DNA from: Rhodobacter maris
GTDB taxonomy: Bacteria > Pseudomonadota > Alphaproteobacteria > Rhodobacterales > Rhodobacteraceae
DNA: 64,000 nt
NCBI RefSeq assembly: GCF_900217815.1
Contig: NZ_OBMT01000004.1
Coordinates: forward strand, 62,001 to 126,000
Direction of reading: 5' to 3'
The position numbers and the translations under genes were made by a program. Positions 1 to 64,000 of the stretch are shown in pieces (within the stretch, counting starts at the first letter, position 1; every line of letters begins with the position of its first letter). The notes beneath the pieces were generated by a model. That model worked only from the letters and a program-made list of their open reading frames with translations, was not told where the DNA came from and did no database searches.

Positions 1-1564
1 GCAATCCCTTACCTTGAGTTTTGATCGAGATCAGATGACCAAGCATAGGAATGAAGAATTGCATCCTCATTCCGACTCTCATTCCATTCTCAAGCACCAG
101 CCGGATCACCCCCAGCGCGGCGCGGCGCAGCGCGAAGGGGTCTTTCGAGCCGGTGGGCTTTTCGTCAATCGCCCAGAAACCCGTCAGCGTGTCGATCTTG
201 TCGGCCAGCGCCACGGCGACCGAGACCGGCTCGGAGGGCACGGCATCCGAGGGGCCAAGCGGCGAGTAATGATCCTTGCAGGCGGCGGCGACCGGTTCGG
301 GCAGCCCCGCGGCGCGGGCATAGTAGCTGCCCATCAGGCCCTGAAGCTCCGGGAATTCGCCCACCATCGCGGAGCGCAGGTCAGACTTCACCACCCGCGC
401 AGCCTCCGCCGCAAGGTCGGGCTGGGCGCCGACATGGGGCGCGATCTCGCGCGCGAGCGCCTCGATCCGGGCGATCCGCGCGGCCTGGCTCCCGAGCTTG
501 TTGTGGAAAGTGACATTGGCGAGCCCCGCGCCCATGCCTTCGAGCCCCTCGGTCTTCACCACGCGCAGATCATGCTCCCAAAAGAAGCGCGCATCTGAAA
601 GCCGTGCCGACAGCACTTTCTGATTGCCTTTCAGGATCGTTGCGCCGTGGTCGGCGGTCTCGCGGTTGGCAACCGTCACAAAGCCCTCGATCCGGCCCGT
701 TTTCGGGTTTTTGACCGAGAAGAACTTCTGGTGTTCCTTCATCGAGGTTTGCAGCACCTCGGGCGGCAGGTGCAAAAAGTCTTCCGCAATCGCGCCCATC
801 AGCGCGACCGGGCATTCGACCAGCCCCGCCACCTCGGCAAGCAGCCCCTTGTCCTCGACAAGCTCAAGGCCCTGCGCAAAGGCGAGCTGGCTTGCATCAT
901 GCCAGATGATCTCTGCGCGCTCGGCGGGGTCGAGCACGACCTTGGCGGCCTTCAATTTCGCTGCGTAATCCTCGAAATTCGTGACCGAAAAGCGCGCGGG
1001 CGCCATGAAGCGGTGGCCGGCGGTCGTGTCCCCCGCGGCAATACCCTCCACCTCAAGCGGCACGACCTCCGTGCCCGCCTCGGAAGAGAGGATGCAGAGG
1101 ATCGAATGCAGCGGGCGCACCCATTTCAGCGTGCCATTGCCCCAGCGCATCGACTTTGGCCAAGGGAAATTGCGGATCGTCCGGTCAAGCACTTCGGCGA
1201 TGATCTCGGGCGCCTTGCGGCCCGGTTTCTCGATCAGAGCAAACCAGACCTCGCCCTTTTTATCGGCGCGTTTTTCAAGCTGATCGAGGCGGAGCCCGGT
1301 CGCGCGCAAAAACCCTTCGATCGCCTTTTCGGGGGCGGAGACGGAGGGGCCCTTGCGTTCTTCCTGAAGCGTCGGGCTTTCGGCGGTGAGGTCGGTCAGC
1401 ACCAGCGTCAGCCGCCGCGGCGTGGAAAACGCCTCCGCATGGCCATAGGTGAGCCCGGCTTCGACAAGCCCGTCGGTGACGAGTTTTTTCAGCGCCTCGC
1501 GCGCCGCGCCCTGCATGCGGGCGGGGATTTCTTCGGAGAAAAGTTCGATCAGAAGCTCGGGCAT
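1..1564 (-). CDS. glyS: Glycine--tRNA ligase beta subunit (partial, C-terminus off left edge)
   Basis: Beta subunit of the heterotetrameric bacterial glycyl-tRNA synthetase, which works with GlyQ to charge tRNA-Gly in the cytoplasm. The protein opens [16 protein letters not shown], typical of GlyS, and about 521 residues are visible of a family length near 690, so the C-terminal anticodon-binding part lies outside the window. Its ATG (1562-1564) shares one base with the TAA of the preceding DUF6446 gene, so it is the third gene of a translationally coupled glyQ-DUF6446-glyS operon. Odd point: after the normal motif RLVLENG (around position 103) GC falls to about 44 percent, and the codons become AGA, AGG, GGA, ATT and CCT, unlike the rest of the gene. 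The frame stays open to the edge. This may be a variable loop, an insertion, or an assembly junction. Confidence 0.93.
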   Translation of the reverse strand, partial: MPELLIELFSEEIPARMQGAAREALKKLVTDGLVEAGLTYGHAEAFSTPRRLTLVLTDLTAESPTLQEERKGPSVSAPEKAIEGFLRATGLRLDQLEKRADKKGEVWFALIEKPGRKAPEIIAEVLDRTIRNFPWPKSMRWGNGTLKWVRPLHSILCILSSEAGTEVVPLEVEGIAAGDTTAGHRFMAPARFSVTNFEDYAAKLKAAKVVLDPAERAEIIWHDASQLAFAQGLELVEDKGLLAEVAGLVECPVALMGAIAEDFLHLPPEVLQTSMKEHQKFFSVKNPKTGRIEGFVTVANRETADHGATILKGNQKVLSARLSDARFFWEHDLRVVKTEGLEGMGAGLANVTFHNKLGSQAARIARIEALAREIAPHVGAQPDLAAEAARVVKSDLRSAMVGEFPELQGLMGSYYARAAGLPEPVAAACKDHYSPLGPSDAVPSEPVSVAVALADKIDTLTGFWAIDEKPTGSKDPFALRRAALGVIRLVLENGMRVGMRMQFFIPMLGHLISIKTQGKGL

Positions 1565-1989
1565 TACTGGGTCCCCGCAAGGTCGCTTGGTTGTTGCCAG
1601 ACATAGGCCCGGCCATCGGGATAGACGGCGACAACGCGGTCAACGCCGGGGGCGATGTCGCGCGCGCTCAAAAAGGCGACCGCCGCGCCGGTGGCGAGAT
1701 CAGCCCCGATCCGGCCCGCATCGTAGCAGGCAAAGCCGGGCGGGGCCGAAAGCGGATGGGCGGCGTCGTAAATCGTGAAGGTCTCGGTCAGAAGGCCGAG
1801 GCTCAGGGGGGTGCGGAAACAGGCGCGAAAGTCGATGGGCGCGCTTTGCTCCCCCACCGCCTGCCAGTTCTCCGAAAGGATCGGCTCGGGCCGCCCGGTG
1901 ATGAGCGAGGTCAGCTCCACCGTTTGCGGCACCGCAGCCGCCGCCGCCCCGGCAAAGACGAGGCCGAGAGGGAATGCGGCGTGTCTCAC
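1564..1989 (-). CDS. DUF6446 family exported protein between glyQ and glyS
   Basis: A 141-residue protein of unknown function. The GTG start (1987-1989) overlaps the glyQ TGA as GTGA, and the TAA stop overlaps the glyS ATG by one base, so the three genes are translated as a unit. The first 20 or so residues ([19 protein letters not shown]) look like a short signal peptide. The body carries the pattern [12 protein letters not shown], then [19 protein letters not shown] and [15 protein letters not shown], which I recognise from DUF6446 proteins sitting at this same place in Rhodobacterales. Two cysteines (RACF and FACYD) could pair if the protein is periplasmic. Members I recall usually begin with a longer hydrophobic segment, so this start is short but well supported by the overlap. 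No function is known to me. Confidence 0.8.
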
Positions 1990-2918
1990 GCCTCGGCCTC
2001 CGCCACCCAGCCGCCCGCCTCGGTCTGCACAAAGGCATCGGCGCATTTCTTGGCGAGCGCGCGCACGCGGCCAATATAGGCCTGCCGCTCGGTCACCGAG
2101 ATCACCCCGCGCGCATCGAGCAGGTTGAAGAGGTGGGACGCCTTGATGCACTGGTCATAGGCCGGATGCGCCATGATGATGCGCTTGCCGGAATTGGCAT
2201 CCTCCGCCGGGAAAGCGAGCAGCTTCTCGCATTCGGCTTCCGCATCCTCGAAATGGCGCAGCAGCGCCTCGGTATTCGCCGCATCGAAATTGTGGCGCGA
2301 ATATTCCTCTTCCGTCTGGCGGAAGATGCCGCCGTATTTGAGCGGGATCGGGCTCGCCGGGTCGTTGAAAGGCATCTCCATCACATGATCGATGCCGAGC
2401 ACATACATGGCGAGCCGTTCGAGCCCGTAGGTCAGCTCCCCCGACACCGGGCGGCAGTCATGCCCGCCCACCTGCTGGAAATAGGTGAACTGGCTCACCT
2501 CCATGCCGTCGCACCAGACCTCCCAGCCGAGGCCCCAGGCGCCGAGCGTCGGGCTTTCCCAGTCGTCTTCGACAAAGCGGATGTCGTGCAGGCCAAGGTC
2601 GATGCCGATCGCCTCGAGCGAGCCGAGGTAGAGCGCCTGAAGGTCAGGCGGGCTCGGTTTGATCAGCACCTGATATTGATAATAGTGCTGCAGCCGGTTC
2701 GGGTTTTCGCCGTAGCGGCCATCGGTCGGGCGGCGCGAGGGCTGGACATAGGCTGCCGCCCAGGGGCGCGAGCCGAGCGAGCGCAGCGTGGTGGCCGGGT
2801 GGAACGTGCCCGCGCCCACCTCCATGTCGTAAGGTTGCAGCACCGCGCAGCCTTTCGAGGCCCAGTAGGTCATAAGCCGCAGGATGATTTCCTGAAACGA
2901 GCGGGGCGCGTCTGCCAT
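1986..2918 (-). CDS. glyQ: Glycine--tRNA ligase alpha subunit
   Basis: Catalytic alpha subunit of the (alpha-beta)2 glycyl-tRNA synthetase. The 310-residue length and the opening [20 protein letters not shown], followed by [17 protein letters not shown], are diagnostic of GlyQ, including the class II signature region around QPYD and GTFHP. It is the first gene of a minus-strand operon with the DUF6446 gene and glyS. The start ATG at 2918 faces the divergent gene at 3094 across a 175-base intergenic region that should hold both promoters. Identification is secure from sequence alone. Confidence 0.97.
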
Positions 2919-3093
2919 GGTCTCTCACCGATCTGTTCGTGACGCCCCTCTCTAGGCAAGGGCCGCGGGGCGGTCAACGGGCCGCGCCCGGCCCTGCGGC
3001 GCGAAAGCGCGTTTTGGCCGCTTTTGGGGGTGACGCCCGCGCGCGAGATGCTAGTTTGCCGCAAAGCTGTCACGGAACGATTTCGAGGAAGAG

Positions 3094-4893
3094 ATGCAGG
3101 CAGGAATTGGGGCAAAGCTTCGCGCAGGCGCGCTGGGGCTGGCGGTGGTGATCTGCGCGGGTCAGGCCGGGGCTGAGGCGGCCTGGGTGCAGATCCAGGC
3201 CCTGCCGACCCTCGATCAGGCCGAAAGCCGGCTGCGCGAGCTCTCTACAGGCTTCCCCGACATTGCGGGTTTTGCGCTTGCGGGCGGCTGGTACGGGATC
3301 GCGCTCGGCCCCTATCCGAGCCCGGAGGCGGCGCAATCCGCGCTTGCAACGATGCGGGCGCAAGGCCAGATCCCGGGGGACAGCTATGTGGCAGACCCGA
3401 AAACCTTCCGCAACCAGTTCTGGCCGGTTGGGGCCAATCTGGCCGCGCCGCAGGTGCCGATGACGCCAAGCCCGGAAACGCCTGCCGAAACCACCGCAGA
3501 AACCGCCACGCCGGCGCCTCTCCCGCAGAGCCCCGCGCCCGAAGCCCTTTCTGCCCCGGCTGAGCCGGTCGAGACGCTGGCGGAGTCCCGCCAATTCGAG
3601 GCGGCGCTCTCCCTTGAAGGACGGATGGAGATTCAATCGGCCTTGCAATGGCTTGGCCTTTATGCGGGCGGCATCGACGGGGCTTTTGGCGCGGGCACGC
3701 GCGGCTCGATTTCGGCCTGGCAGGATACGCAGGGCGTGGAACCCACCGGCGTCCTGTCTTCCGCCCAACAAGCGCATCTGCTCGAAACGGTCGCACAGGA
3801 CCGCGCCAGCCTCGGCATCACGCCGGTCGACGAGGTTCGCGCCGGCATCGCTATCGACCTGCCGCTCGGTCTCGTCGAATTCGACCATTATGACCCGCCC
3901 TTCGTGCATTACCGCGCCAAGGGTGCCTCCGGCGTGCAGGTGCTGCTGATCTCCGAACCGGGCGACCAGAATGCGCTCTTCGGCCTTTACGACGCGATGC
4001 AAACGCTTGAAATCGTGCCGCAAAACGGCCCGCGCGAGCGCTCCAACTCAGGCTTCAAGATCATTGGCGAGGATGCGCGCCGCCATTCGGTGACCGAGGT
4101 CGGACTCTCGAAGGGGCTGATCAAGGGCTTCACCATCGTGTATCCGGCCACCGAGGAAGCGCGGATGGTGCGCGTGGTCGCGGCGATGCGCGCGAGCTTC
4201 CGCCCCGTGGGCGAAAGCGCGCTTGACCCGACGCTGGGCCAACCGATGGCGGTGGGCCGGGCCGATCTGATCGGCGGGCTTGATACCCGTCACCCCGAAT
4301 TCGCCCGCTCGGGCTTTTTCATCAACCAAGCGGGCGCCGTGCTCACCGCCGCCGCCGGGCTCGGCCAGTGTGGCCGGGTGACGATCGAGGGATTGCCCGC
4401 GCGCGTCGCCTTCAAGGACGCGGGGCTCGGCATCGCCGTGCTCACCCCCGAGGCGAAGCTCGCCCCGCCCGCCGTCGCCGCTTTCGAGACCGAGAGCCCG
4501 CGCCCCGGCACCACGATCACGGTGGCGGGCTATTCCTACCCAGAGGCGCTCTCGGCGCCGGTGCTGAACTTCGGCACGCTCTCTGACCTCAGCGGCCTTG
4601 CGGGCGAAGAAAGCCTCGCGCGCCTCGCCGTCACCACGCTTCCGGGCGATGCGGGCGGGCCGGTGCTGGACCCGACCGGCGCGGTGGCGGGGCTCGTGCT
4701 GCCGCATGACGGCGATGCGAGCCGCCTTCTGCCCGCCGAGATGACAGTGGCGGTGCAGACAGCGGCACTGGTGCCGGTGCTGGCCGAGGCGGGCTTTGCC
4801 CCCCATGCCGCCGAAAATGCCAATGCGTTGGCCGCCGAAGACATCGCGGCCCGCGCGCAGGGCTTCACCGTTCAGGTCGAATGCTGGAAGTGA
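3094..4893 (+). CDS. Secreted SPOR-like / peptidoglycan-binding protein with degenerate trypsin-like domain
   Basis: A 599-residue exported protein. Residues 1-28 form a signal peptide ending near GAEA. Residues 30-110 resemble a SPOR-type repeat (AWVQIQALPTLDQAESRL, then WYGIALGPYPSPEAA), the kind that binds denuded glycan. A Pro/Ala/Thr linker follows, then a peptidoglycan_binding_1-like fold at about 172-225 (IQSALQWLGLYAGGIDGAFG). The last third, from about residue 395, has the layout of a chymotrypsin-fold protease (GFFINQAGAVLTAAAGL, then DAGLGIAVLTPE, then PGDAGGPVLDPTGAVAGLV). The catalytic serine is replaced by Ala520 (GDAGGP) and the usual TAAH histidine is missing (TAAAGL), so I infer a pseudo-protease acting as a binding or scaffold domain at the cell wall. 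It is a single-gene unit, divergent from glyQ. Confidence 0.8.
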   Translation: MQAGIGAKLRAGALGLAVVICAGQAGAEAAWVQIQALPTLDQAESRLRELSTGFPDIAGFALAGGWYGIALGPYPSPEAAQSALATMRAQGQIPGDSYVADPKTFRNQFWPVGANLAAPQVPMTPSPETPAETTAETATPAPLPQSPAPEALSAPAEPVETLAESRQFEAALSLEGRMEIQSALQWLGLYAGGIDGAFGAGTRGSISAWQDTQGVEPTGVLSSAQQAHLLETVAQDRASLGITPVDEVRAGIAIDLPLGLVEFDHYDPPFVHYRAKGASGVQVLLISEPGDQNALFGLYDAMQTLEIVPQNGPRERSNSGFKIIGEDARRHSVTEVGLSKGLIKGFTIVYPATEEARMVRVVAAMRASFRPVGESALDPTLGQPMAVGRADLIGGLDTRHPEFARSGFFINQAGAVLTAAAGLGQCGRVTIEGLPARVAFKDAGLGIAVLTPEAKLAPPAVAAFETESPRPGTTITVAGYSYPEALSAPVLNFGTLSDLSGLAGEESLARLAVTTLPGDAGGPVLDPTGAVAGLVLPHDGDASRLLPAEMTVAVQTAALVPVLAEAGFAPHAAENANALAAEDIAARAQGFTVQVECWK

Positions 4894-4899
4894 ACAGAC

Positions 4900-4938
4900 T
4901 TTGCAAACTCGGGCAAATTGGACAGTAAATTTGCCCGA
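4900..4938. promoter_or_regulatory. TTTGCAAA palindrome plus 11-bp inverted repeat upstream of pyc
   Basis: TTTGCAAA lies at 4900-4907. It is followed by a perfect inverted repeat, TCGGGCAAATT (4909-4919) and AATTTGCCCGA (4928-4938), with an 8-base spacer. Both sit just upstream of a likely pyc promoter (4954-4981), in the position of an operator. TTTGCAA-type half-sites are associated with RamB/ScfR/PccR-family regulators of short-chain acyl-CoA metabolism, which would suit pyruvate carboxylase, but that link is inference. The stem could instead act as a terminator for the upstream gene, because it begins 16 bases after that gene's stop and is followed by TTT. Confidence 0.5.
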
Positions 4939-4953
4939 TTTCGCAGATAGCCC

Positions 4954-4981
4954 TTGCGCCGCGATGCAGCGCCGCTAGGTT
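4954..4981 (+). promoter_or_regulatory. Probable sigma-70-type promoter of pyc
   Basis: TTGCGC (4954-4959), a 16-base spacer and TAGGTT (4976-4981) match the TTGC..-N16-18-TAG..T pattern that recurs before several genes here. The predicted transcript would start near 4988, giving a leader of about 40 bases. Confidence 0.4.
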
Positions 4982-5026
4982 TTGCCGCAACCCCCTTTTC
5001 AGGGTGCGTTTTCGGGGAGACCTCAC

Positions 5027-8000
5027 ATGTTCAAGAAAATCCTGGTCGCCAACCGTGGCGAGATCGCAATCCGTGTGATGCGGGCGGCGAACGAGCTGGG
5101 CAAGAAGACGGTCGCCGTCTATGCCGAGGAAGACAAGCTCGGGCTGCACCGCTTCAAGGCCGATGAGGCCTACCGCATCGGCGCGGGTCTCTCGCCTGTC
5201 GGCGCTTATTTGAGTATCCCCGAGATCATCCGCGTGGCGCAGGAATCGGGCGCGGACGCGATCCACCCCGGCTATGGGCTCCTGTCCGAAAACCCTGATT
5301 TCGTCGAGGCTTGCGCGGATGCGGGCATCACTTTCATCGGCCCGAAGGCGGAAACGATGCGCGCCCTTGGCGACAAGGCCTCGGCGCGCAAGGTGGCGAT
5401 GGCGGCGGGCGTGCCGGTCATTCCGGCCACCGAGGTGCTGGGCGACGATTTCGACGCGATCAAGCGCGAGGCCGCCGAGATCGGCTATCCGCTGATGCTG
5501 AAGGCAAGCTGGGGCGGCGGCGGGCGCGGCATGCGCCCGATCAACAGCCCGGACGAGCTGGTCGACAAGGTCCGCGAGGGGCGCCGCGAGGCCGAGGCCG
5601 CTTTCGGCAATGGCGAGGGCTATCTGGAAAAGATGATCACCCGCGCGCGCCATGTCGAGGTGCAACTGCTCGGTGACACGCATGGCCACCTTTATCACCT
5701 CTTTGAGCGCGACTGCACCGTGCAGCGCCGCAACCAGAAGGTGGTCGAGCGCGCGCCCGCCCCCTATCTGACCGAGGAACAACGCGCCGAGGTCTGTGCG
5801 CTGGCGCTGAAAATCGGCAATGCCGTCGGCTATCAGAACGCGGGCACGGTCGAGTTCCTGATGGATATGGAGAGCCAGAACTTCTACTTCATCGAAGTGA
5901 ACCCGCGCGTGCAGGTGGAACATACCGTCACCGAGGAAGTGACCGGCATCGACATCGTGCAAAGCCAGATCCGCATCGCCGAAGGCGCCACGCTGGCCGA
6001 GGCCACCGGCGTCACGAAACAGCAAGACATCACCCTCTCGGGTCACGCGCTGCAATGCCGTGTCACCACCGAAGACCCGCAAAACAACTTCATCCCCGAT
6101 TACGGGCGGCTGACCGCCTATCGCTCCGCGACCGGCATGGGGATCCGGCTCGATGGCGGTACGGCCTATGCGGGCGGCGTGATCACGCGCTATTATGACA
6201 GCCTGCTCGTCAAGGTCACTGCCTGGGCGCAGACCCCCGATCAGGCGATCCGCCGCATGGACCGGGCGCTTCGGGAGTTCCGCATCCGCGGCGTGAGCAC
6301 GAACATCGATTTCGTGATCAACCTGCTCAAGCACCCGACCTTCCTCGACATGAGCTACACGACGAAGTTCATCGACACCACGCCCGAACTCTTCCAGTTC
6401 CGCAAGCGGCGCGACCGGGCTACGAAGATCCTCACCTATATCGCCGACATCTCGGTGAACGGGCACCCGGAAACGGCGGGGCGCCCCAAGCCCGCCGCCG
6501 AGGCAAAGCCACCCCGTCTTCCCGAGATCAAGGGCCAGGTCGTGCCCGGCACGCGCGATCTGCTCGAGGCGCAGGGGCCGAAGGCCGTCGCCGACTGGAT
6601 GCGCGCGCAGAAAAAGCTCCTGATCACCGATACGACGATGCGCGACGGCCACCAGTCGCTTCTGGCCACCCGCATGCGCTCGATCGACATGATCAAGGCC
6701 GCACCCGTCTATGCTGCGAACCTCTCGGGCCTTTTCTCGGTCGAATGCTGGGGCGGCGCGACCTTCGACGTGGCGTACCGTTTCTTGCAGGAATGCCCCT
6801 GGCAGCGGCTGCGCGACATCCGCACGCAGATGCCCAACATCCTCACGCAAATGCTTTTGCGCGCCTCGAACGGGGTCGGCTACACGAACTACCCCGACAA
6901 TGTGGTCCAGTTCTTCGTGCATCAGGCGGCAAAATCGGGGGTCGACGTGTTCCGCGTGTTCGACAGCCTGAACTGGGTCGAGAACATGCGCGTGGCGATG
7001 GATGCGGTGATCGCGGCGAACAAGGTCTGCGAAGGCACGATCTGCTACACCGGCGACATTCTGAACCCCGACCGCGCGAAATATGACCTGAAATATTACG
7101 TCGGCATGGCGAAGGAGTTGGAGGCCGCGGGCGCCCATGTGCTCGGACTGAAGGACATGGCGGGGCTTCTCAAGCCCGCCGCCGCGCGCGCGCTTGTCAC
7201 GGCGCTGAAAGAAGAGGTCGGCCTGCCGATCCACTTCCACACCCATGACACCTCGGGGATCGCCGGCGCCACTGTGCTCGCCGCCGCCGATGCCGGGGTC
7301 GATGCCGTCGATGCGGCGATGGACGCTTTCTCGGGCGGCACGTCGCAACCCTGCCTTGGCTCGATCGTGGAAGCGATGCACCACACCGAGCGCGACACCG
7401 GGCTTGATATTGCCGCCATCCGCTTGATGTCGAACTATTGGGAGGCGGTGCGCCATCAATATGCCGCCTTCGAAAGCGGGCTCGAGAGCCCCGCTTCCGA
7501 GGTCTATCTGCACGAGATGCCCGGCGGGCAGTTCACCAACCTCAAGGCGCAGGCGCGCTCGCTCGGGCTCGAAGAACGCTGGCACGAGGTGGCGCAGGCC
7601 TATGCCGATGCCAACAAGATCTTTGGCGATATCGTCAAGGTCACGCCCTCTTCCAAAGTGGTGGGAGACATGGCGCTGATGATGGTGGCGCAGAACCTGA
7701 CCATGACCGATGTGCTCGACCCGGCAAAAGACATGGCCTTCCCGGACTCGGTCGTCGATATGCTCAAGGGCAATCTCGGCCAACCACCCGGCGGCTGGCC
7801 CGAGGCGATCGTAACGAAAGTGCTCAAGGGCGCGGCCCCTTCGACCGAGCGGCCGGGCCTGCATCTGCCACCCGTCGATCTGGAGGAGACGCGCGCGAAG
7901 CTTTCGGCCGAACTCAACGGCTTCACGGTCGATGACGAAGATCTCGCGGGCTATCTGATGTATCCCAAGGTGTTTCTCGACTATATGGGGCGGCACAGAC

Positions 8001-8461
8001 AATATGGGCCGGTGCGCACGCTGCCCACGCCCGTCTTCTTCTACGGCATGCAGGCGGGCAACGAGATCTCCGCCGAGATCGACCCCGGCAAGACGCTCGA
8101 GATCCGCTATCAGGCGGCCTCGGAGACCGACGAGTTGGGCGATGTGAAGGTGTTCTTCGAGCTCAACGGCCAGCCGCGCGCGGTGCGCGTGCCGAACCGT
8201 GCGGTGAAAGCGGCGACCAGGGCCAAGCCCAAGGCGGACCCCGGCAACCCGGCCCATATCGGCGCGCCGATGCCCGGCGCGATCGCCTCGGTGGCGATCA
8301 AGGTCGGCCAGAAGGTGCATCCGGGCGATCTGATGCTGACGATCGAGGCGATGAAAATGGAAACCGGGCTTCATGCGGATCGCGCCGCCACGGTGAAGGC
8401 GCTGCATGTGGGCCCCGGTGCACAGATCGACGCGAAAGACCTGCTGATCGAGCTGGAATAG
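5027..8461 (+). CDS. pyc: Pyruvate carboxylase
   Basis: Biotin enzyme making oxaloacetate from pyruvate, bicarbonate and ATP; it feeds the TCA cycle (anaplerosis). The 1144-residue protein has the complete single-chain order. First is the ATP-grasp biotin carboxylase domain (MFKKILVANRGEIAIRVM at the start, IEVNPRVQVEHTVTEE near residue 300). Next is the carboxyltransferase barrel (LLITDTTMRDGHQSLLATRM near 540, VLGLKDMAGLLKP near 710). Last is the biotinyl domain with EAMKM, where Lys1110 is the biotin site. I chose the ATG at 5027, not the earlier in-frame ATG at 4982, because it has a GGGGAGA ribosome site and gives the conserved N-terminus. It is a single-gene unit ending in a shared hairpin terminator with the convergent csbD gene. 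An operator-like repeat lies upstream. Confidence 0.97.
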   Translation: MFKKILVANRGEIAIRVMRAANELGKKTVAVYAEEDKLGLHRFKADEAYRIGAGLSPVGAYLSIPEIIRVAQESGADAIHPGYGLLSENPDFVEACADAGITFIGPKAETMRALGDKASARKVAMAAGVPVIPATEVLGDDFDAIKREAAEIGYPLMLKASWGGGGRGMRPINSPDELVDKVREGRREAEAAFGNGEGYLEKMITRARHVEVQLLGDTHGHLYHLFERDCTVQRRNQKVVERAPAPYLTEEQRAEVCALALKIGNAVGYQNAGTVEFLMDMESQNFYFIEVNPRVQVEHTVTEEVTGIDIVQSQIRIAEGATLAEATGVTKQQDITLSGHALQCRVTTEDPQNNFIPDYGRLTAYRSATGMGIRLDGGTAYAGGVITRYYDSLLVKVTAWAQTPDQAIRRMDRALREFRIRGVSTNIDFVINLLKHPTFLDMSYTTKFIDTTPELFQFRKRRDRATKILTYIADISVNGHPETAGRPKPAAEAKPPRLPEIKGQVVPGTRDLLEAQGPKAVADWMRAQKKLLITDTTMRDGHQSLLATRMRSIDMIKAAPVYAANLSGLFSVECWGGATFDVAYRFLQECPWQRLRDIRTQMPNILTQMLLRASNGVGYTNYPDNVVQFFVHQAAKSGVDVFRVFDSLNWVENMRVAMDAVIAANKVCEGTICYTGDILNPDRAKYDLKYYVGMAKELEAAGAHVLGLKDMAGLLKPAAARALVTALKEEVGLPIHFHTHDTSGIAGATVLAAADAGVDAVDAAMDAFSGGTSQPCLGSIVEAMHHTERDTGLDIAAIRLMSNYWEAVRHQYAAFESGLESPASEVYLHEMPGGQFTNLKAQARSLGLEERWHEVAQAYADANKIFGDIVKVTPSSKVVGDMALMMVAQNLTMTDVLDPAKDMAFPDSVVDMLKGNLGQPPGGWPEAIVTKVLKGAAPSTERPGLHLPPVDLEETRAKLSAELNGFTVDDEDLAGYLMYPKVFLDYMGRHRQYGPVRTLPTPVFFYGMQAGNEISAEIDPGKTLEIRYQAASETDELGDVKVFFELNGQPRAVRVPNRAVKAATRAKPKADPGNPAHIGAPMPGAIASVAIKVGQKVHPGDLMLTIEAMKMETGLHADRAATVKALHVGPGAQIDAKDLLIELE

Positions 8462-8580
8462 CGGCACGCTCCCCGTCGGCGAGCAAAGACGCCCCCGGCA
8501 GATCCGGACAAAGCCATTGCCCGGCGTCATGCGCCGCAACATTGAGCATGGGTCCGGGGGGAATTTGCGCGCAGCGCAAA

Positions 8581-8638
8581 GGGGGGCAGAGCCCCCCTCT
8601 TCGGCCGGAACGAGACCGGGGGCCGCAAGGCCCCCGGT
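8581..8638. terminator. Two GC-rich hairpins between convergent pyc and csbD
   Basis: The first hairpin is a GGGGGGC...GCCCCCC stem (8581-8597). The second is a 10-bp stem ACCGGGGGCC / GGCCCCCGGT with a 4-base loop (8615-8638). The pair sits between the 3' ends of two convergent genes and can serve both strands. It resembles the double-hairpin elements near 52.45 kb and 57.08 kb. Confidence 0.6.
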
Positions 8639-8677
8639 TCCGTTTCGGCATCCTCCGGTCGCGAGGGGGGCGGCCCG

Positions 8678-8875
8678 TCAGATCGAATCGAAGAAATCGT
8701 CGACCTCGCGTTTTGCCGCTTCTTTCGTCTTGCCGTATTTCTGCTGCACGAGGCCTTCGAGCTTCTCGCGCTCGCCCGCGACCTGTTCGATCTCGTCATC
8801 GGTCAGCTCACCCCATTTGGCGCGCACACTGCCCTTGAGTTCTTTCCATTTGCCTTCGATCATATCGGTGTTCAT
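8678..8875 (-). CDS. CsbD family stress-response protein
   Basis: A 65-residue hydrophilic protein of the CsbD family, small helical proteins induced by general stress in many bacteria and of unknown molecular role. It shows the family signature MIEGKWKELKGSVRAKWGEL, then TDDEIEQVAGEREKLEGLVQ, and ends YGKTKEAAKREVDDFFDSI. The ATG at 8875 has a good ribosome site (AAGGGAGACGACC before ATG) and starts exactly at the family motif. Upstream at 8933-8958 on the same strand there is a GGAAC-N17-CGTT motif, the consensus for the alphaproteobacterial general stress sigma factor. It is transcribed towards pyc, and the two share terminator hairpins. Confidence 0.9.
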   Translation of the reverse strand: MNTDMIEGKWKELKGSVRAKWGELTDDEIEQVAGEREKLEGLVQQKYGKTKEAAKREVDDFFDSI

Positions 8876-8932
8876 GGTCGTCTCCCTTCGGTTAGGCGTT
8901 GCGTGCGGGCTCCCTTCCGCACCTGCCAGACC

Positions 8933-8958
8933 AACGCGCTCCGCCCCGTCCTGGTTCC
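8933..8958 (-). promoter_or_regulatory. EcfG-type (GGAAC-N17-CGTT) promoter-like motif before csbD
   Basis: Read on the minus strand, GGAAC (8958-8954), 17 bases and CGTT (8936-8933) exactly match the consensus of the EcfG/PhyR general stress sigma factor of alphaproteobacteria. The motif lies about 58 bases before the csbD start codon, and csbD is a typical general-stress gene. Caution: several Rhodobacter species lack EcfG, so the match could be chance. Confidence 0.45.
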
Positions 8959-9041
8959 CGGCCGAGTTTTTCGCGCCCGCGCGCATTTTCCTCTTGCGGG
9001 TCCGCGCGCGATTGCCTAAATCGCCTGCACCGAACGGCAGC

Positions 9042-9116
9042 GCGGGCGTAGCTCAGGGGTAGAGCATAACCTTGCCAAGGTTAGGGTCGTGAGTTCGAAT
9101 CTCATCGCCCGCTCCA
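9042..9116 (+). tRNA. tRNA-Gly (anticodon GCC), copy 1
   Basis: The cloverleaf can be drawn by eye. The acceptor stem GCGGGCG pairs with CGCCCGC, the D arm is GCTC..GAGC, the anticodon stem TAACC/GGTTA encloses the loop TTGCCAA (anticodon GCC), the T arm contains GTTCGAAT, the discriminator base is T, and CCA is encoded at 9114-9116. It is identical to the copy that follows 36 bases downstream. The spacer holds a small GACCC-GCAA-GGGTC hairpin, so the two are probably cut from one transcript. Confidence 0.97.
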
Positions 9117-9152
9117 TTCGGAACCCGGACCCGCAAGGGTCAAAGCCAGGAT

Positions 9153-9227
9153 GCGGGCGTAGCTCAGGGGTAGAGCATAACCTTGCCAAGGTTAGGGTCG
9201 TGAGTTCGAATCTCATCGCCCGCTCCA
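9153..9227 (+). tRNA. tRNA-Gly (anticodon GCC), copy 2
   Basis: All 75 bases are identical to the copy at 9042-9116, including the encoded CCA. It is followed directly by a strong intrinsic terminator (9231-9256), which supports a two-gene tRNA transcript. Confidence 0.97.
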
Positions 9228-9230
9228 ACA

Positions 9231-9256
9231 AAAACCCTCCCTTCGGGGAGGGTTTT
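9231..9256 (+). terminator. Intrinsic terminator of the tRNA-Gly pair
   Basis: A perfect 11-bp stem AAAACCCTCCC / GGGAGGGTTTT with a TTCG tetraloop, ending in T residues and followed by GTCTTTT. It lies 4 bases after the second tRNA's CCA. Confidence 0.9.
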
Positions 9257-9273
9257 GTCTTTTCCGTTCCCGC

Positions 9274-9302
9274 TTAACAAGCACGGTTGCAGGCCCTATA
9301 AG
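9274..9302 (+). promoter_or_regulatory. Probable promoter of hisBH
   Basis: TTAACA (9274-9279), a 17-base spacer and TATAAG (9297-9302) lie 26 bases before the hisB start and just after the tRNA terminator, so hisBH has its own transcription start. Confidence 0.45.
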
Positions 9303-9327
9303 GCCTTGAACGCGAAAGGAGCCTCCG

Positions 9328-9915
9328 ATGCGCAAGGCCACGATCACCCGCAAGACCGCCGAGACCGATATCTCGGTCACCGTCACGCTCGACGGCACCG
9401 GGACTTACGCGAATGCCACGGGCGTGGGCTTCTTCGACCATATGCTCGACCAGCTCTCGCGCCATGCGCTGATCGACCTCACCATCACCGCCAAGGGCGA
9501 TCTGCATATCGACGATCATCACACCGTCGAGGATGTGGGCATCGCGCTCGGCCAGGCGCTCACTCAGGCGCTCGGCGACAAGCGCGGCATTCGCCGCTAC
9601 GGCCATTTCGTCTTGGCGATGGACGATGCGCAGGTGGCGACCGCGCTCGACCTCTCGGCCCGGCCCTTCCTCGTCTGGAACGTCGATTTCCCGACCCAGA
9701 AGATCGGCACCTTTGACACCGAATTGGTGCGCGAGTTCTTTCAGGCGCTTTCGACCCATGGCGGCCTCACGCTCCATGTCGACCGCGTGCACGGGATCAA
9801 CAGCCACCACATCGCAGAGGCGGCGTTCAAATCCGTCGCCCGCGCGCTGCGCATGGCGGTCGAACCCGATCCGCGTATGGGGGACATGCTGCCCTCGACC
9901 AAGGGAGCGCTGTGA
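9328..9915 (+). CDS. hisB: Imidazoleglycerol-phosphate dehydratase
   Basis: Catalyses the dehydration of imidazole glycerol phosphate in histidine biosynthesis. The 195 residues are the monofunctional length (no phosphatase domain). The metal-binding histidine motifs are visible: [13 protein letters not shown] near residue 38, [15 protein letters not shown] near 61, and the C-terminal [21 protein letters not shown] precedes the ATG. The TGA overlaps the hisH ATG by one base (TGATG), so the two are coupled. Confidence 0.97.
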
Positions 9916-10556
9916 TGAGCCTCACGGTTCTGGTCGATTACGACAGCGGCAACCTCCATTCGGCGCAAAAAGCGTTTGAGCGGATGGCGCGCGAGGCGGG
10001 CACCGGCACAGTCGTCGTCAGCGCCGAGCCCGATGTGGTGGCGCGCGCCGACCGGATCGTGCTGCCGGGCGACGGCGCCTTTCCCTCCTGCCGCGCGGCG
10101 CTCATTCGCCACACCGGGCTTTTCGAGGCGGTCGACGAGGCGGTAACCCGCCGCGGCGCGCCATTTCTGGGCATCTGCATCGGCATGCAGATGCTTGCCA
10201 CTCGCGGGCTCGAATTCGAGCCGACGCCCGGCTTTGGCTGGATTGGCGGCGAGGTGGTGCGGATCACCCCCGCCGATCCGGCGCTCAAGGTGCCGCATAT
10301 GGGCTGGAACGATCTTGTCATCGACACCCCGCATGCCGTGCTTGAAGGCATCGGCACCGGCGATCACGCCTATTTCGTGCATTCCTACCACTTCGTGGTG
10401 GAAAATCCGGCAGAGCGCCTCGCACACGTGGATTACGCGGGCGCGACCACGGCAATCGTCGGGCGCGACAATATTGTCGGCACCCAGTTCCACCCGGAGA
10501 AATCGCAGCGCACCGGGCTCAGGCTCATCGCCAATTTCCTGGCCTGGAAGCCCTGA
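9915..10556 (+). CDS. hisH: Imidazole glycerol phosphate synthase subunit HisH
   Basis: Glutamine amidotransferase subunit that supplies ammonia to HisF in histidine (and AICAR) synthesis. The 213-residue class I amidotransferase shows the nucleophile elbow GICIGMQ (Cys near residue 85) and the His-Glu pair in TQFHPEKSQ near the C-terminus. I start at the ATG of the TGATG overlap with hisB; a GTG one codon earlier is possible. The usual partners hisA and hisF do not follow: the next gene is on the opposite strand, so the his cluster is broken here. Confidence 0.96.
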   Translation: MSLTVLVDYDSGNLHSAQKAFERMAREAGTGTVVVSAEPDVVARADRIVLPGDGAFPSCRAALIRHTGLFEAVDEAVTRRGAPFLGICIGMQMLATRGLEFEPTPGFGWIGGEVVRITPADPALKVPHMGWNDLVIDTPHAVLEGIGTGDHAYFVHSYHFVVENPAERLAHVDYAGATTAIVGRDNIVGTQFHPEKSQRTGLRLIANFLAWKP

Positions 10557-10574
10557 GCCCTCGCCCGGCGGCGC

Positions 10575-10820
10575 TCAGGCGCGCAGACCGTGATCACGCT
10601 GATGGCGGCGCAACAGCGTCACCATCGAGCGGGCGGAGATATGCGCGTGATGCTTGAGCACCACCACCAGCCGGTCGGTATCGTCCAGCCCCACCCCCTC
10701 CGCAACATGTTGCGTGAGCGGCGCGAGCATCTCGGCATGGGTCGGGGTGTCCGGGTCGATATGTTTCATCCGCGCAAGCCGTGTCACCACCGCAGCCGCC
10801 GGATATCGGGTCTTTTTCAT
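10575..10820 (-). CDS. Small hypothetical protein
   Basis: An 81-residue open frame facing hisH. It is preceded by a plausible ribosome site (GGAAGGTGACAG before ATG) and has GC-rich third positions like neighbouring genes. The protein is basic and His/Arg-rich (KHIDPDTPTHAEMLAPL in the middle, LVVVLKHHAHISARSMVTLL near the end) with no membrane segment. The C-terminal half could form a short helical bundle. I do not recognise the family. The 162 bases between it and ackA show nothing else. It could be a spurious frame, but the ribosome site and amino-acid composition favour a real gene. Confidence 0.5.
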   Translation of the reverse strand: MKKTRYPAAAVVTRLARMKHIDPDTPTHAEMLAPLTQHVAEGVGLDDTDRLVVVLKHHAHISARSMVTLLRRHQRDHGLRA

Positions 10821-10982
10821 CTGTCACCTTCCAAAACTGGATCGTTCAGATTCTCTCCCTGAGGAAAAGTTAACACAGTCGGACGGAAACGGGAAATACA
10901 CCGGGGACGGGGGCGCAAGAAACCGGCCAGAGCGCGGTCATCTGCCCAAGCTTTCAGCAAGTCGCGGCGACGCGCGGCGGGC

Positions 10983-12188
10983 TCAGGCCGCTTCGGTCGC
11001 GATCCCCACCGCCTTGCGGGCCGCGCGCACGATCACCAGTTCCTCACGCGTCGGCACGATCATCACCGCGGTGCGGGCGAATTCCGACGAGATGATGGTC
11101 GCGCTTTCGGCATTGCGGCCGTGGTCGATCTCCACCCCCATCCAGCCGAGCCGTTCGCAGATGCGCCGCCGCACCACGCGGGAGTTCTCGCCGATGCCGC
11201 CGCAGAACACGAGCGCGTCGATCCCGCCCATCACCGCCGCCATGGCACCGAGTTCGCGCTGCACGCGGAACACGAAATAGTCGATGGCGCGGTGGCTCTC
11301 GGGGCTGTCGGCTTCTTCAAGCGTGCGCATGTCGTTCGAAAGCCCGCCCGAAAGGCCCAGAAGCCCGCTCTTGTTGTAAAGAATGTCGCGGATCTCGGCG
11401 GTCGAAAGCCCCTCGCGTTCGAGCATGTAAAGGATCACGCCGGGGTCAACCTGACCGCAGCGCGTGCCCATCGGCAGCCCGTCAAGCACCGAGAACCCCA
11501 TCGAGGAGGCGACCGAGCGGCCCCGCATGATCGCGCAGGTGGAGGCGCCATTGCCCAGATGTGCCACCACCACGCGCCCCGCCATCAGATGCGGCGCGAT
11601 CCGGGCCACTTCGCCGGTCACATAATCATAGCTCAGCCCGTGGAATCCATAGCGGCGCACGCCCTGCTCGTAATAGCGGTGCGGCAGCGCGAACGTGTCG
11701 TTCACGAAAGGCTGGCCGCGGTGGAAGGCGGTGTCGAAGCACGCCACCTGCGGCACGCCCGGAAAGGCCTCCATCGCGGCGCGGATGCCTGCAATATTGT
11801 GCGGCTGGTGAAGCGGTGCGAAGGGCGAAAGCTCGGTCAGTTCGGCCAGCACAGCTTCGGTCACCTCGACCGGCGCGGTGAAGTTCACGCCCCCATGCAC
11901 CACCCGGTGCCCCACCGCGGCAAGCTTGAGCCCGGGGAAGGCCGCGCGCACCGTGGCGATGATCGCCGCAAGCGCTGCGTCATGGTTCGAAATATCGCCC
12001 GAGACGACCGGCAGCGCCCGCCCGTCGGCATCCTTGAGCTTGATCACGCCCTCGGGGCCGATCCGCTCGGCCTGCCCGGTGACGAGCGCGCGGTCACCCG
12101 TGGCGCCGAAAAGCGCCACTTTCAGCGAGGAAGACCCGGCGTTGAGCGCCAGAAAGGCGCGGCTGTCTGCCTGTATCGTTTCGGTCAT
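10983..12188 (-). CDS. ackA: Acetate kinase
   Basis: Interconverts acetate + ATP and acetyl phosphate. The 401-residue ASKHA-fold kinase carries the signature FLALNAGSSSLKVALFG near the N-terminus, VVHGGVNFTAPVEV near residue 100, CFDTAFHRGQPFV near 150, and GFHGLSYDYV then HLGNGASTCAIM near 180-210. It lies 117 bases downstream of fabI on the same strand, a pairing seen in other alphaproteobacteria where a phosphotransacetylase gene is also linked. No pta is visible here. An AAGGCAAGG ribosome site precedes the ATG. Confidence 0.96.
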   Translation of the reverse strand: MTETIQADSRAFLALNAGSSSLKVALFGATGDRALVTGQAERIGPEGVIKLKDADGRALPVVSGDISNHDAALAAIIATVRAAFPGLKLAAVGHRVVHGGVNFTAPVEVTEAVLAELTELSPFAPLHQPHNIAGIRAAMEAFPGVPQVACFDTAFHRGQPFVNDTFALPHRYYEQGVRRYGFHGLSYDYVTGEVARIAPHLMAGRVVVAHLGNGASTCAIMRGRSVASSMGFSVLDGLPMGTRCGQVDPGVILYMLEREGLSTAEIRDILYNKSGLLGLSGGLSNDMRTLEEADSPESHRAIDYFVFRVQRELGAMAAVMGGIDALVFCGGIGENSRVVRRRICERLGWMGVEIDHGRNAESATIISSEFARTAVMIVPTREELVIVRAARKAVGIATEAA

Positions 12189-12305
12189 CGCCCTTGCCTT
12201 TCCGCTGCTGCGTGTTCGGTGCGGCCGGAGCGCAGCCTCACCGGATAAGATGCGCCGAAGGTGCGGGAATTGCGCGTTCGGCGCAAGCCTGAGACCGGCT
12301 TTCAG

Positions 12306-13070
12306 TCATGCGGTGATCGAATAGCCGCCGTCGATTTCGTGGATGCCACCGGTCATGTTGCGCGCCTCGGGCGCGGCAAGGAAAGCCGCCATCGCGCCGA
12401 TATCCTCGATCGTGGCAAGATGATGGGTGGGCGCGCGCGCGGCCGCCTCGGCCATCATCTCGTCGAAATGGTCGATCCCGCTCGCGGCACGGGTGGCAAG
12501 CGGCCCGGGCGAGAGCGCATGCACGCGGATGCCCTTTTCGCCAAGTTCGGCGGCGGCATAGCGCACCGTGCTCTCAAGCGCGGCTTTCACCGGCCCCATC
12601 AGATTGTAATGGCGCACCACGCGCGACGACCCGAAGAACGAGACCGAAAGGCAGGTGCCCCCCTCCGTCATCAACGGCTCGGCAAGGCGGATCATGCGCA
12701 GGAAGGAATGGACTGACGTGTCCATCGCACGGGCGAAACCTTCGGCCGAGCAATCAACGACGCGGCCGTGCAGGTCGTCTTTCGGCGCATAGGCGATCGA
12801 ATGCACCAGCGTGTCAAGACGGCCCCAGCGGCCCTCGATCCCGGCGAACACCGCCTCAAGCTGGCCCGGCTGCGAGACATCGAGCGGAGCCATGATCTCG
12901 GCCCCGATCGCTTCGGCCAGCGGGCGCACATGCGGTTCGGCCTTCTCGTTGAGCCAGGTCACCGCGATCTCGGCGCCCTGGGCCTTCAGTGCCCGGGCGA
13001 TGCCCCAGGCGATCGACTGCGCATTGGCGATGCCCACCACCAACGCTTTCTGCCCTTCCAGTGAAAACAT
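12306..13070 (-). CDS. fabI: Enoyl-ACP reductase FabI-type (paralogue linked to ackA)
   Basis: Short-chain dehydrogenase fold protein of the FabI group, expected to reduce enoyl-ACP with NADH. The 254 residues begin at the ATG at 13070, chosen for its AGAAGG ribosome site and the family start (FSLEGQKALVVGIANAQSIA, the FabI-type nucleotide loop). The catalytic pair Tyr155 and Lys162 is present in YNLMGPVKAAL. The first tyrosine of the FabI active site (Tyr146 in E. coli) is phenylalanine here (SVSFFGSS). With the ackA linkage, this suggests a paralogue serving a specific pathway and not the housekeeping enzyme. Divergent from the phosphomannomutase gene. Confidence 0.85.
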   Translation of the reverse strand: MFSLEGQKALVVGIANAQSIAWGIARALKAQGAEIAVTWLNEKAEPHVRPLAEAIGAEIMAPLDVSQPGQLEAVFAGIEGRWGRLDTLVHSIAYAPKDDLHGRVVDCSAEGFARAMDTSVHSFLRMIRLAEPLMTEGGTCLSVSFFGSSRVVRHYNLMGPVKAALESTVRYAAAELGEKGIRVHALSPGPLATRAASGIDHFDEMMAEAAARAPTHHLATIEDIGAMAAFLAAPEARNMTGGIHEIDGGYSITA

Positions 13071-13299
13071 CCTCGAACCTTCTCTTTGCCTGGCACGCGG
13101 GGCGCCCGGACCGGCCTGCGCCCGCAACCTGCCCCCGCCGTATGAAGGGAACATATCGCGGCGATGACAGAAATGATTCTGCGCCGCGGCAATGCGCGCG
13201 CAGCACAACTCTGCGCGATCTGCCGACGCAGCCGACTATCGACACCGCGCGCCCGAAAACTTAAGAACGACGCAACGACCCCAGCACAGGGAACGGGAA

Positions 13300-14701
13300 A
13301 TGGCGCCGAAATTCGGAACGAGCGGCCTGCGCGGCCTCGTGGTGGAGCTCACCCCGGAGCTGGTCGCGGCGCATGTGGCGGCCTTTGTCGCCGCCTGTCC
13401 GACCGGCACCGGCCTCTTTGTCGGGCGCGATCTGCGCCCCTCCTCGCCCCGCATCGCCGCCGATGTCATGGCTGCGGGCCGCGCCTGCGGACTGGCCGTG
13501 ACCGATTGCGGCGCGCTGCCGACCCCGGCGCTGGCGCTCGCCGCGATGCGGGCGGGTGCGGGCGCGGTGATGGTGACAGGCAGCCATATTCCGGCAGACC
13601 GCAACGGGCTCAAATTCTACCTGCCGACCGGCGAGATTTCCAAGGCGGACGAGGCGGCGATTTTGGCGGCTCTGTCCACCTCGGGCGCGTCCAGCGGCGC
13701 GGAGGGCCCGCTTGCCACAGCCCCCGATGCCGGGGCGGAATATGTGGCGCGCTATGGTGCGGCCTTTGGCGCCGATGCGCTCGCGGGGCTGCGGCTCGGG
13801 CTTTATGAGCATTCCTCGGTGGCGCGCGACCTCTTGGCGGAGCTGCTGACCGCCCTTGGCGCCGAGGTGGTGCGGCTTGCCCGCTCCGAGACCTTCATTC
13901 CCGTCGATACCGAGGCGGTCGCGCCCGAAACCCGCGCCGATCTCAAGGACTGGTGCGCGACGCAGGGGCTCGATGCCGTGCTCTCGACCGATGGCGATGC
14001 CGACCGGCCGCTCTTGACCGATGCGACGGGTCTGGTTGTGCCGGGGGATGTGCTCGGCGTGCTCAGCGCGCGCGCTTGGGGCCGAGGTGATCTGCACCCC
14101 GGTTTCCTCCAACTCGATGGTCGCCGAGATCCCAGCCTTCCGGGCGCTGCATCTGACAAAGATCGGCTCGCCCTTCGTGATCGCGGCGATGGAGGCCGCA
14201 CTTGCCGCCGATCCTTCCGCGAAAGTGGTGGGGTTCGAGGCGAATGGCGGCTTTCTGCTCGGCTTCGAGGCCAAGGCGCCCGCGGGCCCCTTGCCCGCGC
14301 TGATGACGCGCGACGCGGTGCTGCCGATCGTGGCGCCGCTCGTTGCGGCGCGCGCCGCGGGGCAGAGCCTCGCGCAGGCGGTGGCGGCGCTTCCGGCCCG
14401 CTTCACCGCTGCCGACCGGCTTACCGAGATGCCGACCGAGGCGAGCGCCGCTTTTCTTGCGTCCTTGCGCGAGAATGCACAGGCGCGGGCCGAATTCCTT
14501 GCACCGCTGGGGGAGGAATGCGCGCTCGACAACACCGACGGGCTGCGCATCACGCTTGGGCGAACGCGCGTCTTGCATTTGCGCCCATCGGGCAATGCCC
14601 CCGAGTTCCGGGTTTATGTCGAGGCGGAAACCCCTGCGGCGGCACAGGAATTGCTCGGCCGGGCGCTGACGATGGTGGCTCAGGCGCTCGCGCCATGCTA
14701 G
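13300..14701 (+). pseudogene. Phosphomannomutase, frameshifted at a (GC)5 tract
   Basis: Alpha-D-phosphohexomutase expected to convert mannose-6-P to mannose-1-P for GDP-mannose. The N-terminal part is in the frame starting ATG 13300 (MAPKFGTSGLRGLVVELTPE). It has the phosphoserine loop TGSHIPADRNG (Ser95) and the metal loop STDGDADRP, ending at VLGVLSARA near 14075. The rest is in the +1 frame (LGAEVICTPVSSNSMVAEIP to the stop at 14701) and carries the sugar loop FEANGGFLLG and the phosphate-binding motif RPSGNAPEFRVYVEAE. The two frames join exactly at GCGCGCGCGC (14066-14075). Restoring one GC unit, giving SARALGAEV, would make one continuous protein of about 467 residues. This is a real frameshift, a slippage-prone switch, or a sequencing error. 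manC follows 58 bases on. Confidence 0.85.
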
Positions 14702-14759
14702 GGCTTGCCGCCTTGCAGCGGCTGGCATTTTTTGAACATAGATTCGCATGGAGGTGCGC

Positions 14760-16193
14760 TTGATTTACCCCACAATCCTCTGCGGTGGCTCCGGCACCCG
14801 CCTGTGGCCGCTCTCCCGCAAGAGCTATCCCAAGCAATTCGTGCCGCTGCTGGGGGAGGAGACCCTGTTTCAGGCCTCTGCCAGGCGCCTCACCGGGGCG
14901 GGCTATGCCGCGCCCGTGGTGCTGACCAATTCAGACTTCCGCTTCATCGTCACCGAGCAACTCGCGGCGGTCGGCATCGACCCGGGCGCGATCCTGATCG
15001 AACCCGAGGGGCGCAACACCGCGCCCGCGGTGCTGGCCGCCGCACTGCATCTGCATGCCATCGATGCAGAGGCCGTGCTGCTCGTCGCCCCCTCCGATCA
15101 TGCGATCCCCGATGCCGCGGCATTTCAGGCCGCCGTCCAGCGCGGGCTGGCCGCGGTGGATCAGGGGCAGATCGTCACCTTCGGCATTACCCCCACCCGA
15201 CCCGAAACCGGCTACGGCTATCTGGAGCTGGCGCATGCCCCCGAGGCGAGCGAAGCGCCGGTGGCACTCACGCGCTTTGTCGAAAAGCCCGATCTGGCGC
15301 GCGCCGAAGAGATGGTCGCCGCCGGAAGCTTTCTCTGGAACGCGGGTATTTTCCTGTTCCGCGCCGCCGACATGATCGCCGCGTTCGAGGCCCATGCGCC
15401 CGAGGTGCTGGCCCCGGTGCGCGCAGCCCTCGCGGGCGCGCAGACGGATCTGGGCTTTTTGCGCCTCGCCCCCGAGCCCTGGGGCCTCGCCCCCGAGATC
15501 TCGCTCGATTACGCGGTGATGGAGCGCGCCGCAAACCTCTCCGCCGTGCCCTTTTCAGGCGCCTGGTCCGACCTCGGCGGCTGGGATGCGGTGCGCGCCG
15601 CCGGCCCCGAGGATGCGACGGGAACGGTCACTTCCGGCGCGGCAACGGCGATCGACTGCACCGCCAGCCTGCTGCGCTCCGAGAGCGAGGGGCTCGAACT
15701 CGTCGGCATCGGGCTCGACAACATCATCGCCGTGGCCACGAATGACGCGGTGCTGGTGGCCGACATGTCGCGCGCGCAGGATGTGAAAAAGGCCGTGGAG
15801 GCGCTCAAGGCCCGCAAGGCGCCGCAGGCCGTGCAATTTCCGAAAGACCACCGCCCCTGGGGCTGGTTCGAGACGCTGGCGCTCGCCGACCGTTTCCAGG
15901 TCAAACGCATCGTCGTGCATCCGGGCGCCGCGCTCAGCCTGCAAAGCCACCACCATCGCTCCGAACACTGGATCGTTGTGCAGGGCACGGCCAAGGTCAC
16001 GGTCGATGAGACGGTGCAACTGGTGACGGAAAACCAATCCGTCTATGTACCGCTCGGGGCCATCCACCGGATGGAAAACCCCGGCAAGGTGCCGATGGTG
16101 CTGATCGAGGTGCAGACCGGCTCCTATCTGGGCGAGGATGACATCATCCGTTACGACGATGTCTATGCCCGCGGTCAGGGAGCAAAAGGATGA
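14760..16193 (+). CDS. manC: Mannose-1-phosphate guanylyltransferase / mannose-6-phosphate isomerase
   Basis: Makes GDP-mannose from mannose-1-P and GTP. The C-terminal cupin domain adds phosphomannose isomerase activity (type II PMI). The nucleotidyltransferase motif [20 protein letters not shown] opens the protein, [13 protein letters not shown] lies near residue 180, and the PMI signature [10 protein letters not shown] and [17 protein letters not shown] are in the last 130 residues. I prefer the TTG at 14760 as start. It is 5 bases after a GGAGG ribosome site (14750-14754) and yields the usual (M)[10 protein letters not shown]-terminus. The ATG at 14748 would add four residues but overlaps that ribosome site. 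The TGA overlaps the ugd ATG (ATGA). Together with the mutase this is a GDP-mannose module for surface polysaccharide. Confidence 0.94.
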
Positions 16194-17356
16194 AGATTGC
16201 CGTTTTCGGGCTCGGCTATGTCGGGCTTTCCATGGCCGTTCTGCTGGCCCGCCACAATCAGGTGATGGCGGTCGATATTTCGGCGGCGCGCGTTGCGGCG
16301 GTCAATGCCGCGCAAAGCCCGATCCAGGATACCGAGATCGAGGCGGCACTTGCCGCGGGCGGTCTTGACCTGAGTGCCACGACGGAGGCGCAGGCGGCGA
16401 TTTCGGGGGCGGAGTTCGTGATCGTCGCCACGCCGACGAACTATGACACCGCCACCAACACCTTCGACACATCGAGCGTCGAGGCGGTGGTGCGGCAGGT
16501 GATCGCCCTCAACGCCACCGCGACGGTGGTGATCAAATCGACGATCCCGGTGGGCTATGTCGAGAGCCTGCGGGCCGATCTCGGCACCGGGCAGGTGATC
16601 TTCAGCCCCGAATTCCTGCGCGAGGGGCGCGCGCTTTACGACAACCTCCACCCCTCGCGGATCGTCGTCGGCGAGCGCTCCGAGCGCGCGCGCCGTTTTG
16701 CCGACCTCTTGCTTCAAGGCGCGCTCGAGAAAGAGGTTCCGGTCCTTTTCACCGATCCTTCCGAAGCCGAGGCAATCAAGCTGTTCGCCAATACCTATTT
16801 GGCGATGCGGGTTGCCTTTTTCAACGAACTCGACAGCTACGCGCTGGCCCGCGGCATGGACAGCCGCCAGATCATCGAGGGCGTTGGGCTCGACCCGCGG
16901 ATCGGCGCGCATTACAACAACCCCTCTTTCGGCTATGGCGGCTATTGCCTGCCCAAGGACACCAAGCAGCTTCTGGCAAACTACGATCAGGTGCCGCAGA
17001 ACCTGATCGCCGCGATTGTCGATGCGAACCGTACGCGCAAGGATTTTCTCTCCGACCAGATCATCATGCGCCGCCCGAAAATCGTGGGCGTCTACCGGCT
17101 GGTGATGAAGGCGGGTTCGGACAACTTCCGCCAAAGCTCGATTCAAGGCATCATGAAGCGGGTGAAGGCCAAGGGGATCGAGGTGATCGTCTATGAGCCG
17201 GCGCTCGCGGAAGAACGATTCTTCGGTTCGCGCGTGGTACGCGATCTTGCGGCCTTCAAGGCCGAAGCGGATGTGATCGTGGCAAACCGCCATGCCGCCG
17301 AACTCGCCGATGTCGCCGAAAAAGTCTTCACCCGCGATCTTTTCGGGGCAGACTGA
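16190..17356 (+). CDS. ugd: UDP-glucose 6-dehydrogenase / nucleotide-sugar dehydrogenase
   Basis: NAD-dependent four-electron oxidation of a UDP-sugar (usually UDP-glucose to UDP-glucuronate) for exopolysaccharide or lipid sugars. The 388 residues have the N-terminal Rossmann motif [24 protein letters not shown] near residue 85, [13 protein letters not shown] near 145, and the catalytic cysteine Cys253 in [11 protein letters not shown]. The ATGA overlap with manC puts it in the same translationally coupled unit. The exact substrate (UDP-glucose, UDP-ManNAc or GDP-mannose) cannot be fixed by eye. The GDP-mannose context leaves GDP-mannose dehydrogenase as an alternative, although length and motifs look like the UDP-glucose group. 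Confidence 0.9.
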
Positions 17357-17691
17357 AAAGCATAGGCCCTGAGAAGAAGGACGCGGCGGGACGACAAAGC
17401 GTGCAAATCCCCCGCATGCCGAGAGGTGCCTTCTGGGCAAACCTCGCCTTGGCCGCGTTTGCGGCAGGTCTCCACCGGCGGTGCCGGGGCACAAGTCCCG
17501 CGCCGTCGGCGGATCGCAGAACATCGTCGGAAAGACCCGTCCGCCCCAGTTATCCACGACAATCTGCTTTACAGCCACGCCCGTTGGCCCCACGATATAT
17601 GGTAGAACGGCAAGCTCAAACTGCCGCTCATAGTGAGGAAACCAAGCTCTTGGGGATAACTTCCTGAGGTGCGCAGGCAGGTGGGAATGAC
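17357..17691. other. 335-base intergenic region with two DnaA-box-like motifs
   Basis: I see no convincing coding frame here. The region contains TTATCCACG (17550-17558, plus strand) and TTATCCCCA (17659-17651, minus strand), each one mismatch from the DnaA box. It also has a short CCAAG..CTTGG inverted repeat near 17642-17653 and a local AT-rich patch (GATATATGG). The promoter of the next gene should also be here. I compared it by eye with tmRNA, RNase P and SRP RNA hallmarks and found none. Confidence 0.4.
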
Positions 17692-18195
17692 ATGGCACTG
17701 AGCGAAGACTATCTCGACGGCTCCGATACCCATCCGATCGATGTGGTGGAGACCCTCGCCGAGGCGCATGACTGGGAGTTCGACCGTATCGCGCATGACC
17801 AGATCGCGATGTCTGTCGAGGGCCAGTGGCGTTCCTATGCGCTCACCCTCGACTGGTCCGAACAGGACGAGACGCTGCGGCTGATCTCCACCTTCGAGCT
17901 TGATCCGCCCGCAGCGCGGTTGGGCGCGCTTTACGAGCTTTTGAACCGCATCAACGACCAATGCTGGACCGGCGCTTTCACCTGGTGGCCGGAACAAAAG
18001 CTCATGGTCTGGCGCTACGGGCTCGTGCTTTCGGGCTGCCAGATCGCCGGGCCCGAGCAGGTCGACCGGATGATCCGGGCCGCGCTGATGGTTTCGGAGC
18101 GGTTCTACCCCGCGATGCAGCTTGCCACCTGGGGCGAGGAGAGCCCGGAACAGGCGATGAAAGTCGCCATTGCCGAGGCCTACGGGCGCGCCTAA
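17692..18195 (+). CDS. YbjN domain-containing protein
   Basis: A 167-residue soluble protein of the YbjN family, whose fold resembles type III secretion chaperones. The E. coli member affects motility and stress responses, but the molecular role is unknown. Recognisable stretches are WEFDRIAHDQIAMSVEGQW, LDWSEQDETLRLISTFELD and ALYELLNRINDQCWTGAFT. GGTGGGAATGAC precedes the ATG. It lies 22 bases before proC on the same strand, a linkage common in Rhodobacterales and Rhizobiales, so the two are probably co-transcribed. Confidence 0.88.
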   Translation: MALSEDYLDGSDTHPIDVVETLAEAHDWEFDRIAHDQIAMSVEGQWRSYALTLDWSEQDETLRLISTFELDPPAARLGALYELLNRINDQCWTGAFTWWPEQKLMVWRYGLVLSGCQIAGPEQVDRMIRAALMVSERFYPAMQLATWGEESPEQAMKVAIAEAYGRA

Positions 18196-18217
18196 TCTCC
18201 CCGCGAAGGAGATTGCA

Positions 18218-19030
18218 ATGGATTTTGGCGATATCGAGAGCCGCGGGCTCGTGCTTCTGGGATGCGGCAAGATGGGCTCTGCGCTGCTTGCGGGCTGGCT
18301 GGGCGAGGGGCTCGCGCCTGCCGCCGTGCATGTGGTGGACCCTCATCCTTCGGACTGGCTGAAGGGCACGGGCGTTGCGCTCAATACCCCTCTTCCCGCG
18401 GCCCCCGCGGTGGTGTTGATTGCCGTGAAACCGCAAATGATGGCGGAAGCCCTGCCGATCTTGCAGATGATGGGGGGCGGGGCCACGCTCTTTGTCACCG
18501 TCGCCGCGGGCACGACGCTCGCGACCTATGAGAAGATCCTTGGGCCGACCACGCCTATCGTGCGCGCGATGCCCAACACCCCCGCGGCGATCGGGCGCGG
18601 CATCACCGCAATTTGCGGCAACGCCGTCGCCACCGCAGCGCATCTTGCGGAAGCCGAGGCGCTGCTCTCTGCCGTGGGTCAGGTGGTGCGGCTTGAGGGC
18701 GAGCATCAGATGGATGCCGTCACCGCGCTCTCGGGTTCGGGGCCGGGCTATGTCTTCCACATGATCGAGGCGATGGCGGCAGCGGGCGAAGCGGTCGGCC
18801 TCGCCCCCGATCTGGCGATGACGCTGGCCAAGGCCACGGTCGCCGGCGCGGGCGCGCTGGCCGAAGTGGCCGAGGAGAGCCCGGCGCAACTGCGCCTTGC
18901 CGTCACCTCGCCGGGCGGCACGACCGCCGCGGGGCTTGCCGTGCTGATGGCTGAGCCGGGCGGGCTCACCGATCTGATCACCCGGACCGTCGCCGCCGCC
19001 GAGGCCCGCGGCAAGGAACTTGGCAAATGA
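18218..19030 (+). CDS. proC: Pyrroline-5-carboxylate reductase
   Basis: Last step of proline synthesis, NAD(P)H reduction of pyrroline-5-carboxylate. It is 270 residues from ATG 18218 (AAGGAG ribosome site). It shows the dinucleotide motif LVLLGCGKMGSALLAGWL, the VIAVKPQMM stretch and the ProC signature SGSGPGYVFHMIEAM followed by VTSPGGTTAAGLAVL. It overlaps the next gene by ATGA, forming a coupled chain with the CsaA-like gene and the dehydrogenase. Confidence 0.96.
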   Translation: MDFGDIESRGLVLLGCGKMGSALLAGWLGEGLAPAAVHVVDPHPSDWLKGTGVALNTPLPAAPAVVLIAVKPQMMAEALPILQMMGGGATLFVTVAAGTTLATYEKILGPTTPIVRAMPNTPAAIGRGITAICGNAVATAAHLAEAEALLSAVGQVVRLEGEHQMDAVTALSGSGPGYVFHMIEAMAAAGEAVGLAPDLAMTLAKATVAGAGALAEVAEESPAQLRLAVTSPGGTTAAGLAVLMAEPGGLTDLITRTVAAAEARGKELGK

Positions 19031-19368
19031 GCGATCCGATCAGCTATGACGATTTTGCCAAGGTCGATATCCGTGTTGGCCGGATCGTCGAGGTGCTCCC
19101 CTTCCCCGAGGCGCGCAAACCCGCCTACAAGCTCAAGGTCGATTTTGGCCCGGAAATCGGCGTGAAAAGATCCTCTGCCCAGATCACCGTGCATTATACG
19201 CCCGAGGATCTGCTGGGCCGTCAGGTGCTTGGCGTCGTCAACTTTCCGCCGCGCCAGATCGGCCCCTTCATGTCCGAGGCGCTGGTCCTTGGCCTGCCCG
19301 ATGCCGCGGGCGCCGTGGTGTTGATCGGCCCCGGGCAAGAGGTGCCGCTCGGCGGGCGGATGTTCTGA
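19027..19368 (+). CDS. csaA: tRNA-binding domain protein, CsaA-like
   Basis: A 113-residue single OB-fold protein of the CsaA type, reported in Bacillus as an export-related chaperone and able to bind tRNA. The motifs FAKVDIRVGRIVEVLPFPEA, then YKLKVDFGPEIGVKRSSAQI, VVNFPPRQIGPFMSEALVLG and PLGGRMF cover the whole domain, and the length is typical. The start overlaps proC (ATGA) and the stop overlaps the following gene (TGATG). Role in this organism not shown. Confidence 0.9.
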   Translation: MSDPISYDDFAKVDIRVGRIVEVLPFPEARKPAYKLKVDFGPEIGVKRSSAQITVHYTPEDLLGRQVLGVVNFPPRQIGPFMSEALVLGLPDAAGAVVLIGPGQEVPLGGRMF

Positions 19369-20309
19369 TGCGGCTTCTCGTCACCCGTGCCCAGACGCCC
19401 CGCGTCACCGAAATCCTGCGCAGGGAATTCGACGCCGAGTTCCGCACCATCGATGCGCCAATGCAGTTGGGCGAGGCACAAGCCGCACTCGCTGATTATG
19501 ATGCGCTCCTGCCCACGCTTGGCGACCGTTTCCCCACAGAGGCCTTTGCGGGCCGCCCCCGCGCCAAGCTTTTGGCAAATTTCGGCGTCGGCGTGAACCA
19601 TATCGATCTTGCCGCCGCCCGCGCGGCGGGGGTGGCCGTCACCAACACCCCCGGCGCCGTCACTGATGCCACCGCCGATATTGCGATGATGCTGGTCTTG
19701 ATGTCGGCGCGCCGGGCCTCGGAGGGCGAGCGGATGCTGCGCGCAGGCCAATGGACCGGCTGGGCGCCCACACAAATGCTTGGCGCGCATGTCAGCGGCA
19801 AGCGCCTTGGAGTGCTCGGCATGGGGCGGATTGGCCAAGCCATTGCAAAACGCGCCCATTTCGGCTTCGGGATGGAGGTCTTCTACACCTCCCGCAGCCC
19901 GAAGGATCTGCCCTTTCCGGCGTGCCCCCTGTCCTTGGCCGCGCTCCTCGAAACGGTCGATTTCCTTGTGCTCGCCGTGCCCGCCACGGCGGAAACGCGC
20001 GGCATCATCGGTGCGGGGGAACTGGCGCAGATGCGCCCCCATGCGCATCTGATCAACATCGCGCGCGGCGATGTGGTCGACGAGGCGGCGCTGATCGCAG
20101 CCCTTGAAGCGCGCACCATCGGTGGCGCCGGGCTCGATGTCTATGCCAACGAGCCCGAGGTGCCCGCGCCCCTCCGCACCCTCGACAACGTCACGCTGCT
20201 TCCCCATCTCGGCACCGCAACCGAGCAGGTGCGCGACGCGATGGGAATGATGGCGGTGGAGAACCTGCGCGCCTTCCGCGACGGCAGGCCGCTTCCGAAC
20301 GCCCTCTAG
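19368..20309 (+). CDS. D-2-hydroxyacid dehydrogenase (glycerate/glyoxylate reductase type)
   Basis: NAD(P)-dependent D-2-hydroxyacid dehydrogenase of 313 residues. Visible are the substrate loop LANFGVGVNHIDLAAARAAG, the Rossmann motif LGVLGMGRIGQAIAKRAHFG, the catalytic Arg in NIARGDVVDE, the Glu in VYANEPEVP and the His in LPHLGTAT. The sequence is closest in feel to D-glycerate dehydrogenase / glyoxylate reductase, which interconverts glyoxylate or hydroxypyruvate and the hydroxyacid. The substrate cannot be proven by reading. It is the third gene of the coupled proC-csaA chain (TGATG overlap). Confidence 0.9.
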   Translation: MRLLVTRAQTPRVTEILRREFDAEFRTIDAPMQLGEAQAALADYDALLPTLGDRFPTEAFAGRPRAKLLANFGVGVNHIDLAAARAAGVAVTNTPGAVTDATADIAMMLVLMSARRASEGERMLRAGQWTGWAPTQMLGAHVSGKRLGVLGMGRIGQAIAKRAHFGFGMEVFYTSRSPKDLPFPACPLSLAALLETVDFLVLAVPATAETRGIIGAGELAQMRPHAHLINIARGDVVDEAALIAALEARTIGGAGLDVYANEPEVPAPLRTLDNVTLLPHLGTATEQVRDAMGMMAVENLRAFRDGRPLPNAL

Positions 20310-20366
20310 GCGCTTGACCTTCCCGCGCCGCCAGCGGAATTTGACCGGCAAACGGGAGGAACCGTC

Positions 20367-21485
20367 ATGCATCAGCCTGCCATCACCGCCACCGGCGTCT
20401 TTGTGCCGCCGGACACGATTTCGAACGACGAACTGGTCGTTGCCTTCAACGCTTATGCGGATCGGTTCAATGCCGAACATGCGGCGGAAATCGCAGCGGG
20501 CGCGCTGGCCGAAGTGCCCCATTCCTCCTCGGAGTTCATCCACAAGGCCTCCGGGATCGAGAGCCGCTATGTGATGGACCGCACCGGCGTGCTCGACCCG
20601 GCCCGGATGTATCCGCATCTGCGCCAGCGCTCGGATGACGAACCCGGGATCATGGCGGAAATGGCCGTGGATGCCTGCGAAAAGGCGCTCACCAAGGCCG
20701 GGCGGACCGGCGCCGAGGTCGATCTGGTGATCTGTGCCGCCTCCAACATGGAGCGCGCCTATCCGGCGGTGGCGATCGAGATTCAACAGCTTCTGGGCGC
20801 GGGCGGCTTTGCCTTCGACATGAACGTGGCCTGCTCCTCGGCCACTTTCGGGATTCAGGCCGCGGCAGACATGATCCGCGCGGGCTCTGTGCGCCGCGCG
20901 CTGGTGGTGAACCCGGAGATCACCTCAGGCCATCTGGAATGGCGCGACCGGGATTGCCATTTCATCTTTGGCGACGTGGCCACCGCCACGCTGATCGAGC
21001 GCGTCGACGATGCCCAAAGCGGTTTTGTGATCCGCTCCAGCCGCTGCGGCACCGAGTTTTCCAACCACATCCGCAACAACAACGGCTTTTTGCGCCGCAC
21101 CCGGCCCGACGGGATGGCAGACCGGCGCGACATGCAGTTCATGCAGGAGGGCCGCAAGGTCTTCAAGGAAGTGCTGCCGCTTGTCTGTGCGCATATCCAG
21201 CATCATCTGGACGACACCGGCGTGGCGGCAAACCGGCTCAAGCGGCTCTGGCTGCATCAGGCCAACAAGACGATGAACGATTTCATTGGCCGCAAGGTGC
21301 TCGGGCGCGACCCGGAGCCGGGCGAGCAACCCAATATCTTGCAGGAATTCGCCAATACCTCCTCGGCGGGCTCGATCATCGCCTTTGATCGGTTCTCGGA
21401 GGATTTTGCGCCCGGCGAGATGGGGCTCATTTGCTCCTTCGGCGCGGGCTATTCGGTCGGCTCGGTGATCGTCGAGAAATATTGA
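20367..21485 (+). CDS. Beta-ketoacyl-ACP synthase III-like (FabH family)
   Basis: Thiolase-fold condensing enzyme with the KAS III triad: Cys156 in MNVACSSATFGIQ, His in LWLHQANKTMNDF, Asn in EFANTSSAGSII. At 372 residues it is longer than housekeeping FabH (about 320). It has an inserted N-terminal segment (FNAYADRFNAEHAAEIAAG) found in the long-chain or alternative-starter FabH subgroup. Likely role: condensing an acyl-CoA primer with malonyl-ACP. The primer is unknown. GGGAGGAACCGTC precedes the ATG. It converges with gcvP across a hairpin terminator. Confidence 0.88.
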   Translation: MHQPAITATGVFVPPDTISNDELVVAFNAYADRFNAEHAAEIAAGALAEVPHSSSEFIHKASGIESRYVMDRTGVLDPARMYPHLRQRSDDEPGIMAEMAVDACEKALTKAGRTGAEVDLVICAASNMERAYPAVAIEIQQLLGAGGFAFDMNVACSSATFGIQAAADMIRAGSVRRALVVNPEITSGHLEWRDRDCHFIFGDVATATLIERVDDAQSGFVIRSSRCGTEFSNHIRNNNGFLRRTRPDGMADRRDMQFMQEGRKVFKEVLPLVCAHIQHHLDDTGVAANRLKRLWLHQANKTMNDFIGRKVLGRDPEPGEQPNILQEFANTSSAGSIIAFDRFSEDFAPGEMGLICSFGAGYSVGSVIVEKY

Positions 21486-21490
21486 GGGCA

Positions 21491-21519
21491 CTGGCCGAGG
21501 GGGCCCGCCCCCCGGCCAG
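21491..21519. terminator. Bidirectional hairpin between KAS III gene and gcvP
   Basis: A 12-bp stem CTGGCCG(A)GGGGG / CCCCCCGGCCAG with one bulged A and a short loop lies between the stops of two convergent genes, 6 and 10 bases from them. Confidence 0.7.
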
Positions 21520-21528
21520 CAAATAGCC

Positions 21529-24363
21529 TTATTCCGCCGCCCAGGCCTCCAGCGGCGGGCAGGTGCACACAAGGTTGCGGTCGCCATAAGCGTTGTCGAC
21601 CCGGCCCACCGGCGGCCAGTATTTGTCGACCCGGAAGGCGCCGGGCGGGAAGCAGCCCTGCTCGCGCGAATAGGGGCGATCCCACTCCGCAACAAGGTCT
21701 TCGACCGTGTGGGGGGCGTGGCGCAGCGGGCTGTCTTCCGCCGAGATCCGGCCCTCGGCCACGTCGCGCACCTCCGCGCGGATCGCCTCAAGCGCGGCGA
21801 TGAAACGGTCCAGCTCCGCCTTGGTCTCGCTTTCGGTCGGCTCCACCATCAGCGTTCCCGCCACCGGCCAGCTCATCGTTGGCGCGTGGAAACCATTGTC
21901 GATCAGCCGCTTGGCAATATCGTCCACGGTCACGCCCACATCTGCAAAGGGCCGCGTGTCAAGAATGCACTCATGCGCCACCCGGCCCCGGTTCCCCATG
22001 AAGAGGATCGGATAGGAGGCACGCAGCCGCGCCGCGATATAGTTGGCGTTCAAGATCGCCACGCGGGTCGCCTGCGCAAGCCCCGCGCCCCCCATCATCA
22101 GGCAATAGGCCCAGGAGATCAAGAGCACCGAGGCCGAGCCATAGGGGGCGGCAGAGACCGCACCGGGCTTGCCATCGGTTTCCGAATGCCCCGGCAGGAA
22201 GGGGGCCAGATGCGCCTTCACGCCAATCGGCCCCATGCCCGGCCCGCCACCGCCATGAGGAATGGCAAAGGTCTTGTGCAGGTTGAGGTGGCTCACATCC
22301 GAGCCGCATTCCCCCGGCCGCACAAGCCCCACAAGCGCGTTCATGTTCGCGCCGTCAAGATAGACCTGCCCGCCATGCTCATGCGTGATCTGGCAGATCG
22401 TCTTCACCGTTTCCTCAAACACCCCATGCGTCGAGGGATAGGTGATCATGCAGGCGGCGAGCGTGTCGCCCGCAGCGGCCGCCTTGGCGGCAAAATCTTC
22501 GATATCCACGTCGCCGTTGGGGGCGGATTTCACCACCACGACCTTCATCCCCGCCATCGCTGCCGAGGCCGGGTTAGTGCCATGCGCCGACATCGGGATC
22601 AGGCAGACATCGCGCTGCGTATCGCCGCGCGAGCGGTGATAGGCGGCAATCGTCATCAGCCCGGCATATTCGCCCTGCGCGCCCGAGTTCGGCTGCATCG
22701 AAAAAGCATCGTAACCAGTGATCTCGCACAGCTTCGCCGTCAGATCCTCGATCATCTCGGCATAGCCCCCGGCCTGATCGGCAGGCACGAACGGGTGGAG
22801 CGAGTTGAAGCGGTGCCAGGTGAGCGGCGCCATCTCGGCGGCGGCGTTGAGCTTCATCGTGCAGGAGCCAAGCGGGATCATCGCCCGGTCAAGCGCGAGA
22901 TCGCGGTCCGAGAGGCGGCGCATGTAGCGCATCATCTCGCTCTCGGCGCGGTTCATGTGAAAGACCGGATGGGTCAGATAGTCCGTTTCGCGCAGCATCT
23001 CCTCGGGGAAGCCCAGATGCGTGCCCGCGGGCGGCGGATCGGAGATGCCAAAGGCCGCAAGCACCCGCGCGATCACATCGTCATCGGTGAGTTCGTCCAC
23101 CGAGATGCCAACGCGCCCCTCGCCCACCTTGCGGAAGTTGAGCCCGTTTTGCCGCGCCGCCGCCATGATGCCCATCTGCCCCACGCCCACGCGCACGGTG
23201 ATCGTGTCAAAATAGGCCTGCGGCGCCACATCGGCGCCCGCAGCGACCAGCGCATCATGCAGCCGCACCGCGTTGAAATGCACCCGCTCGGCAATGGCGC
23301 GCAGCCCCATGGGCCCGTGGAACACCGCATAAAAGCTCGCCATCACCGCCAGCAGCGCCTGCGCGGTGCACACGTTCGAGGTGGCCTTCTCGCGGCGGAT
23401 ATGCTGCTCGCGGGTTTGCAGCGCGAGCCGGTAAGCCTTGTTGCCGCGCGCGTCGATCGACACGCCGACGATCCGCCCCGGCATCGTGCGCTTGAGCGCA
23501 TCGCGGCACGCCATGAAGGCGGCATGCGGGCCACCATAGCCCATCGGCACGCCAAAGCGCTGCGCCGAGCCCACGGCAATATCGGCCCCCATCGCGCCCG
23601 GCTCCTTCAGAAGGCAGAGCGCCAGAAGGTCCGTTGCCATCACCGCTATGCCGCCGGCGGCATGCAGCATGGCGATGTAATCGGTGAAATCGCGCACATG
23701 GCCATAGGTGCCCGGATATTGGAAGATCGCGCCAAACACCTGATCGGGCAGCATCTCGTCGGGCTGGCCCTTGACGATGGTGATGCCAAACGGCGCGGCG
23801 CGGGTCTCCAGCACGTCGACCGTCTGCGGATGCAGGTTGAGATCGACAAAAAACGCCTGCGCCTTCGATTTCGAGGCGCGATGCGCCATCATCATCGCCT
23901 CGGCGGCGGCGGTGGATTCGTCAAGCAGGCTCGCATTCGCCACCGGCAGGCCGGTCAGATCCGCCACCATGGTCTGATAGTTCAAGAGCGCCTCGAGCCG
24001 CCCTTGCGCGATTTCCGGCTGGTAGGGCGTGTAGGCGGTATACCAGGCCGGGTTTTCAAGGATGTTGCGCTGAATGACCGGCGGCGTCGCGGTGCCGTAA
24101 TAGCCCTGCCCGATCAGCGAGGTCATCACCTGGTTCTTCTTCTGCACTTCGCGCAGCTTGTCGAGGAGCGCATGTTCCGTCATCGGCGCCCAGGAAAGCG
24201 GCGTCGATTGCCGGATCGCCTGCGGCACCGTCTCGTCGATCAGCGCCTCGAGCGAGGGCACCCCCACCACCTTGAGCATCTCCTCCATCTCGGCCGGGCT
24301 CGGCCCGATATGGCGGCGGTTGGCAAAATCGTAAGTATCGTAACGGGTGGGGGTGAAGGCCAT
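21529..24363 (-). CDS. gcvP: Glycine dehydrogenase (decarboxylating), P-protein
   Basis: PLP-dependent P-protein of the glycine cleavage system: it decarboxylates glycine and passes the aminomethyl group to lipoyl-GcvH. At 944 residues it is the full-length homodimeric form. The N-terminal half has [17 protein letters not shown] and [20 protein letters not shown]. The C-terminal half has the PLP-lysine motif [21 protein letters not shown] start at ATG 24363, which follows the gcvH stop by 4 bases, so gcvH and gcvP are translated together. It is the third gene of gcvTHP, under the glycine riboswitch at 25905-26084. Confidence 0.97.
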
Positions 24364-24367
24364 GATC

Positions 24368-24730
24368 TTACCCGATAAAAGCTTTGTAGGCGGCTTCGTC
24401 CATAAAGCCATTGACGGCACTCGCATCGGCCGGGCGGATCTTGAAGAACCACGCCGACATCGGATCGTCGTTCACCGCGCCGGGGGTATCGGGCAGCGCC
24501 TCGTTCACCTCGACGATCTCGCCTGCGAGCGGCGCGAGGATGTCCGAAGCGGCCTTGACCGACTCGATCACGCAGATCTCCTCGCCCGGCGCGACCGTGC
24601 GCCCCGCTTCGGGCAACTCGACATAGACCACGTCGCCGAGTTGCTCGGAGGCGTGTTCGGTGATGCCGACAACCAAAAGATCGCCCTCGGGGCGCAGCCA
24701 TTCATGGTCTTCGGTGAAACGGATCGTCAT
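24368..24730 (-). CDS. gcvH: Glycine cleavage system H protein
   Basis: Lipoyl carrier that shuttles the aminomethyl intermediate between P-, T- and L-proteins. It has 120 residues with the lipoylated Lys59 in [12 protein letters not shown], and the family start [13 protein letters not shown]. It is 9 bases downstream of gcvT and 4 bases upstream of gcvP. The L-protein (lpd) is not in the operon, as is usual. Confidence 0.97.
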
Positions 24731-24739
24731 GGTCGCTCC

Positions 24740-25849
24740 TCAGCGTTTGTAGCGTGTGGGATGGAAAGGCAGGGCCGTGATGCGCGCGGGCAGGCGTTTG
24801 CCGCGGATCTCGCCATAAACAGTGGCGCCCTCGGCGAGGGTCGCGGGCAGGTAGGCCATCGCCATCGGCGCCTCGATCGAGGGGCCAAAGCCGCCCGAGG
24901 TGATGGTGCCGATCGGGCTTCCGCCCTCCGCTTCGGCATAAATCTCAACGCCTTCGCGCATCGGCGCGCGGCCTTCGGGGCGCAGCCCCACGCGCTTGCT
25001 GGCGGGGCCCTCAGCAAGCTCGCGCAAAATCCGCTCGGCACCGGGGAAGCCCCCCGCCCGCGCGCCGCCCGCACGACGCGCCTTCTGGATCGCCCAGGCG
25101 AGCCCCGCCGCGACGGGCGAGGTGGTGGTGTCGATGTCATGGCCATAAAGCGGCAACCCGGCCTCAAGGCGCAGGCTGTCGCGCGCGCCAAGGCCGATGG
25201 GTGCAACCTCTTCCATCGCAAGAAGGGCCTCGGCAAAGGCTGCGATCACCGCATCGGGCACGGAAATCTCGAACCCGTCCTCGCCGGTATAGCCCGAGCG
25301 GGAGACCCAGATATCTTCCCCCTGCCACAGGAAGGTCGCCACATCCATGAAGCGCATCGCCGCCACGCCGGGAAGAAGCCGTTGGAGCGCGGCCTCCGCC
25401 GCCGGGCCTTGCAGCGCCAGAAGGCCGCGACCGGTGACAACGGTGACGCCCGGCACATGCGCGTTCAGATGTGCAATATCGGCCTCGGCACAGGCGGCGT
25501 TGACCACGAGAAAGAGATGATCGCCACGGTTCGACACCATCAGGTCATCGAGGATGCCGCCCGCGTCATTGGTGAACATCGCATAGCGCTGCCGGTTGAG
25601 CTCGAGCCCGGCAATATCGACCGGCACCAGCGCCTCGAGCGCGGCCACGGCCCCCGCGGGCAGCATCACCTGCCCCATATGCCCGACATCGAAAAGCCCG
25701 GCAGCGGCGCGGGTGTGCAGATGCTCCTTCAGCACCCCCATCGGGTAGCTCACAGGCATGCTCCAGCCCGCGAAGGGAACCATCTTGGCTCCAAGTTTCA
25801 CATGCAGATCGTGAAGCGCCGTGCGCTTCAGCCCCGTATCCCCGGCCAT
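24740..25849 (-). CDS. gcvT: Aminomethyltransferase, T-protein
   Basis: Tetrahydrofolate-dependent T-protein that releases ammonia and forms methylene-THF from aminomethyl-GcvH. It is 369 residues from ATG 25849, chosen for its GGAGGGTGAC ribosome site. Recognisable are LKRTALHDLHVKLGAKMVPF, GLFDVGHMGQVML near residue 60 and YTGEDGFEISVP near 190. It is the first gene of gcvTHP. About 60 bases separate it from the riboswitch, enough for an expression platform (a CGGTGCCGGGGAACCG hairpin lies just before the ribosome site). Confidence 0.96.
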   Translation of the reverse strand: MAGDTGLKRTALHDLHVKLGAKMVPFAGWSMPVSYPMGVLKEHLHTRAAAGLFDVGHMGQVMLPAGAVAALEALVPVDIAGLELNRQRYAMFTNDAGGILDDLMVSNRGDHLFLVVNAACAEADIAHLNAHVPGVTVVTGRGLLALQGPAAEAALQRLLPGVAAMRFMDVATFLWQGEDIWVSRSGYTGEDGFEISVPDAVIAAFAEALLAMEEVAPIGLGARDSLRLEAGLPLYGHDIDTTTSPVAAGLAWAIQKARRAGGARAGGFPGAERILRELAEGPASKRVGLRPEGRAPMREGVEIYAEAEGGSPIGTITSGGFGPSIEAPMAMAYLPATLAEGATVYGEIRGKRLPARITALPFHPTRYKR

Positions 25850-25904
25850 GTCACCCTCCAGCCGGTTCCCCGGCACCGAATCCCTGGGCTTGCGCCCGCT
25901 CGAT

Positions 25905-26084
25905 GCCCCCCCTGTCCTTGCCTGTTCAGGCGCCTGAGATCGTTATCCCTTCGGCGGGCCTCTCTAGGAGGCCTCTCTCCAGAGTTCTTGCCGGGTCGGT
26001 CCTTTTGCCTGAGAGTTTACCGGGGCGGTTGCTCCTTCGGCCCTGACCTTGCGGCCAGTGTCTCCCGATCCTGACCTCTCCCGC
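25905..26084 (-). promoter_or_regulatory. Tandem glycine riboswitch upstream of gcvTHP
   Basis: Read on the minus strand, two consecutive glycine aptamers are visible. The first contains GGCCGAAGGAGCAA, then AAACTCTCAGGCAAAAGGAC and ends ACTCTGGAGAG. The second follows directly with GCCGAAGGGATAACG, ATCTCAGGCGCCTGAACAGG and CAAGGACAGGG. These are the hallmark conserved cores of the gcvT element, which in many bacteria turns on glycine cleavage genes when glycine is abundant. Both aptamers appear intact, but the second core has ATCTCAGGC where AAACTCTCAGGC is usual. Confidence 0.96.
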
Positions 26085-26265
26085 ATAGCCGAGGCCGCGA
26101 CACTCTGGCAAGGGGGAAAAGCAAATCCGACGCTTTGCGGCCAAAACCGACACGGATCAGGTCGCAAATGCAAAAACCGCGCCAATCTCGCAAAACCGAC
26201 ACCGCAAAAGCAAACAGGGCCGGAGCCCGACCCTGTTCATCTTGCTCCAAATATCCCACGGGGGT

Positions 26266-26286
26266 CCGGGGGTGTGAAACCCCCGG
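26266..26286 (-). terminator. Hairpin after gltX
   Basis: A 7-bp stem CCGGGGG / CCCCCGG with the loop TGTGAAA lies 9 bases past the gltX stop. The flanking ATATCCCACGGGGGTCC is shared with the element at 57045-57104. The gcvT promoter must lie between here and the riboswitch (26085-26265); I could not single it out. Confidence 0.6.
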
Positions 26287-26295
26287 CGCGCGGCC

Positions 26296-27624
26296 TCAGC
26301 CCTTCGCGCGGACCTTTTGCAAAAGCGGCATGAGATCCGCCATTTCAGGCCCATGCGCCTGCCCGGTGAGCGCGAGCCGCAGCGGCATGAAAAGCCCCTT
26401 GCCCTTGCGCCCGGTCGCCTCTTTCACCTGCGCCGTCCATTCGCTCCAGGTGGTGGCGGCAAAGGGCGGTTCGGGCAGAAGCGCCATCGCGGCGGCGATA
26501 AACTCGGCATCCTCGGGCGCGATCACCGGCTCGGCGCCTTCGAGCACCAGCTCGGCCCAATGCTTGAGGTCCGAAAGCTTGTCGATATTCTTCGAGGCGA
26601 CGGCCCAGAACTGCTCCGCCATCCCCTCCGCAATGCCAAGGGCGCGGATCTCGTCGGCCACTGCCGCATAGGGCAGATGCTGGTTGCGTGCACGCGTCAG
26701 CGGGATCAGGTCCTCGGGGTCGAATTTCGTCGGCGCCGCGCCGAACTGGCTCAGATCAAACCCTTCGGCGATTTCCTCAAGGCTCATCTTCAGCTCGACC
26801 GGCTGGCTCGAGCCAAGCCGCGCCATCATCGACAACAGCGCCTCGGGGGCGATGCCACTGGCGCGCAGATCGCGGATGGAGAGCGCGCCGAGCCGCTTGG
26901 AAAGCTCCTCGCCCTTCGCCCCGGTCAAAAGCGAATGGTGGGCAAAGGCGGGCGCCTTGCCGCCCAAAGCCTCGATGATCTGGATCTGGGTCGCGGTATT
27001 CGTCACATGGTCGGCGCCGCGCACGATATGGGTCACGCCCATCTGCAAATCGTCGACCGAAGAGGCGAAGGTGTAAAGCACCTGCCCGCCCGCCTTGATC
27101 AGGACCGGGTCGGAAACCGAGGCCGCGTCGATTGATATGTCTCCGATGATGCCGTCTTTCCACTCGATCCGGGTGAGATCGAGCAGAAAGCGCCAATAGC
27201 CCTCGCGGCCCTCGTCGCGGAACTTCGCCTTGTCATCCTCGGTGAGTTTCAGCGCCGCGCGGTCATAGACCGGGGGCTTGTGCATGTTTAGAAGCTTCTT
27301 GCGCTTCAGATCAAGCTCGGTCGGGCTCTCGAAACATTCGTAAAGCCGCCCCATGCCGCGCAGGCTCTCGGCCGCGGCCTCATAGCGGTCGAACCGGGCC
27401 GACTGGCGCTCCTCCCGATCCCAGGTGAGGCCGAGCCATTCGAGATCCGCTTTCAGCGCATCCACATATTCCTGCTTCGAGCGCTCAAGATCAGTGTCGT
27501 CGATGCGCAAGATGAAGGTGCCGCCAGCCTTGCGGGCGACGAGATAGTTCATCAGCGCGGTGCGCAGGTTGCCAACGTGGATATAGCCGGTCGGCGAGGG
27601 GGCGAAGCGGGTCACAACGGTCAT
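26296..27624 (-). CDS. gltX: Glutamate--tRNA ligase
   Basis: Class I aminoacyl-tRNA synthetase charging tRNA-Glu (or tRNA-Gln in organisms using the transamidation route). It is 442 residues from ATG 27624 (CAGGAGACCGCC upstream). The HIGH-type motif is in FAPSPTGYIHVGNLRTALMN, and the KMSKS-type motif in KGEELSKRLGALSI. The ILRIDDTDLERSKQEYVDAL stretch is typical. The length matches one of the two GltX classes often present in Rhodobacterales, so it may be either a general or a tRNA-Gln-biased enzyme. Divergent from a small metallopeptidase gene. Confidence 0.95.
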   Translation of the reverse strand: MTVVTRFAPSPTGYIHVGNLRTALMNYLVARKAGGTFILRIDDTDLERSKQEYVDALKADLEWLGLTWDREERQSARFDRYEAAAESLRGMGRLYECFESPTELDLKRKKLLNMHKPPVYDRAALKLTEDDKAKFRDEGREGYWRFLLDLTRIEWKDGIIGDISIDAASVSDPVLIKAGGQVLYTFASSVDDLQMGVTHIVRGADHVTNTATQIQIIEALGGKAPAFAHHSLLTGAKGEELSKRLGALSIRDLRASGIAPEALLSMMARLGSSQPVELKMSLEEIAEGFDLSQFGAAPTKFDPEDLIPLTRARNQHLPYAAVADEIRALGIAEGMAEQFWAVASKNIDKLSDLKHWAELVLEGAEPVIAPEDAEFIAAAMALLPEPPFAATTWSEWTAQVKEATGRKGKGLFMPLRLALTGQAHGPEMADLMPLLQKVRAKG

Positions 27625-27721
27625 GGCGGTCTCCTGTTGCAGTTCCTCTTTCACAGGCGGGCCGTTTTGTCCATATCGGGAAGGGCGCGGCGGGGCTGCG
27701 CATTGGTAAGGGAGCCGTGAG

Positions 27722-28126
27722 GTGGAGCAGTGGACAGGCCGCGAGGCGCCAAGCCTCGAAGACATCGAGGCAATGGCCGAGGCGGCGCGCGCTGACCTGC
27801 CCGAGGCGTTCCGCCCGGCCGCGGGCGCGGTGGTGCTGCGGGTGGAGGATTTTGCCCCCGATGCGCTCCTCGACGAGATGGGGATCGAGGATCCGTTCGA
27901 GCTGACCGGCCTTTACGAGGGCGTGCCGATGACGGAAAAATCCGTCTCCGACCCGAGCGGCCCCGATGTGATCTGGCTCTTCCGCCGCCCGATCCTCGAT
28001 GAATGGGCGGCGCGCGGCGATGTGAACCTTGATGCGCTCGTCGCCCATGTCTTCGTGCATGAGATGGCGCATCACTTCGGCTGGTCGGATGGCGATATCG
28101 CCAGCATCGACCGCTGGTGGGAATAG
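27722..28126 (+). CDS. Metallopeptidase family protein (zincin fold, DUF1025-like)
   Basis: A 134-residue protein with the zinc motif HEMAHHFGWSD (His113, Glu114, His117, Asp123), the HExxHxxGxxD signature of short zincin-like proteins widespread in alphaproteobacteria and actinobacteria. The segment ELTGLYEGVPMTEKS is typical of the family. The GTG start at 27722 has an AAGGGAG ribosome site 7 bases upstream. No signal peptide. Activity and substrate are unknown. Confidence 0.88.
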   Translation: MEQWTGREAPSLEDIEAMAEAARADLPEAFRPAAGAVVLRVEDFAPDALLDEMGIEDPFELTGLYEGVPMTEKSVSDPSGPDVIWLFRRPILDEWAARGDVNLDALVAHVFVHEMAHHFGWSDGDIASIDRWWE

Positions 28127-28141
28127 GGCCGTAGCGGTGCC

Positions 28142-28708
28142 TTACGCGCGCCCCGCCCGGCTCCGGGGCGCAAGCTCCCGGATCAGGCACAAAGGCTCGG
28201 CAGGCGGGCTCTGTTCCAGACGCAGGTAGTTCGCGCCATTCGCGTCGCGGCGAAAGAGGCCAAGTCCGACCAACTCGCGCCGCAAGATCGCATGATCGCC
28301 AAAATCGTGCAGCGCTTTTAGCCGGTCACTGATCTCGCGCTCGCTCATGCGCGTGGCGGCGGGCAACCGGGCCCAAAGCCCCCAAAGACACAGGATCTGC
28401 TGCGCCCGCCGTGACGGCCAGCGCATGAGCCGCCCCTCAGCGTCAAAATAGCCCGCCACCTTGGCGATGCGGCGCAGATCGACCGGTTCGGGTGGGCTCT
28501 GCGGCGCGGATGCAGGCGGTGGTGACGGCGCGCAAGGCGCCCCCGCCCGCAGATGCTGAAAGTTGCGAAACCCCGCCGCGCGCGCAAGCATGTTCATCAG
28601 CGTCAAATGCGAAGGCGCCCCGTCGGGCCGGGTGGCCAGTTGCGCGCCAAGCGCGCGGGAAAACTGCGAAAGATCCGCAATGGGAAGCGGGACGGACTGT
28701 CTCGGCAT
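28142..28708 (-). CDS. DUF2087 domain-containing protein
   Basis: A 188-residue protein. From about residue 90 it carries a DUF2087 winged-helix-like domain: YFDAEGRLMRWPSRRAQQI, then MSEREISDRL, DFGDHAILRRELVGLGLF and a GANYLRLE end. The N-terminal region (PIADLSQFSRALGAQL, HLTLMNMLARAAGFRNFQHL) looks like a second small helical DNA- or RNA-contact module separated by a Pro-rich linker. The start at 28708 has GAGGAACGATC before the ATG. Probably a regulator; the target is unknown. Confidence 0.8.
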   Translation of the reverse strand: MPRQSVPLPIADLSQFSRALGAQLATRPDGAPSHLTLMNMLARAAGFRNFQHLRAGAPCAPSPPPASAPQSPPEPVDLRRIAKVAGYFDAEGRLMRWPSRRAQQILCLWGLWARLPAATRMSEREISDRLKALHDFGDHAILRRELVGLGLFRRDANGANYLRLEQSPPAEPLCLIRELAPRSRAGRA

Positions 28709-28911
28709 GATCGTTCCTCGGGGGCCTGCACGAAATCGCTGGTCGCTGGCTTGCGACAAGGCCCCGGGCAAGCCGGGTCTGTCGAGAAGAGGAGCAGGTT
28801 TAGCTTCCCTCGCGGGACAGCGACGCCTCGGTGAACTGCCGACCGTGACGCAGGGCTAGCACAAAACGCCCGCCGTCACAAGACAGCTGCGCCCGGCCCG
28901 GCGTGCGGGCC

Positions 28912-29328
28912 TCAGGGCATCAGGATCTGTCCCCGCGCGAAGCTCGCCTCATCTTCCGTGCCGTCGTCATAAATCAGTCTCACCCGGATCGACTGCACCG
29001 AACCTGCTGGCTGCGCGACATAAATCGCATCGGTCTCGATCGCATTCGGCGCGGCGGTGCCCTCGTGGCAGGTTTCGAGGAAAAAGGGCATCTCCGGCGC
29101 GGCGCCATTGAGCCCGTAAAACACCTGCGAGAGCCCGCAGCGCCAGCTCAGCACTTGCGTGAAATAAAGGAGATCTTGCCCCTCGTATTCGCGCAAGGCC
29201 AGCCATTGCGCCTTGGTGGCCTGCAAGATCGGGCGCACTTCCGCGGCTGTGGTGAATTGTTCCGCTCCGGCCGCCCCCGCAAGCAAAGCGAGCCCGACCG
29301 TTGCCATTCCAAGCGTATATCGCATCAT
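28912..29328 (-). CDS. Exported hypothetical protein
   Basis: A 138-residue protein with a clear signal peptide (MMRYTLGMATVGLALLAGAA, then GAEQ). The mature part has two cysteines (WRCGLS and LETCHEG) that could form a disulphide in the periplasm. Motifs YEGQDLLYFTQVLSWRCGL and RVRLIYDDGTEDEASF are recognisable, but I cannot name the family. The strong AAGGGGGGA ribosome site serves the double ATG. Probably a small periplasmic protein. It is divergent from the glycosyltransferase-like gene, 78 bases apart. Confidence 0.75.
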   Translation of the reverse strand: MMRYTLGMATVGLALLAGAAGAEQFTTAAEVRPILQATKAQWLALREYEGQDLLYFTQVLSWRCGLSQVFYGLNGAAPEMPFFLETCHEGTAAPNAIETDAIYVAQPAGSVQSIRVRLIYDDGTEDEASFARGQILMP

Positions 29329-29406
29329 TCCCCCCTTGCGGGACTTCCGCCCCGCGCCGAAACTGCATATCTCCGAGCAAAGAGCATAAGGCGCAGCCCG
29401 ATCATC

Positions 29407-30402
29407 ATGACAACGAAATCAGGCACCGGTCCATTCCCGAATGTCTTCTTTGTCGTGCAGGCGGGACGGCTCGAATTCGAGGCGGTGATCTTTGTCGCAA
29501 CTTTTCGCGCCGCGAACCCCGATTTCGCCGGTCGGCTCCTCGCGATGGAGCCCAAAGGCGCGCGCTGGTCCACCCCGGTGGCGATCTCGGACCCGGTGCG
29601 CAAGTTCCTGAAAGACAATGGCGTCGAGATCCTGCCCTTCGAGAACCGCCATTTCGGCGAGAGCTACCCGCATGGCAACAAGATCGAGGCGATGGCAGCG
29701 CTGCCCCCCGGCCCCTTCGTGTTCTTCGATACCGATACGGTGTTTTGCGGCCCGCTCTCCTCGGTGGGCTTCGATTTCGCCCGCCCCTCCGCCTCGATGC
29801 GCCGCGAGGGCACCTGGCCCGAACCGCCGCTTTACAAGGTCGGCTATACCGAGATCTGGAAGAGCCTTTACGACAAGTTCGGCCTCGATTTCGAAAGCTC
29901 GCTCGACCGCTCGCAGCCCGATGAATACTGGCGCCGCTACCTTTACTTCAACGCGGGCTGGTTCTTTGGCGCAGATGGGCCGTGCTTTGGCGAGCGGTTC
30001 CTGCATTATGCCCATGCGATCCGCTGGGACACGCCCGATGAACTCGCCTGCCAGTCGCTCGATCCCTGGCTCGATCAGGTGGCGCTGCCGCTGGTGATCC
30101 ATTCCTTCGGCGGCGGGCGTCCGGGGCCGGAGCTGGCCGGGCTCGACGGCGATGTGAGTTGCCATTACCGCGCCCTGCCGCTGCTTTACGCGCGCGAAAG
30201 TGATGCGGTGGTGGCTGCGCTCGAGGCGGCGGTGAGCCCGCAACCGATCAAAAAGGTGCTGCGCCTCCACGAGCCTGCGAAAAAGCTGATCTATCAAGGC
30301 AAGGGGCAAAAATTGCGTGCAAAATTTGACCGCAATGCGCTCCCTCGGCGTGAGCAGGTGCTGCGCAATGCGATCCGCCGGGAGGGGCTCTGGCTGCGCT
30401 GA
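29407..30402 (+). CDS. Glycosyltransferase-like protein (GT-A type, DTD motif)
   Basis: A 331-residue protein without membrane segments. The central FVFFDTDTVFCGPLSS has the DxD arrangement of nucleotide-sugar transferases. An N-terminal beta-alpha pattern with VFFVVQAGRLEFEAVIFVAT suits a GT-A fold. Later, YFNAGWFFGADGPCFGERF resembles the acceptor side of hypothetical transferases I have seen in Rhodobacterales. The C-terminus is basic. Substrate, product and pathway are unknown, and no other glycan gene is adjacent (the manC-ugd unit is 12 kb away). The start at ATG 29407 begins the conserved part; no strong ribosome site precedes it. Confidence 0.65.
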   Translation: MTTKSGTGPFPNVFFVVQAGRLEFEAVIFVATFRAANPDFAGRLLAMEPKGARWSTPVAISDPVRKFLKDNGVEILPFENRHFGESYPHGNKIEAMAALPPGPFVFFDTDTVFCGPLSSVGFDFARPSASMRREGTWPEPPLYKVGYTEIWKSLYDKFGLDFESSLDRSQPDEYWRRYLYFNAGWFFGADGPCFGERFLHYAHAIRWDTPDELACQSLDPWLDQVALPLVIHSFGGGRPGPELAGLDGDVSCHYRALPLLYARESDAVVAALEAAVSPQPIKKVLRLHEPAKKLIYQGKGQKLRAKFDRNALPRREQVLRNAIRREGLWLR

Positions 30403-30442
30403 GCCGCCCCGTTCCGGTTCGGATTTCCCGAAGTGAATATGT

Positions 30443-30471
30443 TTGCGGCACCATTTTGGCCCCGCTAAGGT
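30443..30471 (+). promoter_or_regulatory. Probable promoter of metY
   Basis: TTGCGG (30443-30448), a 17-base spacer and TAAGGT (30466-30471) lie 27 bases before the start codon. I looked for a SAM riboswitch in this short leader and did not find one. Confidence 0.45.
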
Positions 30472-30497
30472 CGCGCCGATCAATCAGGGAGACCCCG

Positions 30498-31781
30498 ATG
30501 AGCGACTATTCCTTCGACACGCTGCAAATCCACGCCGGGGCCGAACCCGACCCCGCCACCGGTGCACGTCAGGTGCCGATCTACCAGACCACGGCCTATG
30601 TGTTCAAAGACGCGGCCCATGCGGCGCGCCTCTTCGGCCTGCAGGAAGTGGGCTATATCTATTCGCGGCTGACGAACCCGACCGTCTCGGCGCTCGCCGC
30701 CCGCATCGCCGCCCTTGAGGGCGGCGCGGGGGCGGTGTGCTGCTCCTCGGGCCATGCGGCGCAGATCATGGCGCTTTTCCCGCTGATGGGCCCGGGGCTG
30801 AACATCGTCGCCTCGACCCGGCTTTACGGCGGTACGATCACCCAGTTCAGCCAGACCATCAAGCGCTTCGGCTGGTCGTGCACTTTCGTCGACTTTGACG
30901 ATCCCGCAGCCATCGAGGCGGCGGTGAATGAGGACACCCGCGCGATCTTCTGCGAATCGATCTCCAACCCGGCGGGCTATCTGACCGACCTGCCTGCGGT
31001 CGCCGCGGTCGCGAACAAGGTCGGCCTGCCGCTCATTGTCGACAACACCCTCGCCTCGCCTTACCTGTGCCGCCCGATCGAGCATGGCGCAACGCTCGTG
31101 GTGCATTCGGCGACCAAATATCTCACCGGCAATGGCACGGTGACGGGCGGCGCGGTGATCGATTCGGGCAAGTTCGACTGGTCTGCCTCCGGCAAGTTCC
31201 CGAGCCTTTCGGAGCCCGAGCCCGCCTACCACGGCCTTGCGTTCCACAAGGCGCTGGGGCCGATGGCCTTCACCTTCCATTCGATCGCCGTGGGCCTGCG
31301 CGATCTTGGCATGACGATGAACCCGCAAGGCGCGCATTACACGCTGATGGGGATCGAGACGCTGAGCCTGCGGATGGAAAAACACGTCGCCAATGCCAAG
31401 GCCGTGGCGGAGTGGCTCGAAGCCGATCCGCGGATCGACTTTGTCACCTATGGCGGGCTCGCCTCCTCGCCCTGGGCGAAGCGCGCGGCGCGCCTCTACC
31501 CGAAGGGCAGCGGCGCGCTCTTCACCGTCGCGGTCAAGGGCGGCTATGATGCCTGCGTGAAGCTTGTCAACAATCTCAAGCTCTTCTCCCATGTGGCGAA
31601 CCTTGGCGATGCGCGTTCGCTGATCATCCATTCGGCCTCGACCACGCATAGCCAGCTCACCGAAGAGCAGCAGATCAAGGCGGGTGCCGGCCCCAATGTG
31701 GTGCGCCTTTCGATCGGCATCGAGAATGCAGCCGACCTGATCGCCGATCTCGATCAGGCGCTGACGGCCGCCACCGCCTGA
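30498..31781 (+). CDS. metY: O-acetylhomoserine sulfhydrylase
   Basis: PLP enzyme of the Cys/Met metabolism family that makes homocysteine from O-acetylhomoserine and sulfide. It is 427 residues from ATG 30498 (CAGGGAGACCCCG upstream). Visible are FDTLQIHAGAEPDPATGARQ, the phosphate-cup stretch YIYSRLTNPTVSALAARIAA, and the PLP lysine Lys207 in HSATKYLTGNGT. The length and the ALFPLMGPGLNIVAS region favour the MetY group over cystathionine enzymes. Single-gene unit, with a hairpin just after the stop. Confidence 0.95.
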   Translation: MSDYSFDTLQIHAGAEPDPATGARQVPIYQTTAYVFKDAAHAARLFGLQEVGYIYSRLTNPTVSALAARIAALEGGAGAVCCSSGHAAQIMALFPLMGPGLNIVASTRLYGGTITQFSQTIKRFGWSCTFVDFDDPAAIEAAVNEDTRAIFCESISNPAGYLTDLPAVAAVANKVGLPLIVDNTLASPYLCRPIEHGATLVVHSATKYLTGNGTVTGGAVIDSGKFDWSASGKFPSLSEPEPAYHGLAFHKALGPMAFTFHSIAVGLRDLGMTMNPQGAHYTLMGIETLSLRMEKHVANAKAVAEWLEADPRIDFVTYGGLASSPWAKRAARLYPKGSGALFTVAVKGGYDACVKLVNNLKLFSHVANLGDARSLIIHSASTTHSQLTEEQQIKAGAGPNVVRLSIGIENAADLIADLDQALTAATA

Positions 31782-31803
31782 GGCGGCACCCTGTCTTGCC
31801 GCC
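31782..31803 (+). terminator. Hairpin after metY
   Basis: A 7-bp stem GGCGGCA / TGCCGCC with an 8-base loop directly follows the metY stop. There is no T-run, so termination here is only probable. Confidence 0.4.
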
Positions 31804-31921
31804 CCCCGGGACCGGTTCACGTCTCGGTGGGCGGCTTTTCATGCGCGGTTTTCTGCTTTACTTAGGGAGCCCGACCCGCCGCCGATTTCGCTCTCCGCCC
31901 GTGATGTGGTAAGGCCCGCGC

Positions 31922-34900
31922 ATGAAACCGAATTTTGCCCTCAATCTCTCGCATGACGGAATCAGCCTGTTCTTCCGCGCGAAGGGTGGCTGGGAACTTC
32001 TGGGCGCGGTCGCGCTCGATGCGCCCGACTTCAACGACCGGCTGAGCGCCCTGCGCCGGGCCGCCAAGGCCCGCGCCGGAGCGGTGCCCGTCACTTCGAA
32101 ACTGGTGATTCCCGCCTCGCAGGTGCTTTATGCCGAGATCGCCGCCCCCGGGCCGCAGGCGGCGGCACGCCGCGGCCAGATTGCCGCCGCGCTTGAGGGG
32201 CGCACCCCCTATGCGGTCGATGATCTGGTGTTCGACTGGTCGGGCCATGGCGAGACGGTGCAGGTGGCCGTGGTGGCGCGCGAGACGCTCGAGGAAGCCG
32301 AAGCTTTTGCCGAAGATCGCGGCTTTGCGCCGGTCTCTTTCGTGGCGGTGCCCGAGCCCGGGCAGTTCGCCGGGGAGCCCTGGTTCGGGCCGAGCGCCGC
32401 CGCGCCCGTGCATCTGCCCGACGGGGCGCGGATCGAGCGCGATCAGGATCCGTTGCCGCTCTCCGCGCTGACCGAGATAGCGGCCTCCGACGCAGGGCCC
32501 GCCGAGGCGCGGGAAGAACCGCGCGACGCCCCCCCTGTGGCCCCCTCGGTGGCCCAGCCCGATGCGCCGGCAGAGCCGGCAGAGCCCCCCGAGCCCGAGC
32601 CGATGCCCGAGCCTGTGCCCGCGGAAGCGCTCGAAGCTGCGCCCGCGCCTGAAGTGACATCGGCCGAAACCGCCCCTGCCGCCCCGGAGGTCAAACTCGA
32701 GGCGCCGGAACCGGCCGAAACCGAGGCTGAGGCCGAGGCCGCCGCGACGGATGCCCCGGAGCCGGAGCCGCTCCCCCTCCCCCCCGACGGGAATGCGGCC
32801 GCATCCCCGCAGACGGCCCCGCAGACGGCGCCGGAAGAGGCAGCACCCGCCGGGCCTGATCCTGTCGCATCTGCGCCTGCTGAACCAGCGCCCGCGCAGG
32901 CAAGCGCCGCGGAGCCCGCCCCCACAGAGCCCGCCCCTGCAGACCCCGCAACAGACGCGGCAGACCCCGCACCGGCGCCAGCGACGACCGCCCCAATCGA
33001 GGCCCCGCGCGCGGCGCCCGTCGCGGCAAAACCGCCGCGCCAGCCCGGCGCGCCGCGCGTGCCGCGCAGCCCGCCCAAGACGGCGCTGATCAAACCCGGC
33101 CTGCCTGAGCTTGGCCCGGCGCCGCAACCGCCCGCATCGCGCCCGGCGCCCCCCGCGCGCAGCGCGCCCGCCATCACCTCCGTCACCCCCATTCCGGCGG
33201 CCCGGGCCACGGAGACCGCCTCCCCGACCGCCCCGACGGCTGCTGCAGCGAAAGCGGCCGCGCCGAAACCCGACCGCCCCCCCGCGAAAGCTCCCGCAAA
33301 AGCCGATGTCACCGCGCCGAGCCTCACCCTGCCCTGGGAAGAGGAGCACAGCGGCGGCGAGTCGTTGCGGCAGGTTGCGGGGAAGATGGCCGGGGCGGGG
33401 CTGCGCCGCGCCGCGCAAAGCACTGCGGCCCTGGGCAGCAGCGCGGGCAAGGCGCTCGCCGTGGCGCGCGAGATGCGGCCGCGGGTGGAAATCACACCAA
33501 GCGCCAGCCCGGAGACCATCGACCCGGAACGCACCGTCTTTGGCGCACGCAAGGCGCCTGAGGTCGGCGGCAAGCCGAAACATCTGGGGCTGATGCTGGG
33601 CGCCGCGCTTGCGATATTCCTGGCTATCGTCGGGCTCTGGGCCGGTTTTCTGGGCGATGAGCCGACGGAACTGGCCCGCGCCCCGCAGCAGGAGGCGCCG
33701 GGCAGCACGGCCATGCAGGTGCCCGCGCCACCGGCCCCCGAAGTCGCGCCAGAAGAAGCGGCTTCAGCCCCGGGAACGGCGCCCGCCCCGTCAGAAACGC
33801 CGCAAGCCGGACCCGCGGAGCCTGTGGCCGTGCCGGGGATCGTGGCGCACAGCGACGCCGCCCCCGAAACGCCCCTCCCCCCCCAGACCGAGGCAGGGGC
33901 CAAAACACCCGATGTGCTGCCCGGAGAAACGGCAGGCGATCTCGCGCCCTCACCGGTTGCAACGGAAGCCGCGCCGATCGTCGTGCCGGGGCTTGCGCCT
34001 CTCGCCCCGCTCGGCACAACCGCGACCGCCGCGTTTTCCTCGCCCGCGGCCACCGCGGCAGACCTCCCCGAAGCGCCGCCCGCGGAAACGGTCCCCGAGA
34101 CGACACCGGCGATAGCGCCCGCCGTCGCGGACGAGCTCGTGCCGACGCGCGAAGGGGTGGCGGCGCCCGGCGGCTTCACGCTCTACGCCGGCAAGCCGCC
34201 GCGGGTGCCGCGGCCGCGCCCCGATGCCCGGATCAGCCGCGCCGCCGAAGCCGCGCGCATCGCCGCCGAAGCGCCCTATGCTGACCCGGCGCTCAAACGC
34301 TACCACCCGAAAGCGCGCCCGGCCAAGGTAGAGGCTGCGGCGAAAGCCGCGGCGGAGGCCCCCGCCACGGCTCCCCCCGAAGCGGCCCCCTCCCGACCGC
34401 TGCCTCCGGCCAGCTACTTGGACCGTGAAGGCGCGCTGATGCCAACCGGGCCGAGCCCGCGGCTCTCGACCGCGCAGGCCGCGATCGTGACAAAAACCCA
34501 GCCCAAACCGCGACCGCAATCGGTGGAGCGTGCCGCGGCAGCCGCCCCGGTGACGGCGCCCGCGGTCGAGACCGCCGAAGCGGCACCGGCGAGCTTCCCA
34601 AATGCCTCGGCGCAGGCCGTTGCCGTCTCGCGCCGTCCGCTCGCCCGGCCGCGCGATTTCTCCGCCGCGGTCGAAAGCGCGCTGGCCGCCGCGATCGCGG
34701 CCGAACCGCCTCCCGCCGCGCCGGCCGCTATCCCGCCCCCCGCTCCCGCCCCTGCTGTCGCCATCGCGGCCGCCGCCCCCGCGCCAACGCCCGCTCCCGC
34801 GCCGCGCCGCGCCGCCCCCTCCCCCGCGCCGGAACCGACCGTCTTCACCAGCTCGGAAGAGAGCTCTGAGCCCGAACCCGCCGCTGCGGCGCCGAAATTG

Positions 34901-35152
34901 CCGACCACGGCCTCGGTCGCGCGTCAGGCGACGCAGAAAAACGCGATCGACCTTGGCGAGGTGACACTGATCGGCCTCTTTGGCACCCCCAACAACCGCC
35001 GCGCGCTGGTGCGCCTGCCGAACGGGCGGTTTTACCGCGTTGCCGTGGGCGACCGGCTCGACGGCGGCAAGGTGACGGCGATCGGCGAAACGCAGATGAC
35101 CTATCAGAAGGGCAGCCGGCCGATCACCCTCAAGCTCGTGCGCGGCGGCTGA
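31922..35152 (+). CDS. Bitopic protein: GspL/PilM-like N-domain, Pro/Ala-rich linkers, one TM, GspC/PilP-like C-domain
   Basis: A 1076-residue protein. Residues 1-160 look folded and cytoplasmic (MKPNFALNLSHDGISLFFRA; KLVIPASQVLYAEIAAP; then an LEGRTPYAVDDLVFDW pattern and TVQVAVVARETLEEAEAFAE). This matches the rhythm of GspL/PilM assembly proteins. About 390 residues of Pro/Ala/Glu low complexity follow. A single membrane helix (LGLMLGAALAIFLAIVGLWAG, about 554-575) comes next, then about 430 more low-complexity residues. The last 75 residues (IDLGEVTLIGLFGTPNNRRA, LVRLPNGRFYRVAVGDRLDG) resemble the GspC/PilP periplasmic domain. The topology (N inside, C in periplasm) fits an envelope-spanning linker. 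No other secretion or pilus gene is near. Domain assignments are inference from pattern. Automatic tools may mislabel it as translation initiation factor IF-2 because of its composition. Confidence 0.7.
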   Translation: MKPNFALNLSHDGISLFFRAKGGWELLGAVALDAPDFNDRLSALRRAAKARAGAVPVTSKLVIPASQVLYAEIAAPGPQAAARRGQIAAALEGRTPYAVDDLVFDWSGHGETVQVAVVARETLEEAEAFAEDRGFAPVSFVAVPEPGQFAGEPWFGPSAAAPVHLPDGARIERDQDPLPLSALTEIAASDAGPAEAREEPRDAPPVAPSVAQPDAPAEPAEPPEPEPMPEPVPAEALEAAPAPEVTSAETAPAAPEVKLEAPEPAETEAEAEAAATDAPEPEPLPLPPDGNAAASPQTAPQTAPEEAAPAGPDPVASAPAEPAPAQASAAEPAPTEPAPADPATDAADPAPAPATTAPIEAPRAAPVAAKPPRQPGAPRVPRSPPKTALIKPGLPELGPAPQPPASRPAPPARSAPAITSVTPIPAARATETASPTAPTAAAAKAAAPKPDRPPAKAPAKADVTAPSLTLPWEEEHSGGESLRQVAGKMAGAGLRRAAQSTAALGSSAGKALAVAREMRPRVEITPSASPETIDPERTVFGARKAPEVGGKPKHLGLMLGAALAIFLAIVGLWAGFLGDEPTELARAPQQEAPGSTAMQVPAPPAPEVAPEEAASAPGTAPAPSETPQAGPAEPVAVPGIVAHSDAAPETPLPPQTEAGAKTPDVLPGETAGDLAPSPVATEAAPIVVPGLAPLAPLGTTATAAFSSPAATAADLPEAPPAETVPETTPAIAPAVADELVPTREGVAAPGGFTLYAGKPPRVPRPRPDARISRAAEAARIAAEAPYADPALKRYHPKARPAKVEAAAKAAAEAPATAPPEAAPSRPLPPASYLDREGALMPTGPSPRLSTAQAAIVTKTQPKPRPQSVERAAAAAPVTAPAVETAEAAPASFPNASAQAVAVSRRPLARPRDFSAAVESALAAAIAAEPPPAAPAAIPPPAPAPAVAIAAAAPAPTPAPAPRRAAPSPAPEPTVFTSSEESSEPEPAAAAPKLPTTASVARQATQKNAIDLGEVTLIGLFGTPNNRRALVRLPNGRFYRVAVGDRLDGGKVTAIGETQMTYQKGSRPITLKLVRGG

Positions 35153-35197
35153 GACCCAAAGATCTCGCAACCGTGCGCAAACGCACCCCATTTCGGC

Positions 35198-35225
35198 TTG
35201 TCTGGGGGCGGCTTTGCTTTAGGCT
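35198..35225 (+). promoter_or_regulatory. Possible promoter of the Kef-type antiporter gene
   Basis: TTGTCT (35198-35203), a 16-base spacer and TAGGCT (35220-35225) lie 77 bases before the start codon and match the local promoter pattern. Confidence 0.3.
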
Positions 35226-35302
35226 CGCACCATCCCCTGCTTTCACTGTCTCCGGTCTGCCCGGCCCCGCCGCGCAGACCTCAACCCGCTCCGTGAGTTT
35301 CG

Positions 35303-37192
35303 ATGGAAGGTTTTCTGCTTCAGGCGACACTTTATCTTGTTGCCATGGTGGTCGCGGTTCCGATCGCCACACGGCTCGGGCTCGGCTCTGTGCTGGGCTA
35401 TCTGCTGGCGGGGGTGGTGATTGGCCCGATCTTCGGCCTTGTCGCCGATCAGGCCCACGACCTGCAGCATTTCGCCGAATTCGGCGTGGTGATGATGCTG
35501 TTCCTGATCGGGCTCGAGATGAACCCGCGCGCGCTCTGGTCGATGCGCGACAAGCTCCTGGGCCTCGGCGGGCTGCAATTTCTGCTCACGGCGCTTGCGG
35601 TGGCCGGGGTGACGATGGCGGTGGGTCAGCCGCCGCGCGCCGCGGTGGCACTCGGCGCGATCCTCGCGCTCTCTTCGACCGCGATCGTGATGCAGACCCT
35701 GAACGAGAAGCGATTGTTGCAGACCGCGGGCGGGCGGTCCGCTTTTGCAGTGCTGCTGATGCAGGATATTGCGGTGATCCCGCTGCTCGCGCTTCTGCCT
35801 TTGCTGGCGCTGCCGGGCGCGCGCGAGCTCGCCCGCGCCGACAGCGCCGCCGGGCATGGCATGGCAGCGCAATGGCTCGACGCGTTGCCCGCCTGGGGGC
35901 TCACCCTCGTGACGCTGGGCGCGGTGCTCGCAGTGGTCGCGGCCGGGCATTTTCTGGTGCAGCCGCTGTTTCGCTTCGTGCAGGGCTCGAAGCTGCGCGA
36001 AGTGAACACGGCGGTGGCGCTGATGATCGTCGTCGGCATCGCCTCGCTGATGAACCTCGTCGGCCTCTCGCCCGCGCTCGGCACCTTCCTCGCGGGGCTC
36101 GTGCTCGCCGACAGCGCCTTCAAGCATGAGCTTGAAGCGAGCGTGGAACCCTTCAAGGGGCTCCTGATGGGGCTCTTCTTCATTGCCGTGGGCGCGGGGA
36201 TCGACTTTCGCGTCTTCCTCGCGGGCCCGCTCAAGATCATGACGCTGGTGCTCGCGCTGGTGATGCTGAAGGCCGCGATCCTCTACGGGCTCGGGCGTCT
36301 CTTCGGCTTGCGCGGCTCGGACCGCTGGCTTTTTGCCTTCGGCCTCGCACAGGCCGGGGAATTCTCGCTGGTGCTCGTTTCCTTCGCCACGGCGCAGCGG
36401 ATCCTGCCCCCCGCGGTGGCGGAAAAAGTACTTCTCGTGATCGCGCTGAGCATGCTGCTTTCGCCGGTGCTGTTTTTGCTGCACGAACGGCTTGCCCCGC
36501 GCGTCGAGGCCGACGGCCGCCCCGACCCCGACACGGTCGACGAACAACGGCCGATCCTGATCGCGGGGGCGGGGCGCTTTGGTCAGGTGGTGAGCCGGAT
36601 GGTGACGATGTCGGGCTATGCGACAACCGTGATCGATGCCGATCTGCCCACGGTGCAACGCATGCGCACCTTCGGCTACAAGGCCTATTTCGGCGATCCG
36701 ACCCGGCCGCAACTGCTGGCGGCCGCGGGGCTTTCGAAGGCGCGGGTGCTCGTGGTCGCGCTCGACGATAAGCAGGCGGCAACCGCGCTTGTGCGCTACG
36801 CCCGCAAGGAACGGCCGGATCTGCATATCATCGCCCGCGCCCGCGACCGCTACCATGTCTACGACCTTTATGCAGCCGGCGCGAATGACATCGTGCGGGA
36901 GATGTTCGACAGTTCCTGCCGGGCGGGGCGCTACGTGCTTGAGAATGTGGGGCTGAGCGCCTATGAGGCGCATGAGCTGGAGCGCACCTTCTGGAAGCTC
37001 GACCGCGCCTCGGTACGCGATCTGGCCGAAGTTTGGCAACCGGGCATCGCCGCCGAGAAGAACGCCGCCTATGTGGCGCGGCTGAAGGCGCTCAATGCGG
37101 AATTCGAAGCACAGATGACCGCACAGCTCGCCGCGCGCCGCGGTGCGGACGGCAAGGCGCCGCAGGATGCCGATGTGCTCAAGGAAGGCTGA
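35303..37192 (+). CDS. CPA2-family monovalent cation:proton antiporter with RCK/TrkA-N domain (KefB/KefC-like)
   Basis: Inner-membrane potassium (or sodium)/proton exchanger of 629 residues. The first 390 residues hold about 12 membrane segments with family motifs GYLLAGVVIGPIFGLV, FLIGLEMNPRALW and LSSTAIVMQTLNEKRLL, and the ion-site region LLMQDIAVIPLLAL. The RCK_N domain starts near residue 415 (PILIAGAGRFGQVVSRMV, then VIDADLPTVQRMRTFGYKAY) and would bind NAD(H) or glutathione-type ligands to gate transport. The C-terminal 80 residues (RASVRDLAEVWQPGIAAEKN) are a charged helical tail. No kefF/kefG partner is adjacent. The VOC protein gene follows 21 bases on and may share the transcript. 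Confidence 0.93.
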   Translation: MEGFLLQATLYLVAMVVAVPIATRLGLGSVLGYLLAGVVIGPIFGLVADQAHDLQHFAEFGVVMMLFLIGLEMNPRALWSMRDKLLGLGGLQFLLTALAVAGVTMAVGQPPRAAVALGAILALSSTAIVMQTLNEKRLLQTAGGRSAFAVLLMQDIAVIPLLALLPLLALPGARELARADSAAGHGMAAQWLDALPAWGLTLVTLGAVLAVVAAGHFLVQPLFRFVQGSKLREVNTAVALMIVVGIASLMNLVGLSPALGTFLAGLVLADSAFKHELEASVEPFKGLLMGLFFIAVGAGIDFRVFLAGPLKIMTLVLALVMLKAAILYGLGRLFGLRGSDRWLFAFGLAQAGEFSLVLVSFATAQRILPPAVAEKVLLVIALSMLLSPVLFLLHERLAPRVEADGRPDPDTVDEQRPILIAGAGRFGQVVSRMVTMSGYATTVIDADLPTVQRMRTFGYKAYFGDPTRPQLLAAAGLSKARVLVVALDDKQAATALVRYARKERPDLHIIARARDRYHVYDLYAAGANDIVREMFDSSCRAGRYVLENVGLSAYEAHELERTFWKLDRASVRDLAEVWQPGIAAEKNAAYVARLKALNAEFEAQMTAQLAARRGADGKAPQDADVLKEG

Positions 37193-37213
37193 GGCGCGGC
37201 GCAGGAGAACTCG

Positions 37214-37639
37214 ATGAGCAACACCCTCGTGCCTGAACTCGCGGTATCGGACTGGCGCCGATCAAAGGCCTTCTATTGCGATCTGCTCGGGTTTTGCTGC
37301 GTCTATGAGCGCCCCGAAGAGGGGTTTTGCTACTTGCGCCTCGGCGCGGCCGAGCTGATGCTCGACCAGATCGGCCTTGGCCGCAGCTTCGACGGCGGGC
37401 ATTTGCCTGAGGCCTATCCGTTCGGGCGGGGCATGAACCTGCAAATCCGCGTCCCCGCCCTTTTGCCGCTTCTGGAGGCTCTGGCGGCGCGCGACATCGC
37501 GCTTTTTCTCCCCGTCGAGGAGAAATGGTATCGCGCCGGGACCGAGGAGAGCGGGAACCGGCAGTTCCTCGTCGCCGATCCCGATGGGTATCTGCTGCGT
37601 TTCTTCGAGGATCTGGGCAGGCGCCCGCTTCCCGGCTGA
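37214..37639 (+). CDS. VOC family protein (bleomycin-resistance / glyoxalase fold)
   Basis: A 141-residue vicinal-oxygen-chelate protein: VPELAVSDWRRSKAFYCDLL at the start, ERPEEGFCYLRLGAAELML in the middle, and the closing QFLVADPDGYLLRFFEDLG typical of bleomycin-binding-type members. One copy of the fold pair implies a dimer. It lies 21 bases after the antiporter gene with GGAGAACTCG before its ATG, so co-transcription is likely. The resistance label is from fold only; the ligand is unknown. A shared hairpin separates it from convergent carD. Confidence 0.85.
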   Translation: MSNTLVPELAVSDWRRSKAFYCDLLGFCCVYERPEEGFCYLRLGAAELMLDQIGLGRSFDGGHLPEAYPFGRGMNLQIRVPALLPLLEALAARDIALFLPVEEKWYRAGTEESGNRQFLVADPDGYLLRFFEDLGRRPLPG

Positions 37640-37727
37640 TGTCTTCGCCCGGCTTTCCGGGCCCGTGAAGATTGGGCGCCAGAGCGGGGGCCGGGTCGCC
37701 TCGGTCCTGCACCGAACGGCAAATGAA

Positions 37728-37749
37728 ACGGGCCCCGGAAGGGGCCCGT
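37728..37749. terminator. Bidirectional hairpin between VOC gene and carD
   Basis: A perfect 9-bp stem ACGGGCCCC / GGGGCCCGT with a GGAA loop sits in the gap between two convergent genes. Confidence 0.8.
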
Positions 37750-37772
37750 GAACCCTGTGCGGGGCCGGAGGC

Positions 37773-38282
37773 TCAGGCGGCGCGGCCGAGCAAAACCTCG
37801 TCCACCTTCTTCGCCGCGCCCGCCTCGTCGGTGCCCGAAACCGCCGCGACCTCGCGGGTCAGCCGTTCCAGCGCCGCTTCGTAAAGTTGACGCTCGGAAT
37901 AGGATTGCTCGCGCTGATCGTCGGCGCGGTGCAGATCGCGCACCACCTCGGCAATCGACAGAAGATCTCCGGAGTTGATCTTCTGCTCGTATTCCTGCGC
38001 CCGGCGCGACCACATCGCCCGCTTGACCTTGGCCTTGCCTTTCAGCGTCTCGAGCGCCTTGGTCACCACATCGGGGGTGGAGAGCCCGCGCATGCCGATA
38101 TCCACTGCCTTGTGGGTGGGCACGCGCAGCGTCATCTTGTCCTTCTCGAAGGAAATCACGAACAACTCGAGCCGCAGCCCCGCGATTTCCTGTTCCTCGA
38201 TCGAGATGATCCTGCCCACGCCATGCGCGGGGTACACAACGAAATCGTCCGGACGAAACTCGGTCTTCTTCATCTTGGTCAT
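37773..38282 (-). CDS. carD: CarD family transcriptional regulator
   Basis: RNA polymerase-binding factor that stabilises open complexes. In Rhodobacter it is known to activate many promoters that lack the -10 T(-7), which suits the TAG..T promoters here. It has 169 residues. The N-terminal Tudor-like RNAP-interacting domain shows FRPDDFVVYPAHGVGRIISI. The C-terminal helical DNA-binding part shows RAMWSRRAQEYEQKINSGDL and SIAEVVRDLHRADDQREQSY. AAGGAAGCGACTGA precedes the ATG. A second in-frame ATG three codons on is an alternative. A 376-base upstream region separates it from fdxA. Confidence 0.95.
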   Translation of the reverse strand: MTKMKKTEFRPDDFVVYPAHGVGRIISIEEQEIAGLRLELFVISFEKDKMTLRVPTHKAVDIGMRGLSTPDVVTKALETLKGKAKVKRAMWSRRAQEYEQKINSGDLLSIAEVVRDLHRADDQREQSYSERQLYEAALERLTREVAAVSGTDEAGAAKKVDEVLLGRAA

Positions 38283-38658
38283 TCAGTCGCTTCCTTGCAG
38301 CCGGGCTGCCCCCATTTCAGCGCAAAGAACACCCACGGCACCGAAAGCGCCGCGGTGAATGTTCTACGATGAATGACGCGCAGACGAGCGGTTCTGCGTG
38401 GGGACATGCTCCTTTGTAACGGGAGTGTAGCACGAAATTTGCCCGATTCATAGCATCCGCCCCCGCAACAAGCGCGTGAGCGGGCGGATTCCCGAGGGTA
38501 ACCTTGCCAGAAAGTAACGGATATTTTGTCGCGCCGCCCGTATTGTGGCCGAATCGCTGTGGGCGTGCGGCGGCGCAAAAGGGGGCCCACCGGCCCCCAG
38601 CGCAAGGGAATCACGCCGTTGCACCTGTCGCGATCACGACAGGACAGCCCGACCGGTC
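38283..38658. promoter_or_regulatory. 376-base carD upstream region with a motif shared with the pyc operator
   Basis: No coding frame is convincing here. AAATTTGCCCGATT (38435-38448) repeats the right arm of the inverted repeat upstream of pyc (4928-4940). Read towards carD, a TACACT element (38432-38427) follows it and could be the -10 of a weak promoter. The region also includes the fdxA terminator at 38577-38598. Confidence 0.35.
38577..38598 (-). terminator. Intrinsic terminator after fdxA
   Basis: On the minus strand the stem GGGGGCC / GGCCCCC with loop GGTG is followed by TTTT (38580-38577). It lies 60 bases past the fdxA stop. Confidence 0.75.
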
Positions 38659-38997
38659 TCAGTCGCCGGTGCCGGGGTTCGGCGAGAAGTATTTCTCGCG
38701 TTTGCCGGTCTCGCCGTCATGCGCCTTGTGATCGGGCAGCGCGTCTTTCTTGACCGTGATCACCGGCCAGATCTGGGCATATTGGCGGTTGAATTCCACC
38801 CAGTCTTCCATCCCCGGTTCGGTATCGGGGCGGATCGCATCAGCGGGGCATTCGGGCTCACACACACCGCAATCGATGCATTCGTCCGGATGGATCACCA
38901 GCGTGTTCTCGCCCTCGTAGAAGCAATCAACCGGGCAAACCTCGACACAATCGGTGTATTTGCAGGCGATGCAGTTGTCGGTGACGACATAGGTCAT
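38659..38997 (-). CDS. fdxA: 7Fe ferredoxin FdxA
   Basis: Small electron carrier of 112 residues with the [3Fe-4S][4Fe-4S] cysteine arrangement: [17 protein letters not shown] followed by [15 protein letters not shown]. The C-terminal extension ([20 protein letters not shown]) is typical of the proteobacterial FdxA group, which is often constitutively expressed. The start at ATG 38997 begins the conserved [14 protein letters not shown]. It stands alone between its own terminator and the S4-protein gene upstream on the same strand. Confidence 0.96.
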
Positions 38998-39171
38998 TCG
39001 GATACCCCAATCTTCGACGCTGCGATTTCCTAGCCCCCCGAGCCGCCGCAATCAAGAGAGAGATACATAAATAACGAGGTGCGGCGATGTGGCTTAGCCT
39101 TTGGAGCGCGGGCGCGGCGGTCAGGCCCGAATCTTGCTGCCCGGCGCTCCAGCGCCCGGGGGCGACCCGGC

Positions 39172-39465
39172 TTAGACAGTCTCCGCAGCGGTCTCGGGCC
39201 CCTCAAGCACTTCGTAAAGCGTGGCCGCCTCGGTGGCGGGGCCGCGGCGGGTGCCACAGGCGAGGATGCGCACCACCCGCACCTGCCCCTGAAGCGCAAA
39301 GGTCAGCACATCGCCCGGGCCGACGGGGCGGCCCGGCTTGTCGATCTTGCGGCCGTTGAGCCGCAGATGACCGGAACTCACCAGTTCGACGGCCAAGGGG
39401 CGGCTCTTCACGAACCGCGCCTGCCAGAGCCATTTGTCGATGCGGAGCCGGTCGCGCGTGTCCAC
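39172..39465 (-). CDS. S4-domain RNA-binding protein (Hsp15/HslR-like)
   Basis: A 97-residue protein with an S4 fold: RIDKWLWQARFVKSRPLAVE, then SSGHLRLNGRKIDKPGRPV. Members related to Hsp15 bind 50S subunits carrying stalled nascent chains. The GTG start at 39465 follows the helicase stop by 4 bases, so translation is coupled to a SUV3-like RNA helicase, which supports a shared role in RNA or ribosome quality control (inference). The C-terminal tail (GPATEAATLYEVLEGPE) is short and acidic. Confidence 0.88.
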   Translation of the reverse strand: MDTRDRLRIDKWLWQARFVKSRPLAVELVSSGHLRLNGRKIDKPGRPVGPGDVLTFALQGQVRVVRILACGTRRGPATEAATLYEVLEGPETAAETV

Positions 39466-39469
39466 CGCT

Positions 39470-42355
39470 CTAGAGCTTGCCCTTGAGCCCCATCAGCGCC
39501 GCGGCAAAGGGGTTATCCGGGTCGATCGGCTTGTCTTTTTTCGGCGGGTGGGATTCGAAGCCACGGCCACGATCGTCAGACTTGCCGCCCTTCGGTCCGC
39601 CGTGCTTGCCGCCCTTCGGCTTGCCACCAAATTTGCCGCCGCGCTCGCCGCCACGTTCGTTGGCGCCCTCGCCCTCATGGCGGCGCGGTTTGCCACCGCC
39701 CTCGCCCCGCTTCTCGCCACGCCCTTCGTTGCGGCCCTCACGCGGGCCGCCGCCATGGCGCGCTTCCCCGCCCTGATGGTTGCCACTTTGGCCGCCACCC
39801 TGATGGTTGCGGCGCGGCCCGCGATCGGCGCGCGGACGCGGCGCCCAGGCGAAGGTGTAGAACACTTCGGTTTCAGCCTCGGTCGCGAGCGCTTCGGCTT
39901 CCGCCTCGGCCACGGGCGAGCTTTCCTCGGGGATCGGGTTCTCGGCGCCAGCCTCCGCCTCGGGGGCCTTCGGCTCGGGCGCCGGACGCGCTTTCGGCCG
40001 CTCGGCCTTCTCGGCGCGGTAGCCGAGCCCGGCCATCAGATCGGAAAACTGCTCAAGCGTCATGCCGGTGATCGAAAGCATGTCGGGCGTGGCTTCAAAG
40101 CCCGCCTTGCTGTCTTGCGTGCGCAGAATGTCCGCAAGCCGCTCAAGCATGTCGATGCGGATCGCGCGGCTGCCCGCCGGGCGGTAGCCCGAAAGCGTAT
40201 AGGCCGAGCTCGGCACTTCGGCGATATAGGGGATCGTCACGAGGCCCGGAGGCGGGCTTTCGGGGAATTCGGCCAGACCCTCCCAAAGCGAGGCGAGTAC
40301 GAGACGGAGCCGCGTCGGCGCGGGCTTCAGAAGCGCCTGCTGGAAGATCGTATATTGGCCAAAACGCACGCCATGCTTGCGCAAGAGCCCGCGCGCCTCC
40401 TGATCAAGCTCCTTGACCTCGGCGGCCACGCCTTCGCGCGGCAGGATGCCCATGCCTTCGACAAGGCGGAACGCAAAGCCGCGCGCAAGCCCGGTGAGCG
40501 CTTCATCCCGGCTCATCGCCAAGAGCGGCTCGAACAGGGCAGCCACCTTGCGGTCGATGAAATGCTGCAGACGGCGGCGGACCTTTTCCACCACCTCGGG
40601 CCCGGCTTCCTCGTCGACGAAGGCATCGACCGTCGGCTTGAGCGCCTCGGCGCCCTTCACGAGCTTGCCCACCGCGAGCTCGCCCCACATCAGGCCGCCC
40701 TGTTCGGTGAAATCCATCTCGGTATCGGGCGCATTGTAGAACCGGTCCGAGCGCAGGCTGAACTCGGGCTTGAGCGCCTCATAAGCGGCGCGCGCCAGCA
40801 TCTTCGCCTCGTCGGGCGAGGACGTGCCGTCCTGCCGGAAGCGGAATCCCTCGAGACGGCCGGCAAATTCGCCTTCGACCATCACTTCGCCCTTGTCGTT
40901 CACCTCGGCCACGAGGGTCTCCTTCTGCTTGAGCCGCCGCAACAACACAGAGGTGCGCCGGTCCACAAATCGTTGGGTCAGTGCGCCATGCAGCGCATCC
41001 GACAGACGGTCTTCTACAGCGCGCGTCTCTTCACGCCAATGGGTTTCATCATCCACCCAGCCTTTGCGTTGCGCAACATAAGTCCAGGTGCGGATGAAGG
41101 CGAGACGTTTCGAAAGCGTATCAATGTCGCCGCTGGTGCGGTCGATGCGCGCAATCTGGCCTGTCAGCCAATCGGAGGGCACGCCCTTGCCGGTTTGCAG
41201 GAAGCCGAAAATCCGCGCCAGCAGCGTCGCATGTTCGGCCTCGGAAATCGAGCGAAAGTCGGGGATCCGGCAGACATCCCACAAAAGCCGCACATCGGCC
41301 GGCGCGCGGACCCGGTCGCGGATCTCGGGGAAGTCGGCGAGCGCCTTGAGCGCCAGAAGGTCGTCGGCGTCCCGCCCCCGGGTGAGCCATTCGTCGCGCG
41401 GCGCGGTTTCGAGCGAGGCGATGAGCCGCGCCACGGTGCCGAATTCAAGCCGCGGATTGCGCCATTGCAGCCGCTGGATCGGCGCAAAACGGTGTTCCTC
41501 GACCGCCTCGATCACATCCTCGGGGAGCGCATGCGCCTCGCCGGTCACGCCAAAGGTGCCGTCCTGCGTGTGCCGCCCGGCGCGGCCCGCGATCTGGCCG
41601 ATCTCATGCGGGAAAAGATGCCGCATCCGCCGTCCGTCGAATTTTGCCGTCGCGGAAAAGGCCACATGCTCGATGTCGAGGTTGAGCCCCATCCCGATCG
41701 CATCGGTGGCGACGAGATAATCGACATCGCCGTTTTGATACATCTCCACCTGGGCATTGCGCGTGCGCGGCGACAGCGCCCCCATCACCACCGCCGCGCC
41801 GCCCTTTTGCCGCCGGATCAGCTCGGCGATGGCATAGACATTGTCGACCGAGAAGCCGACGATGGCGGCGCGCGGCTTCATCCGCGAGATCTTCTTCGAA
41901 CCGGCCCAGCTCAGCTTCGAGAATCGCTCGCGTCGGGTGAACTGCACCTTCGGCACCAGCGCCGCAATCGCCCCCTTCATGCTCTCCGACCCAAGGAAGA
42001 GGGTCTCGTGCAATCCGCGCATGTAAAGCAGCCGGTCGGTGAACACATGGCCGCGCTCCGGGTCGGCGCAAAGCTGGATCTCGTCGATAGCCACGAAATC
42101 GGCACCCAGTTCCGGCATCGCCTCGGTGGTGCAGACCCAGTATTGCGCGCGCTCGGGAACGATGCGCTCCTCGCCCGTCACCAGCGCCACGACCGAGGGG
42201 CCGCGCGCCTTCACGATCCGGTCATAGACCTCGCGCGCCAGAAGCCTGAGCGGCAGGCCGATCACACCGGTGCGATGCGCCAGCATCCGCTCGATGGCAT
42301 AATGGGTCTTGCCGGTATTCGTCGGCCCGAGGACCGCGGTGATCCGCCCCGTCAT
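39470..42355 (-). CDS. SUV3-like (mitochondrial-degradosome type) RNA helicase with Arg/Gly-rich tail
   Basis: A 961-residue superfamily 2 helicase. Walker A is GPTNTGKT at residues 10-17, with the DEIQ box at 91-94 instead of DEAD. AIVGFSVDNVYAIAELIRRQ is the RecA-2 start, and motif VI is EIGQIAGRAGRHTQDGTFG. These are the marks of the SUV3/SUPV3L1 group, whose eukaryotic member works with a nuclease or PNPase in mitochondrial RNA turnover. The region to about residue 790 is alpha-helical. The last 160 residues are low complexity: acidic Ala/Glu, then a Gly/Arg/His/Lys-rich stretch, ending DPDNPFAAALMGLKGK. The tail is probably an RNA-binding or condensate-forming extension. Downstream it is coupled to the S4-protein gene; upstream lies a TPR gene. 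Confidence 0.92.
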   Translation of the reverse strand: MTGRITAVLGPTNTGKTHYAIERMLAHRTGVIGLPLRLLAREVYDRIVKARGPSVVALVTGEERIVPERAQYWVCTTEAMPELGADFVAIDEIQLCADPERGHVFTDRLLYMRGLHETLFLGSESMKGAIAALVPKVQFTRRERFSKLSWAGSKKISRMKPRAAIVGFSVDNVYAIAELIRRQKGGAAVVMGALSPRTRNAQVEMYQNGDVDYLVATDAIGMGLNLDIEHVAFSATAKFDGRRMRHLFPHEIGQIAGRAGRHTQDGTFGVTGEAHALPEDVIEAVEEHRFAPIQRLQWRNPRLEFGTVARLIASLETAPRDEWLTRGRDADDLLALKALADFPEIRDRVRAPADVRLLWDVCRIPDFRSISEAEHATLLARIFGFLQTGKGVPSDWLTGQIARIDRTSGDIDTLSKRLAFIRTWTYVAQRKGWVDDETHWREETRAVEDRLSDALHGALTQRFVDRRTSVLLRRLKQKETLVAEVNDKGEVMVEGEFAGRLEGFRFRQDGTSSPDEAKMLARAAYEALKPEFSLRSDRFYNAPDTEMDFTEQGGLMWGELAVGKLVKGAEALKPTVDAFVDEEAGPEVVEKVRRRLQHFIDRKVAALFEPLLAMSRDEALTGLARGFAFRLVEGMGILPREGVAAEVKELDQEARGLLRKHGVRFGQYTIFQQALLKPAPTRLRLVLASLWEGLAEFPESPPPGLVTIPYIAEVPSSAYTLSGYRPAGSRAIRIDMLERLADILRTQDSKAGFEATPDMLSITGMTLEQFSDLMAGLGYRAEKAERPKARPAPEPKAPEAEAGAENPIPEESSPVAEAEAEALATEAETEVFYTFAWAPRPRADRGPRRNHQGGGQSGNHQGGEARHGGGPREGRNEGRGEKRGEGGGKPRRHEGEGANERGGERGGKFGGKPKGGKHGGPKGGKSDDRGRGFESHPPKKDKPIDPDNPFAAALMGLKGKL

Positions 42356-42373
42356 CGCTTCCTCCGGCGGGCC

Positions 42374-42934
42374 TCACAGGGTGATGCCCGCGAGCTCCTT
42401 TTGCAGTCGCGCAATCGCGTCTTTCACATCCTGCTGATGCGGGTTCAAGGCGAAAGAGGCGCGATAGGCGGCCAGCGCCCGCCCGGTCTCGCCCATATCG
42501 GCGAGCATCCCGCCCAGACCGGCAAGTGCCCCCCAGTGCCGCGGTTCAAGGCGCAAAACCTGCGCGATATCGGCCATCGAGGGGCCGTAGAGCCCCGCCA
42601 TTGCATAGGCGGTGGCGCGGGCATTGAACCCCTCGGCAAAATCGGGGTCGTGATCGGTGAGCGCAGTCAGATGCTCGATGGCCGCGCCCAGATCGCCCGC
42701 ATCGAGCGCCGCCTCGCCGCGCTTGAGCAACAGATCCATCGACGCCGAACCCGAGCGCGACCAGGCCCGGCGGATATCCGATTCTGCACGCTCCCACCCC
42801 GCATAATCCGGGTCGGCCAGCTCGGCAAAAGCCCGCTCAAGCCCCGCGGTCTCGGCATCGGCCGGAGATGCGAGGTTGACGAAGACGGCAAGTGCCGCAA
42901 CGATACATTTGTTTTGCAAGGCCAAGCGCTTCAT
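42374..42934 (-). CDS. Exported TPR-repeat protein
   Basis: A 186-residue protein with a signal peptide (MKRLALQNKCIVAALAVFV, ending SPADA) and about three tetratricopeptide repeats: LLLKRGEAALDAGDLGAAIE, AEGFNARATAYAMAGLYGPS and GALAGLGGMLADMGETGRAL. Such small periplasmic TPR proteins usually mediate protein contacts; no enzyme domain is present. It is 18 bases upstream of the helicase gene on the same strand. No strong ribosome site precedes the ATG at 42934. Confidence 0.85.
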   Translation of the reverse strand: MKRLALQNKCIVAALAVFVNLASPADAETAGLERAFAELADPDYAGWERAESDIRRAWSRSGSASMDLLLKRGEAALDAGDLGAAIEHLTALTDHDPDFAEGFNARATAYAMAGLYGPSMADIAQVLRLEPRHWGALAGLGGMLADMGETGRALAAYRASFALNPHQQDVKDAIARLQKELAGITL

Positions 42935-42996
42935 ATACGGGAATGTAGGCGATCCGCCGCGAAAAGCGAGAGCCGCAAATCAGATTTGGAGGGAAC

Positions 42997-43284
42997 ATGA
43001 GCATCGTCATCGAAAAGGCCGTGGAGCAACTGTCGGAGAAGCTTCCGAACGGGTTTCCCTCGGTCGCGAAGTTCGTCATCGAGGGCGAAGGTTCGATCAT
43101 TGCCGATCCCGATGGCGTGCGTGAAGGCGATGGTGAGGCCGATGTGACTCTGACGGCCGATACCGACACGTTCCGCGGCATGCTCTCGGGCAATGTGAAC
43201 CCGACCATGGCCTTCATGCAGGGCAAGCTGAAGATCGACGGCTCGATGGGGCTGGCGATGCAACTGGGCTCCGCGCTTTCGTGA
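42997..43284 (+). CDS. SCP2 sterol-binding domain protein
   Basis: A 95-residue single-domain lipid-binding protein of the SCP2 type: FVIEGEGSIIADPDGVREGD, then ADVTLTADTDTFRGMLSGNV, and the closing AFMQGKLKIDGSMGLAMQLG characteristic of the fold. It probably carries fatty acyl groups or other lipids. TTTGGAGGGAAC precedes the ATG. Its TGA overlaps the GTG start of the hydrolase gene (GTGA), so the two are translated together. Confidence 0.93.
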   Translation: MSIVIEKAVEQLSEKLPNGFPSVAKFVIEGEGSIIADPDGVREGDGEADVTLTADTDTFRGMLSGNVNPTMAFMQGKLKIDGSMGLAMQLGSALS

Positions 43285-44225
43285 TCGAAGCGGCGCCCCT
43301 GCATGACGAGATCGCGCGCGGCCCCGAGGGCGGCGTGGCTTTCTGGTTGCGCACCGCCGACCGGGTGCGGATCCGGTTTGGCCTGTGGCCGAAGGCGGGG
43401 GCGAAGGGTACGGTGTTCCTGCTGCCCGGGCGCACCGAATATGTCGAAAAATATGGCCCGGCGGCGGCCGCTTTCGCCCGGCGCGGCTATGCGATGCTGG
43501 CCGTGGACTGGCGCGGTCAGGGGCTCGCCGACCGCCCCGCCCATGACCCGATGCAGGGCGATGTCGTGGAGTTTGGCGATTATCAGCGCGATTTCGATGC
43601 GGTTCTGGCGGCGGCGACCGAGCTGGACCTGCCGCGCCCTTGGGTCATTCTCGGCCATTCGATGGGCGGTGCGATTGGCCTGCGCCGGGTGATGGAAGAG
43701 CACCCGTTTGCAGCTTGCGCCTTTTCCGCGCCGATGTGGGCGATTGGCTTGCCGCGGCTGATCCAGCCGATCGGCCCCTTCGTGGCGCGGATGCTGCGTA
43801 CGTCGCCGCTCGCCACCCATTACCCGCCCGGCTTCTCGCGCAAGAGCTATGTGCCGAGCGCGCCCTTTGCCGACAACAAGCTGACCACTGATGCCGAAAT
43901 GTGGGCCTTCATGCTCACCCATCTGCAGGCGGTGCCGGCGCTCGCGCTGGCCGGACCGAGCTATCGCTGGGTTTGCGAGGGCATCCTCGAATGCGCCGCG
44001 CTCGATGCGCTCCCCTCCCCCGATCTGCCCTGCTATTGCGCGCTGGGCGGCAATGAGCGGATCGTGGCAACCCATTGGGTGCATGAACGGATGAAGCGCT
44101 GGCCGAAGGGGCGGCTCGAGATTTTCGAGGGCGCCGAACACGAACTGATGATGGAGAGCCCGGCCCGGCAGGCCCGATTCTTCGATGCCTGCACCGCACT
44201 CTTCGACCGGGCCGGTTCTAGCTGA
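43281..44225 (+). CDS. Alpha/beta hydrolase (monoglyceride lipase / lysophospholipase type)
   Basis: A 314-residue alpha/beta-hydrolase. The nucleophile elbow is GHSMGG (Ser127), the oxyanion region is TVFLLPGRTEYVEKYGP followed by VDWRGQGLADRP, and the histidine is in GAEHELMMESPARQ. The pattern is that of the PldB-like Hydrolase_4 group. Coupling to an SCP2 lipid carrier suggests lysophospholipid or monoacylglycerol as substrate (inference). No signal peptide. The last 8 bases overlap the 3' end of the convergent Anbu gene. Confidence 0.9.
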   Translation: MIEAAPLHDEIARGPEGGVAFWLRTADRVRIRFGLWPKAGAKGTVFLLPGRTEYVEKYGPAAAAFARRGYAMLAVDWRGQGLADRPAHDPMQGDVVEFGDYQRDFDAVLAAATELDLPRPWVILGHSMGGAIGLRRVMEEHPFAACAFSAPMWAIGLPRLIQPIGPFVARMLRTSPLATHYPPGFSRKSYVPSAPFADNKLTTDAEMWAFMLTHLQAVPALALAGPSYRWVCEGILECAALDALPSPDLPCYCALGGNERIVATHWVHERMKRWPKGRLEIFEGAEHELMMESPARQARFFDACTALFDRAGSS

Positions 44226-44949
44226 TCAGCTCGATCCGGCCAAAACCATCGCGCAAGGCCTCTGACCAGGCCAGCGACATCGCGGCGAATTGCGGATCGT
44301 CCTTCTCGATGCGCCGCTTCAGCGTTACCTTGCAGTCGTCGCGCGCGATCACCGCAAGATCGAGCGGCATGCCGACCGAGAGGTTCGAGCGCAGGGTCGA
44401 ATCCATCGACAAAAGCACCGCCTTCTGCCCGTCTTCGAGCGTGGTCGCCATGCGCACCACGCGGTCGAGGATCGGTTTGCCGTATTTGTGCTCGCCAATC
44501 TGCAAAAACGGCGTGTCCTCCGTCGCCTCGATGAAATTCCCCTCGGGGTAAACGAGGAAAAGCCGCATCGTGCCGCCGCGGCGCTGGCCTGCCACGATCA
44601 TCGAGGCGGTGACCGAGACCTTCGAGGCATTCATCTTGTGGTCGATGTCCTGGCGCACCGAGGCGAGCGTGTTGCCGATGATCTCGGCCACGTTCAGCAT
44701 CGTCGGCGCCTGCATGATCGAGTCGTCTTCACTCGCCTCCGGATGCTCGATCGCCTCGCGCAGCCGCGCGATCGTCGTTTGCGTCACCGAGAGCGAGCCC
44801 GCGGTGAGGATGGTGATCACCCGCTCGCCCGGCTCCTCGAAGATGAACATCTTGCGATAGGTCGCAATATTGTCGAGCCCCGCATTGGTGCGGGTGTCAC
44901 TCAGCAGCACCATGCCTTCATCGAGCAGAAGGCCCACGCAATAGGTCAT
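44218..44949 (-). CDS. Anbu (proteasome-type peptidase, ancestral beta subunit)
   Basis: A 243-residue Ntn-hydrolase of the Anbu/BPH type, a self-compartmentalising relative of the 20S proteasome beta subunit. After removal of Met, Thr1 would be the nucleophile (MTYCVGLLLDEGMVLLSDTR). Asp17 and Lys32 of the classic Thr-Asp-Lys set are present (SDTRTN and YRKMF). Further family stretches are LTAGSLSVTQTTIARLREAI and LDRVVRMATTLEDGQKAVLL. It is the last gene of a four-gene operon (ATP-grasp, alpha-E, transglutaminase, Anbu), the arrangement known for Anbu systems. CAGGGAACGGTT precedes the ATG. Natural substrate unknown. Confidence 0.95.
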   Translation of the reverse strand: MTYCVGLLLDEGMVLLSDTRTNAGLDNIATYRKMFIFEEPGERVITILTAGSLSVTQTTIARLREAIEHPEASEDDSIMQAPTMLNVAEIIGNTLASVRQDIDHKMNASKVSVTASMIVAGQRRGGTMRLFLVYPEGNFIEATEDTPFLQIGEHKYGKPILDRVVRMATTLEDGQKAVLLSMDSTLRSNLSVGMPLDLAVIARDDCKVTLKRRIEKDDPQFAAMSLAWSEALRDGFGRIELIS

Positions 44950-44988
44950 AACCGTTCCCTGCCCCCCGGCACAGCACCGCCGCGCAGC

Positions 44989-45801
44989 CTATTGCTGCAC
45001 GGCTTCAAGCGCAACCGTCACATCGAGCCGCTCGGCTCCCTCGCCTTGCGCCACGCCCTTGATCGGCGCCGCCTCGCGCGCATCGAGCCCGGAGCCGAGC
45101 CGGATGAAGCGCGCATCGGGGCAGCACTGGTTGGCCGGGTCGAAACCGATCCAGCCGATGTTCTCGACCCAGATCTCGGCCCAGGCATGGGCCGCCTCAT
45201 GCGGCTCGCCGTCCTCGCGCGCGAAGAGATAGCCCGACACATAACGCGCCGGCATGCCGAGCACCCGCGCGCAGGCGATGAGCGCATGGGCATGGTCCTG
45301 ACAGACCCCCTCGCCCTGCGCCAGCGCCTCGGCCGCGGTAGTATGGGCGGTGGTGGTGCCGGGGCGATAGGCGATAGCCTCGGCCACAGCATTCGAAAGC
45401 CGGTGCGCGCGGTCGAGCGCATCTGTCGCCCCCTTGGCCGCTTTCTGCGCCAGATCGCGGATCTCGGCGCTTTGCCAGGTGGCGGTGGTCTCGCGCAGGT
45501 AGGCAAGCGGCGAGACGCTCTCGCGGTGGCCGCGCAGCACGCCCGCCGTGTCGGCGGTATCAACCTGCCCCGAAACCGAAATCGTCACCGCGCTCACCGG
45601 GCCGCGGATCGACCAGCCCTCGACCTTGTCGCCCGCCCCGTCGCGAAATGAGCCGCCGCGCGTACCGCCCTCCACCTCGACCGACCACTGGATCGTGCGC
45701 TGGCCGTCGAACCGTGAGGGAAAGAGCCGGAGCGATTGCACGGCAGCGCGCATCGGCGCGTCATATTCGTAAGTCGTGACGTGATTGACCGTCAGGATCA
45801 T
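44989..45801 (-). CDS. Transglutaminase-like cysteine peptidase family protein (Anbu operon)
   Basis: A 270-residue protein. A beta-rich N-terminal domain (MILTVNHVTTYEYDAPMRAA, LFPSRFDGQRTIQWSVEVEG) is followed by a transglutaminase-like papain fold with an intact triad: Cys167 in GEGVCQDHAHALI, His205 in EAAHAWAEIW and Asp221 in GWIGFDPANQCCPD. In this operon type it is thought to cleave or form amide bonds on peptides made by the ATP-grasp partner (published genome-context inference). The ATG overlaps the alpha-E stop (ATGA), and Anbu follows after 39 bases. Confidence 0.94.
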   Translation of the reverse strand: MILTVNHVTTYEYDAPMRAAVQSLRLFPSRFDGQRTIQWSVEVEGGTRGGSFRDGAGDKVEGWSIRGPVSAVTISVSGQVDTADTAGVLRGHRESVSPLAYLRETTATWQSAEIRDLAQKAAKGATDALDRAHRLSNAVAEAIAYRPGTTTAHTTAAEALAQGEGVCQDHAHALIACARVLGMPARYVSGYLFAREDGEPHEAAHAWAEIWVENIGWIGFDPANQCCPDARFIRLGSGLDAREAAPIKGVAQGEGAERLDVTVALEAVQQ

Positions 45802-46751
45802 CGCGCTTCTCCGCTCAGATACATGCCCTGCACCATGTCCGAAAGCTCGCCCACATCGCGAATGAAGCGGGTGAGAAACTCGTGCAGACCCTCGTCGAAA
45901 ATTTCCTCGACGCGGGTTTCGGCGATCTCGCCCACCAGCGCGCGGGCGCGCATCTGCGCGGGGCCGGATTTCTGATAGCCGCGCGCCAGCGCATCGAGAT
46001 GTTCCATCGCCATCGTCACGGCGGTCACGAGCGAGCGCGGCGATTGCGGATTGAGGATCAAAAAATGCGCGATCTTCGCCGCAGTGATGTCGCCGCCATA
46101 GGCCCAGTGGAAGGCGCGATGCGCCGAGAGCGCGCGCAAAAGCGTCTGCCACTGGTAATTGTCGAGCCCGGAGCCGACGAAATCGACCGAGGGCAGGAGC
46201 ACGAAATACTTCACGTCGATCAGCCGCGCGGTGTTGTCGGCGCGTTCGAGCGCGAAGCCGAGGTTGAGGAAGCTGTAGCCGTCGTTGCGCAAAAGCGTGG
46301 CGTCGATCGCGCCGCGCACCAGCGCGGCCTGGCGGTTCACCCATTCGGTGAGCTCGGTCACCTCAAGCTCCGAGCGCGGCATCCGCTCGAGCCGGCGCAT
46401 CTCCTGAAACGCGCCGTTGAGCGCATCCCAGACCTGCGAGGTCAGCGCCGTGCGCACGATCCGCGCGTTTTCGCGCGCGCGTTCAAGGCAGGAGACCACC
46501 GAAGAGGGGTTGTCGCGGTCAAAGAACAGATAGCTCTCGATATTGCGCTGCACCGGGTCGCCATATTTGGCCGAGAACCCCTCGGCGGTGCCCGAGGCTT
46601 GCAGGATGCTTTCCCACTCGCTGCGGTAGCCATGCCCGGCCGAGGGCATCAGCGCGATCCGCGCGCCCACTTCCAGCAGCCGCGCCATGGTTTCGGCGCG
46701 TTCGATGTAACGCGCAATCCAGAAAAGGTTTTCAGCGGTCCGGCTCAGCAT
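45798..46751 (-). CDS. Alpha-E domain protein (Anbu operon)
   Basis: A 317-residue, nearly all-helical alpha-E domain. It opens MLSRTAENLFWIARYIERAE and later shows LTEWVNRQAALVRGAIDATL and YSFLNLGFALERADNTARLI, with repeated ER..N/T motifs. The domain has no known activity but is almost always found beside or fused to the circularly permuted ATP-grasp protein, suggesting it handles the substrate or product. It is 4 bases after the ATP-grasp stop, and its own stop overlaps the transglutaminase start. Confidence 0.94.
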   Translation of the reverse strand: MLSRTAENLFWIARYIERAETMARLLEVGARIALMPSAGHGYRSEWESILQASGTAEGFSAKYGDPVQRNIESYLFFDRDNPSSVVSCLERARENARIVRTALTSQVWDALNGAFQEMRRLERMPRSELEVTELTEWVNRQAALVRGAIDATLLRNDGYSFLNLGFALERADNTARLIDVKYFVLLPSVDFVGSGLDNYQWQTLLRALSAHRAFHWAYGGDITAAKIAHFLILNPQSPRSLVTAVTMAMEHLDALARGYQKSGPAQMRARALVGEIAETRVEEIFDEGLHEFLTRFIRDVGELSDMVQGMYLSGEAR

Positions 46752-46755
46752 TTTG

Positions 46756-48168
46756 TCACTCCGCCAACACCCAGGTATCTTTCACGCCGCCCCCCTGCGA
46801 GGAGTTCACGACGAGCGATCCCTCCTTCAGCGCGACGCGGGTGAGCCCGCCCGGCACAAGCTCGATCTTCTCGCCCACAAGGCAATAGGGGCGCAAATCG
46901 ACATGCCGCGGCGCGATCCCTTCCTGCACGAAGGTGGGCGTGGTCGAAAGCGCAAGCGTCGGCTGGGCGATGTAATTCTCGGGATGGGCCGCAACCTTGG
47001 CGCGGAAGGCCTCGATCTGCTCGGTGGTCGATTTCGGCCCAACGAGCATGCCGTAGCCGCCAGAGCCATGCACTTCCTTCACCACCAGCTCTCCCATGTG
47101 CTCAAGCACATATTTGCAATCGTCCTCCTTGGCGCATTGCCAGGTGGGGACGTTGTTCAAAAGCGGCTCCTCGCCAAGGTAGAAGCGCACCATCTCCGGC
47201 ACGAAAGTATAGACCGCCTTGTCATCGGCCACCCCCGCGCCCGGCGCCGAACAGATGCTGACACCGCCCGAGCGGTAGACATCCATCAGCCCGGGAATGC
47301 CGAGCATGGAGTCGGGCCGGAAGCAGAGCGGATCAAGGAAGGCGTCGTCGATGCGGCGGTAGATCACGTCGAGCTTTTTCGGCCCTTCAGTGGTGCGCAT
47401 CCAGACAAACCCGCCCTCGACGAAAAGATCGGCGCCCTCGACCAGCTCCACCCCCATCAGATCGGCAAGGAAGCTGTGTTCGTAATAGGCGGAGTTGTAA
47501 TGGCCCGGCGTCAGGATACCGATATTGGGTTCGCGGTCGCATTTCGAGGGCGCGACCGAGGCGAGCGTGCGGCGCAGCGCATCCGCGTAACCATCGACCG
47601 GCTCGATCCGGTTTTCGCGGAAGAGCTGCGGGAACATCCGCATCATGATCTCGCGGTTTTCCAGCATGTAGCTGACGCCCGACGGCGTGCGGCAGTTGTC
47701 TTCGAGTACAAAAAACTCATCGGGCCCGGTGCGCACGATGTCGATGCCGACGATGTGGGAATAGATCCCGCGCGGCGGCGTGAAGCCCGTCACCGCGCGC
47801 TCGAACGCCTCGTTCTGGAACACGAGCCGCCCCGGGATCTTGCCCGCGCGCACGATCTCGGCACGGCCGTACACATCAAGCAGGAAGGCGTTCAATGCCC
47901 GCGCACGTTGCTTGATGCCACGCTCAAGCTTGCGCCATTCGGTTTGCGTGAAAACCCGCGGGAACATGTCGAAGGGGATCAGCCGGTCCGGGTCGCCGCC
48001 CTCGCCATAAACCGCGAAAGTGATGCCGATGCGGCGAAAAAGCGCCTCGGCTTCCGCCTGTTTCATCGCCCGCAATTCGGCGGGCATGGCCTTCGTCCAG
48101 TCCTCGAGCCGCCGGTAAGGCTCGCGGACTTTGCCGCCCTCATACATCTCGTTGAAATATTCCGTCAT
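46756..48168 (-). CDS. Circularly permuted ATP-grasp protein (Anbu operon)
   Basis: A 470-residue type 2 circularly permuted ATP-grasp enzyme, predicted to form carbon-nitrogen (peptide-like amide) bonds with ATP. Stretches typical of the family are RRIGITFAVYGEGGDPDRLI, GIDIVRTGPDEFFVLEDNCR then TPSGVSYMLENREIMMRMFP, GILTPGHYNSAYYEHSFLAD, and the nucleotide lysine and glycine-loop region LVVKEVHGSGGYGMLVGP. It is the first gene of the operon, with a GGAGG ribosome site 10 bases before the ATG. Proposed in the literature to make a peptide tag or small peptide that the other three gene products process; not proven. Confidence 0.94.
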   Translation of the reverse strand: MTEYFNEMYEGGKVREPYRRLEDWTKAMPAELRAMKQAEAEALFRRIGITFAVYGEGGDPDRLIPFDMFPRVFTQTEWRKLERGIKQRARALNAFLLDVYGRAEIVRAGKIPGRLVFQNEAFERAVTGFTPPRGIYSHIVGIDIVRTGPDEFFVLEDNCRTPSGVSYMLENREIMMRMFPQLFRENRIEPVDGYADALRRTLASVAPSKCDREPNIGILTPGHYNSAYYEHSFLADLMGVELVEGADLFVEGGFVWMRTTEGPKKLDVIYRRIDDAFLDPLCFRPDSMLGIPGLMDVYRSGGVSICSAPGAGVADDKAVYTFVPEMVRFYLGEEPLLNNVPTWQCAKEDDCKYVLEHMGELVVKEVHGSGGYGMLVGPKSTTEQIEAFRAKVAAHPENYIAQPTLALSTTPTFVQEGIAPRHVDLRPYCLVGEKIELVPGGLTRVALKEGSLVVNSSQGGGVKDTWVLAE

Positions 48169-48195
48169 TGCGATGATTCCTCCGGCCTTGATCGA

Positions 48196-48224
48196 ATCCT
48201 AGGCAGCGGTCGGGCGGAGCGGAA
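48196..48224 (-). promoter_or_regulatory. Possible promoter of the Anbu operon
   Basis: On the minus strand TTCCGC (48224-48219), 17 bases and TAGGAT (48201-48196) lie 28 bases before the ATP-grasp start codon. The -35 is poor, so a helper factor such as CarD may be needed. Confidence 0.3.
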
Positions 48225-48308
48225 GGTGAGCCGCACCCATTCTCGCGGGGAAGTTGTGCGTGGCGCTCAATTTCCGCCTTTCCGCCTAAATTTCAGGCAT
48301 TCGCGCCG

Positions 48309-48746
48309 TCATTTTCCCAGGCGCCCGATTACACGCGCCATCAGATCGAGAAAAAGCGCCTGTTCCTCCGGCGTGAGCCCGGCGAGTGCCCTCGCATTGA
48401 CCGCCTGCGCGGCTTCCGTGGCCAGCGCTTCGAGCGCGCGGGCGCGTTCCGTCAGATGCAGGGTCTGGGCGCGCTTGTCGCTGGGATGCGGGCGGCGTTC
48501 GATCAGCCCGTCGCGCTCCATCCGCCCCAGCGTGCCCGCCATCGTCGCCTGTTCCACCGCAAGTCGCGCGACGAGGGCGGCCTGGGTCTGGCCCTCCTCG
48601 GCCCAAAGCTCCAGCAGCGTCATGAATTGCGCGGGCGTGAGCCCCAAGGGCCGGATCGCCGCCGCGAGCCGGTTCTCAAAAAGCCGCGCCATCATGTTGG
48701 CCAGAAACCCGGCGGAACTGGCCTTGTCGAAAGATGCGATGTCCAT
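48309..48746 (-). CDS. MarR family transcriptional regulator
   Basis: A 145-residue winged-helix dimeric regulator: LTPAQFMTLLELWAEEGQTQ, ALVARLAVEQATMAGTLGRM, then ERDGLIERRPHPSDKRAQTL with the wing arginines and the DKR signature. I start at ATG 48746 (MDIASFDKASSAGF). The ATG 30 bases upstream has no ribosome site and would place the operator palindrome inside the gene. It is divergent from a small membrane-protein gene. The two palindromes between them (48762-48804) are the probable operators, implying autorepression and control of the neighbour. Confidence 0.92.
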   Translation of the reverse strand: MDIASFDKASSAGFLANMMARLFENRLAAAIRPLGLTPAQFMTLLELWAEEGQTQAALVARLAVEQATMAGTLGRMERDGLIERRPHPSDKRAQTLHLTERARALEALATEAAQAVNARALAGLTPEEQALFLDLMARVIGRLGK

Positions 48747-48761
48747 GACCCGGAATAGCAT

Positions 48762-48804
48762 TTGCATAGCATGCAATTCAATTTCATATTACATAGCATG
48801 CTAT
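48762..48804. promoter_or_regulatory. Twin palindromic operators between marR-type gene and membrane gene
   Basis: TTGCATAGCATGCAA (48762-48776, 6-bp arms) and ATAGCATGCTAT (48793-48804, perfect 12-bp palindrome) share the core ATAGCATGC and sit in an AT-rich island. Their centres are about 30 bases (three helical turns) apart. They are well placed to bind a MarR dimer at both divergent promoters. Confidence 0.7.
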
Positions 48805-48821
48805 TTATATGGAGTGAGTCG

Positions 48822-49277
48822 ATGCTTCCCTTATCGAAACTGCATGCCGCTGCGGGCGGTGTGGCGATGGCGACAATCTGCGGGCTTCAGGCCACGATCC
48901 TCGCGCATGAACTGGGCGGCGTGCCGGCCGACATCGCGGCGATGCGCGCCAATATCCTGTGGGTGGTGGCGCTGGTGCTCCTGCCCGCAATGGCGATGGT
49001 GGGCGGCTCGGGCAGCAAGCTCGGGCAGGGCTGGAAGGGTGCTTTTGTGGCGCAAAAGCGCGCGCGGATGAAGCGGGTGGCGGCCCTCGGGCTCGGGCTT
49101 CTGGTGCCGCTCGCGGCGCTCCTTGCCTGGCGTGCGAGCTCCGGGCACACCGGCGCCGACTTCGTGGCGCTGACCCAGCTTGAGCGGCTTGCGGCGCTCG
49201 TCAACCTCTGGCTTTTGGGGCTCAACATGCGCGACGGCCTCGCCCATGCCCGCGCCCGCAAACCGGCGGCCGCCTGA
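48822..49277 (+). CDS. Small integral membrane protein under MarR-type control
   Basis: A 151-residue protein with about four membrane helices: an N-terminal segment after LSKLHAAAG, ILWVVALVLLPAMAMVGGSG, RVAALGLGLLVPLAALLAW, and a C-terminal amphipathic one near LVNLWLLGLNMRDG. The connecting loop GSKLGQGWKGAFVAQKRARM is basic. The start at ATG 48822 has GGAGTGAGTCG upstream. I do not recognise a named family. The divergent MarR gene suggests it responds to a phenolic, oxidant or drug signal. Confidence 0.75.
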   Translation: MLPLSKLHAAAGGVAMATICGLQATILAHELGGVPADIAAMRANILWVVALVLLPAMAMVGGSGSKLGQGWKGAFVAQKRARMKRVAALGLGLLVPLAALLAWRASSGHTGADFVALTQLERLAALVNLWLLGLNMRDGLAHARARKPAAA

Positions 49278-49284
49278 GCGACCC

Positions 49285-49314
49285 TTGCACCGCCCCCCCC
49301 GCAGACCCTATCTG
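49285..49314 (+). promoter_or_regulatory. Probable promoter of pepF
   Basis: TTGCAC (49285-49290), an 18-base spacer and TATCTG (49309-49314) lie 26 bases before the start codon. Confidence 0.4.
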
Positions 49315-49339
49315 TGGGGGGACAGATTGCGAGGTTTCC

Positions 49340-51166
49340 ATGAACATCACCCTGCCCACCCCGGTTTTCGACGCGTCCGCCGCGACCAAAGGGGGCGGCG
49401 ACTTCGGCGCCCTGCCCGACTGGGATCTGAGCGACCTCTACACCGCGCCCGATGCGCCCGAGTTCGCGCGCGACATGGGCTGGCTGGAGAAAGAATGTGC
49501 GGCCTTTGCCGCCGATTACGAGGGCAAGCTTGCCACGCTCGATGCCGCCGCGATGGCAGACTGCATCGCGCGTTACGAGGCGATCGAAACCACGGCGGGG
49601 CGCATCATGTCCTATGCCGGGCTGCGCTATTACCAATGCACAACCGATGCGGGCCGCGCCAAGTTCATGGCCGATGCGCAAGACCGCATCACCGCCTTCA
49701 CCACGCCGCTCGTGTTCTTCTCGCTCGAATTCAACCGCATCGAGGATGCGCGTTATGAGGCCGTCTTTGCCGATCCGGCGGTGGCCCGCTTCAAGCCGGT
49801 GTTTGACCGGATGCGCGCGATGAAACCCTATCAGCTCTCCGACGAGCTGGAAAAATTTCTGCACGATCAATCCGTCGTGGGGGCGGCGGCATGGAACCGG
49901 CTGTTTGACGAGACCTCTGCCGCGCTCACTTTCACGGTGGATGGCGAAGCGCTGAACCTTGAGGCCGCGACCACGCTGATGAGCGATCATGACCGCGCCA
50001 AACGCGAGGCGGCCGCGCGCGAGCTCGCCCGCGTCTTTGGTGAGAACGTGAAGCTCTTTGCCCGCGTCCACAACACGCTCGCGAAGGAAAAGGAGATCGA
50101 GGACCGCTGGCGGAAAATGCCCACCCCCCAGACCGGGCGGCATCTTTCCAACCATGTCGAGCCCGAGGTGGTGGAGGCGCTGCGCAATGCGGTGGTGACC
50201 GCCTATCCGCGGCTCTCGCACCGTTACTATGCGCTCAAAGCCAAATGGCTCGGGCTCGAAAAACTGCAGATCTGGGACCGCAACGCCCCCCTTCCGACCG
50301 AGACGCCGCGCAAGATCTTGTGGGACGAGGCAAAGGCCACGGTGCTTGGCGCCTATGGCAGCTTTGCGCCGAAAATGGCGGAGATTGCCGAACCCTTCTT
50401 CGAAAAAGGCTGGATCGACGCGGGCGTGAAGCCCGGCAAGGCGCCCGGCGCCTTTGCCCACCCCACCGTGACCACCGTCCACCCCTATGTGATGCTCAAT
50501 TACCTCGGCAAGCCGCGCGATGTGATGACGCTCGCCCATGAGCTGGGCCACGGCGTGCATCAGGTGCTGGCCGCGAAACAGGGGCCGATGCTCTCGGACA
50601 CACCGTTGACGCTGGCGGAAACCGCTTCGGTCTTTGGCGAGATGCTGACCTTCCGGGCGCTTCTCGATGCCGCCCAAACGCCCGCCGAGCGCAAGCAGCT
50701 TCTGGCCGGCAAGGTCGAAGACATGATCAACACCGTGGTGCGGCAGATCGCGTTTTACGATTTCGAATGCAAGCTCCACGCCGCGCGCGCCGAGGGCGAG
50801 CTGACGCCCGAGGATATCAACGCGCTCTGGATGTCGGTTCAGGGCGAAAGCCTCGGCCCGGCGTTCGAGTTCATGGAGGGCTATGAGACCTTCTGGACCT
50901 ATATCCCGCATTTCGTCCACTCGCCCTTCTACGTCTATGCCTATGCTTTCGGCGATGGTCTCGTGAACGCGCTTTACGCGACCTATGCGGGCGGGCTTGC
51001 CGAGTTCCAGACGAAATATTTCGAGATGCTGGAGGCGGGCGGCTCGAAGCACCACAAGGATCTGCTCGCGCCCTTCGGCCTTGATGCCTCTGACCCGGCG
51101 TTCTGGAACAAGGGGCTCGACATGATCGCGGGCTTCATCGACGAGCTTGAGGCGATGGAGGCGTAA
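49340..51166 (+). CDS. pepF: Oligoendopeptidase F (M3 family)
   Basis: Cytoplasmic zinc metallopeptidase that cuts oligopeptides of roughly 7 to 17 residues. It has 608 residues with the zinc site in LAHELGHGVHQVLAAKQGPM (HELGH near residue 398) and the third ligand in TLAETASVFGEMLTF. The N-terminal part (LPDWDLSDLYTAPDAPEFAR) and the C-terminal YIPHFVHSPFYVYAYAFGDG are characteristic of the bacterial PepF/PZ group. Next to it lies an M19 dipeptidase gene with its own promoter. Together they could complete peptide breakdown, although the dipeptidase appears to be membrane-anchored. Confidence 0.96.
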   Translation: MNITLPTPVFDASAATKGGGDFGALPDWDLSDLYTAPDAPEFARDMGWLEKECAAFAADYEGKLATLDAAAMADCIARYEAIETTAGRIMSYAGLRYYQCTTDAGRAKFMADAQDRITAFTTPLVFFSLEFNRIEDARYEAVFADPAVARFKPVFDRMRAMKPYQLSDELEKFLHDQSVVGAAAWNRLFDETSAALTFTVDGEALNLEAATTLMSDHDRAKREAAARELARVFGENVKLFARVHNTLAKEKEIEDRWRKMPTPQTGRHLSNHVEPEVVEALRNAVVTAYPRLSHRYYALKAKWLGLEKLQIWDRNAPLPTETPRKILWDEAKATVLGAYGSFAPKMAEIAEPFFEKGWIDAGVKPGKAPGAFAHPTVTTVHPYVMLNYLGKPRDVMTLAHELGHGVHQVLAAKQGPMLSDTPLTLAETASVFGEMLTFRALLDAAQTPAERKQLLAGKVEDMINTVVRQIAFYDFECKLHAARAEGELTPEDINALWMSVQGESLGPAFEFMEGYETFWTYIPHFVHSPFYVYAYAFGDGLVNALYATYAGGLAEFQTKYFEMLEAGGSKHHKDLLAPFGLDASDPAFWNKGLDMIAGFIDELEAMEA

Positions 51167-51175
51167 CGTCTTCCT

Positions 51176-51203
51176 TTGCCTGCTCCCCGGCCCCTGCTAG
51201 CCT
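51176..51203 (+). promoter_or_regulatory. Probable promoter of the dipeptidase gene
   Basis: TTGCCT (51176-51181), a 16-base spacer and TAGCCT (51198-51203) lie 20 bases before the start codon, so this gene need not depend on pepF transcription. Confidence 0.4.
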
Positions 51204-51223
51204 TTCCCAAAAGGGAGGAGATC

Positions 51224-52399
51224 ATGGGCTGGGGAAAACGCATTGCCTTCGGGCTGGGCGGAGTTTTGGTGCTGGGGGCGGCGGCGTTTTTCACGCTCGC
51301 CCCCGGGATCGCGGAAAACGGGCAAAACCGGGTCGTGCCGCATGCGCCCTGGCCGGTGAGCCCCGAGGCAGCACAGCTGCACCAAAGCCTCGTCATCGGC
51401 GATCTGCATTCCGACGCGCTGCTCTGGGACCGCGACCTGCTGACCCGGTCAAGCCGCGGCCATGTCGACCTGCCGCGGTTGCGCGCGGGCCATGTGGCGA
51501 TGCAGGTGTTCACCACCGTCACCAAATCCCCCGCCGGGCAGAATTACGAGCATAATTCAGAAGATGCGCGCGACAATATCACCACGCTGGTGATCGCCGA
51601 GGCGCGCCCGCCGAAAACATGGTTCAGCCTCACGGAGCGGGGCCTCGATCAGGCCGCAAGGCTCAATGCCATGGCCGCGCGCGCGCCCGATCAGCTTGTG
51701 GTGGTGCGCACAGCCGCCGATCTTGAGCGCGTGCTGGCCGCGCGCGCGGACGGGGCTCAAACCGTGGCGGGCATCCTTGGCGCCGAGGGCGGCCATGTGC
51801 TCGAGGGCAAGCTCAAAAACCTCGACCGGCTTTATGATGCGGGCTTCCGGCTGATGGGGCTCACCCATTTCTTCGACAATGAGCTTGGCGGCAGCCTGCA
51901 TGGCGAGGAGGACGCGGGCCTCACCCCCTTCGGGCGGGAGGTGGTGGCAAAGATGGTCGAGAAACACATGGTGATCGACCTCGCCCATGCCTCCGAAAAG
52001 ATGGCGCGCGAGGTGCTGGCGATGGCGGGCACGCGCCCGATCGTCAGCCACGGCGGCCTCCATTCGGTCTGCCCGGTGAAGCGCAACTTCCCCGACGATC
52101 TGATGCAGGCGGTGGCGGCAAAGGGCGGGCTGATCGGTATCGGCTACTGGAAGGATGTGACCTGCGACGCTTCCCCCGCGGGCGTGGCCAAGGTGATCGT
52201 GGCCGCGGTGGCGCTGGTGGGCGAGGACCATGTTGCGCTCGGCTCGGATTTCGACGGCGCGGTGGAGACGGAATTCGACAGCTCCGAACTCGCCGCCCTG
52301 ACCCAGGCGCTGATGGACGCGGGCCTGAGCCCCGAGATCATCGCCAAGGTCATGGGCGCCAATATGGCGCGCTATCTGCGCGACACCCTTCCCCGATAA
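51224..52399 (+). CDS. Membrane-anchored dipeptidase (peptidase M19, renal dipeptidase family)
   Basis: A 391-residue zinc dipeptidase. The N-terminal signal anchor is IAFGLGGVLVLGAAAFFTLA. The catalytic barrel then shows the first metal motif VIGDLHSDALLW (HxD), the bridging glutamate in LGAEGGHVLEGKLKNLDRLY, RLMGLTHFFDNELGGSLHGE, and the histidines of MVIDLAHASEKM and RPIVSHGGLHSVCP, then HVALGSDFDGAV. The start at ATG 51224 has AGGGAGGAGATC upstream. The family hydrolyses dipeptides including D-amino acid ones. The outward-facing location suggests use of periplasmic or wall-derived dipeptides (inference). Confidence 0.93.
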   Translation: MGWGKRIAFGLGGVLVLGAAAFFTLAPGIAENGQNRVVPHAPWPVSPEAAQLHQSLVIGDLHSDALLWDRDLLTRSSRGHVDLPRLRAGHVAMQVFTTVTKSPAGQNYEHNSEDARDNITTLVIAEARPPKTWFSLTERGLDQAARLNAMAARAPDQLVVVRTAADLERVLAARADGAQTVAGILGAEGGHVLEGKLKNLDRLYDAGFRLMGLTHFFDNELGGSLHGEEDAGLTPFGREVVAKMVEKHMVIDLAHASEKMAREVLAMAGTRPIVSHGGLHSVCPVKRNFPDDLMQAVAAKGGLIGIGYWKDVTCDASPAGVAKVIVAAVALVGEDHVALGSDFDGAVETEFDSSELAALTQALMDAGLSPEIIAKVMGANMARYLRDTLPR

Positions 52400-52415
52400 T
52401 GCCCCGGAGGGGGGG

Positions 52416-52494
52416 CGGGGGGCCTCGCCCCCCGGTCAAGCGGGGGGCCGGGGGGCGGCAGCCCCCCGCGGGTCGCCCCGGTCCCGCCGGGGCG
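52416..52494. repeat. Three GC-rich hairpins between convergent dipeptidase and Hint genes
   Basis: Stems at 52416-52434 (8 bp), 52450-52467 (7 bp) and 52474-52494 (CGCCCCGG / CCGGGGCG). The last two with their linker GCGGGTCG match the element at 57060-57104 almost base for base. They are probable terminators and part of a dispersed family. Confidence 0.7.
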
Positions 52495-52501
52495 AAACCT
52501 C

Positions 52502-53305
52502 TCACGCCCAGAGGCTCTCCACCTCGAACCGGGTCAGACGCGGATGCGCAAGCGGGCCGAAACCGGCGAGCCCCTCCAGCTGCGGAAACTGCGCCTCGAA
52601 GAGCGAGAGCATGCGCGGATCGATCATCCGCTCCACCCCCTCGCCGGGGTGGAACGCCTCCACCTCCAGCCCGGCCACGCGCAGCGAGCCATGGTTTTCC
52701 AGCACCACATGATAGACCGTGACCGGCGCAAGCGGCGTCACCTCGATCACGCTCACCCCGTCGATGAAAGCACGCGCAGGCACATAGGCGGCCTCGCCCC
52801 CGATCACAGCCCGGAGCCGCGGATCGCGCAGGCACAGCCGCGCCCGTGGCCCGAGCACGAGATCGGGCACCGGACGGCCCACCCCGAGAGCCTCGGCGGT
52901 GATCCGTGTCAGGCGGACCGTATCGCGCCCCTCAGCCGCACCGTGCTCCGGGTAAATCATCATCGAGCCAACCCAGGTGATCGTTTCAAGCCCGCCCTCT
53001 CCGGTGCGTGCGCGCATCCCCGGCACCAGATCCTCGACAGCCACCGGCCCGGTCTCGGTGGCAATGACCGAGCCCCGGGCGAGCGCCGAGAAAGCCTCCT
53101 CGAACAGCGGCGTCGCAGGAGCCAGCCGGATGCTGTCCCGAATCTCGCCCGCATTATCGCACCAGATCGCCTCGTAGCGGCGGGTAAGCGGCATCGTCCG
53201 CACCGGCCGCGGCGCGGGAATCGCATGACGCGACCGGCCAGACGGAGACAGCGCCTCGGCTGCGGGCAAAGGCTGCCCGGCCCCGCCCGGGTGAGAATAC
53301 GACAT
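52502..53305 (-). CDS. Hint-domain protein (Hint_2 type)
   Basis: A 267-residue protein with a Hedgehog/intein-like domain: ARGSVIATETGPVAVEDLVP, then ETITWVGSMM, DLVLGPRARLCLRDP and the closing VTVYHVVLENHGSLRVAGLE. This type is common in Rhodobacterales, often at the C-terminus of secreted proteins. Here the Hint part fills most of the gene after a Pro/Arg-rich N-terminal 85 residues without a signal peptide. The cysteine that normally begins an active Hint domain is absent (ALARGS), so self-cleavage is doubtful. Start at ATG 53305 (MSYSHPGG). Function unknown. Confidence 0.82.
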   Translation of the reverse strand: MSYSHPGGAGQPLPAAEALSPSGRSRHAIPAPRPVRTMPLTRRYEAIWCDNAGEIRDSIRLAPATPLFEEAFSALARGSVIATETGPVAVEDLVPGMRARTGEGGLETITWVGSMMIYPEHGAAEGRDTVRLTRITAEALGVGRPVPDLVLGPRARLCLRDPRLRAVIGGEAAYVPARAFIDGVSVIEVTPLAPVTVYHVVLENHGSLRVAGLEVEAFHPGEGVERMIDPRMLSLFEAQFPQLEGLAGFGPLAHPRLTRFEVESLWA

Positions 53306-53738
53306 GGCACAGCCTTTCGGTCTGGTCACATCTGCGCGGCCCCCACCGGATGCAGAGAGACATCGCCATCCTGCGCGCCCGAAATGGTCCCGTCAAATTC
53401 CTGCGGGAATTGCGCAGGGCGAGGGGACCAATCCGCACGCGTCGCGGTGGACTGAAAGCCCCCTCTGCAACAATGCCCGGATCTCGCCGCAATTGGTTCG
53501 AATCACCGCGCCGGCCCCCGGTGCCCCCGCCCCGGCGCGCCGTGCCAATGCGGGGCCTCGGTGCGGCGCCTCGGTGCGCGGCCTCGGCCCCGCAACGCCG
53601 GCCCGTTCCGCGCGCCTCCTCGGCATCAAGGTTTCGTCTCTCATTGCGGCGGTGTTTGGGCGCGCCAGGGTATCGGTGCGGCCAAACACCGCCCGGAGTG
53701 GCGCCATTCGTTCCGCAGGGAAGGGCTTTTGCGTGCGA
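53306..53738. other. 433-base intergenic region with a 12-bp inverted repeat
   Basis: I see no convincing gene. Several open frames exist, but their products are Arg/Pro/Ala-rich and lack ribosome sites. A perfect 12-bp inverted repeat GGCGGTGTTTGG / CCAAACACCGCC lies at 53648-53659 and 53682-53693, about 45 bases past the pgeF stop; it may end that transcript. The Hint gene promoter should be near 53310-53400. Confidence 0.4.
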
Positions 53739-54500
53739 TCAGAGCCGGATCGCCGAGATCAGCCGACCGTAATCGACTTCTCCCAGGTGAGTCGTGCGGC
53801 GGTAGGAATAGAACCGCTCGGGGTCGGAATAGGTGCAGTGCCGCGTCCATTCGGCCGCGCCCACCCCCGCGGCCCGCAGCCGCGCGAGGCTGTAGGCGGG
53901 CAGATCGAACATCGGTTTTCCGTTCGGCCCGGCCGCAAAGAACCGTGCGTTTTCCGCATCCTCGACGAGGAAATTTTCCATGAAATCATGGCCCACTTCA
54001 TAGGCCCGCTGGGAGATGCAGGGCCCGATCACCGCGGTGATCTGTGCGCGCCGCGCGCCCAGCCGCTCCATCGCGGCAAGCGTCTCCTCGAGGATGCCGT
54101 CGAGACTGCCGCGCCAGCCCGCATGGGCCGCGCCGATCACCCCGGCCCTGCGGTCGGCAAAGAGCACTGGCTGGCAATCGGCGGTGAGCACGGTGAGCAG
54201 GAGCCCCGGCGTCGCCGTCACCAGCCCGTCGGCCTGCACCTTTCCGTCGAAGGGGGCGTCAACGGCGACCACATGGGCCGAATGCACCTGCCAGATCCCC
54301 ACCATCGCCGCGGGCGCCACCCCCATCGCCTCGGCCACCCGGGCGCGGTTGAGCGCCACGGCTTCGGTCTGGTCGGAAGAGCCATGGCCACAGTTGAGCC
54401 CGGCAAAAACACCCGAGGAGGCACCGCCCTTGCGGGTAAAAAAGCCATGCGGCGTGCCGGCAAGCGCCGGTGCAGTCAGGATTTCGAGCGTGGTGGGCAT
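53739..54500 (-). CDS. pgeF: Purine nucleoside phosphorylase / peptidoglycan-editing factor (YfiH/LACC1 family)
   Basis: A 253-residue multicopper-like fold enzyme of the YlmD/YfiH/LACC1 family. Members act on purine nucleosides, and the E. coli homologue corrects peptidoglycan precursors. Marks: HGFFTRKGGASSGVFAGLNC, QVHSAHVV, LTADCQPVLFAD with the zinc cysteine, GAAHAGWRGSLDGILEETL, and the closing DPERFYSYRRTTHLGEVDYG. The start at ATG 54500 lies 11 bases after the methyltransferase stop, third in the lgt-NDUFAF7-pgeF operon. Confidence 0.92.
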   Translation of the reverse strand: MPTTLEILTAPALAGTPHGFFTRKGGASSGVFAGLNCGHGSSDQTEAVALNRARVAEAMGVAPAAMVGIWQVHSAHVVAVDAPFDGKVQADGLVTATPGLLLTVLTADCQPVLFADRRAGVIGAAHAGWRGSLDGILEETLAAMERLGARRAQITAVIGPCISQRAYEVGHDFMENFLVEDAENARFFAAGPNGKPMFDLPAYSLARLRAAGVGAAEWTRHCTYSDPERFYSYRRTTHLGEVDYGRLISAIRL

Positions 54501-54511
54501 GGTCGGGTCGG

Positions 54512-55609
54512 TCAGGCCTGGAGGGGAGAGGAGGGATGGGCAAGGTCGAAGCCCGGCGGCAGCGGGGCGGTGGCAGGGTAGATGGCAAGGCTTTGGAACA
54601 CCTGACCCATTTCTTCGGGATGGGTCAAGCGCCGATGCGCGGCAACATGGGCCTCCAGGGCCGCCCCCGACAGCGCACGGGCAAGCGCCTCGGCGCGGGG
54701 GGTGATGCCGAGCCGTTCCAGAACCACGCCCTGCGCGGTCATCGCCGAGACCGCGGCACCGGCCGCGCGTGCGGCTGCGGCAAGAGGCGCAAAAGCGACA
54801 TGGGCGGTCAGATCCGCTTCTCCCGGCATTGCGAACGGGTCGCAGGGCGCATGGTCCCTGACCGCCTGAAACGTGTCGCCGAGGCTCGTCCAATGGCCAT
54901 AATCGACGATCAGGGCCACGCCGCCATGGCGCACGATCCGCCCCGCGATCTCGTCCATGATCGGCGGGCCGGCAGGGCAGATCTCGACCACATCGCCCGG
55001 TCGGGTGTCTGCAAGCCGCGGCTCGAGCGCGGCAAGCCGCGTCGGCGGAGCCAGACCGGGGATGAGACGGTCTGCGCTCAGACCCACCTGCCGCTCCGCC
55101 CAGCCCGCCTCGACGCGGACAAACTGACGGATCGGCAGCGCATCGAAGAATTCGTTCGCCAGCAGAAAGAGCGGCGCCTCGGGCAAGCTTGCGATGTTTT
55201 CATGCCAGGTCACGGCACGGGGCGCGAGCCGGTCGCGCTGAAGCGCACGCAGCTTGGGCGAAGCCTCGACCAGATGCACTTCCGCCGCGGCCGCCATCCC
55301 CGGCACAGCGCGGATCGCGCGCAGCACATCGGCCATCAACGTGCCACGCCCGGGCCCGCATTCGGCGAGCGTGAAAGGGGCGGGCCGCCCCTGATCAAGC
55401 CAGACCTGCGCAAGGCAGAGCCCGAGCATTTCGCCGAACATCTGGCTGATCTCGGGCGCCGTGATGAAATCGCCCCCGCGCCCGAACGGGTCGCGGGTAG
55501 CATAATAGCCGTGTTCGGGATGCAGCAGGCATTCGGCCATATAGGCATCCAGCGGGATCGGCCCCTCCGCCGCAATCCGGCGCAGAAAAATTTCTGCAAG
55601 CCGCGTCAT
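54512..55609 (-). CDS. SAM-dependent methyltransferase, NDUFAF7/MidA family
   Basis: A 365-residue class I methyltransferase of the family whose mitochondrial member (NDUFAF7) methylates an arginine of complex I subunit NDUFS2. Marks: [40 protein letters not shown], the SAM loop [20 protein letters not shown] and [17 protein letters not shown] role on NuoD/NuoCD in this bacterium is inference. The ATG overlaps the lgt stop by 4 bases. Confidence 0.93.
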
Positions 55610-56496
55610 GCCCGGCCCCGGGCGCGGGCACGGGCGCGCAGGACAAAGAAGAACCCGACCAGGATCATCGGGATCGACAGCACCTGCCCCATCGTCAGCC
55701 CCGCTTCGCCGATTTGCCAGACATAGCCCATCGGATTGGTCGCGGAGGTGAATTGAAGATCGGGCTGGCGGAACAACTCGACGAAGGCGCGCGCCGCGCC
55801 GTAACCTGCCAGAAACACCCCCATCACCTGCCCCGGGCGACGCAGCGCCCCCGTGACGGCGAGGCTCCAGAGGATCACGCCAAGCAAGATCCCCTCAAGC
55901 CCGGCCTCGTAAAGCTGCGAGGGGTGACGGGCGCAGATCCCGTCGATCTGGCCCGCCCAGCCGTGGCAGGTCTGTGCCGCCTCGGTCGGAAAAATGACGC
56001 CCCAGGGCAGGTCGGTCGGGCGCCCCCAGAGTTCGGGCTTGATGAAATTGGCGATACGGCCGAAAAACAGCCCGATCGGCGCCACAAGGGCAAAGGCATC
56101 GCCCACCGAGAGCGCCGGATAGCGGCCCCGCCAGCAAAACCACAGCCCCGCCACGACGACGCCGAGAAAACCGCCGTGAAAGGCCATCCCCCCTTCCCAG
56201 AGGCGGAGCACGGCGAGCGGGTCGGCGAGATAGGTCGCGGGGTCATAAAAGATCACATAGCCGAGACGGCCGCCGAGAATCACGCCCAGAATCACTGCGG
56301 TAAGCAGATCCTCGACCCGCTCGGCCGGCATCGGCGCAACGCCGCCCCAGAGCCGGGGCCGCCGCATCAGCGCCATGACGATGCGCCAGCCCGCGATCAA
56401 CCCGGCGATATAGGCCAGCGCATACCAGCGGATCGGCAGGCCAAGGCCCGGAATCACGAAAGCGTCGGGGGAAATCTCGGGGAATGGGATCGCCAT
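55606..56496 (-). CDS. lgt: Prolipoprotein diacylglyceryl transferase
   Basis: Inner-membrane enzyme that attaches diacylglycerol to lipoprotein cysteines. It has 296 residues and seven membrane segments, with the signature [16 protein letters not shown] near residue 75, [16 protein letters not shown] near 105 and the conserved [20 protein letters not shown] near 145 (the Lgt signature). It is first in a minus-strand operon with the NDUFAF7-like and pgeF genes. Divergent from ubiK. Confidence 0.96.
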
Positions 56497-56661
56497 CTGG
56501 TCCTCGCTGATCCGGTCGCATCTGCCGCGCGGCCAAAAGGCCCGCCTGCTGCGGCGAAGTCAACCGCTCTCGCGGCCCCTCACGGCCTTGTCTCCGCGCG
56601 CGAGCGCGACCATATAGGGGCGAAGGTCGGGCGGCCGCCCGGGGTCCAAGAGGGAAAAGCG

Positions 56662-56901
56662 ATGCAATCTTCGAACAAGATTTTCGACGAGATGTCGAAA
56701 CTGATGACCAATGCGATGGGCGTTGCTCAAGGCGCCAAGACGGAAGCCGAGACGGCGATGAAAAGCTGGATGGACCGCTGGCTTGCCGAACGTGACTTCG
56801 TCACCCGCGAGGAATTTGACGCGGTGAAGGCGATGGCGATCAAGGCGCGCGAGGAAAACGAGGTGCTGAAAGCCCGTCTCGACGCGCTCGAAGCAAAATA
56901 A
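56662..56901 (+). CDS. ubiK: UbiK-family accessory factor (BMFP)
   Basis: A 79-residue coiled-coil protein of the UbiK/YqiC type, an accessory factor for aerobic ubiquinone synthesis that binds lipids and the Ubi complex. It opens NKIFDEMSKLMTNAMGVAQG and ends with the family helix LAERDFVTREEFDAVKAMAI then an EENEVLKARLDALE coiled coil. GAGGGAAAAGCG precedes the ATG. A hairpin with TTTG follows the gene. Confidence 0.92.
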   Translation: MQSSNKIFDEMSKLMTNAMGVAQGAKTEAETAMKSWMDRWLAERDFVTREEFDAVKAMAIKAREENEVLKARLDALEAK

Positions 56902-56950
56902 GCCGCACGGGCCCGCCCCTTGAGGGCAGCGGGCCGCCATGCCGCCCCCG

Positions 56951-56981
56951 AAGCACCCCGGCAAGATCGCGCGGGGTGCTT
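56951..56981 (+). terminator. Hairpin after ubiK
   Basis: A 10-bp stem AAGCACCCCG / CGGGGTGCTT with an 11-base loop and a short T run lies 50 bases past the ubiK stop. Confidence 0.65.
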
Positions 56982-57059
56982 TGCAATTTCGCCCGCCTGC
57001 CCGCCCCTGCGAAACAGCACACCGCTCCCCCCTTCGACTTTGCTCAATATCCCGGGGGT

Positions 57060-57104
57060 CCGGGGGCGGAGCCCCCGGCGGGTCGTCCCGGCCCTGCCGG
57101 GACG
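57060..57104 (-). repeat. Double-hairpin element after the DUF6476 gene
   Basis: Two 8-bp stems: CCGGGGGC / GCCCCCGG (57060-57078) and CGTCCCGG / CCGGGACG (57084-57104), joined by GCGGGTCG. The arrangement, linker and flanking GAAAC are shared with 52450-52498. The left flank (AATATCCCGGGGGTCC) is shared with 26251-26267. It is a probable terminator of the minus-strand gene ending at 57109. Confidence 0.7.
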
Positions 57105-57108
57105 AAAC

Positions 57109-57411
57109 TCACTCAAGCGCCACGTCCTGCACCAGCGCACCGTCGGGGCGGTAGACAAGCACCCGCCCGGTATCGCTCACCACCACGGTGAAGCCCCGCC
57201 CGAAGGTGACCGTCTCCGCCTTCACCCCGTCCGGCAGCACGATCTGCTCGGGCAGCCTTGGCAATACCGGCGCACGCGGCAGCCGCGTGACAAGGAGCCC
57301 GATGATCGTTACAAGGCCCACGATCATCACCCCGGCGAGCGTCGTGGTGAGCAGCTTCAGAAATCTCACCTCGGGCGGCGGGGCCGGATCGGAAGGCATC
57401 ATGTCGGACAT
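57109..57411 (-). CDS. DUF6476 family membrane protein
   Basis: A 100-residue protein with one membrane helix (FLKLLTTTLAGVMIVGLVTI, then IGLLVT) near residues 17-42. A small outward beta domain follows (LPEQIVLPDGVKAETVTFGR, then GFTVVVSDTGRVLVYRPDG), characteristic of DUF6476 in Rhodobacterales; function unknown. The ATG at 57411 is supported by a strong AGGAGGTGAGACGCG site. Its first 11 bases overlap the start of divergent rluD, so each gene's ribosome site or promoter lies within or next to the other's 5' end. Confidence 0.88.
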   Translation of the reverse strand: MSDMMPSDPAPPPEVRFLKLLTTTLAGVMIVGLVTIIGLLVTRLPRAPVLPRLPEQIVLPDGVKAETVTFGRGFTVVVSDTGRVLVYRPDGALVQDVALE

Positions 57412-58444
57412 CGCGTCTCACCTCCTGCGCATCGAGATCGGCGACAACCCCGCCGAACGGCTTGATAAGGCATTGGCCGCGCTTGTGCCAGAAGAAGCCG
57501 CCCTCTCCCGCTCGCGCCTTGCCAAGCTGATCGCGGAGGGTGCCGTCACAAAGGACGGCGCCGCCGTCACTGACATCAAGGCGAAGGTCGCTGCGGGCGA
57601 GATCTATGAAATCACCCTCGCGGCCCCCCGTGCGGTCGAGACCGCGGCGCAGGACATTCCGCTTTCCGTGCTCTGGGAAGACGACGACCTGATCGTGATC
57701 GACAAGCCCGCGGGCCTCGTCGTCCACCCGGCGCCAGGCTCGGAAGACGGCACGCTGGTGAACGCGCTTTTGCACCATTTCGGCGGCAGGCTTTCCGGCA
57801 TCGGTGGCGAAGCCCGGCCCGGCATCGTGCACCGGATCGACAAGGAGACCTCGGGTCTTCTCGTCGTCGCCAAATCCGACCGCGCCCATCACGGGCTCGC
57901 GCATCAGTTCGAAAAGCACACGGTGCATCGCCATTACAGCGCGCTCGTCTACGGCCTGCCCTCGGCCGCCGATCCGCGGCTGCGCGGCATCCGCGGCGTG
58001 AATTTCGAGGCCGGCAACATCCTCAAGATCACCTCGCAACTTGCCCGCCACCCGACCGATCGGCAGCGTCAGGCGGTGCTCTTCACGGGCGGACGCCATG
58101 CCGTCACCCGCGCCCGCGTGGTCGAAAGCTTCGCCGGTGTCGCGGCGCTCGTCGATTGCTGGCTCGAGACCGGGCGCACGCATCAGATCCGCGTGCATAT
58201 GGCCCATGTTGGGCATGGGCTCGTCGGCGATCCGACCTATGGCGGCAAGCGCAAGCTGCCGGCGCGGCTGATCGGGGCTGAGGCGGCCACCGCCGTCGCC
58301 GCCTTCCCGCGTCAGGCACTCCATGCCGCCACGCTCGGCTTCACCCATCCGGTGACGGGGGAGGAGCTGAGCTTCACCTCGCCGCTCCCCGCCGATCTGA
58401 CCGCGCTGATCGAGACCCTGCGGCAGGCTTCAGCAACGCCCTGA
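57401..58444 (+). CDS. rluD: Ribosomal large subunit pseudouridine synthase D
   Basis: RluA-family enzyme making pseudouridines in 23S rRNA helix 69. It is 347 residues from ATG 57401 (GGAAGGCATC just upstream). The N-terminal S4 domain is AALSRSRLAKLIAEGAVTKD. The catalytic core has the aspartate in IVHRIDKETSGLLVVAKSD, preceded by LIVIDKPAGLVVHPAPGSED, and later TGRTHQIRVHMAHVGHGLVG. It precedes rpoH on the same strand; the gap of 152 bases contains an rpoH-type promoter. Confidence 0.93.
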   Translation: MSDIASHLLRIEIGDNPAERLDKALAALVPEEAALSRSRLAKLIAEGAVTKDGAAVTDIKAKVAAGEIYEITLAAPRAVETAAQDIPLSVLWEDDDLIVIDKPAGLVVHPAPGSEDGTLVNALLHHFGGRLSGIGGEARPGIVHRIDKETSGLLVVAKSDRAHHGLAHQFEKHTVHRHYSALVYGLPSAADPRLRGIRGVNFEAGNILKITSQLARHPTDRQRQAVLFTGGRHAVTRARVVESFAGVAALVDCWLETGRTHQIRVHMAHVGHGLVGDPTYGGKRKLPARLIGAEAATAVAAFPRQALHAATLGFTHPVTGEELSFTSPLPADLTALIETLRQASATP

Positions 58445-58539
58445 GCGCTCACAGTTCCGTCAAGCCCGCTTGCCCTGCGCCGGAAAGCGGTTCATGGTCC
58501 GTTCAGCCCCCGAGACCGGATGCCCGCCGCCCGCCTGCC

Positions 58540-58568
58540 CTTGAAAGCCGGAGCGCCGGGCCCCATTT
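58540..58568 (+). promoter_or_regulatory. Heat-shock (sigma-32-type) promoter of rpoH
   Basis: CTTGAAA (58540-58546), a 14-base spacer and CCCCATTT (58561-58568) match the sigma-32 consensus CTTGAAA-N13-16-CCCCATnT. It lies 28 bases before the rpoH start, so this RpoH, or a second RpoH, probably drives its own gene. Confidence 0.8.
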
Positions 58569-58596
58569 TCCGGGGTCGAAGGGAGAATGACCGCCG

Positions 58597-59496
58597 ATGA
58601 GCACCTATGCCAACCTGCCAGCCCCCAGCCCCGAACAGGGCCTGAACCGCTATCTGCAGGAGATCCGGAAGTTTCCGCTTCTGGAACCGGAAGAGGAATA
58701 CATGCTCGCCAAGGCCTGGGTCGACCATCAGGATCCGCAGTCGGCGCATAGGCTCGTCACCTCGCATCTGCGGCTCGCCGCAAAAATCGCCATGGGCTAT
58801 CGCGGCTACGGCCTGCCGCAGGCCGAGGTGATCTCCGAGGCGAATGTGGGGCTGATGCAGGCGGTGAAACGCTTCGATCCGGAGCGCGGCTTCCGGCTCG
58901 CCACCTATGCGATGTGGTGGATCCGCGCCGCGATCCAGGAATATATCCTGCGCTCTTGGAGCCTTGTGAAGCTCGGCACCACCTCGGCGCAGAAAAAGCT
59001 GTTCTTCAACCTGCGCAAGGCAAAATCGAAGATCGGCGCATTGGAAGAGGGCGATCTGCGCCCCGATGCGGTGGCCCAGATCGCCAAGGATCTCAACGTC
59101 TCGGAAGATGACGTGGTGGAGATGAACCGCCGCCTTGCGGGATCGGATGCCTCGCTCAACGCGCAGGTGGGCTCGGCCGATGGCGACAGCGCCACGCAAT
59201 GGCAGGACTGGCTTGAGGACGAGACCGCCGATCAGGCCGAGGCCTATGCCGAGGCTGACGAACTGGAAGCACGTCGCGCCATGCTGATTGCGGCGATGGA
59301 TGTGCTCAACGAGCGCGAGCGCGATATTCTGATGGCGCGACGGCTGCGCGATGAGCCGGTGACGCTTGAGGAGCTTTCGGGCCAGTATGAGGTGAGCCGC
59401 GAGCGGATCCGCCAGATCGAGGTGCGCGCCTTCGAGAAGCTGCAAAACCGCATGAAAGCGCTCGCAAAAGAAAAGGGCATGGCGCTCTTCGGCTGA
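58597..59496 (+). CDS. rpoH: RNA polymerase sigma factor RpoH (sigma-32)
   Basis: Heat-shock sigma factor of 299 residues. It contains sigma region 1.2-2 (GLNRYLQEIRKFPLLEPEEE, LVTSHLRLAAKIAMGYRGYG), region 2.4 near FRLATYAMWWIRAAIQEYIL, the RpoH box QKKLFFNLRKAKSKIG, and region 4 VTLEELSGQYEVSRERIRQI. A GAAGGGAGA site lies about 10 bases before the ATG at 58597. Rhodobacter species carry two RpoH proteins (RpoHI, RpoHII). Which one this is cannot be settled by eye, but the sigma-32-type promoter argues for the heat-shock (RpoHI-like) member. Confidence 0.95.
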   Translation: MSTYANLPAPSPEQGLNRYLQEIRKFPLLEPEEEYMLAKAWVDHQDPQSAHRLVTSHLRLAAKIAMGYRGYGLPQAEVISEANVGLMQAVKRFDPERGFRLATYAMWWIRAAIQEYILRSWSLVKLGTTSAQKKLFFNLRKAKSKIGALEEGDLRPDAVAQIAKDLNVSEDDVVEMNRRLAGSDASLNAQVGSADGDSATQWQDWLEDETADQAEAYAEADELEARRAMLIAAMDVLNERERDILMARRLRDEPVTLEELSGQYEVSRERIRQIEVRAFEKLQNRMKALAKEKGMALFG

Positions 59497-59502
59497 TCCA
59501 CC

Positions 59503-59531
59503 TTGCTGCCCCCTGCCGCGCGCGCTAGCCT
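59503..59531 (+). promoter_or_regulatory. Probable promoter of the Gfo/Idh/MocA gene
   Basis: TTGCTG (59503-59508), a 17-base spacer and TAGCCT (59526-59531) lie 28 bases before the start codon. Confidence 0.4.
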
Positions 59532-59559
59532 GACCGGGTTAGCGCAAACGGAGGGCAGG

Positions 59560-60531
59560 ATGGAACCGGTGAACTGGGGTATTCTGGGGGCGTCGAATTT
59601 CGCGGCCCATCGCATGGGGCCCGCGCTCCATGCCGCCCGGGGCTCGCGGCTTGCCGCGCTGGCAACCTCCAGCGCCGAAAAGGCCGCCCCCTTCGCGGCT
59701 TTCGCCCCGGGGCTGAAACTGCATGAGAGCTACGCGGCGCTGCTCGCCGATCCCGAGATCGAGGCGGTCTATATTCCGCTGCCGAACACGCTCCATGTGG
59801 AATGGGGGATCCGCGCGCTTGAGGCCGGCAAACATGTGCTGATCGAGAAGCCGCTGGCGATGACGGCCGCGGAGATCACCCCCCTGATCGCGGCGCGCGA
59901 CCGGGCGGGCAAATGCGCGGCCGAAGCCTATATGATCGTGCATCATCCGCAATGGCAACTGGTGCGGCGCTGGCTCGACGAGGGGCGGATCGGTCGGCTG
60001 AAACACGCCGATGTGGCCTTCACTTTCGACAATCCCGACCCAGCCAATATTCGCAACCGCGCCGATGTGGGGGGCGGCTCGATCCCCGATATCGGCGTTT
60101 ATGCCTATTCCTCGGTGCGTTTTGCCGCCCGTGCCGAACCGGTGACACTGCAGGCGAAGATCCGCCGCGAGAATGGCGTCGACACGTTCACGCAGGTCTG
60201 GGGCGATATGGCGGGGCCGGGCGGGCCGTTCAGCTTTGCCGCGCTCACCTCGACCCGGCTCTTTCCGCGTCAGGAGGTAACCTTTCAGGGCGAAACTGGC
60301 CGGATCACGCTTTCGGCCCCTTTCAACGCGGGCGTCTTCGGCGAGGGCCAGGTGAGCCTTCACGGCTTCAGCACGACCGAAACCCACCGCTTCCCGGGCG
60401 TGAACCAGTATGTGCTTCAGGTGGAGGCCTTTGTCGCCCATATCCGCGAAGATGTCCCCTTCGCCTGGACGCTGGAAGACGCCCGGAAAGGTCAGGCGAT
60501 GATCGACATGGTGCGCGCGGGCGAGATCTGA
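59560..60531 (+). CDS. Gfo/Idh/MocA family oxidoreductase
   Basis: A 323-residue NAD(P)-dependent oxidoreductase. The Rossmann opening is VNWGILGASNFAAHRMGPAL, with the family signature EAGKHVLIEKPLAMTAAEIT (the EKP lysine). CAAEAYMIVHHPQWQLVRRW and GGSIPDIGVYAYSSVRF are typical of the sugar or cyclitol dehydrogenase-like C-terminal domain. The substrate is unknown. It is closest in look to xylose or trans-dihydrodiol dehydrogenase-type members. GGAGGGCAGG precedes the ATG. Confidence 0.92.
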   Translation: MEPVNWGILGASNFAAHRMGPALHAARGSRLAALATSSAEKAAPFAAFAPGLKLHESYAALLADPEIEAVYIPLPNTLHVEWGIRALEAGKHVLIEKPLAMTAAEITPLIAARDRAGKCAAEAYMIVHHPQWQLVRRWLDEGRIGRLKHADVAFTFDNPDPANIRNRADVGGGSIPDIGVYAYSSVRFAARAEPVTLQAKIRRENGVDTFTQVWGDMAGPGGPFSFAALTSTRLFPRQEVTFQGETGRITLSAPFNAGVFGEGQVSLHGFSTTETHRFPGVNQYVLQVEAFVAHIREDVPFAWTLEDARKGQAMIDMVRAGEI

Positions 60532-60553
60532 CGCGCCCGGCGCCCCCTCCTCC

Positions 60554-61054
60554 TCAGGCCAGTTTTGCCAGCCGCTCCTCGAGCACGTCGAAGGGCACGC
60601 CGGGCTCATCTTTGGCGCAGCGGATCACCAGAGACGTCTTCACGCTCGCCACATTTTCCGCCGCGGTCAGCTCGCCGGTGAGAAAATTCTGGAACGTGCT
60701 CAGATCGGGCGCGGCGCATTTCAGCACGAAGTCGATCTCGCCATTGAGCATGTGGCATTCGCGCACGAGCGGCCAGGCCTTGCAGCGGCGCTCGAAGGCG
60801 CTCAGATCGGTCTCGGCCTGGGAATGCAGCCGCACCATCGCGAAGACCTGCACCTCGAAGCCCAGTTCGCGCGGGTTCACATCGGCATGGTAGCCGCGGA
60901 TATAGCCCGCCTCCTCCAGCGTGCGCACCCGGCGCAGACAGGGCGGCGCGGAGATCCCCACGCGCTTGGCGAGTTCCACGTTCGTCATGCGGCCGTCAGC
61001 CTGAAGCTCGGCCAGAATCTTCCGGTCGATCTCGTCGAGCTTGCTCGTGCCCAT
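60554..61054 (-). CDS. Lrp/AsnC family transcriptional regulator
   Basis: A 166-residue regulator. The N-terminal HTH is [20 protein letters not shown], then [20 protein letters not shown], followed by the RAM ligand domain ([39 protein letters not shown]). The start at ATG 61054 has CAAGGAGGGACGC upstream. It is divergent from trxB, a neighbourhood seen in other alphaproteobacteria. An almost perfect palindrome 12 bases upstream of the start suggests autoregulation. Confidence 0.93.
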
Positions 61055-61066
61055 GCGTCCCTCCTT

Positions 61067-61079
61067 GGTTGCGCAAACC
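61067..61079. promoter_or_regulatory. Palindrome upstream of the lrp-type gene
   Basis: GGTTGCGCAAACC is one base short of a 14-bp perfect palindrome and sits between the Lrp ribosome site and a TATATAAGG element (61088-61080 on the minus strand). It is a candidate Lrp autoregulatory site. Confidence 0.4.
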
Positions 61080-61239
61080 TTATATATCGGCGCCTTGGGG
61101 CGCAATATTGTTTCGCCCCGCCCGGCGCAAGCGCAATCCGCTCCCGAATCATGCCGCGAGCCCAGCGAAACGACGCCGGGCGCTTTCCCATCCTCTGCGT
61201 GACGCTTATATGAGCAGCAGGTTCAACAAGGAGCAGACG

Positions 61240-62190
61240 ATGGGTGAGACGAAACGGACGAAGCTCTTGATCATCGGGTCCGGTCCGGCAGGCTATACCG
61301 CCGCCGTCTATGCTTCGCGCGCGATGCTGAGCCCGGTTCTTGTGCAGGGGATGCAGCCGGGCGGGCAGCTCACGATCACCACCGAGGTGGAAAACTGGCC
61401 CGGCCGCACCGAGGTGCAGGGCCCCGATCTGATGGTGCAAATGGAAGAGCATGCCCGCGCGATGGGCACCGAGATCATCTCCGACATCATCACCAAGCTC
61501 GATCTGGGCGCCCGCCCCTTTGTTGCGACGGGCGATTCGGGCACGAGCTATATCGCGGATGCGGTGATTCTGGCGACGGGGGCACAGGCGCGCTGGCTTG
61601 GCCTGCCCTCTGAAAGCAAGTTCCAGGGCTTTGGTGTCTCGGCCTGCGCCACCTGCGACGGGTTCTTTTACCGTGGCAAGGAAGTGGTCGTGGTGGGCGG
61701 CGGCAATGCCGCGGTCGAGGAGGCGATGTTCCTGACCAATTTCGCTACCAAGGTCACGGTGATTCACCGCCGCGACAGCTTCCGCGCCGAGAAGATCCTG
61801 ATCGAGCGGCTGATGAAAAACCCGAAAATCGAAGTGATCTGGGATTCGGTCGTCGAGGAGGTGCTGGGCACGGAGGCGCCCTTGGGCGTCACCGGCTGCC
61901 GGGTGAAAAATGTGAAAACCGGCGCCGAGACCGAGATCCCCTGCCACGGCTTCTTCGTGGCGATCGGCCATGCCCCGGCCTCGGAGCTGGTGAAGGACCA
62001 GTTGGACCTGCACCACGGCGGTTATGTGACGGTTGAACCGGGCACCACGCGCACCACCATTCCGGGCGTGTTCGCAGCGGGCGATCTCACAGACCATGTC
62101 TACCGTCAGGCCGTCACCTCCGCGGGGATGGGCTGCATGGCGGCGCTCGATGCCGAGCGCTGGCTTGCCGCCGAGGGCCTTGCGGAATGA
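61240..62190 (+). CDS. trxB: Thioredoxin-disulfide reductase
   Basis: NADPH-dependent flavoenzyme that reduces thioredoxin. It is 316 residues from ATG 61240 (AAGGAG upstream). The FAD motif is [20 protein letters not shown], the redox pair Cys136-Cys139 is in [14 protein letters not shown], the NADPH motif is [17 protein letters not shown], and the closing FAD motif is [20 protein letters not shown]. The last bases overlap the RES-domain gene (ATGA), so the two are translated together. Confidence 0.97.
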
Positions 62191-62654
62191 TCCCCTTTTC
62201 CGGCACGGTCTGGCGCATTCTCGCCGCAGAGCGTGCCGGGGAGGCCACCGCCCCGGCGCGTCATCCGGAGGGGCGGTTTCACCATTCAGGGCAGACCGCG
62301 CTTTATGCCTCGCTTACGGCGGAGGGCGCGGGCGTTGCTATTGCGCGGTATCTTGCCCCCGGCGACGGGCCGCGGGTGATCGTGCCGCTGCGCGTGGAGG
62401 CCGCGCGGATTGCCGACCATCGCGGAGAGCCTGCACTTTCCGTGATCTGGCAAGAAGACCGCGCCGCCACCGGCGCCCCCTCCCCCACCTGGGCGTTTTC
62501 GGATGCGGCGCGCCGGGCCGGCGCGCAGGGGCTGCTCTATTCCTCGCGCTCGCGCCCCGAGCTTGCGCATCTCGTACTCTTCGATCTCTCGCCCGGGCTG
62601 CTGACGCCCGCAGACCCGCTGTGCTATGCTACTCAAGCCTTCCGCGAAGCCTGA
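62187..62654 (+). CDS. RES-domain protein (predicted NAD+ phosphorylase/glycohydrolase-type)
   Basis: A 155-residue RES-domain protein. The three landmark areas are the N-terminal arginine ([10 protein letters not shown]), [20 protein letters not shown] with the glutamate that follows, and [20 protein letters not shown] with the serine. RES toxins such as those of Pseudomonas and Mycobacterium degrade NAD+ and are normally encoded after an Xre-type antitoxin. Here no antitoxin is present. The gene overlaps trxB by ATGA and the next gene is on the other strand. It may be a domesticated or weakly active enzyme. Catalysis here is inferred from the family. Confidence 0.85.
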
Positions 62655-62756
62655 GAAAAACCACGGCATTGACCCTTGTCGGTTCCGCAATCGCATCGAG
62701 AGAGAGGCTTGCGCTGCATCGCCCGATTTTGAGCCGGATCGACCTTTCCGATCTGA

Positions 62757-64000
62757 TCAGCGCCGCACCCGCAGCATGCCGCCCCCGGCATCGCGCGCGA
62801 GGCGCGCGAAAATCGGCGCAGAGAGCATCGCCACCGCCGCGACCATCCCGAACACCGGGGCGAAATCTGGCGCCTCGAGCACGGCATGCCCGCTCAGCCT
62901 CTGCGTACCCGTCAAACCGAAGGCCGCGAGGGTGATGCCGATCGAGCCCGAAAGCTGTTGCAGAACCGAGGTGAAGGAAGTGGCCGAACTCATCCGCTCG
63001 GCGGGCACCTCCGCATAAGCGATGGCGTTGATCGCGGTGAATTGCAGCGACCAGCCGACCCCGGCAACAAACAGCGGCACCACGATCAGCACCCAGGGTG
63101 TGGTGGCGGTAAACGCGATCGGCAAGAGCATCAGCGCCGAGGAAATCACCGCATTGGCGAGCAGCACGCGGCGAAAGCCGAACCGGTCGAGGATCGGTTT
63201 GGCGACGAATTTCATCGTCATCGCGCCGAGCCCCGAGGCGAAGGTCAGCGCGCCCGACTGGAACGGGGTCATCGCGAAGCCGAGCTGGAAGAGCAGCGGC
63301 AACAGGAACGGCCGCGCCCCGGCGCCGATGCGGAACAGGGTGCCCCCCAGCGCGGCAATACGGAAGGTGGGGATGCGCAGGAGGCCAAGATCGACGAGCG
63401 GTTCCTCGACCCGCCCCGCATGCACGACATAGGCGGCGACAAGCGCGATGCCGCCGAGGGTGAACCCTGCAATCAAGAGCGGCACGGAGAGGTCGAGCCC
63501 CGCCAGTGTCACCCCGGTCAGCAGCGTGCCCAGGCCGGGGCCGAGCAGCAGAAAGCCGCGCAGATCGAAGCGACGCCGGGTCTCGGCGGTGATCTGCGGC
63601 ACGAACAAAGTCACCAGCACGAGGCCGAGCGCGGCGATGGGCAGGTTTATCCAGAAGATCCAGCGCCAGTCCCAATATGTGGTGATGAAGCCGCCCAGAA
63701 GCGGCCCCAGCACCGGCCCGATCAACGCGGGCACGGTAAGCCAGGCGAGCGCATTGACGAGTTCGGCGCGCGGCGTCGTGCGCAGCACGATCAACCGTCC
63801 GACCGGCACCATCATCGACCCGCCGATGCCCTGCAGCACGCGCGCGGCGACCAGCCCGGCCAGCGTATCCGCCGCGCCGCAGGCGATCGAGCCCGCCGCA
63901 AAGACCCCGATGGCGAGGCGAAAGATCGGCCGCGCGCCGAAGCGGTCGGCGGCCCAGCCCGAGGCCGGAATGAAGATGGCGAGCGCCAGCATATAGGAGG
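62757..64000 (-). CDS. MFS drug-type exporter, DHA2 (EmrB/QacA) family, partial
   Basis: Proton-driven exporter. About 413 residues are visible; the N-terminus lies beyond the right edge, since the frame continues upstream of the first Met (reading SYMLALAIFIPASGWAADRF). Visible features: the MFS motif A-like GWAADRFGARPIFRLAIGVF, RVLQGIGGSMMVPVGRLIVL, and the DHA2 motif C region LIGPVLGPLLGGFITTYWDW, with at least 12 membrane segments. The C-terminus is MLRVRR. Substrate unknown. No linked MFP or outer-membrane gene is in view. The gap of 102 bases from the RES gene has no feature I recognise. Confidence 0.93.
   Translation of the reverse strand, partial: SYMLALAIFIPASGWAADRFGARPIFRLAIGVFAAGSIACGAADTLAGLVAARVLQGIGGSMMVPVGRLIVLRTTPRAELVNALAWLTVPALIGPVLGPLLGGFITTYWDWRWIFWINLPIAALGLVLVTLFVPQITAETRRRFDLRGFLLLGPGLGTLLTGVTLAGLDLSVPLLIAGFTLGGIALVAAYVVHAGRVEEPLVDLGLLRIPTFRIAALGGTLFRIGAGARPFLLPLLFQLGFAMTPFQSGALTFASGLGAMTMKFVAKPILDRFGFRRVLLANAVISSALMLLPIAFTATTPWVLIVVPLFVAGVGWSLQFTAINAIAYAEVPAERMSSATSFTSVLQQLSGSIGITLAAFGLTGTQRLSGHAVLEAPDFAPVFGMVAAVAMLSAPIFARLARDAGGGMLRVRR

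Follow-up and report, generated by a model that had tools for sequence, protein, structure and literature searches.

The transglutaminase-like protein (TG) encoded in the Anbu operon of Rhodobacter maris ends in glutamines (...AVQQ), and this C-terminal tail is conserved well above background and specific to one protein class. It provides a concrete candidate for what the ATP-grasp ligase of the operon acts on or binds; neither a substrate nor a confirmed function for the Anbu operon is given in the excerpts of PMC5666114 and PMC6376114 (all papers are cited here from excerpts).

Operon layout and encoded proteins

The window, a stretch of 64,000 nucleotides on contig NZ_OBMT01000004.1, carries on its minus strand the four genes in the order ATP-grasp, alpha-E, TG and Anbu (44218-48168, Table 1), with a 4-nt gap between the first two, a 4-nt overlap of alpha-E and TG, and a 39-nt gap in front of Anbu. 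A complete and ordered four-gene Anbu operon with overlaps or tiny gaps had been proposed in a sequence-only reading of this DNA, and the ORF coordinates as well as the Pfam matches bear this out. The same gene order is found in all 20 fetched operons (17 from the same genus and three from near genera). Of 80 named genome loci about 63 have it as well, a figure which includes overlap artefacts of the ORF caller. The region is the published Anbu operon, already described, and the window is therefore an ordinary member.

Table 1. Position and basis of assignment of the features of the Anbu operon in the window
Feature	Position	Strand	Basis
Circularly permuted ATP-grasp, amide-ligase type, 470 aa	46756..48168	-	Pfam, 3n6x, residue conservation
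Alpha-E protein, 317 aa	45798..46751	-	Pfam, structure model
TG, 270 aa, triad C167/H205/D221	44989..45801	-	Pfam
Anbu proteasome relative, 243 aa, Thr1/Asp17/Lys32	44218..44949	-	Solved relatives, alignment
C-terminal glutamine-tail codons CAG CAA (...AVQQ, then stop)	44992..44997	-	TG ORF
Conserved core promoter, CTTCCGCT (48225-48218) and TAGGAT (48201-48196)	48196..48225	-	Alignment of 20 upstream regions
NtrC-type palindrome, 17 bp, TGCCTGAAATTTAGGCG	48283..48299	.	Conservation, matrix scan

The ATP-grasp protein matches CP_ATPgrasp_2 (3e-164, Pfam) and has 3n6x as its nearest solved structure (7.2e-188), deposited under the name glutathionylspermidine synthetase, which is a label only. 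It retains E156, N158 and K364 together with the glycine loop, the nucleotide-site residues being assigned via conservation and analogy. The alpha-E protein (Pfam Alpha-E, PF04168, 1.5e-91) carries two ER motifs (E17-R18 and E169-R170), and its structure model is all-helical (pLDDT 88.9). TG matches Transglut_core (2.8e-26), which holds the triad Cys167/His205/Asp221, and Bact_transglu_N (9.6e-17). Anbu matches the Pfam Proteasome family (2e-7) and, far more strongly, the solved relatives 5loy (3.4e-77) and 5nyj (3.3e-72); its Thr1, Asp17 and Lys32 (T2, D18 and K33 of the ORF, Thr1 standing behind the Met) are invariant in 20/20 aligned Anbu proteins. The catalytic residues which the sequence-only reading had called intact, the ATP-grasp glycine loop included, are thus all in place. 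NCBIfam profiles gave no match above their cut-offs. From family knowledge we take the core of the operon to be an ATP-grasp/alpha-E amide ligase. The genome also encodes a fused ATP-grasp/alpha-E paralog, which is predicted to be dead and would offer a natural negative control within the same genome; a search of viral contigs with it found no match.

The S1 pocket of Anbu is near the Anbu-1 type of PMC5666114, with two mild changes. A prediction from 2009, cited in PMC5666114 and PMC6376114, describes an amide-ligase/peptidase system making and breaking a peptide-like product; the earlier proposal of peptide tagging and proteolysis agrees with it and, like it, is still a prediction and no more. 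Experimentally, Anbu was inactive on standard proteasome substrates (PMC5666114, PMC6376114), the ATP-grasp activity reported for an orthologue is phosphate release only, the Y. bercovieri enzyme showed no stimulation of this release by free glutamine or glutamate, and pull-downs with C-terminally tagged TG yielded no stable complex (PMC6376114).

The glutamine tail and what it follows

Requiring at least two Gln among the final eight residues, and assigning TGs to classes by profiles, we found the tail in 149 of the 179 TGs whose gene follows a stand-alone alpha-E gene, and by the same criterion in 27 of 1098 control ORFs; on the other operon proteins it is scarce (Anbu 8/171, ATP-grasp 7/218, alpha-E 18/220). 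The 30 tail-less TGs of the 179 lie mostly outside Alphaproteobacteria, where 15 of 28 have the tail, and operons of Deinococcus and Paenibacillus also lack it. Its form varies (QQ, QSQSQ, QQQQ), always remaining Gln-rich, and its codons show synonymous changes. The tail might be incidental, either a solubility tail or a product of drift between CAG/CAA and nearby TAG/TAA stops, in an operon whose product, formed and then degraded, is a small peptide-like metabolite or a tag attached to unrelated proteins; such a role is the one predicted in 2009 (cited in PMC5666114, PMC6376114), and TAG and TAA, which many tails precede, are one base away from CAG and CAA. The frequency far above background in a single protein class, the varying codons and the TGA following 12 of 99 QQ tails nevertheless make this explanation unlikely.

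The tail follows the state of the partner ATP-grasp. It is present in 147 of 175 TGs whose ATP-grasp retains E156/N158/K364 and in none of 22 whose ATP-grasp has lost all three residues, TGs with an intact triad included; the only stand-alone operon combining a damaged ATP-grasp with an intact TG (L068) is likewise tail-less. This contrast of live and dead ATP-grasps corresponds to two events on the TG tree, on which the tail state changes 20 times. Three operons had suggested that TG drops its tail upon losing the catalytic Cys, a rule excluded by the tail in 7 of 12 Cys-less TGs. The tail is also present in 7 of the 12 genomes that encode TG and lack Anbu, and thus follows neither TG catalysis nor Anbu.

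The same counts bear on two further explanations. Transglutaminases use Gln side chains as substrates, and the tail might be an acyl donor for TG itself, in a self-transamidation or in a deamidation freeing ammonia, which would suit nitrogen control; against this, the tail is retained in 7 of the 12 Cys-less TGs and missing from intact-triad TGs next to dead ATP-grasps, and we regard the idea as improbable. Docking of the tail on the Anbu ring, to open or feed it in the manner of activator tails on the proteasome and HslV, could make use of an Anbu groove remarked to be able to accept a tail (PMC6376114), but it is disfavoured by the tailed TGs of Anbu-less genomes and appears hardly credible.

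ATP-grasp carries a tail in 6 of the 98 operons lacking a strict TG tail versus 0 of the 120 having one (p 0.0076), and alpha-E in 6 of 98 versus 1 of 120 (p 0.047), whereas 86 of the 98 have none on either protein under the strict pattern. A tail that is conserved and apparently relocatable between operon proteins suggests why pull-downs using C-terminally tagged TG (PMC6376114) may have missed the target or binding partner of the ligase.

Promoter and nitrogen control

The promoter named in the sequence-only reading (48196-48224) falls on a block conserved across the 20 aligned upstream regions. CarD, which that reading thought might be needed, matters where the final T of the -10 hexamer is missing; TAGGAT ends in T, as do the hexamers of 18/20 relatives, and dependence on CarD is unsupported. 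Operon identity, intact residues and the published ligase/peptidase prediction thus survive from the earlier account, which overlooked the glutamine tail, the NtrC-type site near the promoter and the nitrogen induction of an orthologous operon.

This site, a palindrome, sits 90 bp upstream of the conserved -10. As a test, the P. denitrificans NtrC consensus proved weak, with at least 9 of 11 positions matched by 19 of 20 operon upstream regions and also by 30% of shuffles, and it performed no better on P-II genes, where five loci were read on the wrong strand. A matrix built from the aligned sites of 20 related operons was used in its place; these training operons score 20/20 at p <= 0.05 in leave-one-out, a biased result which was excluded as proof. 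Of 26 additional Rhodobacteraceae-like loci, 22 have a matrix match upstream of the operon, although in one of the 22 (L152) the site lies at the -10, off its usual place; upstream of glnB/glnK the matrix matches in 19 of 21 cases (glnB 11/13, glnK 8/8; p <= 0.05). The glnB of R. maris itself (L107) is one of the two P-II misses, and its glnK has a strict NtrC-type site. The NtrC of R. maris lacks the GAFTGA motif. In P. putida, nitrogen limitation is reported to induce the orthologous operon PP_2685-2688, probably through NtrB/NtrC (PMC7801951). Because of the predicted site, its conservation, the GAFTGA-less NtrC and the published orthologue data, it is very probable that the four genes form one unit, activated by NtrC under nitrogen limitation via a sigma70-type promoter. 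The site indicates when to look, namely in Rhodobacteraceae under nitrogen starvation.

What the ligase may act on

Two explanations of the tail seem to us equally likely, each of them tentative. One regards it as a docking or assembly peptide, itself unmodified, which would tether TG to ATP-grasp/alpha-E, the true substrate being another protein or a small molecule. A sequence that varies but remains Gln-rich, as a binding motif might, the association with ATP-grasp rather than with TG catalysis or Anbu, and the occurrence on ATP-grasp or alpha-E if TG has none all agree with docking; however, a tail borne by ATP-grasp (6 operons) would have to bind its own protein, and the pull-downs gave no stable complex, albeit with C-terminally tagged TG (PMC6376114).

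According to the other, our preferred reading though no more probable, the ATP-grasp/alpha-E ligase modifies the tail. Its substrate would then be protein-borne, the C-terminal tail of TG or, in some lineages, that of ATP-grasp or alpha-E; the ligase would convert the tail carboxylate (alpha, or gamma once Gln is deamidated) into an acyl phosphate for coupling with an amine. Deamidation or transamidation of the tail or the product could take place at the TG site, and hydrolysis of the amide would fall to Anbu in operons that have it. Every chemical step of this scheme we infer, starting from the observed operon, residues, tail with its association pattern and NtrC-type site. Counted in favour of tail modification were tail enrichment, the live/dead ATP-grasp contrast, independence from TG Cys and Anbu, relocation, synonymous codon changes, the NtrC-type site and orthologue nitrogen data (PMC7801951, PMC5491218); counted against it were the two events only, the 30/179 tail-less TGs, the 86/98 operons without a relocated tail and the null result with free Gln/Glu (PMC6376114). 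More doubtful is the wider proposal of a module carrying its own substrate, in which the ligase would covalently conjugate or extend a tail on TG (or in some cases on a large TG, on ATP-grasp or on alpha-E) when nitrogen is limiting and Anbu would trim it back, in a cycle resembling that of Pup but run by unrelated parts.

Relation to known systems

With the Anbu operons of Pseudomonas, Yersinia and Hyphomicrobium (PMC5666114, PMC6376114) the R. maris operon shares the four families, their order and the catalytic residues; it differs in its NtrC-type site, its sigma70-like promoter and an NtrC devoid of GAFTGA, and the glutamine tail of its TG goes unmentioned in the excerpted accounts. A related module of B. 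cenocepacia, BCAM1233-1236, is reported under nitrogen control, where NtrC acts with sigma54 (PMC5491218), unlike in the sigma70-type arrangement predicted here; it contains a large TG and no Anbu among the matches listed. The RimK/RimB and Rlo operons also pair an ATP-grasp with a protease, and RimK adds glutamate to a protein C-terminus (PMC12239564). Both differ from the Anbu operon in their ATP-grasp class, aspartic proteases, lack of alpha-E and targets. Neither Pup nor a PafA/Dop-type ligase nor an AAA+ ATPase is found within the operon, whose four proteins match other families (Pfam). The ligase and putative carrier of the Anbu operon are unrelated to those of the Pup-proteasome system, and the likeness is one of logic only: a C-terminal Gln/Glu, an ATP-dependent ligation and a proteasome relative.

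Operon make-up and distribution

The sequence-only reading had claimed a four-gene Anbu operon encoding ATP-grasp, alpha-E, a transglutaminase-like protein (TG) and Anbu; profiles back all four families in this order, and the catalytic residues it had named are found in the operon proteins. The genes are read as a single unit with spacings of +4, -4 and +39 nt, in a genome of 3.83 Mb containing one Anbu gene and two ATP-grasp/alpha-E loci.

Features of the Anbu operon and of related loci (L-numbers, fetched loci; G000, genome of the window; C, contig)
Feature	Location	Strand	Remarks
Four-gene operon	44218-48168	minus	
ATP-grasp, circularly permuted, 470 aa	first gene of operon	minus	profile match and close solved relative
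alpha-E protein, 317 aa	second gene of operon	minus	profile match
TG, 270 aa	third gene of operon	minus	profile match
Anbu, 243 aa	fourth gene of operon	minus	profile match and close solved relative
Window copy of palindrome	48283-48299		10/11 fixed positions of P. denitrificans NtrC-assigned site
MarR-like regulator gene (ORF reading)	48309-48776	minus	immediately upstream of operon
Fused ATP-grasp/alpha-E gene, then TG	G000:C25 161500-164000 (~161.6-164.0 kb; L002, L075)		large TG nearby; no Anbu
Additional gene, ~210-275 aa, Pseudotabrizicola and relative	L153 8279-8908, L156 8081-8908, L179 8142-8906		between TG and Anbu
Two Anbu genes, Nitrosomonadales	L216 2039-9651		large TG (~1140 aa) ending MQQQ behind second Anbu
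Strict NtrC-type sites	L138 1501, L140 1501 (G000:C56)		upstream of PhoH-like gene, of purine-type ABC transporter by xdhC-like genes
Cys-less TGs	L073, L185, L186, L195, L196, L200, L206, L220, L225, L259, L276, L296		

Across the window's genome and 60 relatives (61 in total), Anbu occurs in 37 and alpha-E in 41; alpha-E accompanies Anbu in 37/37 Anbu genomes, and each of the 18 genus members in this set contains Anbu. The nearest named relatives among the fetched loci are Rhodobacteraceae, records very close to the window's genome possibly being omitted. Considering the named genome loci found via Anbu (best 80 of 594 confirmed candidates), the genes run ATP-grasp, alpha-E, TG, Anbu in about 63 of 80 and Anbu stands alone in seven, the remainder being cut, without TG or rearranged. 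Genes upstream of the operon vary among relatives. L056 and L057 (genomes G025 and G032) contain no TG between alpha-E and Anbu; a TG-like gene lies upstream in divergent orientation, and the alpha-E of L057 ends in QSQSQSAS.

A glutamine-rich tail on the transglutaminase-like protein

Aligned operon TGs consistently end in glutamine (...AVQQ in the window). This tail, scored as two or more Gln among the eight C-terminal residues, is present in 149/179 TGs lying directly behind a stand-alone alpha-E in the fetched loci (complete frames of 200-700 aa), and 135/179 have a C-terminal Gln; once the 20 loci from the genus and near genera are left out, the counts are 129/159 and 115/159. Mean Gln content of the TG bodies is 3.4%. 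In the same loci, 27 of 1098 other long non-overlapping ORFs, mechanical calls and not all real genes, carry the tail and 29 end in Gln; the corresponding numbers are 8 and 2 of 171 for Anbu, 7 and 3 of 218 for ATP-grasp, and 18 and 17 of 220 for alpha-E. Tail Gln codons are variable and the stops following them are TAG, TAA and TGA; drift that interconverts CAG/CAA with TAG/TAA may have a share in the tail, but the contrast with other genes rules it out as the full explanation.

In a phylum sample, 212/398 genomes contain alpha-E. From 110 loci (30 plus the top 80 among the matches listed), 80 usable TGs were obtained, with the tail in 47/52 alphaproteobacterial and 15/28 other TGs among the matches listed. 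Outside Proteobacteria, the tail is absent from the two stand-alone operons with TG that were examined, those of Deinococcus deserti and Paenibacillus cellulosilyticus.

The tail and the ATP-grasp site

For 19 fused relatives, the reference was the set of residues shared by at least 95% of 39 stand-alone ATP-grasp proteins. R88, D98, R146, N171, R172, Y228 and R271 are retained in 19/19; E156 is replaced by Gly in 17/19 and N158 by Arg in 18/19, and E156, N158 and K364 are each absent from all of 23 fused proteins. The fused paralog is predicted to be a pseudoenzyme which lost its nucleotide-site residues, their putative roles being deduced from conservation and by analogy with ATP-grasp enzymes. 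The AlphaFold2 model of alpha-E is confident and all-helical (pLDDT 88.9); its conserved residues cluster at a pair of ER motifs (E17-R18, E169-R170), a pattern suggestive of an internal repeat. Sequence search found no solved relative of alpha-E, and structure matches did not exceed chance level for helical bundles.

Each TG was paired with its own ATP-grasp, scored at E156, N158 and K364: the tail is found in 147/175 TGs whose ATP-grasp keeps all three residues and in 0/22 whose ATP-grasp lost them. Two of three partial cases are positive, both with ATP-grasps cut by contig ends; the third (L068), which has Anbu and an intact TG triad but a stand-alone ATP-grasp that is damaged, is tailless. 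The TG tree (FastTree, 176 rows, genus thinned) shows 2 changes between kept and lost sites and 20 tail changes, and the independent pairs are too few for a test. We tentatively propose that an ATP-grasp/alpha-E ligase acts on the tail, all of this chemistry being our inference; that the tail is instead a docking peptide is rated equally probable.

The catalytic Cys is missing in 12/179 operon TGs; several lineages therefore seem able to do without TG catalysis. Tracking of TG catalysis by the tail was rejected, as 7/12 Cys-less TGs still have it, and so was tracking of Anbu, with the tail in 7/12 genomes having TG without Anbu. A stricter tail pattern is present on TG in 120/218 operons; it occurs on ATP-grasp in 0/120 of these versus 6/98 others (p 0.0076, kinship ignored) and on alpha-E in 1/120 versus 6/98 (p 0.047, kinship ignored), and on neither protein in 86/98 operons without the TG tail. 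TGs of Falsiroseomonas (L185), Siculibacillus (L186) and Chthonobacter (L196) lack both Cys and tail, and their ATP-grasp C-terminus is Gln-rich; Azospirillum alpha-E ends in MTQSQSQ.

A candidate NtrC site upstream of the operon

The upstream alignment comprised 20 operons, 17 of the genus and 3 of near genera, the genus member G012 being omitted because of its short contig. Two blocks are conserved: the core promoter (in the window CTTCCGCT and TAGGAT) and a 17-bp palindrome with the consensus TGCCTAAAATTTAGGCA, located 90 bp upstream of the -10. The Paracoccus denitrificans site is assigned to NtrC, and its mutation at nasT abolished induction (PMC5424462, partial text).

A symmetric matrix for which only the operon sites were used (match, p <= 0.05 versus dinucleotide shuffles) matched 11/13 glnB loci, 8/8 glnK loci, 7/17 other ATP-grasp operons, 1/16 fused-paralog loci, 22/26 further Rhodobacteraceae-like loci (L141-L170) and 18/41 other loci of that set, counts which overstate the evidence because the scanned sequences share ancestry. 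Of the two glnB loci without a match, one (L107, p 0.124) belongs to the window's genome. A strict NtrC-type pattern occurs at 6 places in the whole genome versus 2 for a backward control: glnK-amtB, the Anbu operon, a purine-type ABC transporter with xdhC-like genes next to it, and three others (names from ORF reading).

The NtrC of this genome, encoded behind ntrB, lacks GAFTGA; such proteins are reported for Rhodobacterales, and R. capsulatus NtrC uses sigma70 (PMC10274813, partial text). Nitrogen limitation is a reported inducer of the orthologous P. putida operon, its Anbu gene rising only slightly, 1.12-fold in the wild type (PMC7801951, partial text), and a B. cenocepacia module, with no Anbu in the rows concerned, is NtrC-dependent (PMC5491218, partial text). 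The window operon is likely under NtrC control.

Comparison with known systems

Within the portions covered of the literature searched, including PMC5666114, PMC6376114 and PMC5343134, neither the tail nor the membership of this operon in a Rhodobacteraceae NtrC regulon is described; either may have been mentioned earlier. In the pull-downs of PMC6376114 (partial text), TG was C-terminally FLAG-tagged, whereby a free tail would be masked. The Anbu operon itself is of a known kind.
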